This document shows, in pieces, positions 1-43,177 of a DNA stretch of 43,177 nt. The stretch covers positions 1 through 43,177 of the forward strand of contig JABGPZ010000067.1 in assembly GCA_018644725.1 (NCBI GenBank), read 5' to 3'. The notes below the pieces were generated by a model. The model was not told the origin of the DNA. It saw only the letters and a program-made list of their open reading frames with translations, and searched no databases. Position 1 is the stretch's first letter, and each line of letters starts with the position of its first letter. This stretch comes from Phycisphaerales bacterium (lineage in GTDB: Bacteria > Planctomycetota > Phycisphaerae > SM23-33). Position numbers and translations under genes: made by a program.

Positions 1-335
1 AATCATGCAACCGACTCTCACTTAGCCTGGTACATAAAACAGGGGCAGGTCAGGGCGGTACGGAATTTGGTACGCTATATCGGATGGAGCTCGATGGCAG
101 TGACTTTGAAGTCTTGCATACGTTTGATTCGTTGGTGGATGGAGACGTCCCGATGCGGAGCTTGGTGTGGGAGGATGGCGTGATTTATGGAACCACCGCG
201 TATGGCGGAATTGACGATGGCAGTGGGCAGGGGTATGGCACGGTCTGGAGTTATTCTACAGTGCCTGAGCCGACCTCTCTGATGCTATTGGCGATAGGGA
301 GTTTTTGTATCAAACGAAGGCGTCAGCGTCGGTAA
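1..335 (+). CDS. PEP-CTERM protein with GloVer-type repeats, 3' part
   Basis: The reading frame is open from base 3, so the gene begins left of the window. The visible protein has the pattern of the choice-of-anchor GloVer tandem repeat (GTEFGTLYRMELDG, then FEVLHTF, then GVIYGTTAYGG and a closing GTVW). It ends in a PEP-CTERM sorting signal: VPEPTS, a short hydrophobic stretch (LMLLAIGSF) and a basic tail (KRRRQRR). Proteins of this kind are exported and, by family knowledge, processed by an exosortase-type system; no exosortase gene is in the window. The repeats are of unknown function and usually form a beta-propeller-like array. The repeat identity rests on only one to two units. Confidence 0.75.
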   Translation, partial: SCNRLSLSLVHKTGAGQGGTEFGTLYRMELDGSDFEVLHTFDSLVDGDVPMRSLVWEDGVIYGTTAYGGIDDGSGQGYGTVWSYSTVPEPTSLMLLAIGSFCIKRRRQRR

Positions 336-751
336 CGAAGTGTTTTCTTTCCGTTTTGTGTCATGCTGTTCAAAATTACAGAAATCGGCTTGCGGGGCGG
401 GGGAGCACACTATGTAGTGGGTCGGCCTAAAAAAAATGGAAAAAGAAGTAAAGCTCCCCGCGAAAAGTGTCCGATAACTCATATGGTACGAAAGATACCC
501 GCATAGTTGTTGCACCATGACATTGAAATGACGGATTGCATATGCCACGCCCTTGTTCCAAGGGGCGCGGCCTCACTACAAGACCTCATTCAACGAATCG
601 TGCACTATGGAATTGCACACAGGCCGGAATCGCGTCCCCAAGACGACGACTCCCAACGACAGGCCGCCGGGCAAATCCAACGCGCTGGGAGTTGATTGAC
701 AATCGCACAGTTCTACAAAACCAAGTCCAGGCTGGAAGTCTGGCCAGGTGA

Positions 752-784
752 AAAATTTTGAGAGATCTTTAGAAAATTTTGAGA
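752..784 (+). repeat. 12-bp direct repeat upstream of mraZ
   Basis: AAAATTTTGAGA occurs at 752-763 and again at 773-784, a spacing of 21 bp, or about two helical turns. It lies just upstream of the mraZ promoter. It could be an operator or simply an AT-rich UP-element-like stretch; the sequence does not decide. Confidence 0.6.
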
Positions 785-801
785 AAATCATTTTTTTTCA
801 C

Positions 802-829
802 TTGCAAGTCCCTGAAAGTGGTGTAAAAT
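802..829 (+). promoter_or_regulatory. Likely sigma70-type promoter of mraZ/dcw cluster
   Basis: TTGCAA (802-807), a 16-bp spacer and TAAAAT (824-829) lie about 38 bases before the mraZ start. Transcription would begin near 836, giving a short leader with the ribosome site CGAGGA (855-860). The -10 matches 5 of 6 consensus bases and the -35 matches 4 of 6. Confidence 0.5.
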
Positions 830-840
830 CCCTATCAGTG
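805..840 (+). promoter_or_regulatory. Candidate MraZ operator: 10-bp phased repeats
   Basis: Four related units sit on one helix face at a strict 10-bp period: CAAGT (805), AAAGTG (815), AAAATC (825) and TCAGTG (835). They overlap the promoter. Known MraZ operators are short G-rich direct repeats at about 10-bp period upstream of mraZ (TGGGN in E. coli, AAAGTG-type in Mycoplasma), and the 815 unit matches the Mycoplasma form. Autoregulation is therefore plausible but inferred. Confidence 0.4.
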
Positions 841-867
841 ACACCCATTCCCAACGAGGACCACGCA

Positions 868-1344
868 ATGCCATTCTTTACCGGAGAACATGAGACGACG
901 ATTGGTGCCAAGCGGCGCCTGCCGATAGCGTCTGCCCTTCGCGAAGAGGTGCTCGCGGGTGAGGGCCGGGACTTTTACCTGGTGCTCGGCCCGGATCGCC
1001 GGCTTTGGCTGTACCCGGATGAGTACTATCGAACACTCGCTTCGACGATGAAGCGGTCGGTGGTTCCTTCGGTCAAGTCGCGCGGCAGTTTGGGATTGAT
1101 GACGGCGATGGCCCGGCTGATTAAGCCTGACGCGCAAGGGCGCGTGGTGCTGCCGGAAAAATCGCTCCAGCGTGCTGGCCTCACGGACTCCAAAGAGGTC
1201 ACCCTCGTCGGCGAAGACGATCACATCGTGATCTGGCCCACGAGCGACTGGGAAGACTACATTGAAGCTTCTCTCGACGGGTATGCGGAGGCATTGGACG
1301 CCGCCGCGGCAGCAATGGACGCTGCGACTCCGCCGCAGAGCTAA
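868..1344 (+). CDS. mraZ: Transcriptional regulator MraZ
   Basis: A 158-residue protein with two SpoVT/AbrB-like halves. The N-terminal half reads FFTGEHETTIGAKRRLPIAS, close to the MraZ pattern F.G.HE.TID.KGRL.IP; the second half contains LIKPDAQGRVVLPEKSLQRAGL, the usual repeat of the motif. The start at 868 is chosen over an upstream in-frame ATG at 748 because CGAGGA lies 7 bases before it and the MraZ fold begins immediately. MraZ is a DNA-binding ring protein that usually opens the dcw cluster and regulates it, including its own promoter. The first motif is degenerate (GAKRR in place of DxKGR). The tail after the second domain is alanine-rich and slightly longer than usual. Confidence 0.88.
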   Translation: MPFFTGEHETTIGAKRRLPIASALREEVLAGEGRDFYLVLGPDRRLWLYPDEYYRTLASTMKRSVVPSVKSRGSLGLMTAMARLIKPDAQGRVVLPEKSLQRAGLTDSKEVTLVGEDDHIVIWPTSDWEDYIEASLDGYAEALDAAAAAMDAATPPQS

Positions 1345-1391
1345 TCAAGGATGAATCCGTTGACAGGATGTCGGCGGTGGTACGGAAACCG

Positions 1392-1590
1392 GAGTCAAGG
1401 ACGACTCAATTGGGACAGGACGTCCCGAAGCGGACACGGAACGATTCACTTTCATCGGATGGTGAGCACTGGCATGGAGGCCGGGCTCGAGCGACGAGGC
1501 CACTGGTCGAAAGACCCTGGACCGACAGCGCCTGTGGCATCACAGCATGCCGGCCGGCGTCGCCGCTGGTGAAAGTGAATCCCTCCGCTT
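1392..1590 (+). ncRNA. Structured RNA element between mraZ and rsmH
   Basis: This stretch is noncoding but folds strongly. The core is closed by 1428-1434 with 1584-1590 (7 bp, AAGCGGA/TCCGCTT) and by a long stem 1443-1458 with 1566-1581 (16 bp including two G-U pairs). Inside are a hairpin 1464-1488 (GAGC and CTGGC pairing GCCGG and GCTC, one bulge) and a second arm 1491-1501 with 1552-1563 (GCGACG/CGTCGC and GGCC/GGCC). That arm carries a GGTC-GAAA-GACC hairpin (GNRA loop, 1505-1516) and a CTGTG-GCAT-CACAG hairpin (1532-1545). Two small hairpins precede the core (1392-1407 and 1412-1426). The G-U pairs fold only as plus-strand RNA. It ends about 24 bases before the rsmH ribosome site, so a leader that controls rsmH and the genes after it is likely. 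Actinobacteria have an 'mraW RNA' motif at this location; kinship with it was not tested. Confidence 0.6.
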
Positions 1591-1628
1591 TGTACGTTCT
1601 ATGTCGCACGAGTTGAAAGGACTACCGC

Positions 1629-2522
1629 ATGGACAGTCATGCCCCTGTATTGCTTGATGAAGTACTCACGCTCCTCAACCCCGCCGGGGATGACTGGATC
1701 GTTGATTGTACTCTCGGCCTGGGCGGACACAGCCAGGCGATGCTCGAAGCCGCCGGAGCCGATGCACACCTTATCGGCCTGGACACCGACGAAGCCAACG
1801 TATTGCGCGCCAAGGACAACCTTGGGCCATTGGCGAAACAAGGCCGATTTTTCCACGCTAATTTTTCGTCCCTCCCCGATGTTCTCGAAGCCATTGACCG
1901 TCCTGCGGTGGATGTGATTCTCGCGGATTTGGGATTTTGCTCGAACCAGATGGACACGCCCGAACGCGGGCTGAGCTTCCAGGCCGACGGGCCGCTGGAT
2001 ATGCGCCTGGACACGAGCGAAGGCCCCACGGCCGCGGACATTGTCAACACCACCGACGAAACCGACCTTGCCAACCTCATCTATGAGTTTGGCGAAGAGC
2101 GCCTCAGCCGACGCATTGCGCGGCGGATTGTCGAAGCCCGCGCCGACGGGGCGATCGAGACGACGGCCGCCTTGGCCGAGATCGTTCGCAAGGCCTATCC
2201 GCCGGCCGTTCGGCACAAAAGCCGGATCGACCCCGCTACACGCACCTTTCAGGCCCTGCGCATCGCGGTCAACGATGAACTCGGCGTGCTGGACGAGCTT
2301 TTGGCGATGCTGCCAGAGATCCTCGCGCCCGGCGGGCGATGCGGGATTATCAGCTTCCATTCGCTGGAAGATCGCCGCGTGAAACACCGCTTCCGCGACC
2401 TGCGCGAGACGCACCAAGTAGAACTGCTGACGAAAAAACCGATTATTGCGACGCCGGAAGAAATCGAGCGCAACCCGCGCTCCCGTTCGGCGAAGCTTCG
2501 AGGAATACAGAAGAGAGATTGA
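1629..2522 (+). CDS. rsmH: 16S rRNA m4C1402 methyltransferase RsmH (MraW)
   Basis: A 297-residue SAM-dependent enzyme that methylates N4 of C1402 in the ribosomal decoding site. Family signatures are present in order: HAPVLLDEVL at the N terminus, the SAM-binding loop DCTLGLGGHS, GLDTDEANV, VDVILADLGFCSNQMD (usually DLGVSSxQLD), RGLSFQADGPLDMRLD, VNTTDETDLANLIYEFGEE, RIDPATRTFQALRIAVNDEL and the C-terminal IISFHSLEDRRVKHRF. Length is normal. AAAGGA (1616-1621) is spaced 7 bases before the ATG. It follows mraZ as in most dcw clusters and is preceded by the structured RNA element. The FCSN variant in the DLG motif is a mild departure from the family. Confidence 0.95.
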   Translation: MDSHAPVLLDEVLTLLNPAGDDWIVDCTLGLGGHSQAMLEAAGADAHLIGLDTDEANVLRAKDNLGPLAKQGRFFHANFSSLPDVLEAIDRPAVDVILADLGFCSNQMDTPERGLSFQADGPLDMRLDTSEGPTAADIVNTTDETDLANLIYEFGEERLSRRIARRIVEARADGAIETTAALAEIVRKAYPPAVRHKSRIDPATRTFQALRIAVNDELGVLDELLAMLPEILAPGGRCGIISFHSLEDRRVKHRFRDLRETHQVELLTKKPIIATPEEIERNPRSRSAKLRGIQKRD

Positions 2523-2554
2523 TCGAGAACCCGCCAGGCGGGAGGAGACGAATT

Positions 2555-3310
2555 ATGGACCGTGAACAAGGAATTGGACTGTTACTGGCATTGGTGTTTA
2601 TCGTCGCATTTGGGATGGTACTTCACGAATTGGGCGACTCGGCCCCTCAGGCGAACGCCGGGGAGAAGGTTGTCACGCGGGACTATTATCACCCCATGGC
2701 GACGCCGCAGAAGGCCATGCCGATTGGCCCGATTGGTACGCTGCCTCGCAATGCGCGGGACCGCGTTGCGCCGTTGAGCGATGAGATGACGCTGGAATCG
2801 TTGCGCCGTGGCATGTCTCGCAGTGCAGCGACAATCCAACGCGCCCCGACGGTGCGACGGGACGTGGTTCGTCCATCCGCATCGACGGAGACCTACTATA
2901 CAGTCAAGCGCAACGACAGCCTCGGCACGATTGCCCGGGCGGTCTATGGCGAAGCCAACGCCGGGCTGTACATGCAAATTTACCGCGCCAACCGCGAGGC
3001 GATTCGCGGCGGCGTTCTTGTCGCAGGCACTCGCCTTCTCATTCCGCCACTGCCGACGGGGCGGACGGTTTCGGCACGTTCGAGAACGGATCGTGACGTG
3101 AACGAGGTACGCAATTTCGTGTCTTCCCGCGCCCGACACACGGTGCGGTATGACACTCATATCGTCAAGGCAGGGGAGACGATGACGAAGATTGCCCGCG
3201 ATCGCTATAACGGCGACGAGGGTGCAGTCGATAAGATCATGGCGGCCAATCGGAATCTGGACAATGCGAATCTGATTCAGCCGGGCATGAGTCTGCGGAT
3301 TCCCCGATAA
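2555..3310 (+). CDS. Membrane-anchored protein with two LysM domains
   Basis: A 251-residue protein with one N-terminal membrane segment (about residues 7-25), a linker and two LysM modules: about 113-167 (YYTVKRNDSLGTIARAVYG to LLIPPL) and 201-250 (HIVKAGETMTKIARDRY to MSLRIPR). LysM binds the GlcNAc of peptidoglycan, so the protein should sit in the inner membrane with its binding domains in the periplasm. No catalytic domain is visible. GGAGGAG (2541-2547) lies 7 bases before this ATG; the frame is also open upstream into rsmH but without a ribosome site. Its place between rsmH and ftsL, inside the division cluster, suggests a role in septal wall binding or in positioning the synthase complex. 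That role is inferred; no named family beyond LysM was recognised. Confidence 0.85.
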   Translation: MDREQGIGLLLALVFIVAFGMVLHELGDSAPQANAGEKVVTRDYYHPMATPQKAMPIGPIGTLPRNARDRVAPLSDEMTLESLRRGMSRSAATIQRAPTVRRDVVRPSASTETYYTVKRNDSLGTIARAVYGEANAGLYMQIYRANREAIRGGVLVAGTRLLIPPLPTGRTVSARSRTDRDVNEVRNFVSSRARHTVRYDTHIVKAGETMTKIARDRYNGDEGAVDKIMAANRNLDNANLIQPGMSLRIPR

Positions 3311-3362
3311 GGAACCTCCCATCACCCGAGGGCTTGTTTCGGGTGGTTAGAGACAGGAGCAC

Positions 3363-3635
3363 ATGCGGTACGTGTTTGTCATTTTGATGCTGACGGCAAT
3401 TGCGCTGGGCGTGGTTCATCTGCGACGCACCCAGCGCCGTCTTTGTAATGAAATCCGCCGGCTGGACGCTCGTCACACCGTTTGCAAGCGCGAATTGTGG
3501 TCCTATCAGGTCGAGAGCGGGCATTTGCTCAGTCCGGGCGAAGTGGCCAAGCGTCTCAAGCGGATGGGCGTCGTGGATGAGACGACGTTCCCGAACCGCC
3601 TTGTTCCGTCGGATGCGCCCGAAGGGGGCGAGTGA
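3363..3635 (+). CDS. ftsL: FtsL-like small bitopic division protein
   Basis: A 90-residue protein with the form of FtsL: a very short cytoplasmic start, one membrane helix (about residues 3-20), then a charged helical stretch with heptad-like spacing (LRRTQRRLCNEIRRLDARH) typical of the FtsL/DivIC coiled coil. FtsL sequences diverge strongly, so the call rests on size, topology and position directly before ftsI. FtsL, with FtsQ and FtsB/DivIC, activates FtsW-FtsI at the septum. A GACAGGAG ribosome site precedes the ATG. Its stop overlaps the ftsI start (TGATG), indicating translational coupling. Confidence 0.65.
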   Translation: MRYVFVILMLTAIALGVVHLRRTQRRLCNEIRRLDARHTVCKRELWSYQVESGHLLSPGEVAKRLKRMGVVDETTFPNRLVPSDAPEGGE

Positions 3636-5797
3636 TGTTCATTCGACGGCATAATGTGATTTTGGGCGTGATGGTGCTGCTGCTGGTGTGCATGGCGGGG
3701 TATCTCGCGACGCGGTATGCGCGGTACGATTTTCGTGGCGATTTGCCACACGACCTGGAGCAACGCATCGCGCGGGCCAAGCTGGGCTCGAAAATTGTCA
3801 CAACCCTTCCGGCCCGGCCGGGGGATGTCTATGGCCGCGGACTCCAGACTCCAATTATCATGGCTGCATCGCGCCAGGTCCCCAGCTGCTTCATCGATCC
3901 GAGCCTGATCAAGAAAACGATCAAGGTGGGAGAGACGGAGCAACTCGTCGATGACAAGGAAGCGCTGTGCGAGCTGTTGTTTGATCTCGCGCGGATATTG
4001 AAGTTGAGCGTGGGGGACTTGAATGTCCATCTTGCGCTGCGAAAAGAAGAATATGCCTTCGCCCAGGAGCGGAGTTACCGCCAGAAGCTTGCGGCCTGGC
4101 GGGAGGCGCCCGACGGCCCCAAGCCGAAAAAGAAATCGACCGAATTGCGATTCTGCTGGATCAAGCATGAACTCACGCGCGCAGAACTCGACGCACTCAA
4201 GACCTGGAAAACAGACCTTGCCAAGCGGGCCAAGTTGGCGACAAAGACCATGGCCGACGATGTCGGGCAAGCCTATCGCAAGACTCAGCGCAACAAGACC
4301 CGCGCGGTGGGCATTCAGTATGAATGGCGTCGGAGCTATCCCAACGGGAGCTGCGGCGCGACGGTGCTGGGCTATCTCAATCGCAACAATGAGCCCGGCG
4401 GCGGGATTCATTCGTCCATGGCGAACCTGCTGCTGTCCAAGGATGGGCGGATGGTGCAATATGCCGATGTCAAGCGTCGGGCCTATAAGGTGGACGTGAA
4501 GGAATCGGAAATGCCGCAAGACGGCTGCAATATTTACCTCAGCATCGACCTGAATATTCAGAACACGCTGGAGAAGAATATCGCGAGGGCCTGCAAGAAA
4601 TTCGAAGCCCAGTGGGGCACCGGCGTGGTCATCAATCCGTGGACGGGTGATATTCTGGCGATGGCCAATGTGCCGAACTATGACCCGAATCTTTATAATA
4701 TTCTCCCGCGCGAAGAGCATCATCGGATGCTGAATCGCGCGATTTGCATGCCGTATGAGCCGGGCAGTATTTTCAAGCCCATGATCGCCGCGTCGGCCGT
4801 CCAGCTGGGCACGGTGAATTGGGATACGATCATCGATACCGGCAACGGGACCTATCACGCACCGCGCGGTGGACGCATCAGCGACCACGGAGCGCGCTAT
4901 GGCAAGATTTCGGTGCGGACGGGGGTCGTGAAATCGAGCAATATTTTGATGGCGATCATCGGCGGCAAGCTTGGCAACCAGACCCTCCATAGCCTGCTGG
5001 GGACGTGGGGCTTCGGCCAGGAAACCAACATTTGCCTCCCCGGCGAGTCGGGCGGAATCGTTCGGCCGCTGGACAAGTGGGACGGCTACAGCACCCCGCG
5101 CGTTCCCATCGGCCAGGAAGTTTCGACGACGGCTTTGCAGGTGGCGATGGCCTATGGCGCGATTGCCAACGGCGGACTGTTGATGCAGCCGCGCCTGGTC
5201 CAGAAAATCGTCGATGCCAACGGAAAATTGCTGCTCGACGTCCCCGCGCATCCTCTTCGCCGTGTGCTGAGCAAGACCGTGGCGAATCAGACCCTTGGCG
5301 TGCTGGAAGAAGTGGTCCAGCGCGGGACGGGGAAAAATTGTAAGGTCCCCGGCTATCGCGTGTTCGGGAAAACGGGCACGGCGCAGGTCGCTGGCGTGGG
5401 CGGGTATCTTGACGGTGCCTACTGCGGGAGCTTTGTCGGGGGTGCCCCGGCGGAAAATCCGGCGCTGATTTGTCTCATCTCAATCTATCGACCTAACCGA
5501 AGAATAGGATATTACGGCGGCACGGTGGCGGCACCGGCCGTGCGCGAGGTTCTCGAGCGCTCCTTGCGCTATCTGCAAATCCCCACGCAGGAGGAAACTT
5601 CTGCGGACAGCCAGCGCCCACACAGCGCTCTTGACGTGAATGCTGGGATTCGCGCAGGGGCGAGGTCTGCTGGATCAATTCCGATTCCCAGCGTTAGCCC
5701 GGGCTCTGAACGCACTTGGGGTGCACTTATCCCGGGCAGCGAAATTTTTCCGCCGCATGGCGGTTTGACCGATACACACAAGGACGCAATCCAATGA
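3635..5797 (+). CDS. ftsI: Class B penicillin-binding protein, FtsI-type
   Basis: A 720-residue transpeptidase that crosslinks septal peptidoglycan together with FtsW. It has one N-terminal membrane segment (about residues 5-25) and the ARPGDVYGR signature of class B enzymes. A long pedestal domain follows, with a Lys-rich insertion near residues 155-170. The transpeptidase domain carries all three active-site motifs: S378-I-F-K (nucleophile), S434-S-N and K579-T-G. No PASTA domain follows; instead there is a polar tail of about 70 residues after the catalytic domain, rich in Ser, Gly and Pro. The start is ATG at 3635 in a TGATG overlap; GTG at 3632 is an alternative. It ends in an ATGA overlap with murE. 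Position after ftsL and before murE favours FtsI over an elongation or spore homologue. Confidence 0.92.
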   Translation: MFIRRHNVILGVMVLLLVCMAGYLATRYARYDFRGDLPHDLEQRIARAKLGSKIVTTLPARPGDVYGRGLQTPIIMAASRQVPSCFIDPSLIKKTIKVGETEQLVDDKEALCELLFDLARILKLSVGDLNVHLALRKEEYAFAQERSYRQKLAAWREAPDGPKPKKKSTELRFCWIKHELTRAELDALKTWKTDLAKRAKLATKTMADDVGQAYRKTQRNKTRAVGIQYEWRRSYPNGSCGATVLGYLNRNNEPGGGIHSSMANLLLSKDGRMVQYADVKRRAYKVDVKESEMPQDGCNIYLSIDLNIQNTLEKNIARACKKFEAQWGTGVVINPWTGDILAMANVPNYDPNLYNILPREEHHRMLNRAICMPYEPGSIFKPMIAASAVQLGTVNWDTIIDTGNGTYHAPRGGRISDHGARYGKISVRTGVVKSSNILMAIIGGKLGNQTLHSLLGTWGFGQETNICLPGESGGIVRPLDKWDGYSTPRVPIGQEVSTTALQVAMAYGAIANGGLLMQPRLVQKIVDANGKLLLDVPAHPLRRVLSKTVANQTLGVLEEVVQRGTGKNCKVPGYRVFGKTGTAQVAGVGGYLDGAYCGSFVGGAPAENPALICLISIYRPNRRIGYYGGTVAAPAVREVLERSLRYLQIPTQEETSADSQRPHSALDVNAGIRAGARSAGSIPIPSVSPGSERTWGALIPGSEIFPPHGGLTDTHKDAIQ

Positions 5798-7296
5798 CAC
5801 ACGATTTTCACAGTCTGTTGACCTCGGCAGGATATTCCGCTCCGAGCGGGGAAAGTGTGTCCGTGTCCTCCTTGAGTTGCGACAGCCGCAAGGCGCTCCC
5901 CGGCGGATGCTATGTTGCGATTCGCGGCGTGAGCCTTGACGGGCACGCGTTTTTGGCCGAGGTGATCGAGAAGGGCGTAGCCGCGATTGTCTGCGAAGAT
6001 GCGTCGTGTGTTCCCGCAGATCTGCGCGAGAAGGTGGCATGGCATGTCGTCGACGACAGCAGCATTGCCCTCGGCCGACTCGCTCAGGCGTGGTATGGCC
6101 ACCCTGCGCGAAAGCTCTCGATCACGGCGATTACCGGCACGAACGGAAAAAGCACCGTCGCGATGATGATCAATCACATTCTCCGCGAGGCCGGGCTGAA
6201 CAGTACGGTCCTCGGGACGATTCAATATCAAACCGGCAAGCGCGTCTTGGCCGCGGGAATGACCACGCCTGGCGCGTTGGACCTCGCGGCGATGATGCTC
6301 GAAATGGTCGAAGCCGAGGTGACGCATCTCGTGCTCGAAGCCTCCAGCCACGCCTTGGATCAGAATCGTCTGGCGGGTGTAGAATTTGACGTGGCCGTCT
6401 TCACGAATCTTACGGGCGACCACCTGGACTATCACCAGACGATGGGGTCCTATTTCGCAGCCAAGCGACGGTTGTTCGAGGGCCTTCGGCGCAATGCCAC
6501 GGCCGTGATCAATTTCGACGATCCGCGCGGCGAGGAATTGGCCAAAGCGACCAAGGCCGCCGTGCGAAGCTATGGGCTAATGCCACTGGCTGACGTGCAG
6601 GGCCGCATCGATGAAATTAGCTTTAATGGCACGGAGTTTTCCCTGCTGGCCGATGGCAAACAATGGGCGGCCCATTCGAAAATGATCGGCCGGCACAACG
6701 TGTTCAATTCGCTCGCGGCGGCCTGTGCAACGCGTGCATTGGGCGTGGATCGGGATGTGATTGTTCAGGCGCTGGGGACACTCGAGCTTGTCCCGGGGCG
6801 ACTGGCCAGCGTAGAAACCCACGGGGACTATCGCGTGTTTGTGGACTATGCCCACACCGACGATGCCCTGGTGAACGTGTTGACTTCGCTTCGGCCGATT
6901 ACGCCGGGGCGGCTGATTGTGGTCTTTGGCTGCGGCGGCGACCGGGACCAGTCCAAGCGTCCGCGTATGCTTCAGGCCGCGCTGGACAATGCCGTGCACG
7001 TGGTGATTACGTCCGACAATCCCCGCAGCGAAGACCCCCAGGCCATTGTCGATGATATTCTTGCGGGCGCGGATCCTCTTTCCACCGACCGGATCGATGT
7101 GAAGCTGGACCGCCATGACGCGATTTCCTGCGCGATTACGATGGCCCGTCACGGCGACGTGGTATTGATCGCCGGGAAGGGTCACGAAACGTACCAGATT
7201 ATTGGAGAGCAACGATTGGACTTTGACGACGTGCAGGTGGCGAAGGAATGTATCGCCCTTCGCGCGGCGACGCGACAGGATGGAGACGACGAATGA
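5794..7296 (+). CDS. murE: UDP-MurNAc-tripeptide synthetase MurE (meso-Dap type)
   Basis: A 500-residue cytoplasmic ligase that adds the third amino acid to UDP-MurNAc-L-Ala-D-Glu using ATP. It shows the Mur ligase ATP loop G115-TNGKS, TTPGALDLAAMM, EASSHALDQNR, the NLTGDHLDYHQ motif and the C-terminal domain with FVDYAHTDDAL, GCGGDRDQSKRP and AGKGHETYQ. D408-N-P-R is the motif that selects meso-diaminopimelate rather than lysine, so this organism most likely has Dap-type peptidoglycan. The ATG at 5794 overlaps the ftsI stop by 4 bases and has AAGGAC upstream. An upstream in-frame ATG inside ftsI is less likely because it lacks a ribosome site. Confidence 0.95.
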   Translation: MTHDFHSLLTSAGYSAPSGESVSVSSLSCDSRKALPGGCYVAIRGVSLDGHAFLAEVIEKGVAAIVCEDASCVPADLREKVAWHVVDDSSIALGRLAQAWYGHPARKLSITAITGTNGKSTVAMMINHILREAGLNSTVLGTIQYQTGKRVLAAGMTTPGALDLAAMMLEMVEAEVTHLVLEASSHALDQNRLAGVEFDVAVFTNLTGDHLDYHQTMGSYFAAKRRLFEGLRRNATAVINFDDPRGEELAKATKAAVRSYGLMPLADVQGRIDEISFNGTEFSLLADGKQWAAHSKMIGRHNVFNSLAAACATRALGVDRDVIVQALGTLELVPGRLASVETHGDYRVFVDYAHTDDALVNVLTSLRPITPGRLIVVFGCGGDRDQSKRPRMLQAALDNAVHVVITSDNPRSEDPQAIVDDILAGADPLSTDRIDVKLDRHDAISCAITMARHGDVVLIAGKGHETYQIIGEQRLDFDDVQVAKECIALRAATRQDGDDE

Positions 7297-8693
7297 TGCG
7301 AGCACTGACAGCAACGGAAGTGCGCCAAGCGGTGCGGGGGCGGTGGCTCTTGCGCCAGGAGGTCCTGCCGATTCGCACCGTGGGCATTGATTCCCGCGCA
7401 CGAATGGACAGCGGCTTGTTCGTCGCAATTTGTGGCGACAACTTTGACGGGCACGATTTTCTCGAAGCGGCCGCCGCGCAAGGGGCCGTCGTCGCGATTG
7501 TGGACGAACACCATGAAATTCCCCAGGCCGTCGCCGAGGCGTTCCCCGTGGGCGTGATTGTCGTCGAAGATACCCGTTTGGCGCTGCTGGAGCTGGCTGG
7601 GTTTTATCGCTCGGTGCTTGCCGCGCGCGTGGTGGCGATCACGGGCAGCAATGGCAAAACCACCGTCAAGGAAATGCTGCACCACATCCTTTCCAAGCGA
7701 CTGGCGGGGACCGCGAACCTGCGCAACAACAACAATCTGATAGGCGTCTCGCTGACGCTGATGGGCGCCAATGCTGGCGACGATTATGTCATTACCGAAG
7801 TCGGCACAAACGCGACGGGTGAAATTGCGCAGTTGTCCCGCGCGATCAAACCCGACATCGCCGTGATCACGAGCATTTCCGAGGCGCACCTGGACGGGTT
7901 GCCTGGCCTGCGGGAAATCGCCTTCGAGAAGGCGGCCATCCTCGGCTGGGTCGGCGAACGCGGCATGGGCGTGGTCACCGCCGACAGCGAAGATCTCGAC
8001 TGGGCGCTGAAGAGCTATCCCCGACCGATGATCCATTTCGGCGAGTCGGACTCGGCGCAGCTGCGCTTGACGGCCTATGAGCCGACCGACACCGGCAGCC
8101 GGTTTCAAATCAACAATCGCGACTGGGTGACGCTGGCCGTGCGCGGCAAGCACAATGCCCTCAACGCGATGGCGGCGATCGCCATTGCCGCCCGGTTTGG
8201 CTTTACCCAGGATGACGCGGCTGCGGCGATGGCAGAGTTCCAGCCCGTGGCCATGCGTTTGGAAGAGCGGACTTGCGGGACGCTGGACATGATCGTCGAT
8301 TGCTACAACGCCAATCCTGCGAGCACGATTGCCGCGGGCGAAGTTCTTTCCGAGCGGCCTTGCGCCACCCGCCGGGTGATGATCGTGGGGGACATGCTCG
8401 AATTGGGCGAACGCGCCGACGAATTGCACATCAGCGTCGGCAAGGCACTTGGGGCATTGGGGCTGGATCTTGTGATCGGCATCGGTGCGCTGGGAAAATT
8501 GATCGCGAAGAATGCTGGCGCGAGAACGGGTTCGACGGTAGAATTTGACACAGTCGCCCAAGCGGCCAACGGTCTTGACGAGTTGCTTCAGCCGGGCGAC
8601 GCAGTCCTGCTGAAGGCCTCGCGCGGGATGGCACTGGAAACGCTGATCGAGCCTTTGGGCACACAATTCTCCAATGGAGCGGACGCTACATGA
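7293..8693 (+). CDS. murF: UDP-MurNAc-tripeptide:D-Ala-D-Ala ligase MurF
   Basis: A 466-residue ligase that adds D-Ala-D-Ala to finish the UDP-MurNAc-pentapeptide. Seen are the ATP loop G118-SNGKTT, the LRNNNNLIGVSLTLM region (equivalent to the MurF NxNNxIG segment), EVGTNATGEIAQL, TSISEAHLDGL, GKHNALNAMAAIAIA and the C-terminal DCYNANPAS and GDMLELGE motifs. The start is the first of two adjacent ATGs and forms a 4-base overlap with the murE stop; GGAGAC lies just upstream. It ends in an ATGA overlap with mraY. Its substrate D-Ala-D-Ala would come from the ddl product of the same cluster. Confidence 0.95.
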   Translation: MMRALTATEVRQAVRGRWLLRQEVLPIRTVGIDSRARMDSGLFVAICGDNFDGHDFLEAAAAQGAVVAIVDEHHEIPQAVAEAFPVGVIVVEDTRLALLELAGFYRSVLAARVVAITGSNGKTTVKEMLHHILSKRLAGTANLRNNNNLIGVSLTLMGANAGDDYVITEVGTNATGEIAQLSRAIKPDIAVITSISEAHLDGLPGLREIAFEKAAILGWVGERGMGVVTADSEDLDWALKSYPRPMIHFGESDSAQLRLTAYEPTDTGSRFQINNRDWVTLAVRGKHNALNAMAAIAIAARFGFTQDDAAAAMAEFQPVAMRLEERTCGTLDMIVDCYNANPASTIAAGEVLSERPCATRRVMIVGDMLELGERADELHISVGKALGALGLDLVIGIGALGKLIAKNAGARTGSTVEFDTVAQAANGLDELLQPGDAVLLKASRGMALETLIEPLGTQFSNGADAT

Positions 8694-9820
8694 TCTACTA
8701 CCTGTTTGAAAGCTATTTCCAAAGCGGAGGTCTGATCCTCCGAATTGCCCTGTCGGGGGCGATGAGCTTTCTGCTGGTGATGATTCTCGGCCCGAAGGTG
8801 ATCCGCTTTTTGGTCAAGAAGAAGATCGGCGACCGCCCGGAATTTGACCACGGCGACCTCAACAAGATCACCCGCAGCAAAGAAAACACGCCCACGATGG
8901 GTGGCGTGCTGGTGGTGGGGTCGATTCTGGTCTGCGTTCTGCTGTTCGGCAACCTCAAGAATATGTACATCAATTCGGCGGTGCTGACGTTGGTGTGGCT
9001 GGGGGTGCTGGGGGTGATGGACGATTGGATCAAGCTACGCGAAACCAAAACGCGCGACGGGCTCAAGGCGTGGGAAAAGCTGGTCTTCCAGATGGGCCTG
9101 CCGGTGCTGCTGAGCGTGTATGTGTATCGCCATGGCGTGGCACTTGCGCCTGGGGGCGATATTCCAGCGCACAATCTCTATCTGCCGTTCTATGGCAAGC
9201 TCGCGTTGCCGTTTGTGGCCTATTCCGTCATCATGGTACTCGTGATGACGTTCAGTTCCAACGCGGTGAATATCACCGACGGCATGGACGGTCTGGCGGC
9301 GGGGAACCTGCTGATTACGACGGTGGCGTTTCTGGCGCTGAGCTGGATCGTCGGCGTGCGCGGCTGGGCGGAGTTGATCCACATTCCTTTCGTGCCGAAC
9401 ACGGCCGAGATGACGGTGCTCTGTTCGGCGATGATCGGCGCGTTGCTCGGGTTTTTATGGTACAATACGCACCCGGCTGCGGTCTTCATGGGCGACGCCG
9501 GATCGCTGCCGCTTGGCGGGCTGCTGGGGTATATCGCGGTCATCACGCGCCAGGAATTCTTCCTTCTGGTCGCCGGCGGCGTGTTCGCCATTGAAGCCTT
9601 CAGCTCACTGCTGCAAAAATACTACTACAAATACACGCGAATTCGAGGCGACGGCATTACCGGGAAACGGATTTTCCGCATCGCGCCGCTACACCACCAT
9701 TTTCAGGTCGGGGGCATCCCCGAAGAGAAAATCGTGGTTCGCTTCTGGCTTGTGGGACTGCTATTTGCGGTCGCGGCACTTGGAATGTTGCGCCTGCAAT
9801 ACCCGTACCTGGGCCTCTAA
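8690..9820 (+). CDS. mraY: Phospho-MurNAc-pentapeptide translocase MraY
   Basis: A 376-residue polytopic enzyme that transfers phospho-MurNAc-pentapeptide to undecaprenyl phosphate to form lipid I at the inner face of the membrane. About ten membrane helices can be traced. The family motifs are NTPTMGG, the Mg-binding MDDWIK, NAVNITDGMDGLAAGN, FMGDAGSLPLGG and the His-rich APLHHHFQ loop near the C terminus. All key acidic residues (DD, D in GDAGS) are kept. Its start overlaps the murF stop by 4 bases. In most dcw clusters murD follows here; in this window ftsW follows after 28 bases with no murD. Confidence 0.96.
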   Translation: MIYYLFESYFQSGGLILRIALSGAMSFLLVMILGPKVIRFLVKKKIGDRPEFDHGDLNKITRSKENTPTMGGVLVVGSILVCVLLFGNLKNMYINSAVLTLVWLGVLGVMDDWIKLRETKTRDGLKAWEKLVFQMGLPVLLSVYVYRHGVALAPGGDIPAHNLYLPFYGKLALPFVAYSVIMVLVMTFSSNAVNITDGMDGLAAGNLLITTVAFLALSWIVGVRGWAELIHIPFVPNTAEMTVLCSAMIGALLGFLWYNTHPAAVFMGDAGSLPLGGLLGYIAVITRQEFFLLVAGGVFAIEAFSSLLQKYYYKYTRIRGDGITGKRIFRIAPLHHHFQVGGIPEEKIVVRFWLVGLLFAVAALGMLRLQYPYLGL

Positions 9821-9848
9821 CCTCTAGACTCTTGACGAGGAAACACGG

Positions 9849-11024
9849 ATGTTGAATCGACTCCCATGGCGAAATGCAACGACAGGGCGAATGCTCCTGT
9901 TGTGTGCGTTTACGATGATCTGCCTGGGGCTGGTGATGGTCTTCAGTGCCGTCGCGTCCTTGGACGAATCGACGGATTGGTACAAGCGCCGCGATATGCG
10001 TCAGGCCGTGTTTGCCGGCATCGCAGCCATCGCACTGTTTTTGCTCTGGCGGATTGACTATCGCAAACTCGCGGGCACGGGCCCGTTTCCACGCTGGATG
10101 TTCGCACTGTTTCTTCTGTCGGTGGTGGTGGGGGCGTTGGTGCTGGTCCCGGGGATTCGCCACGAGGCAGGCGGCAAGTTCCGCTGGATCAAGATCGGTC
10201 CAAAATCGTTTGGCTTCCGCATTCAACCGAGCGAAATTATCAAAGTGGTGATGGTCCTGTTTTTGGCGTGTTGGCTCACGCGCCCCGGCGTGAAAATACG
10301 AAGCTGGAAAACCTTCGGCCTGGGTGTCCTCGTCTTGTGTCTGGCCGAGGCATTCGTGATCAAAGCCGACCTCGGCACGGGAATTCTCATCGCAATGGTC
10401 TGGGGGATGACCTTGCTGCTGGCGGGCGTGCCGTGGCATCGATTCCTCGCGCTGATCCCACCGGCCGCCGCTGCGGGAAGCTACCTCATGTTCTCCGATC
10501 CATATCGCCTGAATCGCTTCAAAGCGTGGCTGAATCCTTGGGGCGACGATACGATTTCAAGCTATCACACCCGGCAATCTTTGTTGTCGGTGTTCAGCGG
10601 CGACTGGTTCGGCATGGGCCCCGGCAACGGGGTGCGCAAGCTGGGATTCTTGCCCGAAGACAGCACCGACTTTCTCTTCGCGAGCTATTGCGAGGAGTGG
10701 GGCTTTGTTGGCGCGGTCCTGCTGATCGGCCTGTGGCTGATGCTGTTGCGCCAGTGCCAGAAGGCGGCTTCTCGGGCGGAAGACTCGCTGGGACGCGTCT
10801 TGGCGGTGGCCTTGGGTGGAATGTTGATACTCCAAGCGATTCTCCATATCGCAGTGAATCTGGTGCTGTTGCCGCCGACGGGTGTGGCCTTGCCGCTGAT
10901 GTCGGCAGGGGGCACGGGGCTGGTTCTATCGGCCTGTTGCGTGGCGGTGATTGGATCGGTGGCGTTTCGCCCCGGCCATTGGGACGACGATGAATTGACC
11001 ACGCCGACGCTGCACGTTCATTGA
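9849..11024 (+). CDS. ftsW: Septal SEDS glycosyltransferase FtsW
   Basis: A 391-residue SEDS protein that polymerises lipid II into glycan strands in partnership with FtsI. It has about ten membrane segments. Family signatures include LVMVFSAVAS in helix 1, FRWIKIGPKSFGFRIQPSEIIKVV, KADLGTG, the large extracytoplasmic loop with RLNRFKAWLNPWGD, FGMGPGNGVRKLGFLPEDSTDFLFASYCEEWGF, and LPLMSAGGTGLVLS. The GAGGAAA ribosome site precedes the ATG. The murG start follows 11 bases after its stop. FtsW rather than RodA is favoured by its position in the cluster; the two cannot be separated by motif alone. Confidence 0.93.
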   Translation: MLNRLPWRNATTGRMLLLCAFTMICLGLVMVFSAVASLDESTDWYKRRDMRQAVFAGIAAIALFLLWRIDYRKLAGTGPFPRWMFALFLLSVVVGALVLVPGIRHEAGGKFRWIKIGPKSFGFRIQPSEIIKVVMVLFLACWLTRPGVKIRSWKTFGLGVLVLCLAEAFVIKADLGTGILIAMVWGMTLLLAGVPWHRFLALIPPAAAAGSYLMFSDPYRLNRFKAWLNPWGDDTISSYHTRQSLLSVFSGDWFGMGPGNGVRKLGFLPEDSTDFLFASYCEEWGFVGAVLLIGLWLMLLRQCQKAASRAEDSLGRVLAVALGGMLILQAILHIAVNLVLLPPTGVALPLMSAGGTGLVLSACCVAVIGSVAFRPGHWDDDELTTPTLHVH

Positions 11025-11035
11025 AAGGAAGAGAC

Positions 11036-12148
11036 ATGGCAAACTACATTTTTTGCGGAGGCGGCACGGGCGGCCATCTGTATCCCGGATTGGCGGTTGC
11101 GGAAGAACTTGGCCGGCAGCAGCCAGATGCGCAGGTCGTGTTTGCGTGCAGTGATCGCTCTGTGGACGAAACGATTCTCGGCCCGACACCGTTCTCATAT
11201 TTGGCTCAGCCGACGCGCCCGTTCCGGAAAAATCCGCTGATGTGGCCTGGCTTTTTGCTGGCGTGGAACAAATCGATTCGCCAGGCTCGGGCGATGCTCG
11301 ACGAGGTGCAGCCCAAGGCCGTTCTGGGCCTGGGGGGCTTTGCGGGCGCGGCCGTCGCGATCCAGGCCGCCAAGCGCGGCATTCCCACAGCATTGCTGAA
11401 CCCCGACGGCGTTCCCGGCAAGGCCAATCTCTATCTGGCCGAAAAAGTCGACCGAATTTTCACCCAGTTCGAACAAACGCGCAACTGTTTCAGCGCATCG
11501 CTACGCAGCAAAGTGCGCACGGTGGGCTGTCCGATCCGCGCGGGCATTCTCGATGCGGACCGTCTCGAAGCGCTGGAGTATTATCAGTTGCGTCCAGACC
11601 GGAAAACCATTCTGGTCTTTGGCGGGTCCGCGCTGGCGGTGTCGATTGTTGAGACCATGGCGCAGTTCCGCGAGGAGCTGGGCATTCGCAGCGAACATTG
11701 GCAGATCCTCATCGCGGTGCGAGGGGATCGGAATATGGAAGTCCAGCGGATGTTCAATGGCTGCGGAATTCACGCGAAGGTGGTTCCCTATTTTGATCGG
11801 ATGGACCTGGCCTATGCGGCGGGAGATTTGGCCGTGGTTCGCGGCGGAGCCTGCACCATTGCCGAGCTTGCGGCGTTGGGGATTCCGGCCGTGATTTTCC
11901 CCTATCCTCATCACGCCGACCGCCAGCAATTCATCAATGCCGCGCCACTTGTCGAGGCGGGCCAAGCGATTGTGATCGAAGATACCAGTTCCGGGGTGCT
12001 CAACGCCAAGGCGATGCGCGCGGAAGTGAGCGAGATTCTTGACCAGCCCGAATGGCTGGCGGCAATGACCAAGCATCCCTCGCGCCAGGAAGCACTTGCT
12101 GCGGCGCACGACGTCGCGCAGTGGTTGCGTACGGGCGGGGAAGAATAA
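11036..12148 (+). CDS. murG: Lipid II synthase MurG (GlcNAc transferase)
   Basis: A 370-residue peripheral membrane GT28 enzyme that adds GlcNAc to lipid I to make lipid II. The N-terminal G-loop GGGTGGHLYPGLAVAEEL is intact; GLGGFAGAAVAIQA, PDGVPGKANLYLA and VGCPIR follow. The C-terminal UDP-GlcNAc-binding half has YFDRMDLAYAAGDLAVVRGGACTIAELAALGIPAVIFPYPHHADRQQ, split here only by family variation. The second G-loop is diverged (GGSALAVSIVE in place of GGSxGAxxLN). AAGGAAGAG lies just before the ATG at 11036; an in-frame TTG at 11021 overlaps ftsW and is less likely. Confidence 0.93.
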   Translation: MANYIFCGGGTGGHLYPGLAVAEELGRQQPDAQVVFACSDRSVDETILGPTPFSYLAQPTRPFRKNPLMWPGFLLAWNKSIRQARAMLDEVQPKAVLGLGGFAGAAVAIQAAKRGIPTALLNPDGVPGKANLYLAEKVDRIFTQFEQTRNCFSASLRSKVRTVGCPIRAGILDADRLEALEYYQLRPDRKTILVFGGSALAVSIVETMAQFREELGIRSEHWQILIAVRGDRNMEVQRMFNGCGIHAKVVPYFDRMDLAYAAGDLAVVRGGACTIAELAALGIPAVIFPYPHHADRQQFINAAPLVEAGQAIVIEDTSSGVLNAKAMRAEVSEILDQPEWLAAMTKHPSRQEALAAAHDVAQWLRTGGEE

Positions 12149-12170
12149 CAATTTTCACGACAAAAAAGGG

Positions 12171-12199
12171 TTGGGTCCGGCATGGATTGACGATATGAT
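12171..12199 (+). promoter_or_regulatory. Possible internal promoter before murC
   Basis: The 81-base murG-murC gap is the longest within the mur genes and contains TTGGGT (12171-12176), a 17-bp spacer and TATGAT (12194-12199). It could add transcription of murC, murB, ddl and ftsQ. The -35 is poor. Confidence 0.3.
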
Positions 12200-12229
12200 A
12201 CATGTGGAGACGCCAACAAGGATGTGACT

Positions 12230-13642
12230 ATGGCAGTGGACGATGGAATCAATCAGACCGGCTATGCCGACGTAGCCGTCCACCTCATCGGTGCAGGTGG
12301 ATCGGGTATGCGTGCATTGGGGCAAATGCTTATGAAGTATGGTGCCCGTGTGTCCGGAAGTGACATGACAGAGAACGCGGGCGTGGGGTTACTGCGCGAC
12401 GCGGGGGCGTCTATTGCCATCGGCCAGCGCGGCGAAAATATTCCCGCCGACGTAGATATCGTGGTCTATTCTGCCGCGATTCGCGAACAGAATCCCGAAC
12501 TGCTCGAAGCCCATTCCCGGGGCGTGCAAGTCGTGAAATATGCCGAGATGCTCGGGCAGTTGATGGGCGAGCGCGTCGGCATTGCCATTGCCGGAACGCA
12601 CGGCAAGTCCACGACGTCGGCGATGGTCGCGTATGTGTTGCAGGCGGCGGGAAAGAAACCAAACTTTATCATCGGCGCGATGGTTGACCAGCTCGGCGGG
12701 CCCAGCGGGGTCGGAGGCGGGGATCACTTTGTCGCCGAGGCGTGCGAATTTGATCGCAGCTTCCTCCACCTCCAGCCAAAAATTGCGACGATTTTGAACC
12801 TCGAAGAAGACCACCTCGATTGCTATCGCGATCTCGAGGAGATCATCGAGGCGTTCCGCGCGTTTGTGTCGCTGGTTCCCGCAGACGGGGTGGTCGTGGT
12901 CAATGGCGACGATCGCAATGCGCTCGAGGCCGTCTCCGACGCGAATTGCCGCGTGGAAACATTTGGCCTCAGCGAGCAGTGTACCTGGTGCGGCGAGGTT
13001 GTCACCGAGGACGGCCGGACCGTGGGAATGGTGATCTATTATGACGGAGACCGAATTTCTGAAATAAAGTTGCCGCTTCCGGGGTTGCACAATGCGTACA
13101 ATACACTGATGGCTTTTGCCGTTTTGCGCAATGCGGGTTTGTCGGCTGAGGAAATTGCCGCGACGATTGGGACCTTTGCAGGGGCCAAGCGGCGGTTGAC
13201 TTTGCGCGGACAGGTGCGCGGGATTACGGTGGTGGACGACTTCGCTCACCATCCCACGGAACTTCAGGCGTCGCTGCGGGCGTTGTCGAGTCACTATCAG
13301 CCTCGGCGGATGTACTGTGTGTTCCAGCCCCACCAGCATTCGCGAACGCGATTTCTGCTGAAAGATTTCGCCCAGAGCTTTGGCCTCGCGGATGAGGTGA
13401 TTGTTCCGGACATCTATTTTGTGCGGGACAGCGAAAAGGAAAAGGATTACATTTCGGCCAAGGACCTTGTGGCGCAGGTGCGCTTGCGGGGGGGCATGGC
13501 CTTTTACATGAAAACATTCGACGTGATCGTCGAGTATCTCAAGGGCGTCTGTGAAAGTGGCGATTTGATCGTGACCATGGGCGCTGGCAACATATGGGAA
13601 GTATCCGATGCAATTATTCAATGGCTTGAACGCGACGGTTAA
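12230..13642 (+). CDS. murC: UDP-MurNAc:L-alanine ligase MurC
   Basis: A 470-residue ligase for the first amino acid of the stem peptide. The N-terminal Rossmann domain reads VHLIGAGGSGMRALGQML; the ATP loop is G122-THGKST; EACEFDRSFLHLQPKIATILNLEEDHLDCY carries the substrate- and Mg-binding positions; LPLPGLHNAYNTLMA, VVDDFAHHPTEL and FQPHQHSRTR mark the C-terminal half. AAGGA (12218-12222) is 7 bases before the ATG; a GTG at 12224 is too close to that site. Its 3' end overlaps murB by 35 bases in another frame, an unusually long overlap for this cluster. Confidence 0.95.
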   Translation: MAVDDGINQTGYADVAVHLIGAGGSGMRALGQMLMKYGARVSGSDMTENAGVGLLRDAGASIAIGQRGENIPADVDIVVYSAAIREQNPELLEAHSRGVQVVKYAEMLGQLMGERVGIAIAGTHGKSTTSAMVAYVLQAAGKKPNFIIGAMVDQLGGPSGVGGGDHFVAEACEFDRSFLHLQPKIATILNLEEDHLDCYRDLEEIIEAFRAFVSLVPADGVVVVNGDDRNALEAVSDANCRVETFGLSEQCTWCGEVVTEDGRTVGMVIYYDGDRISEIKLPLPGLHNAYNTLMAFAVLRNAGLSAEEIAATIGTFAGAKRRLTLRGQVRGITVVDDFAHHPTELQASLRALSSHYQPRRMYCVFQPHQHSRTRFLLKDFAQSFGLADEVIVPDIYFVRDSEKEKDYISAKDLVAQVRLRGGMAFYMKTFDVIVEYLKGVCESGDLIVTMGAGNIWEVSDAIIQWLERDG

Positions 13643-14492
13643 ACAAGACGAGCCTCTGGCTCCGCACACCTGGTACCGCTTGGGCGGCCCGGCCGACTAT
13701 CTCGTCGAGCCGGAGTCCATCGAGGACCTCCAAGCTGTGGTTCGCCGCTGTCAGGATGCCTCCATTCCGGTGTACGTGCTGGGCAGTGGCGCGAATCTGC
13801 TGATCGCCGATGGCGGTGTGCGCGGGGTTGTGATCCGCCTCAAGGCCGACGCCTTTACCAAGGCCGAGGTCGACTCGTCGGCGGGCAAAATTTCGGTCGG
13901 CGCGGGCGCGGACATGGGCAAGCTCGTTCTGCGCAGTGTGCACGATGGTCTCGGCGGGCTCGAACCGATCACGGGCATCCCCGGCACGGTCGGTGGATGT
14001 GTCCGCATGAATGCGGGCGGCGCGTTCGGAGATATCGGCAGTGTCGTGGACACCGTGACGGTGATGACCGAGGAAGGCGAGATTTTCCAGCGCCACCGCA
14101 GCGACCTGGTCTTCGGCTATCGCAGTAGCAATATCAACTCAAAATTCATTCTCTCGGCGACGTTCCAACTCGTCGAGGACGACCCCCATCGCATCCTCAA
14201 GCAGACCAAGGAAATCTGGATCTACAAGCGCAATACCCAGCCTTTCGGCGGGCGCAGCGCGGGATGTGTGTTCAAGAATCCCCGTGGCATGAGCGCGGGG
14301 GCGCTGGTGGACAAGGCCGGAATGAAGGGCCGTCGTGTCGGCGGCGCACAGGTGTCCGAAAAACATGCGAACTTCATCATTGCTCACGAGGGGGCCACGG
14401 CGTTTGACGTCTTGCGCCTGATTGACATGTGCCGTGACGCCGTTGCGCGCGAATTCGGTGTAAATCTCGAAAAGGAAATTGACGTCTGGTAG
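13608..14492 (+). CDS. murB: UDP-N-acetylenolpyruvoylglucosamine reductase MurB
   Basis: A 294-residue FAD enzyme that reduces UDP-GlcNAc-enolpyruvate to UDP-MurNAc with NADPH. Seen are HTWYRLGGPADYLVEP, the FAD-binding VLGSGANLLIADGG, GLEPITGIPGTVGGCVRMNAG, VFGYRSS and SAGCVFKNP, then KGRRVGGAQVSEKHANFI. The YRSS and short spacing fit the type II form. The residue normally Ser in the (A)GSxFKNP motif is Cys220 here. The ATG at 13608 lies inside murC with GGAAG upstream. Murein precursor genes murC-murB-ddl form a compact group. Confidence 0.93.
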   Translation: MQLFNGLNATVKQDEPLAPHTWYRLGGPADYLVEPESIEDLQAVVRRCQDASIPVYVLGSGANLLIADGGVRGVVIRLKADAFTKAEVDSSAGKISVGAGADMGKLVLRSVHDGLGGLEPITGIPGTVGGCVRMNAGGAFGDIGSVVDTVTVMTEEGEIFQRHRSDLVFGYRSSNINSKFILSATFQLVEDDPHRILKQTKEIWIYKRNTQPFGGRSAGCVFKNPRGMSAGALVDKAGMKGRRVGGAQVSEKHANFIIAHEGATAFDVLRLIDMCRDAVAREFGVNLEKEIDVW

Positions 14493-14517
14493 ATGTCTCT
14501 CGGCATGGAGGCCGATT

Positions 14518-15453
14518 GTGGAACGTACAAGATTGAACATAACGGTATTGATGGGCGGCATTAGCTCCGAGCGCGACATTTCGCTCCAAAGCGGCGAGGC
14601 CATTGCGGCTGCGCTGGAACGAAAAGGACACACGGTCCGCCGACGTGATATTTCCCCCGATGACACCTCCGCGCTCGACGAGCAGGAGATTGATGTCGTT
14701 TTCATCGCCCTTCACGGTGAGTTTGGTGAATCCGGCGAAGTGCAGCAATTGTGCGAAGATTCAGGCCTTGTCTATACGGGGTCGTCGCCGCACGCATCGT
14801 TGCTGGGGATGGACAAAATCGCCACCAAACGTCGCGCCGAGGCCATCGGTGTCCCGACGCCGCAGTGGTGTCGCGTCGAAGAGTTCTCGGACATGATCGA
14901 GCGCGCGAACTATCTCGAAGGTGCGTCGCTGCCCTGCGTAGTCAAGCCCGTCACGGGCGGATCGAGCGTGGGGGTCTACATTTGCGAAACCCAGGACGAG
15001 CGCGAACAGGCCGTCCGGACCTTACTGGGCGAGGGCGAAGAAGTCCTCGTCGAAAAGTGTATCCGCGGGCGCGAACTGACGGTGGGGATCCTCGATTCCG
15101 AGCCCCTCGATCTCCTCGAAATTTTGCCCTCGGAAGGGTTCTACGATTACGACGCGAAATATGCCGACGGCACGCCCACGCAATATACATTCGAGCATGG
15201 CCTCGATGCGGAGCAAGTTGCTGCGATCCAGGCTGACGCGATGAAGGTGTTTGACGCGCTGGGTTGCCGCGACCTCGCGCGGGTCGACTTCATGCTCGAC
15301 GAGGACGGAAACCATTGGCTGCTCGAGATCAATACGATCCCGGGCTTTACCAGCCATTCGCTCGTGCCGATGGCAGCCGCGCGCAGCGGAATTGAATTTG
15401 ATGACTTGGTCGACCGTCTTGCCCACATGGCGAGCCGGCGACTGGAAGACTAA
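14518..15453 (+). CDS. ddl: D-alanine--D-alanine ligase
   Basis: A 311-residue ATP-grasp enzyme making the D-Ala-D-Ala used by MurF. The N terminus is ITVLMGGISSERDISLQSG; VVFIALHGEFGESGEVQ, YTGSSPHASLLGMDK, the glycine-rich ATP loop VVKPVTGGSSVGVYI, FYDYDAKY and the Mg-binding ARVDFMLDEDGNHWLLEINTIPGFT follow. The start is GTG 14518 because GGAGG (14507-14511) is 6 bases upstream; the frame is open to 14479 without a better site. Gap to murB is 25 bases. Confidence 0.94.
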   Translation: MERTRLNITVLMGGISSERDISLQSGEAIAAALERKGHTVRRRDISPDDTSALDEQEIDVVFIALHGEFGESGEVQQLCEDSGLVYTGSSPHASLLGMDKIATKRRAEAIGVPTPQWCRVEEFSDMIERANYLEGASLPCVVKPVTGGSSVGVYICETQDEREQAVRTLLGEGEEVLVEKCIRGRELTVGILDSEPLDLLEILPSEGFYDYDAKYADGTPTQYTFEHGLDAEQVAAIQADAMKVFDALGCRDLARVDFMLDEDGNHWLLEINTIPGFTSHSLVPMAAARSGIEFDDLVDRLAHMASRRLED

Positions 15454-15462
15454 GTGAGACCC

Positions 15463-16548
15463 ATGGCCAAAGCGAAACCGAAGACAAAATCCAAATCGAA
15501 ACCCAAAGCGAAATCGAAATCGAAGTCCAAGCCCAAGCGCCCGGCCTCTCCGATTCGCAAAACGCCCAAGCAATCTGCTCCCCCCAGCGAGTTCCGCAAG
15601 GCCCTTGTGCGCGCGGTGGTGTTTGTTCTGATTGTGGCGGCGGTGGGGGCGGGCGCCTATTACGCAGCCCGGGTCATGGAACGCAGTGTCGCCGATCGCC
15701 GCGAGGCCGAGGCCATTCCGTACACCATCGAATTGCTCGATGTCCCGACGTGCATCCCTGAGGATACGCAAAGTGCGATCAAACGATTCGTCATCGAACC
15801 ATTCTACATCCAGGATCGCTCCAGCGTCCGCTACATCGTTCGCTATCCGGACAAAGCGCTCTGCGCGAAAGTCCATGCCCAGGTCGCGAAAAATCCGTGG
15901 GTTGCCAAAGTCCACGAGGTCAAGCGCGAACGCGATGCCGACGGGCGGTATGGGCGCGTGTTGGTCAAGGCCGACTACCGTTGGCCGCGCGTGCTGGTGA
16001 TCGACGGCAGCGACAGTACCCGCAAATCCTACATCGCCGATGATGGCATGGTCTTGCCGTCTCATCAGGTGCCCAAGTGGGTTTCCTGGTCGGGCAAGAC
16101 GGAACGCTATCACATTGACGTGTCGCAGGCCCCCGGCGGCGTGGCGCGTACGCCGATGCAGATTATTAAAGTTCAGGGCGTGTCCACGCATGCACCGCCG
16201 GCGGGGACGCTGTGGACGGCTCCGGATTTGCACGCTGCGATCCGGCTCACCAAATTGCTCCATTCGAGGCCCTACCATGAGCAGTTTTCGACCATCGACG
16301 TGACGAACTATTCCGGGCGCCTCGCGAAAACCCGATCCCATTTGCAGTTCATCGCCCAGCAGGGCCAAAGCAGCAAAACGACGCTCGCGTTCGGGCGCTT
16401 TCCGCACCCCGACGGCGGCGATTTTGAGCTGTCTCCCGCGCGGAAGATGGAGAATCTCGACCGACTGGTGTCGCTGTGGGACGGGCATCTTGCGGGTGCC
16501 TGTCGGACCATCGACTTGCAGTTTGACCCGCCGCGCAGGAAAGATTGA
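15463..16548 (+). CDS. ftsQ: FtsQ/DivIB-like division protein
   Basis: A 361-residue bitopic protein in the standard ftsQ position after ddl. The first 35 or so residues are almost pure Lys/Ser/Pro repeats (KSKSKPKAKSKSK type), followed by one membrane helix (about residues 50-70) and a periplasmic part. A segment near residues 140-200 (VAKNPWVAKVHEVKRE, then VLVKADYRWPRVLVIDG, then SYIADDGMVLP) resembles the FtsQ beta domain pattern (pWVkkvsVrr..p..l.I.v.er.P.A.......lvD.dG.vf). A clear POTRA domain was not recognised. GTG 15454 is an alternative start. FtsQ scaffolds FtsL and FtsB; the basic tail could contact membrane or nucleic acid, which is inference. Confidence 0.65.
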   Translation: MAKAKPKTKSKSKPKAKSKSKSKPKRPASPIRKTPKQSAPPSEFRKALVRAVVFVLIVAAVGAGAYYAARVMERSVADRREAEAIPYTIELLDVPTCIPEDTQSAIKRFVIEPFYIQDRSSVRYIVRYPDKALCAKVHAQVAKNPWVAKVHEVKRERDADGRYGRVLVKADYRWPRVLVIDGSDSTRKSYIADDGMVLPSHQVPKWVSWSGKTERYHIDVSQAPGGVARTPMQIIKVQGVSTHAPPAGTLWTAPDLHAAIRLTKLLHSRPYHEQFSTIDVTNYSGRLAKTRSHLQFIAQQGQSSKTTLAFGRFPHPDGGDFELSPARKMENLDRLVSLWDGHLAGACRTIDLQFDPPRRKD

Positions 16549-16550
16549 TC

Positions 16551-17213
16551 ATGCGCACCTTCGCCAAGAGTTTGTTCAGCCCGGCCTGCGGAGTGTTGGC
16601 GGCGTGGGGTCTTGCGGCGTTGGCGCTGGGAAGCGTGCCGGGATGGATGTGTGCGGCCGAGGCGGGAAGCCAGAGCGTTTGGGCGCTGGAGCTGCTCACG
16701 GCGGCGATGGTGCTTTGGATGATGTGTGGCGTGGCGTTGTGTTCGATGCGCCGATGCCAGCGCGCGACGTGGAGCTGGGGAATGGCGGCGGCCGACGGCT
16801 TGGGATTTTCGGCCGTGATGGCGTTGCTATTTTCGGTGGGTTGCTGGTTCGCCAATGCGTCCGCCTTGGACGCGCTTCGCTGTTTGATCGTGGCGTGGTG
16901 TTTCTATCCGCTTGGAGTCGGACTCGGCGGGGCAATGGCCCGACGGCGAACCTGCTCGGCGGCTTTGGCGGCGGCGTTGATCTGCGCGGCGGTGTTGCCC
17001 GCAATGGGCTATTTCGCGCTGGAATTCTCCCTCGGCGGCGTGTTTCAGACGGCAGGGACGATTGCCCCGGTGTCTCTGGCCTGGCGCAATGGGGCGCTGG
17101 CGACGGGCGCGTGGCAGCCCATGGCGGCGGGCGCGATGGTGGCCTGGCTGGCGGCGGGCGTGTTGCTGTGCGGCGTTGCCTATCTCGGGCAATCCGGCCG
17201 CAACAAAACGTGA
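16551..17213 (+). CDS. Unknown six-helix membrane protein
   Basis: A 220-residue very hydrophobic protein, about six membrane helices (near residues 10-30, 40-62, 72-95, 105-125, 135-157 and 190-212), with no family recognised. AGGAAAG lies 7 bases before the ATG, and the gene begins 2 bases after the ftsQ stop, so it is probably translated with the cluster. In most bacteria ftsA and ftsZ would follow here. Function is unknown; involvement in the division complex is suggested only by position. No conserved charged or catalytic residues stand out in the helices. Confidence 0.75.
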   Translation: MRTFAKSLFSPACGVLAAWGLAALALGSVPGWMCAAEAGSQSVWALELLTAAMVLWMMCGVALCSMRRCQRATWSWGMAAADGLGFSAVMALLFSVGCWFANASALDALRCLIVAWCFYPLGVGLGGAMARRRTCSAALAAALICAAVLPAMGYFALEFSLGGVFQTAGTIAPVSLAWRNGALATGAWQPMAAGAMVAWLAAGVLLCGVAYLGQSGRNKT

Positions 17214-17232
17214 ACCGCACGAATCGCGGGGG

Positions 17233-17263
17233 ATCTTGGGAAATCTCTGGCCATCTTGGGAAA
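17233..17263 (+). promoter_or_regulatory. 20-bp phased TTGGGAAA repeat, possible MraZ-type site
   Basis: ATCTTGGGAAA occurs at 17233-17243 and 17253-17263, exactly 20 bp apart, with a partial CTGG between. The core TGGGA equals the E. coli MraZ box unit, whose copies recur about every 10 bp. It lies 90-120 bases before the cyclophilin start. An operator role is inferred. Confidence 0.35.
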
Positions 17264-17352
17264 ACTCCCCGAAATCGTTCACTTTTCGCTTTGATTCCAC
17301 CGGCGGGTTTGATACTCTCATGGCCGACCTTTGACCCAAGGAGAACCGTATT

Positions 17353-18003
17353 ATGATCCGACGACTATTGCCTTTGCTGCTGCTGGTGACTCTGGCGGGC
17401 TGCTTCCGCGAAGCCCAAGGCCCGATTGTCAAATCCAGAACGCAGCCGACGGCGCAACCCCAAACCGGCCCGAACGCTACGAGCAATCCCGTCATCGAGA
17501 TTGTGACCGACAAGGGGACGATCACGGCCGAGCTGTTCGCCCAAAGAGCCCCAAAGTCCGTCGCCAATTTCCTGGCCTACATCGAGGACAACCACTTCGA
17601 CGGCCTCGTGTTTCACCGCGTGATGAAATCCTTCATGATCCAGGGCGGCGGGTTTGACCGTTCGGGCATTGAGCGGAGTTCCCAGCATCCCCCCATCGAG
17701 AATGAATCGACCAATCGTATTTCCAACTTGCGCTATACGCTTTCGATGGCGCGCACACCGAACCCGCATTCGGCGACGAGCCAATTTTTCATCAACACTG
17801 GCGACAACATCGGCCTCGATCACCGCAGCCGATCCCGCGGCGAGTGGGGCTATTGCGTGTTCGGCAAAGTCCTCAGCGGCAAACGAACCGTCGATGCCAT
17901 CGCTGCTGGGCTGGTTGACCGGACGGACCCGCGCGACCCGGAGAGCGAGCTGAGCAAACCCCGTATTCCTATCGTGATTCAAACGATTCGACGCAAACAA
18001 TAG
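17353..18003 (+). CDS. Lipoprotein cyclophilin-type peptidyl-prolyl isomerase
   Basis: A 216-residue protein with a lipoprotein signal ([10 protein letters not shown], Cys at about residue 17) and a Pro/Gln-rich linker, followed by a bacterial cyclophilin domain. Family motifs are [71 protein letters not shown] and [11 protein letters not shown]. It should catalyse cis-trans isomerisation of prolyl bonds in exported proteins at the cell envelope. AAGGAG precedes the ATG. It is separated from the dcw genes by 139 bases, so it may have its own promoter. A related cytosolic copy follows after 44 bases. Confidence 0.9.
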
Positions 18004-18047
18004 AGACCTTTACAGGCTTCGGCCTCAACCCATTTGGAGACATTTTC

Positions 18048-18554
18048 ATGAGCGAAACGACCACCATTGTTATTGAAACCACCCTCGGCACGATCGAGGC
18101 CGACCTGGACGGCGCCGCGGCGCCCAAGACCGTTGCGAACGTTCTTTCCTATGTGGATGACGGATTCTACGACGGCACGATTTTCCACCGCGTGATCCCC
18201 GGATTCATGGTCCAGGGCGGCGGCATGACGGCCGGCATGGACGAAAAGTCGAACAACGCGCCCGTGCAGAACGAAGCCGACAACGGCCTGAAGAACGGCC
18301 GCGGCACGCTGGCGATGGCCCGGACGAACGATCCGCACTCGGCGACCAGCCAGTTCTTCATCAATCTCAAGGACAACGGGTTCCTTGACCACCAGTCGCC
18401 TTCGCCGCAGGGCTGGGGCTATTGCGTGTTCGGCAAAGTCACCGCCGGGCTGGACGTGATCGACGCGATCGCCGCCGTCGCGACCGGCAACAAGGGCTTC
18501 CATCAGGACGTGCCTGTCGAGGACGTCGTGATGACCAAGGTCTCCCGCAAGTAG
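18048..18554 (+). CDS. Cytosolic cyclophilin-type peptidyl-prolyl isomerase
   Basis: A 168-residue single-domain cyclophilin without a signal peptide. Motifs: [48 protein letters not shown] (the FHR and QGG active-site segments), [22 protein letters not shown] and [16 protein letters not shown]. It is close to the PpiB group. TTGGAG lies before the ATG. It shares a likely transcript with the lipoprotein cyclophilin upstream, so one pair serves cytoplasm and envelope. Confidence 0.93.
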
Positions 18555-18579
18555 GGGCCGCCCGCCGAGAAAAAAACGA

Positions 18580-18608
18580 TTGACAGGGGGGTGCATCTTG
18601 ACGATAAT
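18580..18608 (+). promoter_or_regulatory. Promoter of tRNA-Gly
   Basis: TTGACA (18580-18585), 17-bp spacer, GATAAT (18603-18608). The tRNA begins 11 bases after the -10 box. This near-consensus promoter shows that standard sigma70 hexamers work in this genome. Confidence 0.8.
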
Positions 18609-18618
18609 CCCCTCTCTC

Positions 18619-18690
18619 GCGACTGTAGTTCAGTGGTAGAACGTCAGCTTCCCAAGCTGAATGTCGTCGGTTCGACTCCGATCAGTCGCT
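18619..18690 (+). tRNA. tRNA-Gly (anticodon CCC)
   Basis: A full cloverleaf of 72 bases: acceptor GCGACTG pairs with CAGTCGC, D arm GTTC/GAAC, anticodon stem TCAGC/GCTGA around loop TTCCCAA (anticodon CCC at 18651-18653, reading GGG), five-base variable loop and T arm GTCGG/CCGAT with loop TTCGACT. The 3' CCA is not encoded, so it must be added by nucleotidyltransferase. Confidence 0.95.
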
Positions 18691-18694
18691 CGCA

Positions 18695-18731
18695 AGCGTC
18701 TTGATGCAATTTGCGTCAAGGCGCTTTTTTT
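18695..18731 (+). terminator. Rho-independent terminator of tRNA-Gly
   Basis: A 13-bp stem (AGCGTCTTGATGC with GCGTCAAGGCGCT, two G-U pairs), loop AATTT, then seven T. It starts 5 bases after the tRNA. Confidence 0.9.
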
Positions 18732-18766
18732 GTGCCAATAGCAGAGCAGAGGGGGCATTCCATTTG

Positions 18767-18811
18767 ACTCAATGATTCATCCGGGTGGAACTCAATGATT
18801 CACTCGGGTGG
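18767..18811 (+). repeat. Two tandem copies of a 22-bp repeat
   Basis: ACTCAATGATTCAtcCGGGT plus GG at 18767-18788, and the same with 'ct' for 'tc' at 18790-18811. Period is 23 bp. No further copy was seen in the window. Confidence 0.75.
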
Positions 18812-18846
18812 GCCGGGCTAGTCTTTGCCCTGAAAGGGCAACAGTG

Positions 18847-19060
18847 TTTAGCCGGGGGCGTAAGCCCCCGGTAGTGGACGCCAAAAAGCCGGGGCCTTAG
18901 TTTCTTGGAGGGAGCTTGCGACCGGAAAGACTAAGGCAAGCCCCGGCGAATTCCACAAGCCCTGGATGGGCGAAAGAGAAATGTAAGATGGGCGTTTCTT
19001 TCGCCCCTTCGGGGCTCTTTTTATTATGCCTCATTCCGGGGGCTTACGCCCCCGGCTAAA
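18847..19060. repeat. REP-like composite element, copy A
   Basis: The element is bounded by two exactly inverted 25-base units (18847-18871 and 19036-19060), each itself a hairpin with stem CCGGGGGC/GCCCCCGG and loop GTAA or TTAC. Inside are a long inverted repeat (18888-18900 with 18931-18947), a hairpin around GGGCGAAAGA (18968-19006) and GCCCC-TTC-GGGGC followed by a T-run (19003-19022) that could act as a terminator. Internal blocks recur inverted at 42892-43032. This organisation resembles REP/BIME repeats, which are moved in trans by RAYT transposases; no such gene is present here. Confidence 0.75.
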
Positions 19061-19109
19061 TCCTTTCGCGCCTTCGGCGCTCGATACAACCTTGTCACAT
19101 AATCAGCAG

Positions 19110-19136
19110 GTAGGGCGGGCTACTTGTTGCCCGCCG
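19110..19136. repeat. 27-base boundary repeat, left copy
   Basis: GTAGGGCGGGCTACTTGTTG and the following CCCGCCG recur as the reverse complement at 42730-42755 with one substitution and one missing base. The unit contains its own GGCGGGC/GCCCGCC inverted repeat, so it can form a hairpin. Confidence 0.75.
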
Positions 19137-19163
19137 CGGGAATACGGCCAAGGTCGAATATAG

Positions 19164-21620
19164 TTACGAGGCTGTTTTGGTGAGTATCCAGGTCGAGGAT
19201 TTTTTGCCGTCCAATGGGAGGTTGAACGTGAGTGTGTAGCGTTTGGTGGCGGCGTCGTAATCCGTTTGCCAGAAGTCGTTGCCGTGGACGGCCTGGTTCA
19301 GCGGGATCCGTTTGCCGCCGACTTGTTCGCAGAGGGTGTAGCCCGCGGGGGAGGGTAGGCCCCGGAAGCAGATCGGCACGAATCCCACGCCGCCTTGGAT
19401 GGACACTTGCACCGTTTCGCCCGTCGCGTCGATGAGGATGGGATAGCTGTTGCGGAGCGTGCCGCCGGTGACGTTCACCTTCAGGTCGTTGCCGGCCGCC
19501 TCGCGATAGGTGGTTTTCCACGAGCGGGGATGCGCGGCGAGGTGCGCGCGGAACGCCTCGTTCGGGCCGTAATAATCCGCGGCCGTGCGGGGCAGGGTGA
19601 TCATCTCAATGTCCATCGAAATCGTGTCGCCCTTGCGGAAGGTCTTGATGCCCGCCGGCGGAACGAGTTCCAGATCGAGGTTCGGCGCGAGCGGTTTGGG
19701 GTTGGTCCGCAGGACGGGTGCGCTGATTGTCGGCTGGCGATAGGTTTTGCCGCCGAGGACGGCGGTGTAGTTGCGGATGATGATCCCGCGTGTGCCGTCG
19801 GGGAGTTTTTTGCGGTTGGGTTGCGGCGGGACGTACCCGTCGGGGAAGCAGACCCACCACGGTCCGGGCCCGGAGAGCGTTTGGTTGCGCAGGGCGTGTT
19901 GGCCGCGGCGCAGCGTGTTGGGGACGGGGATCTGCTTGAGCAGCCCCTTGGCGTTTCCGTAGGCGAGTGTGGGAATGACGGCGTAGAAGGTGCGGCCAAG
20001 TTTGAACAGGCTGACGTTCGTCGCGGTCACGTCGCGGGTGAACGTGTATGTGAAGGTCTGGAACGTCCGGCAGAAGTCATCGGTGCGCAGCGTCTGGACT
20101 TTCGCGGAATAGGCGACGTCCTTCTGCGGGCCGTAATAGCCGTCATGTCGCACATCGGTCAGGCACGGGCCGTGGGCGAGGTAGGCGGTTTTGACCTCGC
20201 GCGGGAGGAACGTTTTGCGTGGGGTTTTCCCCGTGGAAATCATCAGCCAGTCGCCGCCCCAGCCCGCATCGGTCCAGCCCCACTGGCGGCCCTTGAGACC
20301 ATCGCGAATCATCAGCGCTCGCACATCGGTAATCGCGACGTCGGTGAGGCTCATGTCCACGTCGAAGCAGATCGTCTCGCCCCAGCAGCCGATGGCGAGC
20401 TGGTCCCAGCGGCCGTTGCCCTTGCCGCCGCCATAGCCGATGAGGCTGAGTTGCGAATGGCTGGCCGACGGCAGCGTGCCGTAGAAGCCGTAGGGAATGC
20501 GTAGGCGATAGGTCGCCTTGACGTTCGGCAACTGCGTGTAGGCCATGAGATAGGCGCCCATTTTCGGGTAGTGCCAATTCTTGCTGAGTTGGACGGGGAT
20601 CCCTGTGGGTCGCCCGGCCGCGTCGCAGAGGATCGGGCACAGGCCGGTGATGTTCGCGGGGTTACGGAAGTCCAGCAGAAACGGAATGTGCCCTTTGGCG
20701 TTGGGGGCGGGGGTGGTGGTAATCGTAAATTCGTCGTAGTTGCGGATGTCGGTCCAGTTGGCTTTCCATTTGCGCTTCAGGCGCGGGGCGGTGGCGACGT
20801 AGCAGCGTTTTGTGGGGCTGTAGGCGACGGTGCAGGGCTGGTGGGTGTTCGATGTGACGGTCAGCTGGAACGAATCGGGGGCCGGGAGGTGGCGCGGCTC
20901 GCCCGGTGCGAAAAGGTCGATGTGAAGGGCCGTTGATCGGGCGGTTCCCGGTGTCCAGTTCCCGCCAAGATTGGTCTCGCGCTTATGCGTTTTGGCCTTT
21001 GTTTTCAGCGAGAGGTGAACTTTAGCAGCGCCCTTGATGGTTGTGTTGGCCGGTTTGCCAGGCTCGCTCTTTGGCGCGGTCAGCTCGACGGAGAGGCTGA
21101 GGTTGCGCGCCCAGGCGACGAGGATCAGCCGCGATTGGAAGGGGAGCGCTTCGCCATCGGCGTTGCGGAAATCGAGCCCGAGGAAATCGTAGTGCTGAAC
21201 ACAGCGGCCGGACTCCCATAGACGGACGGCCGAGAGGCGGCGGTTGTCTTTCGCGAGGCCAGCCGCGCAGGTCGTCGCGCGATAGGTCTCGTCGTTGTAC
21301 ACCACTTCGAGCGCGAGCGTGGCCGCAGGGAGAGTGCGCAATCGGGCGGGGCGCTGGGTGAGTGCCTGCGCGTAGGATAGCCGTTTGGCGAACCGGCCGA
21401 AGGTGGCCTTGGAAAAATCGTCGACGTCGATGGTGAATCCGTAGTGGCTGGTTTCGATCCCGAACCGATCCGCACTTTTGTCTTGTGGAGTTTTTCGCCA
21501 GCCATTGAGCCAGCAGCTATAGGTATAGCCCGTATCGGGCGCGGGGGCGGCTTGGAGTGGCGCGGGACAGCTACTCGTGAACCACGCCAAGGCGATCAGA
21601 ATACAGCGGTTGAGATGCAT
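19164..21620 (-). CDS. Large secreted protein of unknown function
   Basis: An 818-residue protein with a signal peptide (LIALAWFTSSCPAPLQAA, a possible lipobox at SSC is imperfect). No family was recognised with confidence. The mature part alternates aromatic- and Thr-rich segments typical of beta-sandwich secreted proteins; DDFSKATFGRFAKRL, GCWGETICFDVDMSLTDVAITDVRALMI, YYGPQKDVAYSAKVQTLRTDDF and YYGPNEAFRAHLAAHP are the most distinctive stretches and may help a search. ATG 21620 is preferred because GGAG lies 9 bases upstream; ATG 21626 is only 3 bases from it. It begins 37 bases after the sulfatase stop on the same strand, so the two are probably co-transcribed. A role in polysaccharide binding or cleavage is inferred from that context only. 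Confidence 0.75.
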   Translation of the reverse strand: MHLNRCILIALAWFTSSCPAPLQAAPAPDTGYTYSCWLNGWRKTPQDKSADRFGIETSHYGFTIDVDDFSKATFGRFAKRLSYAQALTQRPARLRTLPAATLALEVVYNDETYRATTCAAGLAKDNRRLSAVRLWESGRCVQHYDFLGLDFRNADGEALPFQSRLILVAWARNLSLSVELTAPKSEPGKPANTTIKGAAKVHLSLKTKAKTHKRETNLGGNWTPGTARSTALHIDLFAPGEPRHLPAPDSFQLTVTSNTHQPCTVAYSPTKRCYVATAPRLKRKWKANWTDIRNYDEFTITTTPAPNAKGHIPFLLDFRNPANITGLCPILCDAAGRPTGIPVQLSKNWHYPKMGAYLMAYTQLPNVKATYRLRIPYGFYGTLPSASHSQLSLIGYGGGKGNGRWDQLAIGCWGETICFDVDMSLTDVAITDVRALMIRDGLKGRQWGWTDAGWGGDWLMISTGKTPRKTFLPREVKTAYLAHGPCLTDVRHDGYYGPQKDVAYSAKVQTLRTDDFCRTFQTFTYTFTRDVTATNVSLFKLGRTFYAVIPTLAYGNAKGLLKQIPVPNTLRRGQHALRNQTLSGPGPWWVCFPDGYVPPQPNRKKLPDGTRGIIIRNYTAVLGGKTYRQPTISAPVLRTNPKPLAPNLDLELVPPAGIKTFRKGDTISMDIEMITLPRTAADYYGPNEAFRAHLAAHPRSWKTTYREAAGNDLKVNVTGGTLRNSYPILIDATGETVQVSIQGGVGFVPICFRGLPSPAGYTLCEQVGGKRIPLNQAVHGNDFWQTDYDAATKRYTLTFNLPLDGKKSSTWILTKTAS

Positions 21621-21657
21621 GGGCATTGGCTCCAGAATAGGGATTCGCTGCGCAGAA

Positions 21658-23184
21658 TTATTGGGGCGCGATCACAACCCCATGCTTCCAGCCCGCGCTT
21701 TCCATCGTCTTGTGCACATTCTCCACTTCCTTGAGGAAATGGATTCTCTTTCTTTTCCACTCGGCCCCCTTGAAATATTCCAGCGTGTCATATCGGTCGT
21801 TTCCGGCCATCCGGATATCGCCTTGGGCAACCAGAGTTTCGTGCAGCATTGTCTTGAGCTTCTTTTGGGCCTTCTTATGGTCGGGCTTGCCAGCGAGGTT
21901 GTGGATGCAGTCGGGGTCGGCCTTGATGTCATACAGCTCTTCGGCCGGTCGCTTTGCCCACGCCAGACGGATGTACGGCTGGATTTTGGGGTTGGTACAT
22001 TGCGCGATGTAGAGGTCCCTCGCCGAAGAGCCCCCGCCACCAAAGAACGTATCCCCTTCCGGCCAGCGGTCGGTTTTCAGGTTGTGAATGTACAGGTACT
22101 CCGCGGTGCGCACTGCGCGCGCGGCATACCCGACGTCGTCTTTCCTGACGTAGGGGGTATGGCGTTCGCTACTGGCGAAGACGTGATCCCGGCATTGTTC
22201 GACGAGGCCCGACTTGGGCGACTTCAGCAAACTCAGCAGGCTTTTGCCCGACATCCCATTGGGGACCGCCACGCCCGCTACTTCCAGAAACGTCGGCGCA
22301 AAATCGATCAGGCTGACCATGTCGTTCACGTTGCGCCCGCCGGGGATGTTCTTGCCCCAGCAGATCGCCAGCGGCATGTGCAGGCCATACTCGTAGAGAT
22401 TGGCCTTGGCGCGGGACCAGGGCATACCGTTGTCAGATGTCACGACTACCAGGGTGTTGTCCAGTTCGCCGCTTTTTTTGAGGATCGCCAGAATCTGTTT
22501 CAAGTGGGTGTCGAAGTAATCGATTTCAAGCCCGTAATCGAGAAAGTCGCTACGAATGCTCTTGTGATCTGGGAGAAATTTGGGGACCTCCACGTCGCGA
22601 AGAGATTTACCGGCTTTGAGTCCGGAGCCTTTCTTGTAGTTCCGGTGCGGCTGTCTTGCTCCGTACCAAAAGCAAAACGGTTGATCCGGTTTGCGTGCCT
22701 TGAGGAACGAGCGGAAGGCGGCGGTGTAGTTATTCTTCTTGGGCACATACTCTTTGCCGGCGGGGTTGTCGCCTTTGAAGAGCCCCGGCCCCCAGCCTTT
22801 GCCCGTCATGCCCACATGGTAGCCTGCTTTGTCCAGCAGGTTTGTGTAGAGCGGGAGTTCTGCGGGGATGGAGGAGCCATGAACGGCGGCGTCGCCATTT
22901 TGCCACGGATACCGCCCCGTGAGAATACTCGCGCGCGTCGGGCTGCACTGCGGGGCGGGCGCAAATGCATTGTGGAACAAAGCTCCCTGCTTGGCGACAT
23001 AGTCAAACGCGGGCGTATTGACAAACTTGCACCCGTACGCACCGGCGTGAGGCCAGGACTGGTCATCGGAAATCGCCAGCAAAATATTAGGCCGATTCTT
23101 GGGCTTCTGTGCAGACAGGAGAGGGGAGGCAAGCAATCCCGTTCCGACAATTCCAGCGGTCTTGAGAAAATGGCGTCGTTGCAT
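21658..23184 (-). CDS. Secreted arylsulfatase-family sulfatase (CSPTR)
   Basis: A 508-residue type I sulfatase with a Tat-like N terminus (RRHFLKTAGIVGTGLLAS). It has the metal-binding RPNILLAISDDQSW, the formylglycine motif C80-SPTRASILTGRYPW, MTGKGWGPG, a TSDNGMP motif for the second metal aspartate and Asn, and the C-terminal ELYDIKADPDCIHNLA found in most family members. Cys80 would be oxidised to formylglycine by a maturation enzyme not in this window. It should remove sulfate from carbohydrate esters outside the cytoplasm; the substrate cannot be read. It heads a likely two-gene transcript with the large secreted protein. Length is normal. Confidence 0.93.
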   Translation of the reverse strand: MQRRHFLKTAGIVGTGLLASPLLSAQKPKNRPNILLAISDDQSWPHAGAYGCKFVNTPAFDYVAKQGALFHNAFAPAPQCSPTRASILTGRYPWQNGDAAVHGSSIPAELPLYTNLLDKAGYHVGMTGKGWGPGLFKGDNPAGKEYVPKKNNYTAAFRSFLKARKPDQPFCFWYGARQPHRNYKKGSGLKAGKSLRDVEVPKFLPDHKSIRSDFLDYGLEIDYFDTHLKQILAILKKSGELDNTLVVVTSDNGMPWSRAKANLYEYGLHMPLAICWGKNIPGGRNVNDMVSLIDFAPTFLEVAGVAVPNGMSGKSLLSLLKSPKSGLVEQCRDHVFASSERHTPYVRKDDVGYAARAVRTAEYLYIHNLKTDRWPEGDTFFGGGGSSARDLYIAQCTNPKIQPYIRLAWAKRPAEELYDIKADPDCIHNLAGKPDHKKAQKKLKTMLHETLVAQGDIRMAGNDRYDTLEYFKGAEWKRKRIHFLKEVENVHKTMESAGWKHGVVIAPQ

Positions 23185-23335
23185 TGTATTGATCCTTGAA
23201 AAGTAGTGATCCGTACATGTGAGCTATATATCGTAAGCTCTCGTGGTAAACCCTTCAAGGAGTTTCCTGCGGCCATTTTGCGAACAAGGCGCGACTCCAA
23301 GGAGTATGGCCTTCGAGGCAAGATTGCCCGCGAGG

Positions 23336-24943
23336 TTACGCGAGTTTGTTGTCCGCGAGGTGCCAGTCGAGGTTGTCCATGATTTTCACTTCGACGACGG
23401 CGTCATTCTTGTCGATCAGCTCGGCGCATTCCTTCGAGAGGTTCAGCAGGTGGAGCTTTTTGCCGGCTTCCTTGTAGCGTTCGGAGATCGAGTTGATCGC
23501 CTCGAGGCCGGAGTGGTCGTAGACGCGCGAGCTTTCGAAGTCGATCACGACGTGTTCGGGATCGCCCGCGATGTCGAAGAGGTCTTTGAAGCTTGTCGCC
23601 GAGCCGAAGAAGAGATACCCGTCGAGTTTGTAGACCTTCGTGGTGTCTTTTTCCAGCGAGATTGTCGCGTCCATTTTGCTGCCCTTGCGCCAGGCAAACA
23701 CCAGCGCCGAGACGACGATGCCCACGAGGACGGCCACCGCCAGGTCGATCAGGACCGTGACCCCCGAAACGAGGATCAGAACGAATGCGTCGCTGCGCGG
23801 GATGTGGCGCAGGATGCGCAGGCTCGACCATTCGAACGTGCCGATGACGACCATGAACATCACGCCCACCAGGGCCGCGACGGGGATCGCTTCGATCAGG
23901 GACGCGCCGTAGAGGATGAACCCAAGCAGGCACAGTGCGGCGGTGATGCCGGAGGTGCGCCCTCGGCCGCCGCCGCGAATGTTGATCATACTTTGGCCGA
24001 TCATCGCACAGCCGCCCATGCCGCCGAAGAAGCCGTTGGTGACGTTCGCAAGCCCCTGGGCGAGGCATTCGCGGTTGCCGCGGCCACGCGTCTGCGTGAT
24101 TTCATCGACGAGGCTCATTGTCATCAGAGATTCGATCAGACCCACCAGCGCGGCGAGGATGGCCGGGATCGCGATGATCTTCAGCGTCGCCCATTCCACC
24201 GGTACGTTCGGCAGTGCAAAACTGGGCAGGTCGGCGGCAAGGGTTGTTACCTTGGGATCGGTTTGTTTGACGAAGTCCAGCACGGTCCGTGCGTGGAAGA
24301 CCTCGAAGTGGCTCAGCGCCATCGCCAGCAATGCAACGCTGACAATTGCCACGAGCGTCGCCGGGACGGCCTTGGTGAGCTTGGGCAGGCCCCAGGAAAT
24401 GATCATCGTCAGCGCGACCAGGCCGATCATGATCGCGAGGTTTGCTCCGGTCAGCCATTGCGCCGTTTCGCCCGAGCCTATTTTGAACTGGCTGAATTGG
24501 GCCATGCAGATCACAATCGCCAGACCATTGACAAAGCCCAGCATCACCGGGTGGGGGACCAGACGGATGAATTTTCCGAGTTTCAATACCCCGAACACCA
24601 TCTGTATGATGCCCATCAGCAACACCGCCGCAAAGAGGTACCCCAGTGCGCCCTCATAGCCGACATCCTTGATTTGGGCCTTGACCATCGGAGCGAAAAT
24701 CACTGCCACCGCGCCCGTCGCGCCCGAGATCATCCCGGGACGACCGCCGAGGATCGAGGTGATCAGACCGACCATGAACGCGGCATAGAGACCCACGACG
24801 GGTTTGACCCCGGCCGTGAAGGAAAACGCAATCGCTTCGGGAACCAGTGCCAGCGCGACGGTTAGGCCGGAGAGCACGTCCACACGGAGATTGTGCGGGC
24901 GGGGGAGGTCGAGTTTGACGAAGCGATTCTTGAGTTTGGACAT
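23336..24943 (-). CDS. SulP-family anion transporter with STAS domain
   Basis: A 535-residue inner-membrane transporter of the SLC26/SulP family. The membrane domain (about residues 15-415) begins with LRVDVLSGLTVALALVPEAIAFSFTAGVKPVVGLYAAF and contains GAVAVIFAP, MLGFVNGLAIVI, NVTNGFFGGMGGCAMIGQSMINIRGGGRGRTSG and LVGVMFMVVIGTFEW. The STAS domain (about 430-535) contains VVIDFESSRVYDHSGLEAI with the usual D-S. Substrate is sulfate or bicarbonate; the family includes both and sequence alone does not decide. Next to sulfatases, uptake of released sulfate is attractive but inferred. It has its own promoter and is not overlapped with the sulfatase. Confidence 0.92.
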   Translation of the reverse strand: MSKLKNRFVKLDLPRPHNLRVDVLSGLTVALALVPEAIAFSFTAGVKPVVGLYAAFMVGLITSILGGRPGMISGATGAVAVIFAPMVKAQIKDVGYEGALGYLFAAVLLMGIIQMVFGVLKLGKFIRLVPHPVMLGFVNGLAIVICMAQFSQFKIGSGETAQWLTGANLAIMIGLVALTMIISWGLPKLTKAVPATLVAIVSVALLAMALSHFEVFHARTVLDFVKQTDPKVTTLAADLPSFALPNVPVEWATLKIIAIPAILAALVGLIESLMTMSLVDEITQTRGRGNRECLAQGLANVTNGFFGGMGGCAMIGQSMINIRGGGRGRTSGITAALCLLGFILYGASLIEAIPVAALVGVMFMVVIGTFEWSSLRILRHIPRSDAFVLILVSGVTVLIDLAVAVLVGIVVSALVFAWRKGSKMDATISLEKDTTKVYKLDGYLFFGSATSFKDLFDIAGDPEHVVIDFESSRVYDHSGLEAINSISERYKEAGKKLHLLNLSKECAELIDKNDAVVEVKIMDNLDWHLADNKLA

Positions 24944-24985
24944 GAAAAAGCGTTCCTTTGGGTCGGTGTGTGGGTTTGCGCGCGG

Positions 24986-25014
24986 AGTATACGGGAAAAG
25001 CGATTACCCCGCAA
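24986..25014 (-). promoter_or_regulatory. Likely promoter of the SulP gene
   Basis: On the minus strand: TTGCGG (25009-25014), 17-bp spacer, TATACT (24986-24991), about 43 bases before the start codon. The -10 matches 5 of 6 bases. Confidence 0.45.
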
Positions 25015-25050
25015 TGAATTTATTATCGTCACCAATTCCGGCGAATCCCC

Positions 25051-25079
25051 TTGTCGCGCAATAGGGCATGGGGTAAACT
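25051..25079 (+). promoter_or_regulatory. Possible promoter of the DUF1080 gene
   Basis: TTGTCG (25051-25056), 17-bp spacer, TAAACT (25074-25079), about 58 bases before the start codon. It is divergent from the SulP promoter. Confidence 0.35.
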
Positions 25080-25136
25080 CGTTATCCTATCGTATCGTAT
25101 TCACGCCGGATGGCACTACTCTACCAAGGAGAAATG

Positions 25137-25841
25137 ATGAAACATTGGAAATCAATTTCGTGCGTCGCGCTGCTCGCGGCGATGGTGATCTGCGGGACTT
25201 CGATGGCAGCCCTCCAAGCGACCAAATCTCCCAAGCCCGCTCCCAAGGCCGCTCCCAAACCTGCCCCCAAAGGAGGATCCGACGCGGCGAAGTTTGTCCC
25301 GCTTTGTAATGGCAAAGACTTCAGCGAGTTCACCCCGCGGAAGGCGCCGGCCAGCATCTGGACACTCAAGGACGGTGTGATCCAGTGCAAGGGCAAGCCG
25401 TTTGGCTGGCTGGAAACCAAGAAGAGCTACCGCAATTACGTCCTCAAACTCGAGATGCGCTATCCCAAGGAGGCGGGCAACAGCGGGATTTTCCTGCACA
25501 TCGGCAAAATCGGCAAGAAGTGGCCCAAGTGCATCGAGGTCCAAGGGAAGTTCGTAGACATGTGCAAGATTTTCGGCCTCGGCGGCACGAAAGGCACGGC
25601 CGTCCCCGGCGATGCCAAGGCCCGCACCAAGGCCCAGAAAAAGCACACCGAGTGGAACGCGATTGAGATCACCGTCAAGGACGGCGCGATCACGGCCACC
25701 CTCAACGGTACGCTGATCGGCCAGAGCAAACCGTTTGACATCACCGAAGGGCCCATCGGGCTCCAGTCCGAAGGTGCGCCCGTCGAGTTCCGTAAGCTTC
25801 AAATCAAGGAACTCCCCGCACCCAAGACGGCTAAGAAATAA
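25137..25841 (+). CDS. Secreted DUF1080 protein (3-keto-disaccharide hydrolase fold)
   Basis: A 234-residue protein with a signal peptide (residues 1-25), a Pro/Lys/Ala linker (PKPAPKAAPKPAPKGG) and a DUF1080 jelly-roll domain. Typical segments are FVPLCNGKDFSEFTP, WTLKDGVIQCKG, YRNYVLKLEMRYPKEAGNSGIFLHIG, EWNAIEITVKDGAITATLNG and GPIGLQSEGAPVEFRKLQIKEL. The family resembles concanavalin-like glucanase folds and is assigned to 3-keto-glycoside hydrolysis in some members. AAGGAG is 5 bases before the chosen ATG; ATG 25134 is the alternative. It is the only plus-strand gene in the island. Confidence 0.88.
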   Translation: MKHWKSISCVALLAAMVICGTSMAALQATKSPKPAPKAAPKPAPKGGSDAAKFVPLCNGKDFSEFTPRKAPASIWTLKDGVIQCKGKPFGWLETKKSYRNYVLKLEMRYPKEAGNSGIFLHIGKIGKKWPKCIEVQGKFVDMCKIFGLGGTKGTAVPGDAKARTKAQKKHTEWNAIEITVKDGAITATLNGTLIGQSKPFDITEGPIGLQSEGAPVEFRKLQIKELPAPKTAKK

Positions 25842-25859
25842 GCCCAGATCGTTCGATAC

Positions 25860-25901
25860 AAAAACACCGCCAAGAGCGCAGGCTCTCGACGGTGTTTTTT
25901 T
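25860..25901. terminator. Bidirectional terminator
   Basis: ACACCG...AGAGC with GCTCT...CGGTGT around a GCAG loop, with two mismatched positions, flanked by A-run on the left and T-run on the right. It sits between two converging genes and can stop both. Confidence 0.8.
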
Positions 25902-25914
25902 GTGGTTGGTCTTG

Positions 25915-27261
25915 TTAGAACGTGTAGGGCGCGCGCGGGGTGCGGAGCATGAGGCGTTGTGCGGCCGGGTTGCCGATGACGGTTTCCTTGACGGGATCCC
26001 ATTTCAGCGTCTTGCCGGAGCGGATGGCCGCATCGGACAGATAGCAAATCGTGTCGCCGCGGACGGCAACTTCGACGGGCGAAATGGTTTCGCGGTCTTG
26101 GAGGATGCACTGGATGAAGTCGTCCCATTGGTCCGTCCCGACCGGGCCGAGGCGCGTGTCGGAAGGCTTGAGCGCGACGGCGGCGAGTTTGGGATTCGAG
26201 TAGTAAATCCCTTTCCGGTCAACGCTGATCCAGCCCTCGTCGCCGAAGAACGTCGTGCCGTGGTTGCTGGGGCGTTTGTGATATTTGCGGACATAGCTCA
26301 TGGCCTGTTTGTCGGCCGAGAAGCGCATCTCCACGCCGTCGGCGTATTTCAGATCGACGTCCCATGCGTACACGGTGTCGAAGAGGCCTTTGGAGGGGAG
26401 GAGCCCGCCGCGCGGGCGAATGGTCGTCGGCCCGTCGCCAGTCTTGTCTTTGTCGAGGCCCCAGATCGCGATGTCCAACGGGTGGATGCCCCAGCCGGCG
26501 ATGAATCCCATCGCAACGTCGTAGCGGTGGAACGCGCCCTGACGGGTACAGCGGTCCGCCGTGTAGGGGATGTTCTCGCCCGGACCGACCCATTTGTCGT
26601 AGTCGAGGTCGGCCGGGATCGGCGCGGGTTTGGTCGAGCCGAAAGGCTTGCCATGAAAATCAGTAAAATCGTCGGTCATGTCCGGTGACCACGCTTCGAC
26701 GCGATGGACTTTGCCGATGTAGCCGTTGCGGACGAGCTCAACGGCGCGGACGAATTGTTTCATGCAGCGCTGCTGGGTGCCGAACTGAAACTTCACGCCG
26801 GTGGCGTGGATGGTATCGCGCATCGCCTGGGCATAGTTCAGGGACACCGAGAGGGGCTTGTTGACGTAGACGTGCTTGCCCTGACGCGCGGCGTGGATCG
26901 CCATCGGGACGTGCCAGACATCCTGGGAGTTGATCGTTACCGCGTCGATGTCCGCGCGGTCGAGCATGTCGAGAAAGTCGCGATAGCCCTTGGCCGGGCC
27001 GCCGGATTGTTTTTTGGTCGTGGCGATCGCGCGGGTGATGCGGCTTTGGAACGCGTCACTGACACCGACGACCTGGACCTGCGGATGGTTAACCCATTTC
27101 TTCGTGTGGGACGAGCCTTGGCCGCCGACGGCGATCATGCCCATGTTGACACGGTTGGACGGCGCGTTCTTGCCGAAGACGCTCGAAGGGACAATCGTCG
27201 GCAGCACGGCCGCAGCGGTCGCACCTTTAAGGAAGGTCCGGCGGGTGGTGTTATTTGGCAT
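25915..27261 (-). CDS. Secreted Gfo/Idh/MocA-family oxidoreductase
   Basis: A 448-residue protein with a Tat signal (RRTFLKGATAAAVLPTIVPSSVFG). The NAD-binding Rossmann domain follows (VNMGMIAVGGQGSSHTKKWV, then VVGVSDAF), then VTINSQDVWHVPMAIHAARQGKHVYVNKPLSVS, QFGTQQRCMKQFVRAVELV and a C-terminal GFO_IDH_MocA-like domain. Members oxidise or reduce sugars and related compounds with tightly held NAD(P). The usual EKP catalytic-region motif is NKP here. ATG 27261 is chosen because AAGGAG is 7 bases upstream and it begins the Tat signal. It overlaps the end of the HEAT/ThuA gene by 11 bases, so they are translationally coupled. The glycine pattern (GGQGS) is slightly unusual. Confidence 0.9.
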   Translation of the reverse strand: MPNNTTRRTFLKGATAAAVLPTIVPSSVFGKNAPSNRVNMGMIAVGGQGSSHTKKWVNHPQVQVVGVSDAFQSRITRAIATTKKQSGGPAKGYRDFLDMLDRADIDAVTINSQDVWHVPMAIHAARQGKHVYVNKPLSVSLNYAQAMRDTIHATGVKFQFGTQQRCMKQFVRAVELVRNGYIGKVHRVEAWSPDMTDDFTDFHGKPFGSTKPAPIPADLDYDKWVGPGENIPYTADRCTRQGAFHRYDVAMGFIAGWGIHPLDIAIWGLDKDKTGDGPTTIRPRGGLLPSKGLFDTVYAWDVDLKYADGVEMRFSADKQAMSYVRKYHKRPSNHGTTFFGDEGWISVDRKGIYYSNPKLAAVALKPSDTRLGPVGTDQWDDFIQCILQDRETISPVEVAVRGDTICYLSDAAIRSGKTLKWDPVKETVIGNPAAQRLMLRTPRAPYTF

Positions 27262-30200
27262 GGGTGGTCTCCTTGGAGCGCGTGGCCCATTGGGCGAGAG
27301 TAAGCAGGTGGGTTTTGAATTCGGGAGCGGCCATTTTTTGGGCATCGTGGCCGAGGAAAGTCGCGGCGCAGCGGCCTTTTTTGAACTGACCCGCCAGAGC
27401 ATTGGCGTGGGTTTTGTTATTGGCGGTCGCGGTCATGACGACGGTCGCGCCCTCGGCAACGCCGGGCTCTTCCCACAGCTCGTCAACGTGCGAAAACGGT
27501 TTGAGTGTCTTGGCGAGCGGGTGGTCGGTTTTGGCGAGGGAGAGTTTGAATTGCAACGGCTTGCCGTGGTGGGTTTTGTCCTTTTCCCAATAGGCCAGCG
27601 TGATTTTGCGGTAGGCGGGCCATGTTCCATCATAGAACGAACTGCCGCCGGCGTGGACGGTGAGGTGGCCGGTGCCAGAGGCGATGGCGGCTTCGAAGGC
27701 TTTGCGAGCGGCGGGGGTCCAGAGGGCTTCCAGATTGGCCATGGATTGTCTTTTTACCCAGCTGTTCCAGTTGCTGACGATCAAGTCGTAAATCGAGAGC
27801 GTTTTCGCGTCGAGGCCCTTTGGGGAGGTCACAACATCGACTTCAAAGGCGTTGTCCGTTTCGAGGATCGCCTTGAGGACAGGGGTGGTCTCTTGCCATT
27901 TGTGATTGTTTGCGCCAGTGAGAATCAGTGCGCGGGGTGCGTTGGCGCTGGCGGTGGCGCGGTAGGTGGCTTCGGCGGCGTTGAGTTGGTCTGCGGTCCA
28001 TTGGCCATTATGCACGGCGACGCGGTAGCGCAGTGTGACGGTCTGGCCTTTCTTGATCGTCATCGGTTCGTGGCAGAGTATTGCCGCGTTGAAATAGGAG
28101 AACGATTTTTCAGGCTTGAGAACGACGTACCATGGGGAAGGATAGCGCGGGTTGGTGGGATGATCCAGCATCGCCATGCCGCAGGGTTTGCCGTCGAGGG
28201 TTCCGCTGAAGTCCATGCCTTTGGAGGGCTTGTGCGTCAGGTCGAGGTTGGTCTTGTCGGAGTCAATCGCGATGACATGCCAGTCGGTGAAGTTTTTGGC
28301 GAAGCGCATCGACAGACCAGCGTAGCCGCCATGAGGCTTGCCATTTGGACCGCTAATGGGGGTGCGGTCGAGGACGACATCCACAGCGGCGGTAAATTTC
28401 ATGGTCCAATCGAGAGTGTATCCGCCGTGGTTGTCGGGCGCGGAAACTGCAATGGTGCGCTCTTCGCGCAGAACGATGGCCTCGGGCGTTTTGGCTGGAT
28501 GGTAGACAAGGGTCTGGGTGATTTTCGCGGAGTGGTCGGCGTTGGCCGCGACCTGGGTCGAGACGATTTTCGTCGTGCCTTCGGGCTTGGGATCGCCTTT
28601 GCTGGCGAGAGGGGCGGGGGTTTTTCTGGTGGGTCTCTTCGCCGTTTTCCGGGTAGGCTTTCCGGCAGATTTTTTCTTGGTAAAGCCTGCGGGCCGTTCT
28701 TCCCAGTAGTTGATGCCGTTGATGGTTTTCCAGCTCAGCCACAGGCCGTAGTGCCAGATGTGGTCCGGCGGCTTGATCCACGAGAGGTCGCCCGCGTTGA
28801 TCGGGCCGATGGGCGAGAAGTAGGGCTTGGTGAGTTTTGCGCCGTAATTGTACTGCCAGACGGTTTTGCCGTCATTGCGGAGCGTGATGGTGTCTTTGCC
28901 CTGTTTCCACGACAGGCCCTTGGGCGCGGCCTTTGTGGGGGCGGTGTCGGGGGCGTAAAGCTCGACTTCTCGGATGCCGGGGCTTGGGCCGTAGTACCCC
29001 GTGATGTTGAGTTCGACCCATTTCACCGTTGCGGGTTTGAGGGGCAACTCGAAGCGATTGTTGGTGTACTTCGCGGTTTTGACAACGGCGAGCGTGCCGG
29101 CGTCGGAGTTGATGCGGAAGGTCTTCGGCGCGAAGTTGTGATGCTTGTAGCCGTAGAGAACGATACTGCCGACGGTTTTTTTCGTCGGGAAGGTCAGTCG
29201 GAGGCGATAGCGCTTTTTGCCGTTTTCCTCGTCCCAGTAGGTTGTCATGTCGCCGTCGTTTGCGGCGGCCGGGCCGGAGGATTGGCCGTCTTTGCGATAG
29301 TTCAGTGGGGCGGTAGCAATGGCGCTTTTCGCGAGGTTCCGCGTAAGGCTCTGCGAAAGGAGCTCGTTGAGGATGGGCGCGAGTTTGGGATTCGCCTTGG
29401 CAGCGACATCGGCAGCGGCCCGAGCTTCGTCATGGGCGTAGTAGGCAATCGCGGGGATGGCCGTCAGGAGCCTGTTGATTGCGGCATTGCCGAGGTCCGC
29501 ATCGGCGAGGAGGGTTTTGAGGTTTGTAAAGACGGTTGCGGCATGGGCCGGGCGGCTTGCGGCGGGGGCCTTGGGCAGGTGGCCTGCGATGGCGTTGACC
29601 GTCAGGAACCGTTCGCGGTTCGAGAGCGATTTGTTCAGCACGGCCGCCAGAGGCTCGACGGCGGCGGGGGTATCCCAATCGGCGAGCGTGCGAATCGCGT
29701 CGATCCGCAGGGTCGCGTCATTCAGCAGACTCGCGGCAGTGGTGAGTGCCTCGGCCGAGCCGTCAGCCTTGAGAAGCAGCAGGAGGTCTCGCTTGCCGTC
29801 GGGGTTGGCCGAAGCCAGAGCCGTTTTGGCCGCAGCGGAAATGTTGAATTTTACACGGTCGGCGATTTGCACCGCAGCCATCCGCAGGCGTGATTTACTG
29901 GCGGAGGCGGGTTTCGTGCCCGCGACCATTTCGATCAGAGTGGTGCAGGCTGCTTTGTCGCCGAGGGTGGCGAGGGCTTCGCAGGCGGCCTTGGCAGCGT
30001 AGCGGTCGTCCGAGGCGAGTACGGCGAGCAAGTCCGCCGTGCATTTCCGCTGGCCGCGCGCGGCGAGTACGTCGATCAGTGCGGCTTTGTCTTTGCCCGT
30101 GGCGGTTTTCATGGCCGCGAGGATGGCCGCGTTCACGCCGTCTCCGTCGAGGCGTGTCAGTGCGACTTTCACGGTGGGGACGGTTTGAAGTTTGGTTGCC

Positions 30201-31300
30201 AAAAGGGCAACGGTTGTCTTGTCGCCGTGTTGGCCGAGGGCGGCTAATGCAGCGGCGGCCACGGCGGGCGTTTTGGATTCGGTCAACGGTGCGGCGGCCT
30301 TGGCGATCGATGCGTCACGCGGGGCTTGTTGCAACGCGCTGAGTGCCTTGAGCTGGGTCGCGGCGGGCATGCCCGGCAGGGAGTCTGCGAGAAGACGGAA
30401 GTTGGAGGGGAGCTTGCTGAAGCGGATCGCACGCAGAGCGAACTCGATGTCGGCGGGATTCTTTTTTTTCAGCGCTGCAGTGATAAAATCGCTTTTTTTC
30501 GCGTCGTCCCACGCGCTAAACAGCGCGAGGTGGGCGAGGGATTTCATCGCGGTGGTTGGCGCGATGTCTTTGACGTCTTCAAACAGGGATGCCGCCAGGG
30601 CAGGGTTGGTGGCGAGCAGGTGCTGGCCGCATTGCATTTGGGCGGAGGCGAGGGCGCGTTGGGTCTTGGTGGTGGCCTTGGCCGCAAGCAACGCGTTGGC
30701 GGCGTCGGTGGTTCCGATGCGTCCGAGAGCGATGATGGCCGCTTTGCCAGCGGGGGTGTCGCCGGAGAGGTGTTTGGCGATGGCCCCGGCGGCCTTGGCG
30801 TCACGCAGTTGGCCCAATGCCATGATGAACCCGACAGGGGATTTCGTCGTGGCAAGAAGGTCCCGCAGGGCGGTGGCCGCAGCGGGGGTGCCGATTCGCA
30901 GCAGCGCCTCGGTCGCCTGGGTGGTGAATTTGGGGTCGCTACCGAGCGTGCCCAGCGCGGGGACGGCCGATTCCGCACCAGCAACCCCCAGCAGGTTAAT
31001 CGCACAGTGCCGGCCGTGGGGTTTGGCTTTGGCATTGCCCGCGACTGCGGTCAGCTTGGTGATCACGGATTGCTTGGCGGTGTCGCTGTCGCAGATCATG
31101 AAAAACTTGCGGAGTACCTCGACACTAGTATGATCGCTTTCGAGTGTCAGTGTCGCGAGAGTCTTGACGGCTTTGCCCGCGTCCTCGACCGAGGCCGAGA
31201 GCGCCATGGGATCGAGGGTATTGGGCGCGGCGCTGTGGGCGACATTTGCCGCCCCCAGGCACAGTGTCAACAGTACGATGCAATGGAGTGTGCGGTGCAT
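27251..31300 (-). CDS. HEAT-repeat / F5-8C / PmoA-like / ThuA fusion protein
   Basis: A 1349-residue exported protein of four parts. A signal peptide (to about residue 24) is followed by a long HEAT-repeat solenoid (about 30-640, many units such as GKAAIIALGRIGTTDAANAL). Next is an F5/8-type C (discoidin) domain (about 655-785: AANDGDMTTYWDEEN, GSIVLYGYKHHNF, GYYGPSPGIREVELY). Then comes a PmoA-like DUF6807 domain (about 795-1110: PDHIWHYGLWLSWKTINGINYWEER, DNHGGYTLDWTMKF), with a Lys/Arg/Thr-rich insert (KPTRKTAKRPTRKT). Last is a ThuA domain (about 1117-1349: RALILTGANNHKWQETTPVL, LTVHAGGSSFYDG). ThuA relates to trehalose/sugar use in rhizobia and to a glutamine-amidotransferase fold. It is coupled to the Gfo/Idh oxidoreductase, suggesting extracytoplasmic sugar oxidation; the exact reaction is unknown. 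Confidence 0.85.
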   Translation of the reverse strand: MHRTLHCIVLLTLCLGAANVAHSAAPNTLDPMALSASVEDAGKAVKTLATLTLESDHTSVEVLRKFFMICDSDTAKQSVITKLTAVAGNAKAKPHGRHCAINLLGVAGAESAVPALGTLGSDPKFTTQATEALLRIGTPAAATALRDLLATTKSPVGFIMALGQLRDAKAAGAIAKHLSGDTPAGKAAIIALGRIGTTDAANALLAAKATTKTQRALASAQMQCGQHLLATNPALAASLFEDVKDIAPTTAMKSLAHLALFSAWDDAKKSDFITAALKKKNPADIEFALRAIRFSKLPSNFRLLADSLPGMPAATQLKALSALQQAPRDASIAKAAAPLTESKTPAVAAAALAALGQHGDKTTVALLATKLQTVPTVKVALTRLDGDGVNAAILAAMKTATGKDKAALIDVLAARGQRKCTADLLAVLASDDRYAAKAACEALATLGDKAACTTLIEMVAGTKPASASKSRLRMAAVQIADRVKFNISAAAKTALASANPDGKRDLLLLLKADGSAEALTTAASLLNDATLRIDAIRTLADWDTPAAVEPLAAVLNKSLSNRERFLTVNAIAGHLPKAPAASRPAHAATVFTNLKTLLADADLGNAAINRLLTAIPAIAYYAHDEARAAADVAAKANPKLAPILNELLSQSLTRNLAKSAIATAPLNYRKDGQSSGPAAANDGDMTTYWDEENGKKRYRLRLTFPTKKTVGSIVLYGYKHHNFAPKTFRINSDAGTLAVVKTAKYTNNRFELPLKPATVKWVELNITGYYGPSPGIREVELYAPDTAPTKAAPKGLSWKQGKDTITLRNDGKTVWQYNYGAKLTKPYFSPIGPINAGDLSWIKPPDHIWHYGLWLSWKTINGINYWEERPAGFTKKKSAGKPTRKTAKRPTRKTPAPLASKGDPKPEGTTKIVSTQVAANADHSAKITQTLVYHPAKTPEAIVLREERTIAVSAPDNHGGYTLDWTMKFTAAVDVVLDRTPISGPNGKPHGGYAGLSMRFAKNFTDWHVIAIDSDKTNLDLTHKPSKGMDFSGTLDGKPCGMAMLDHPTNPRYPSPWYVVLKPEKSFSYFNAAILCHEPMTIKKGQTVTLRYRVAVHNGQWTADQLNAAEATYRATASANAPRALILTGANNHKWQETTPVLKAILETDNAFEVDVVTSPKGLDAKTLSIYDLIVSNWNSWVKRQSMANLEALWTPAARKAFEAAIASGTGHLTVHAGGSSFYDGTWPAYRKITLAYWEKDKTHHGKPLQFKLSLAKTDHPLAKTLKPFSHVDELWEEPGVAEGATVVMTATANNKTHANALAGQFKKGRCAATFLGHDAQKMAAPEFKTHLLTLAQWATRSKETTHAK

Positions 31301-31370
31301 AAGTTGATCCTTGATTAGATGAATTGGCGCAGGTGCTCGATGCTGCGGGCGGCCTGTTCAACGGTTCCAC

Positions 31371-31401
31371 ATTCTACAGAGAAAACGATGTTCCTGTCCA
31401 A
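31371..31401 (-). promoter_or_regulatory. Possible promoter of the HEAT/ThuA operon
   Basis: On the minus strand TTGGAC (31396-31401) and TAGAAT (31371-31376), spacer 19 bp, about 65 bases before the start codon. The long spacer lowers confidence. Confidence 0.3.
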
Positions 31402-31475
31402 TGTATTGCAAATTGCGATAGTTTTTCCCAGTCGATCACACCATCGCCGCGGGAATACGCCGCCCTTCACGCGAC

Positions 31476-31508
31476 AAAAAAGCCCCCTGCGGAATAACCG
31501 CAGAGGGC
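31476..31508 (-). terminator. Terminator of the M16 peptidase gene
   Basis: On the minus strand GCCC-t-CTGCGG, loop TTATT, CCGCAG-g-GGGC, then six T. It lies 20 bases after the peptidase stop. Confidence 0.8.
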
Positions 31509-31527
31509 AGGGGATTGCGAATTGGCG

Positions 31528-34482
31528 CTAGGCCGCTTTCTTTGTTTTCGTTGCGGCCGGCTTGGCGGCTGGTTTGTAGTTCGACGGAAGAACCATGCAG
31601 CGGAACGCCTTGGATGACTGAAGATAGGTCTTCGCGACGGGCACGAGCATTTCCTTGGTCATGCTCTGGTAGAATTTGGTCATGTCGAGCGACGCATCGA
31701 GGCGCCAAGGCTGGAGCGACGAGTCGGGCAGGACACTTTGGAGCCAATACGCGTTGGTTTTTCGGTAGGTTTTGATCGACTCGAGGGTGGGCTTGATGGC
31801 CTGTTTGAATTCGTCGTCCGTTACGCCCTTGTCGGCGAGGTCCTGTCCCATCGTCCGCACGATGTCCGCGACCTGTTTCGCCGTTTCGGGACTGGTGCCG
31901 AGGACGCCCATGTAGTATCCATTTTTGGGGAAGACCGACGAGGATCGGGCCATGATGTAGGGGCTGTAGGCCAGGCCGAGCTCTTCGCGAATCTTCTTCA
32001 TGACACGGTCAGAGAAAATACGCGAGAGTATCGATTGGCAGCGCGTCTGTTTGTAGTCGTCGCCCTCGGCGAGAGGCCATGTCACCAGCGCGAACGATTT
32101 GGACTTGGTCCCCTGATAACGGAAGCTGCGCATTTTGCCCGCGAGGGTCGAGTTGGTCTGGATGGTGCTCTGGGCGGGGTGGGGGGTCTTGGTCGCGGCA
32201 CGTTTTCCAAGCGCTCCAAACGTCTTGGCGACGGCATCGATGACGGCCTGGGGCTGGACATCTCCGACGACCGAGATTTCGAGATACCCACGTTTCTGCG
32301 CCTTGGCCAGCCATGCGCGCGATTCGGCGACGGTGCGGCTGAGGACCTGTTTCTGCGTGGGAAACGCGAAGCGATAGTCGTTGTGGATGAGCGGCATGAC
32401 TTGGGTTTGGAGAGTGCCTTCGGGATCGGTCTTGAGCTGGGCGAACTGCATCGGTACCGCGATTTGCATCTGGCGGAGAGCTTCGTCATGGAAGCCGGGG
32501 TCGGTGAGATAGGCGCACATCAGCTGCATTTGCGTGAGGATGTTTTTTGCGTCGGTGCTGCCGGAAAGGACGAAACTGTCTTCGTCGATGGAAAAATTCG
32601 AGGAGACGCTTTTGCCCGCGAGGAGTTGCTGGATGTCCATCACCTTGTGCTTGGCGAGCCCGCCGGTGTCATAGGTCATCGCGGTGAAGAGTGTCAGGCC
32701 GGGCTTGTTTTTTGGCAGGCTCAGCAACCCGTTACCAAAGCGGACCACAACGCCGACACGTCCTTTTTCGAAGTCGGTGGGTTTGATGTTCAGGCGCGTG
32801 TTGTTCTTAAAGCGGAGCATCGAAATGCCGAGCGCTTTGGCGTTCTTGGCGACGGTCTTGTCTGCGGGCGCGGTGGCGACAACCTTGCCGCGTTTTCCGA
32901 ACTTGGTATAGGCGAAGGACTTGGCACCTTTTTTGCGCGGGTCTTTCACGGCGACCTTCGTTCCCGCTTGGTATTGTTTGAGGACGTTTGCGGCGTTGAC
33001 GGGTTTGTTGGTCGAGATAAACAGGCGGAATTCGCCGGTGGTGAACAACTTGTTGAGCAGGGCCTTGACGTCGTCGTTGTTGAACTTCGCGAAGGCCGTC
33101 CGGGCCATAGCGAGGTCGGTCGCGGCCGAGGTCAGGACGTATTTTTCGCCCACGCTCTTGGTATATTGATCGGCCATCGGGCCCGACTTGCGGGTGGGGT
33201 CGGCTTCGACGAGCTTCTCCAGATTCTGGAGCATCCTGGCTTTGGCGGCGGTGATGTCCTGGTCGGTAAAGCCATAGGTGATGGCCTGACGAATCGACGT
33301 GTCGAGGGTCTTAACGAGGTGGTCGATGTCCTCGGCTTTGCCCTCGGCGGTGAGGTCGGCCAAGTCGCAATAGCCGATGAAGGGATACCAGCTTGCCTCC
33401 AGATCGAGAATCTTCTTGTCGTCGAGGGCGGTTTGTGAGAGGCGTTGGTTGACCATCGCCAGCGCACAGCGGCGGCGGAACCCTTCGATCTGCGCGGCGA
33501 CGCTGTCGGGGGTTTTGTCGAAGGGCTTGAGGCACATCAGCGAGACCTCGGTCATGGAGAGCTTTGCGTCGACATTGGCGGCGGCTTTGACGGCCGGGCC
33601 AGGACGATATGTGAGCTCGGCGTTGGGGACGGTATTGTTTTTCAGGTCGCCGAAGTGCTTGTCGATTTCCGCGGCGATGGCCTTGGGCTCGATGTCGCCG
33701 GTGACCACGAGGGTCATCCGGTCGGCGGTGTAAAAGTCGTTGATGTACTTCTTGAACAGGGGGCGATTCATCTTGGACACGGTTTCCGACTTGCCGAGGG
33801 GCCAGCGCGTCGAGAGGGGTGTGTTGGGCGCGACGAAGTTGAATATGGCCTTGCTGTCAAGATATTCGGGCGTCATGGCATCGCGCATTTCACTGAGGAT
33901 CACGCCGCGTTCCCGGTCGATTTCGGTCTGAAGGACCAGCAGGTCACCCGCGTAGTCGCGCATAAGGGTCATGCCTTCGTTGAGCATCTTTGGTGTCGAG
34001 TTGGGCAGGTCGATGTTGTAGGCGGTTACGTCGAAACTGGTGTACGCGTTGATGTCTCTGCCAAATGCCATGCCGAGGCGTTGGAAGTGGCTGACCATTT
34101 CACTGGGTGCGAAATTCTTCGAGCCATTGAACGCCATGTGTTCGAGGAAGTGTGCCAGGCCCTGCTGGTCGTCGGATTCGTTCATCGAGCCGGTTTCGAC
34201 GACGAGGCGAATGTAGACGCGGTCGGCGGGTTTGGGGTTCGGATGGAGGATGTAGCGCAGGCCGTTGTCCAGTTCGCCGAAGGTGATGCGGGGGTCGGGG
34301 GTCAGGTCGCTGTTGGCGTGTGCCCACGGCTTACGAAGGGCTTTGACCGGCTTGACGGGGACCGTTGCGATCGAGGCGGTGGCGGGCTGGGCGGTTTGGA
34401 TGGCGGGCTTTTCACAGCCGAGGCCAGTGAAGCAGAACAGACCAAGCAAAAGTGACAGAGCGATGCGGGTGCGGTGGGTCAT
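31528..34482 (-). CDS. Lipoprotein M16 (pitrilysin-type) zinc metallopeptidase
   Basis: A 984-residue protein with a lipoprotein signal (LLGLFCFTGLGC, Cys23). The N-terminal M16 domain has the inverted zinc motif H111-F-L-E-H, preceded by GSMNESDDQQGLA, and the downstream third ligand region ERGVILSEMRD. NDFYTADRMTLVVTGDI is the typical start of the first inactive domain. Two further M16 lobes follow (LMCLKPFDKTPDSV region; RLNIKPTDFEKGRVGVVVRFGNG; GYLEISVVGDVQPQAVIDA), giving the four-lobe size of full-length pitrilysins. It should degrade peptides at the envelope. It is monocistronic: its own terminator follows, and TTGACG/TATAGA (19-bp spacing, 34515-34545) lies upstream. Confidence 0.92.
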   Translation of the reverse strand: MTHRTRIALSLLLGLFCFTGLGCEKPAIQTAQPATASIATVPVKPVKALRKPWAHANSDLTPDPRITFGELDNGLRYILHPNPKPADRVYIRLVVETGSMNESDDQQGLAHFLEHMAFNGSKNFAPSEMVSHFQRLGMAFGRDINAYTSFDVTAYNIDLPNSTPKMLNEGMTLMRDYAGDLLVLQTEIDRERGVILSEMRDAMTPEYLDSKAIFNFVAPNTPLSTRWPLGKSETVSKMNRPLFKKYINDFYTADRMTLVVTGDIEPKAIAAEIDKHFGDLKNNTVPNAELTYRPGPAVKAAANVDAKLSMTEVSLMCLKPFDKTPDSVAAQIEGFRRRCALAMVNQRLSQTALDDKKILDLEASWYPFIGYCDLADLTAEGKAEDIDHLVKTLDTSIRQAITYGFTDQDITAAKARMLQNLEKLVEADPTRKSGPMADQYTKSVGEKYVLTSAATDLAMARTAFAKFNNDDVKALLNKLFTTGEFRLFISTNKPVNAANVLKQYQAGTKVAVKDPRKKGAKSFAYTKFGKRGKVVATAPADKTVAKNAKALGISMLRFKNNTRLNIKPTDFEKGRVGVVVRFGNGLLSLPKNKPGLTLFTAMTYDTGGLAKHKVMDIQQLLAGKSVSSNFSIDEDSFVLSGSTDAKNILTQMQLMCAYLTDPGFHDEALRQMQIAVPMQFAQLKTDPEGTLQTQVMPLIHNDYRFAFPTQKQVLSRTVAESRAWLAKAQKRGYLEISVVGDVQPQAVIDAVAKTFGALGKRAATKTPHPAQSTIQTNSTLAGKMRSFRYQGTKSKSFALVTWPLAEGDDYKQTRCQSILSRIFSDRVMKKIREELGLAYSPYIMARSSSVFPKNGYYMGVLGTSPETAKQVADIVRTMGQDLADKGVTDDEFKQAIKPTLESIKTYRKTNAYWLQSVLPDSSLQPWRLDASLDMTKFYQSMTKEMLVPVAKTYLQSSKAFRCMVLPSNYKPAAKPAATKTKKAA

Positions 34483-34514
34483 GTGCGTTCCTTTGTCGGA
34501 GGAGTTGAGGCGTG

Positions 34515-34545
34515 TCTATAGAGAAACTGCGCGGAACGTCGTCAA
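34515..34545 (-). promoter_or_regulatory. Possible promoter of the M16 peptidase gene
   Basis: On the minus strand TTGACG (34540-34545) and TATAGA (34515-34520), spacer 19 bp, about 32 bases before the start. Confidence 0.3.
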
Positions 34546-34623
34546 AACGCGCCGCGCAGTCTATTAAACCACAAACGTGGTAAAAGGGTTCATGATTTTT
34601 CTATTTTCGTCTCTGTGTGGAGA

Positions 34624-36555
34624 TTATTCCGCGGCCTTCTCTTTTTTCCACTTTTTCTTCTTCTTGTTCTTTTTGTCAGTGGGCGCGGTGGCGGGCTCAT
34701 TGGGGTCGGTGCCGAGATATCCCAGGCGATTGGAGATTTGCTTGTCCTTTTGTTTGATGAGGCCCTTGGGGATATCAAATTTGTAGCCAGGCTTGCCATC
34801 GGTTAGCAACACGACGGTGTTGAGCACCAGCACCACTTCGGCATAGGACTTGCTTTTGCCGAGGACATCGAGAATGACGGGTTGGGGATCCTGCGCACTG
34901 ATGAGGCCGAGGAATTCGGCCGCGCGAACGCGAACCAGCGGCTCGGAATCGTTCGCGGCGATTTTCTTCGCGGTGTCGACAAATCCCTTGGCCTCGTTGC
35001 CGAAGCAGCTGCAAACGATCAGGCCCCAATAGCGTTTCCACGGGTCCGTGGACGCCAGGGCGGCGGTGATGCCCGCCTCGGCCTTGGCGAAGGAAACCAG
35101 CGACAGGTCGGCGATGTCCACCAGTTCGCCGATGCGTGCCTTGTTGGTTTGGCCGAATTTTACGGGGTTGCCGAATGCGGATTTCATCAGCTCGCTCTCG
35201 GGGAACAGGCTCAAGTCGGGCATGGCCTTCATGCGGCCAGAAAGATTTTCGCGCAGGGCGGCGAGCGTCTTGGCGTGGGCTGGGTCGCCCGCGAGGTTTT
35301 TGGTTTCGAACGGGTCGGCGTCGATGTCATACAGCGCTTCGGGGCTGCGCGGCAGGTAGAATTGCTCGGCCGCGGTGCCTTTGAGCTTGCCGGCCTTGTA
35401 CAGCTTGAACCATTCACGATAGGACGCCATCTTGTAGCGGTAGACGTTCATCAGGCCGTCGAAATTGAACGGCTGATAGCTGCGCATGTATTTGAACTTG
35501 CCCTTGCGGAGCGTCCGCACGAGGTCGTACTTTTCGTCGAAGCGGTCGGCGATGCCGAAGGTTTCGTCGCGTTGTTCGAGGTCGGCCTTGGTCACGTCCG
35601 GGCCCATGAAGGGTTTGCCGTCCATCATCTTGGGAATGTCGATGCCGCACAGATTGAGGATCGTCGGCGCGAAGTCGATGAAGCTGACGAACCCGTCGGC
35701 GCGCGTGTTGGGCTTGAGGTCGACGAGGTGCTTGAAGTTCTCGGGGATGTGGATGACCAGCGGAACCCACAGGCCGCGCTCGTAGAGATAGCCCTTGGAC
35801 GCGGGCATCACGCCACCGTGGTCGCCGAAGTAGAACACGAACGTGTCGTCGAGCAGGCCGTCTTTGGTGAGGTTGTCAATGACGGCGCCAATTTCCGCAT
35901 CCATCTTGACGTGAATGTCGCAGTAGGCCTTGTGGGCCTGGCGGAACAGCGGCGTGTCGGGGTAGCACTCGGGGGCGTAGCCCTTATCGAGTCCGCCCTT
36001 GTTGGCGGCCTGGAGGCGCGATTCGTGGCTGACGGGGAAGGACTGCTTGTGGAAGAAGGGTTGGCCTTTGTTGCGGCCTGTCCAGGTCGACTTGGAGTTC
36101 CACGTCGGCTTGGCCTTGTAGTGAAAATTGTAGTCCGTCTTGGTCTTGTTGGAGGTGTAGTACCCCGCTTCACGCATCAGCGCAGGGATTGGCGCGAGGC
36201 CCGCTTGGAGCGGCACGGTCTTGAATTTCCGGTGGAACTGCGTGCCGATGCGCGAGCCGTAGCAACCCGTCGCAAGGACACTTCGTGCCGCCGAGCAGAC
36301 CGCGCAGTTGCTGAACGCGTGATTGAACACGACGCCCGTCTGTGCGAGTTTTTCGATGTTGGGGGTCTTGGCGCCTTCTTTGTCGTAGAGCTTCAGGAAG
36401 TGCTTGGAGTTGTCTTCCGAGATCAGCCAGACGATGTTGGGGCGTTTTTTCTTGTTGGTCTTGGCCGCGCGAACGGGAGTGGGAAGAATTGTCCCGGCCG
36501 TGACGGCCGCAGTCAGGGTCAGGGTATCGCGCAGAAAGGTACGTCGTGATTGCAT
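34624..36555 (-). CDS. Secreted sulfatase with CSAAR active-site motif
   Basis: A 643-residue sulfatase with a Tat signal (SRRTFLRDTLTLTAAVTAGTI). The N-terminal metal site reads PNIVWLISEDNS; the modification motif is C87-SAARSVLATG, with Ala replacing the Pro of CxPxR, an accepted variant. FYFGDHGG supplies the second metal pair; ALYDIDADPFETKNLAGD is the usual C-terminal motif. After it, residues of about 500-610 look like HEAT-like helices (DPWKRYWGLIVCSCFG, VRVRAAEFLGLISAQ), and the protein ends in a strongly basic tail (KKNKKKKKWKKEKAAE). It is the last gene of a four-gene minus-strand operon, 30 bases after the PPC-domain gene. Substrate unknown. Confidence 0.92.
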   Translation of the reverse strand: MQSRRTFLRDTLTLTAAVTAGTILPTPVRAAKTNKKKRPNIVWLISEDNSKHFLKLYDKEGAKTPNIEKLAQTGVVFNHAFSNCAVCSAARSVLATGCYGSRIGTQFHRKFKTVPLQAGLAPIPALMREAGYYTSNKTKTDYNFHYKAKPTWNSKSTWTGRNKGQPFFHKQSFPVSHESRLQAANKGGLDKGYAPECYPDTPLFRQAHKAYCDIHVKMDAEIGAVIDNLTKDGLLDDTFVFYFGDHGGVMPASKGYLYERGLWVPLVIHIPENFKHLVDLKPNTRADGFVSFIDFAPTILNLCGIDIPKMMDGKPFMGPDVTKADLEQRDETFGIADRFDEKYDLVRTLRKGKFKYMRSYQPFNFDGLMNVYRYKMASYREWFKLYKAGKLKGTAAEQFYLPRSPEALYDIDADPFETKNLAGDPAHAKTLAALRENLSGRMKAMPDLSLFPESELMKSAFGNPVKFGQTNKARIGELVDIADLSLVSFAKAEAGITAALASTDPWKRYWGLIVCSCFGNEAKGFVDTAKKIAANDSEPLVRVRAAEFLGLISAQDPQPVILDVLGKSKSYAEVVLVLNTVVLLTDGKPGYKFDIPKGLIKQKDKQISNRLGYLGTDPNEPATAPTDKKNKKKKKWKKEKAAE

Positions 36556-36585
36556 GGGAGTCCTCGTGTAAAAGAGTAAAAGGGG

Positions 36586-38946
36586 CTATTTTGTTTTTGG
36601 CGCGGGGCGTTCGGCGATGATTGTGCAGGGGATGGGCGGCTGGGGGCCGACCGAGTTGGCTTTGGTGTTGGTGGGCTTGTTGGTCTTGGGGTCTTTGCCG
36701 GGCTTGCGACTTTGGAAGGCTTCAAGAACCAGATTCCCGATAAACCCCTTGGCCGCGTCGCTGTTGGCCTCGACGACGATGGGCACGAACATTGTCTCGT
36801 CTTTGATGTACGCTTTTTTCAGCGTGACACCCTTGGGCGCGTTCACCAGCGAGAAGCTGGCGGTGTGTGTTGTGGAGTCCAATACCCCTTTGGGCGCAGC
36901 GAGTTGGAGGACTTTCGTCGTACCGGGAACCAGGCTCAGCGGCGCGGGTTTGGCCGGCAGGAATTGTTGCGGCCAGTGGCGAGCCTTGGTCAGTGCGACG
37001 AGGCATTGCTCGGCGGGGACGAGATGGTGGAGCACGAAGGCTTGGGTGATGTCGTCGGCGGGGATCACGCGGCGGGTCAGCGGCCTTTTGTCGATGGTTG
37101 CACTCGCGCGGAAGGAGACCGGGAGGACGCGCCCGAAAATGGGGTTGTCCTTCTTTTTGGACTTGCCGGGTTTGTTCTTCGAATTGACATATCGCGGCGG
37201 GCCTGCGATGACCATCATCACCTTGTTTGCGCCAGCGGGAATGGTATTGCCCAAAATCTCCATGCCGGGGGTTTTGCTTGCGAAGTCGATCTGGATCGGC
37301 CCGGTAAAGCCGTCCTTGCGGTCGACGTGGACGGTCACGACTTGCCGTTCAGCGGCCCCGAGGGTCAGGCTCGAGGGGACCATGTAGACCTGAAAATCTG
37401 GCCGCGCGACGCCAAGGCGCAGGCGATATCCATGGGCGGGAGAGCCTTCCGAGCGCGTGTCGCTCACGCGGAGATAGTACGTCCCCGCGCGCGGGAGCGT
37501 GTGGCGCAGATAGGAGTCGGCGTGGTGGGTCTTCAGGCCGATGTTCATTGCGTCGGGGTTGTCGTCGTTGTGGGCGAGAACCTTGCCCGTGGCATCCATC
37601 AGATGGAGTATCGAATCCAGCGGCGAGTTCAGCTGGCGGGCGGTGATTTCGGCGACGACGGTTTGCCCGGCCTTGCCGTCAAAGCAAAACACGTCCACGT
37701 CCCCAGGGCGTTCGATGCGGCCATTGATGACCCGGCCAAGGGGGAGGCGCTGACTTGCGGAAAACGTGTCGTTGACGTTGGACTCGCGCACGTCCAGCAG
37801 AGAATCGACGTGATAGAGAACCGACGTGCTGCCGATGGCTTTGGAGAATACCTGCGGCAGAGCCAGCGCCGGATCGACGCGTTTGGTATCGAGGACGATG
37901 CGGCGGGTTGGAAGGTTCCAGCCCTCCAGCGCGGTGTGGGTCAGAGTTCCGCGTTTGAGCCCCAGCGGGAACATCGAAGTGACCACGGGTTGTTTCCCGA
38001 TGGTGATTTGATAGACGAAGTCCTCGCGGCCACGGTAAATCGAGTCGCGGATTTCGAGGACATATTCTCCGCTGGCGGGGGGTGTGAAGGTGATGGTGGG
38101 GTCGGGGTTGAAGCGGAAATCGTCGCCATAGGCCAACCGTTTTCCATTGGTGTCCGTCAAGAGAATCACGGGCTGGAACCAGCCGGGCACCGAGTCGCTC
38201 ATGAACGGGACGAGTTCACGCGCGCGAGTCTGGATCACCAGCGTCTGGCCTTGTTGGGCCTTGAACGTGTAGCGGTCGGTCTGGCGCGGCAAAAGCTGTC
38301 CGTGAATCGTCACGGGCAGGGTGAGCGCTTTGGTTTGGGCGGGGGCATAGAGGAACCACATCGGCTCGACGTGGTCTGGCGCGGTCCCTACGAAAAAACG
38401 GATCGGATTGCTCAGGCCGCTTTTGGTCAGGATGCGCAATTCACGCGGGCCGGGCGCGGCGTTGGCGTCGATGGTGATGTCGATTTCAAGCTGTTCGGCA
38501 ATGGCGCGCTTGGTCTGGACCCGCGCGGTGGGGTGACGAAGCCGGGCCATCATCGCCTTGGAAGCGGCGGGCGAGAGCGTCGGCAGAGCCTTGACCATCG
38601 GGTGGGTTTCCGGCAGGTCGACGCGTTTTTCTTTTTTTGTCTTCTTGGCGTCGGATTTCTTGCCGGAACGCTCCAGGGCCATATCCCGCAGGCGATAGCC
38701 CATTTCGCGAATCTGATTGTTGGCCATGGCGCGGTTGTATTGGACGATCTTTCCGCGAACACCCGTGCCAGACAGAATGACCTTGTTGGCACTGGTGAGC
38801 AGTTGCCCCCCGAGAGAGATTCGAATCGTCGTGCCGCGTTTTCCGCCGGCGGGGTGGAGGTAGCCTGCGTAGGGAGTGCGCGATTGGGCCAGCACGGGCG
38901 CAGCCAGCAATCCCAACAGGAATGTCGTCAATACAAATCGTTTCAT
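36586..38946 (-). CDS. Secreted pre-peptidase (PPC) domain protein
   Basis: A 786-residue exported protein with a signal peptide (FVLTTFLLGLLAAPVLAQ). After an IPT/TIG-like start (LHPAGGKRGTTIRISLGGQLL) it carries two bacterial pre-peptidase C-terminal (PPC) beta domains: one near residues 225-310 (QTDRYTFKAQQGQTLVIQTRAREL to ASGEYVLEIRDSIYRG), the other near 410-510 (GDVDVFCFDGKAGQTVVAEITAR to AGTYYLRVSDTRSEG). No peptidase domain is present. Proteins of this build regularly accompany DUF1501 and DUF1549/DUF1553 proteins in planctomycetes, as here; they are probably binding or display proteins of the cell surface. It sits 13 bases after the DUF1501 gene. Confidence 0.88.
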   Translation of the reverse strand: MKRFVLTTFLLGLLAAPVLAQSRTPYAGYLHPAGGKRGTTIRISLGGQLLTSANKVILSGTGVRGKIVQYNRAMANNQIREMGYRLRDMALERSGKKSDAKKTKKEKRVDLPETHPMVKALPTLSPAASKAMMARLRHPTARVQTKRAIAEQLEIDITIDANAAPGPRELRILTKSGLSNPIRFFVGTAPDHVEPMWFLYAPAQTKALTLPVTIHGQLLPRQTDRYTFKAQQGQTLVIQTRARELVPFMSDSVPGWFQPVILLTDTNGKRLAYGDDFRFNPDPTITFTPPASGEYVLEIRDSIYRGREDFVYQITIGKQPVVTSMFPLGLKRGTLTHTALEGWNLPTRRIVLDTKRVDPALALPQVFSKAIGSTSVLYHVDSLLDVRESNVNDTFSASQRLPLGRVINGRIERPGDVDVFCFDGKAGQTVVAEITARQLNSPLDSILHLMDATGKVLAHNDDNPDAMNIGLKTHHADSYLRHTLPRAGTYYLRVSDTRSEGSPAHGYRLRLGVARPDFQVYMVPSSLTLGAAERQVVTVHVDRKDGFTGPIQIDFASKTPGMEILGNTIPAGANKVMMVIAGPPRYVNSKNKPGKSKKKDNPIFGRVLPVSFRASATIDKRPLTRRVIPADDITQAFVLHHLVPAEQCLVALTKARHWPQQFLPAKPAPLSLVPGTTKVLQLAAPKGVLDSTTHTASFSLVNAPKGVTLKKAYIKDETMFVPIVVEANSDAAKGFIGNLVLEAFQSRKPGKDPKTNKPTNTKANSVGPQPPIPCTIIAERPAPKTK

Positions 38947-38959
38947 CGTAACGCTCCGA

Positions 38960-40276
38960 TTAGATCATGATTTCTTTGAGGCGGCCAGCGCCCTTGGACT
39001 TGCCGATGACCGTGGGCATGACTTTGTAGTCCGCCCCGCGCGGGTTGGGCAGTGCGCCGTCGGGGTCGATCCCGAGCCGGTCATAGATGCTGCCGAGGAG
39101 GTCTTGGGGATAGACTGGGCGCGTGGCGACTTTTTCGCCCGTGGGGGTCGAGCTGCCGACGATTTTGCCAGGCTTGAACCCGCCGCCTGCGACCATCGCC
39201 GAGAAGCAGTGGCCATAGTGACTGCGTCCGCCATTCCACGGTGCGCTCCACTGGATCTTCGGGCCGCGTCCAAATTCGCCGCTGCACCACACCAGTGTGC
39301 TGTCGAGCATGTCGTGTTTGGTGAGGTCCTGCAAAAGCGCCGCGAGGCCCTGGTCGAGGACTGCTACGCGAGGGCGGAACGTTTCGAAGTGGCGCTTGTG
39401 GGTGTCCCATCCGCTGAGGTTCACGCAGATATAGGGCACACCGCGCTGGACGAGGCGCCGCGCCATCAGGCACGACTGGCCGAACGTATTGCGGCCGTAC
39501 ATGTCGCGGACGGCCTTGTCTTCGGTATTCAGATCGAACAGCTTGCGCTCTTTGCCGAGGATCAGTTCATAGGCCTTGCGGGTGGCTTGTTCGTGTTCCT
39601 TGAAGTCGTCGGGGTTGGCGCTCCCGAGGGTGTTGAGCTGGTCCTTCAGAGCGCGGCGGTCTTTTTGGCGCTGGTCGCTGATGCCCGCGGCAATGATGCC
39701 ATTAACGTAAAACGGGGTCCTGTTGGGATCGCCGCCCGTGGAGAACGATTTGTATTTCGGCCCGAGGAAGCCCGACTCGCTGAAGCGCCCCTTGGCCTTG
39801 GTTAGCGAGATAAATGGCGGGATCACGTCGGTATAGCCGTTGTCGTAGCCTTTGAACTTGGAGACGACCGAGCCGATCGACGGGAAGACCGTCATGCCGC
39901 CCTGAGGCCGACCGGTCTGCATCATATAGGCCGCAGTCTCGTGGCCTTGCACGCCGTGGGTCATGCTTCGGATCAGCGAATATTTATCCGCCTGCTTGGC
40001 GAGCTGTGGCAAAAACGGACTGATCTCCATGCCCTTGACGTTGGTCTTCAGGGCTTTGTTCATCGGCCCGCAGTAGTCGCGCCCGGCCTTGGGCTTGGGG
40101 TCGAAGGTGTCGAGATGGGCGGGCCCACCCGCGAGCCAGATTTCGATGACGGCCTTGGCGTGGGGTTTGGCTTTGGGCGCGGCGGCCCACAGCGACGGGG
40201 CGGTGGATGCCAGTGCCCCTGCGGCGAGGCCTGCCTGCAAAACGCTTCGGCGGGAAAATTGATTCGATTCGCTCAT
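38960..40276 (-). CDS. Secreted DUF1501 protein (alkaline-phosphatase-like fold)
   Basis: A 438-residue protein with a Tat signal (SRRSVLQAGLAAGALASTAPS). The DUF1501 pattern is clear: AVIEIWLAGGPAHLDTFDPKP, LIRSMTHGVQGHETAAYMMQTG, ARRLVQRGVPYICVNLSGWDTHKRHFE, DSTLVWCSGEFGRGPKI and GRSHYGHCFSAMVAGGG. The retained Asp/His positions suit a metal-dependent hydrolase of the sulfatase/phosphatase superfamily, but no reaction has been settled for the family. It follows the DUF1549-DUF1553 gene by 15 bases, the standard planctomycete pairing. Confidence 0.92.
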   Translation of the reverse strand: MSESNQFSRRSVLQAGLAAGALASTAPSLWAAAPKAKPHAKAVIEIWLAGGPAHLDTFDPKPKAGRDYCGPMNKALKTNVKGMEISPFLPQLAKQADKYSLIRSMTHGVQGHETAAYMMQTGRPQGGMTVFPSIGSVVSKFKGYDNGYTDVIPPFISLTKAKGRFSESGFLGPKYKSFSTGGDPNRTPFYVNGIIAAGISDQRQKDRRALKDQLNTLGSANPDDFKEHEQATRKAYELILGKERKLFDLNTEDKAVRDMYGRNTFGQSCLMARRLVQRGVPYICVNLSGWDTHKRHFETFRPRVAVLDQGLAALLQDLTKHDMLDSTLVWCSGEFGRGPKIQWSAPWNGGRSHYGHCFSAMVAGGGFKPGKIVGSSTPTGEKVATRPVYPQDLLGSIYDRLGIDPDGALPNPRGADYKVMPTVIGKSKGAGRLKEIMI

Positions 40277-40291
40277 GGATTGTCCTCCGTC

Positions 40292-42031
40292 TTAGTGCCG
40301 GTAGAGAAATTCGGTGTTGTTGAGCAGCGCCCACGCGAGGTCTCGGAACGCGTATTCGCCGGAGCGCCCTTTTTTGAAGCGCCGCTTGGTGAGGAATTCG
40401 AGTGAGGTTTTGGCTTCTGCGGGCGTGGGATAGCGCGAGAGAATCAGCAGGTAGAGCTGGCTGACGCGCTGGGGGACAGACAGTTTGGTGTTCCGCATGA
40501 TGAAGTTGATGCGGGACGATTTCGTGAGTTTGAACTGGATGTCCGTCGAGTTGAGCATGTGCAGCAGCTGGTTGGTGGTGGGGTTGTTGTTGCGCTCGGT
40601 GAGCAGGCCCGTGTCGCGCGCAGGGCGGCCAAACATTTCCAGGAAGGGGCTGGTGATGCTGCCGTCGGCGAGGGCGATGGTGCGATTCTGGATCGGGATG
40701 AACGTGAACGGCTCGGGGACGATGCTGAAGTATTTCTCATGACCGACAATGACATAATTGATCGCGTCGATGAGCACCTCCGCGTCAAGGCGGCGGATGG
40801 GATAGGACGCGAAGGTCGCCTTGGCCTTGGCCGAGTGGTCGGCGGGGATCGAGGCCTGCTGATAGATCGCTGAATTGGCGATCATGCGCAGGATGTGGCG
40901 CTGGCTGTATTTCGCGCGGGCAAATTCCGCCGCGAGGGTGTTCAGCAGTTTCGCCGAGGCGCTGGATTTGATTTTGGTCCCGGGCGCGAGATCGTCGATG
41001 AGTCCTCGGCCAAGCATCCACACCCACAAGCGGTTGACCGCCGCGCGGGCAAACCATGGGTTCTTCGGCGAGATCAGCCAATCCGCAAACAGTTGACGGC
41101 GATCATCAAAGGCCGTCATCGTCACGCGCGAGCCGTCGGGCATCACCAGCACGCCGGGCGTGTTGGGCGTGGGGTCGTTGAAGATGATTTGCTCTTTCCA
41201 CTCGACGGTGGACTTGTAGCGGACCTTGGCGAAGACGTTGGCGAGCCGGGCCTGGCTGGCCTCGGGCCACGCGGTGATGTCGCTGCCCAGGAACGTCCCA
41301 GCCACCACCTGGGCAATGCCCTCGGGGGTGCGCTGCTGCATCGCGCGATAGAAGTTCACCGGCGCGACGCGGAAGTTGCTGCCACTGGAGGTCAGCAGGG
41401 CGCGGGCAAACTTGTCATAGCCCATGTCATTCGTAACGGCCTGGAGGATCCACTGGTGATAGGCCGCCACGGCATTGGGCCAAAGGTTGATCGGGAATTC
41501 CGATTTCACGCGCAGGTGGTCGCACCATTTCAGCGTCCAATAGGTGTGGGCCTCGCGACGGTTGAGCAACACGTCGATCAGCTTGGCGCGTTTGTCGGGC
41601 GCTTTGTCATTGAGGAAGGCAGCCACTGCGCGGGGGGGAGGCAGCGTGCCCGTGAGGTCGATATAGACGCGCCGGCAGAACACCGGGTCGCTGCAAAGTT
41701 TCGCGGGGGTGATGCCCTGGGCTTTGAACTCGGCGAGGAGGATGATATCGATGGGGTTGTTCGCGCGCAGCGGCTGGGAGGACACATACGGATTGGCGGG
41801 ACTCATCGCTCCGGCGGCGGGCTTGGCCGTGGGGGGAACCTTTTTCTTATTCTTTTTCTTGGTCGGCGGCGCGGCGGGGTTCTTGTCGAGCTTCTTTTCG
41901 CTCGATGCGGCATTGGCGATTTTGGCCTTCTTTTTTTTACGCGACTTGGCCTTCTCGGACGTGTCCGACTCGGCCACCACCATCGCCGTGAGAACGGTCA
42001 GTGTCAGTATTGCGATACAGAGATGTTTCAT
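40292..42031 (-). CDS. Secreted DUF1549-DUF1553 protein
   Basis: A 579-residue exported protein. A signal peptide (to about residue 20) is followed by a strongly Lys-rich linker (about 27-72: KSRKKKKAKIAN, KKKNKKKVPP). The DUF1549 domain comes next (DPVFCRRVYIDLTGTLPPPRAVAAFL to YHQWILQAV), then the DUF1553 domain (FADWLISPKNPWFARAAVNRLWVWMLGRGLIDD, SYPIRRLDAEVLIDAINYV, LLHMLNSTDIQ, the final DLAWALLNNTEFLYRH). The N-terminal cytochrome-c-like PSCyt1 module with CxxCH, found in many homologues, is absent. It is the first gene of the operon DUF1549-DUF1553, DUF1501, PPC, sulfatase. Function of the family is unknown. Confidence 0.92.
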   Translation of the reverse strand: MKHLCIAILTLTVLTAMVVAESDTSEKAKSRKKKKAKIANAASSEKKLDKNPAAPPTKKKNKKKVPPTAKPAAGAMSPANPYVSSQPLRANNPIDIILLAEFKAQGITPAKLCSDPVFCRRVYIDLTGTLPPPRAVAAFLNDKAPDKRAKLIDVLLNRREAHTYWTLKWCDHLRVKSEFPINLWPNAVAAYHQWILQAVTNDMGYDKFARALLTSSGSNFRVAPVNFYRAMQQRTPEGIAQVVAGTFLGSDITAWPEASQARLANVFAKVRYKSTVEWKEQIIFNDPTPNTPGVLVMPDGSRVTMTAFDDRRQLFADWLISPKNPWFARAAVNRLWVWMLGRGLIDDLAPGTKIKSSASAKLLNTLAAEFARAKYSQRHILRMIANSAIYQQASIPADHSAKAKATFASYPIRRLDAEVLIDAINYVIVGHEKYFSIVPEPFTFIPIQNRTIALADGSITSPFLEMFGRPARDTGLLTERNNNPTTNQLLHMLNSTDIQFKLTKSSRINFIMRNTKLSVPQRVSQLYLLILSRYPTPAEAKTSLEFLTKRRFKKGRSGEYAFRDLAWALLNNTEFLYRH

Positions 42032-42078
42032 AGGGACCTCTATTGTGCCTGTGAATCGTCAATCGAGACATGTTATTC

Positions 42079-42106
42079 TACATAAGATCAACGTGAATGA
42101 TATCAA
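42079..42106 (-). promoter_or_regulatory. Possible promoter of the sulfatase/DUF1501 operon
   Basis: On the minus strand TTGATA (42101-42106), 16-bp spacer, TATGTA (42079-42084), about 48 bases before the first start codon, which has GAGG 6 bases upstream. Confidence 0.35.
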
Positions 42107-42137
42107 AATATTTCAATTCAGCACAAGGCCCAACCAT

Positions 42138-42638
42138 TTAATGTGTATGTGGTTTGGCGGCAACGGGTTTTGCGAGGTAGGCCTGTTGGAAGGTCAGGAG
42201 TTTGGTTTGCAGATCCGCGATCACGTTCAGGTCGGTGGATTGCTTGGCCTTCATGGTCGCCACGAGCAGATGGTGGCAGAGTTCGATCTTCTTGAGGTAG
42301 GCCAGGCGGCCTTCGCTGGCAACGGGTTTGATGCGCTGCTGGAGGAAATAGGTCACGATGAGTTCGGTGAACGCATCGGCGTGTTGTTCCTTGTTGATTA
42401 CCCATCGCGCGATCTGGTTGGCGTTTTTCGTCGGGTCCGCGGCGAGGGCGGTGATCTGCTTCATCGACTTTTCAATCGTGGTGATGTGCTCGGCGAGCAG
42501 GCTGAAGCGCGTCGTATCGTTGTAGATCCCGCAGGGGATCTGGCAGTGGGCCTCGGCGGGCGTCGGGCGGAAAAGGTTAGTCGCAACGGTGGCGAATAGG
42601 GCTGTGGCGAGAAGTAGTACGAGTGTGGGCTTGGTCAT
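42138..42638 (-). CDS. sodN: Secreted nickel superoxide dismutase
   Basis: A 166-residue protein. Residues 1-30 form a signal peptide ending AEA; the mature protein then starts exactly with H31-CQIPCGIY. HCxxPCGxY is the nickel hook of Ni-SOD, in which the free N-terminal His, both Cys and the first backbone amides bind Ni and dismute superoxide to H2O2 and O2. The rest is helical (LLAEHITTIEKSMKQITAL, ANQIARWVINKEQHADAF, TYFLQQRIKP), as expected for the four-helix bundle; mature length (136) is slightly above the usual 117. AAGGAG is 6 bases before this ATG; the frame is open further upstream without a site. No SodX-type maturation peptidase is beside it; signal peptidase would expose His1. 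Confidence 0.88.
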   Translation of the reverse strand: MTKPTLVLLLATALFATVATNLFRPTPAEAHCQIPCGIYNDTTRFSLLAEHITTIEKSMKQITALAADPTKNANQIARWVINKEQHADAFTELIVTYFLQQRIKPVASEGRLAYLKKIELCHHLLVATMKAKQSTDLNVIADLQTKLLTFQQAYLAKPVAAKPHTH

Positions 42639-42729
42639 ATCGGTCTCCTTGTAAAGGGTGATGCATCCGCGTGTTGTGCACCATTGTAGGCACAAGCTTT
42701 TCCGTTGACGAAATTTTATTGGCAATCAC

Positions 42730-42755
42730 CGGCGGGCAACAAGTAGCTGCCCTAC
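42730..42755. repeat. Boundary repeat, right copy (inverted)
   Basis: Reverse complement of 19110-19136 with one substitution and one base missing (CGGCGGGCAACAAGTAGC, then TGCCCTAC). Confidence 0.75.
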
Positions 42756-42891
42756 AGAACTACAAGGGCTGGAAATGTTCCGATGTGAATTTTGGAACCG
42801 TTTGCTTCGTATTGAATATAGGGGGTTGTCTGCTTTGTAGTGGACATTGTCGATGGGATTTTTGTGTTAGGCCCGAAGGGCCGTAAGAATG

Positions 42892-43032
42892 TAGCCGTGG
42901 GCGTAAGCCACGGAAAGCGGATAAAAAGAAAAGAGCCCCGAAGGGGCGAAAGAAAACGGAGTTTCAAAATTAGCCGGGGCTTGCCTTGGTCTTTCCGGTC
43001 GCTTCGCTCCCTCCAAGAGCCTAAGGCCCCGG
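42892..43032. repeat. REP-like composite element, copy B (inverted)
   Basis: It is collinear with copy A in reverse. First is a hairpin with loop GCGTAAG (42892-42913), in which a T-A pair replaces a G-C pair of copy A. Then comes a 25-base block (42931-42955) identical to the reverse complement of 18995-19019, containing GCCCCGAAGGGGC. Last is a 60-base block (42973-43032) matching the reverse complement of 18888-18947 apart from a few changes and a one-base shift. The outer hairpin on the far side is missing. Confidence 0.75.
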
Positions 43033-43177
43033 TCTCTGCCGCGCTACAATCATCGGCGGGTAACGCTTTTGGCTTTTACCTGTTAAAATAGATTCTCGAC
43101 TTTTGCTGCTATGATTGGTCTTTTAAGGGTTCTTTGAATAATAGCGTTTCGACTTTGAGTATTGTATAATGCGGTCA

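Follow-up and report, generated by a model that had tools for sequence, protein, structure and literature searches.

A probable CsrA-bound leader RNA between mraZ and rsmH in one order of Phycisphaerae-related planctomycetes

Leaders bound by CsrA or RsmA, such as those of glgC, hcnA, hag and flaA, carry hairpins with ANGGAN hexaloops closed by C-G, with several sites per RNA, one of them at the Shine-Dalgarno (SD) sequence or start codon. ANGGAN hexaloops constitute a high-affinity CsrA/RsmA site, and the SELEX consensus RUACARGGAUGU lies mostly within six-base loops (PMC7652899; PMC3791407). One CsrA dimer is able to span two sites with 10-63 nt between them (PMC7652899). CsrA can also be titrated by messengers, as by flaA mRNA and the fimAICDHF leader (PMC4894983). 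The literature searched contained no account of CsrA action on the division/cell-wall cluster or in planctomycetes. The present study concerns the gap between mraZ and rsmH, where sequence comparison indicates that a cis-acting, CsrA-bound leader probably controls the mraZ-rsmH transcript in one order of Phycisphaerae-related planctomycetes. The locus resembles the known CsrA/RsmA leaders in its C-G-closed ANGGAN hexaloops, in the number of its sites and, in relatives, their placement at an SD or start codon, in a spacing that suits one dimer, and in the presence of a CsrA gene. It differs in that the transcript is a planctomycete mraZ-rsmH (dcw) messenger, one site is embedded in a coding region, a start codon is buried in a helix formed with late codons of the same open reading frame (ORF), and the RNA is retained after loss of this ORF. 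With the CsrB/CsrC and RsmY/RsmZ small RNAs and the flaA and fim mRNA sponges it shares tandem GGA hairpins (up to 7), but it lies inside a protein-coding transcript, and a promoter and terminator of its own were not found.

The window analyzed is the whole 43,177-nt stretch of a contig from a Phycisphaerales genome (G000; 2.54 Mb, 112 contigs). According to the ORF list, mraZ (868..1344, plus strand) encodes 158 aa from the ATG at 868; it is 34-64% identical to the mraZ neighbours of relatives. The rsmH gene (1629..2522, plus strand) encodes 297 aa, starts with AUGGAC, and is preceded by the SD sequence AAAGGAC (1616..1622, plus strand), which is an ANGGAN sequence itself. The mraZ stop at 1344 and the rsmH ATG at 1629 are separated by 284 nt. 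A consensus scan revealed a promoter-like site upstream of mraZ, and neither promoter nor terminator in the mraZ-rsmH gap. The mraW RNA (RF01746) of Actinomycetales is likewise located upstream of mraW/rsmH; the present element belongs to another lineage and has another structure. Rfam gave nothing at the gathering threshold for the element, mraW RNA included, and a search of 20 relatives also gave no Rfam match, in line with the preliminary description, which had considered an element independent of the actinobacterial RNA. A DUF3800-XI match at 1503-1520 (E 0.01) was rejected; it covers only the GGUCGAAAGACC hairpin and is below cut-off. Elsewhere in the window, matches to the Acido-Lenti-1 RNA (RF01687) were observed at 18826-18871 (minus), 19036-19081 (plus) and 42869-42913 (minus). 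The stretches near 18885-18950 and 42971-43033 have a GC-rich palindromic repeat in common, so these matches look like dispersed REP-like elements and not an sRNA gene.

The RNA at 1392-1620 folds at -108.6 kcal/mol (z = -5.96), and none of 200 shuffles was equally stable. The folded element that the preliminary description had placed between mraZ and rsmH is thus real, and its two long stems are as that description drew them: a predicted probability of about 1 applies to the 16-bp stem, 1443-1458/1566-1581, as well as to the outer one. The outer stem, P1, is formed by 1426..1434 and 1584..1592 (plus strand); its 5' strand matches the position of P1 in relatives, and it ends 24 bases upstream of the rsmH SD, as had been claimed. 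Within the 16-bp stem, the main helix P2 (1444..1458 with 1566..1580, plus strand) has 15/15 positions paired. P1 and P2 are separated by an internal loop with the sequence ACGGAA (1436..1441, plus strand), identified from the sequence and its alignment with relatives. The interior drawn earlier fared less well. A GNRA hairpin, GGUC-GAAA-GACC, is present as sequence at 1505..1516 (plus strand), but its pairing probability is 0.01, and relatives have no counterpart; the same lack of a counterpart applies to the nested arm 1491-1501/1552-1563. G-U pairs had been taken as a mark of the plus strand. This argument is weak because the minus strand of the region also gives a good fold (z = -4.74). 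Folding alone is therefore no proof of RNA, and the strand is set by covariation and by GGA hairpins found only in the sense orientation. These hairpins, beginning upstream of 1392, were absent from the earlier account, as was a small gene of the relatives that has its start codon within the main helix and is degenerate in G000.

A close RsmH match was found in 55 of 60 related genomes. The mraZ-rsmH gap is also long in the relatives examined (mostly 280-690 nt), and most of it is filled by a small ORF of ~80 codons with a good SD sequence, ending mostly 5-50 nt upstream of rsmH. In one 687-nt gap (L023), an inverted repeat (TGCTTCAAGAAAAGAGCAAGTCAGGCACACA and its complement) is inserted between mraZ and the small ORF. 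The ORF is present in 34/38 genomes of the order, G000 being without it, and occupies one place per genome, except in G008, where a copy is divided between two contigs. It encodes an unannotated dcw protein of ~80 aa (gaps L010-L038, L161, L185, L194 and L206), for which Pfam, NCBIfam and PDB gave no credible match; its AlphaFold model is helical with low confidence (pLDDT 71). Differences at the three codon positions of codons 21-60 (0.41/0.31/0.54) fit a translated gene. Elsewhere in the class, weaker relatives of the C-terminal part of the protein also occur between mraZ and rsmH. The start of the small ORF, AUGCUCAUCCCCCAG, pairs with its own late codons, CUGGGGGAUGAGUAU, and this pairing is P2: the 5' strand begins with the AUG, and the 3' strand corresponds to the (A)LGDEY codons. 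P1 (ACCCGG/CCGGGU) is the outer helix flanking the small-ORF SD, and codons 13-16 form a hairpin, H, with an ANGGAN loop. In silico, nearly all relatives have the AUG buried in P2; in the predicted ensembles the AUG is closed (median unpaired 0.05) and the SD is open (0.80). The SD itself is a GGA site, 51-60 nt from the GGA of H.

RNAalifold found P2 and H unprompted in the alignment of relatives. Among 30 relatives of the same order, with 29 structure pairs, 88.1% of cells were paired, vs 33-47% when partners were slid by 1-3 columns, and both sides had changed in 108 cells vs 38.9 in shuffles. Under a tree-based null custom-written for this analysis, structure pairs took ranks 1, 2, 4, 9 and 18 among 30,135 column pairs, with two-set E-values of 2e-4, 3e-4, 2e-3, 0.014 and 0.033; the best pairs require at least 6 to 8 state changes on the RsmH tree. 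The covariation of P1 is suggestive (0.07-0.09), and P1 of relatives varies on both sides. Compensatory changes in the 1443-1458/1566-1581 helix, which the preliminary description had named as the support to look for, are present in relatives. A conserved RNA structure is near certain in the order and likely in the window. In two model matches outside the order (L216 and L208), few pairs of P2 are retained, and these matches were rejected as reflecting coding sequence.

In G000, the small-ORF start codon has changed from AUG to AUU, and what remains of the frame is interrupted and shorter. The ACGGAA at 1436-1441 occupies the place of the relatives' small-ORF SD, AAGGAU. When the two P2 strands of G000 (AUUCACUUUCAUCGG / CUGGUGAAAGUGAAU) are aligned ungapped, the first to AUGCUCAUCCCCCAG, all 15 pairs are kept, and in 5/15 both bases differ from the consensus. 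A covariance model built from relatives only matched the window at exactly 1444-1582 on the plus strand (score 6.5 bits; E 0.14 across the window); with the search limited to the gap and filters off, E was 0.0012. The model alone is not significant here, so homology rests on synteny, the ungapped helix, and a remnant of the small ORF's RQRL codons, CGACAGCGCCUG (1523..1534, plus strand), which two alignments with relatives support. In a second genome, G014, the ORF carries a frameshift, but the predicted probability of P2 and H is about 1, and the model scores 52.4 bits. The DNA compared comes from genome bins; sequencing errors could contribute to the frameshift of G014 but cannot account for the numerous indels of G000. 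The two ORF losses are independent. It can be argued from two losses with the RNA retained that the RNA is selected for its own sake.

Four GGA hairpins, all on the plus strand, precede P2 in the window: GAC-AGGAU-GUC (1362..1372; pairing probability 1.0), GGU-ACGGAA-ACC (1379..1390; 0.6), GAGUC-AAGGAC-GACUC (1392..1407) and GGGAC-AGGAC-GUCCC (1412..1426), the second and third with ANGGAN hexaloops. Hairpins 3 and 4 compete with the long-range outer stem, which extends to a point shortly before the rsmH SD and is favoured over them by about 7 kcal/mol; this arrangement is a possible switch. The homologue of H, CUGGC-AUGGAG-GCCGG (1469..1484, plus strand), was located by alignment and has a probability of 0.06 here. 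In 29 gaps (11.2 kb), 48 ANGGAN (CANGGANG) hairpins were found in sense and 0 in antisense; the ANGGA sequence alone occurs 151 times in sense vs 19 in antisense. With loops of 5-7 nt allowed, 48 hairpins were counted in all vs 2.6 expected from shuffles, and 4 in the G000 gap vs 0.06. A genome-wide CsrA-like background was rejected as an explanation, since 270 kb of G000 showed no enrichment of ANGGAN hairpins; the G000 gap is the only cluster of >2 GGA hairpins per 250 nt in 756 kb sampled. Arrays reach 7 hairpins in G017, the richest, and an array is found in G006 as well; in several relatives, H is the sole hairpin to pass the loop filter, or no hairpin passes. At the H site, CANGGA falls in the same alignment columns in all sequences. 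The in-ORF site is always CAN-GGA, encoding Gln or His and then Gly, and the Gly codon is GGA in 25/25 cases vs 25/119 elsewhere. That the unlike residues Gln and His are swapped while the GGA stays fixed is a hallmark of RNA constraint. At the other end of the gap, the rsmH start AUGGAN forms a hexaloop with a stem of 4-10 bp in about a dozen genomes (L016, L019-L021, L023, L025, L027, L033, L035, L036, L038 and L206), the longest being the 10-bp stem GCCGGCGUC-AUGGAC-GAUGCCGGC. Such a hairpin is likely to allow a direct CsrA block of translation. The rsmH of G000 has no start-codon hairpin, and the ANGGAN sequence in its SD is not in a hairpin.

G000 encodes a CsrA (PF02599, E 9e-25) that retains the RNA-binding residues L4 and R44. 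CsrA was found above the family cut-off in 34/38 genomes searched, G000 included; csrA was not detected in G017 (82% complete). The csrA leaders served as an internal control. In about half of 20 genomes of the order, CUCC-ANGGAA-GGAG lies at the csrA SD (the leaders sharing (C)UCC-ANGGAA-GGA(G) are L217-L221, L230, L231, L235 and L236), and several other csrA leaders have the SD GGA within a hairpin loop. The common leader hairpin suggests that csrA may be autoregulated, and CsrA is the likely ligand of the mraZ-rsmH leader. FliW is a protein antagonist of CsrA. It is absent from 35/35 genomes of the family of G000, G000 included, and fliW is near csrA in 3/3 genomes of the sister family, whose gaps contain no hairpin beyond the in-ORF one. 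Flagellin was found in 26/38 genomes and not in G000. The missing FliW leaves room for an RNA antagonist of CsrA, a correlation only.

A model can be proposed from these features. In most members, the leader RNA would also encode the ~80-aa protein, with its start codon buried in the long-range P2 helix formed with its own late codons. The SD GGA would be displayed in the internal loop that separates P1 from P2, with H located 51-60 nt downstream, and a single CsrA dimer may bridge the two GGA sites, keeping the messenger closed. The upstream GGA hairpins and, in many genomes, the rsmH-start hairpin would make rsmH translation depend on free CsrA. As to direction, the leader would act through repression of the small ORF and rsmH, or through CsrA titration. 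In the window genome, the ORF has decayed, with P1, P2, the GGA sequences and the four upstream GGA hairpins kept, which suggests that the RNA acts without the small protein; its target there would most likely be rsmH translation or message stability.

It is rather unlikely that the transcript serves chiefly as a CsrA sponge, its GGA array titrating CsrA from other mRNAs and rsmH control being secondary. The arrays of up to 7 hairpins in G017 and G006 would suit this role, as would the lack of FliW in the family, the sparse gaps of the FliW-bearing sister family (at most the in-ORF hairpin) and the precedents of flaA mRNA and the fimAICDHF leader (PMC4894983). However, a sponge requires high RNA abundance, the scan showed no separate promoter or terminator, and the location of sites around the starts of rsmH and the small ORF points to cis control. 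It is quite improbable that the helices serve the small ORF alone, in its translation or mRNA stability, and that the GGA loops bind another protein or nothing. The near-universal burial of the AUG by P2 fits this idea; P2 and H nevertheless persist in the ORF-less G000 and G014, and the exact CAN-GGA constraint, together with the matching csrA leader hairpins, fits CsrA specifically. The chance is similarly small that the G000 element is a remnant of the small gene in decay, with no function and with a perfect P2 arising from quasi-palindrome correction. In favour of this reading are the degenerate ORF, the weak model score (6.5 bits) and the fact that G000 alone represents its genus. Quasi-palindrome correction could mimic P2 retention in G000 alone, but not the GGA loops, which template switching would not preserve, nor the structure in relatives; moreover, the fold z of -5.96, the hairpin cluster unique in the sampled genome and the same retention in the independently degenerate G014 speak against decay.

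A metabolite-sensing riboswitch or transcription attenuator upstream of rsmH is very improbable: the leader position and the long, complex fold would suit one, but no core except GGA is conserved and unpaired, the gap has no terminator, and the interior arms are not conserved. The earlier proposal of a leader RNA upstream of rsmH stands insofar as an RNA element is present in the transcript, and not as to a ligand pocket, of which there is no sign. The large inverted repeat within an intergenic gap is almost certainly not a mobile element (MITE), since it is single copy in the genome and has a counterpart at a conserved position across the order.

In sum, this study found RNA helices conserved between mraZ and rsmH, GGA hairpins restricted to the sense strand, and a CsrA gene in the same genome, with a CsrA-bound leader as the probable explanation. 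A more speculative and rather unlikely extension is that the FliW-less family made the mraZ-rsmH messenger a sponge and target of CsrA at once, and that a structure born in a small gene outlived that gene, as a regulator made of RNA only, in at least two lineages. If this is true, free CsrA would set, and be set by, the expression of the division cluster. The leader offers specific, mutable sites for testing a link between CsrA and the division/cell-wall cluster. An RNA structure in which a regulator site is embedded appears to have evolved inside a coding sequence and survived the death of the gene, and a small unannotated dcw protein has been uncovered across the class.
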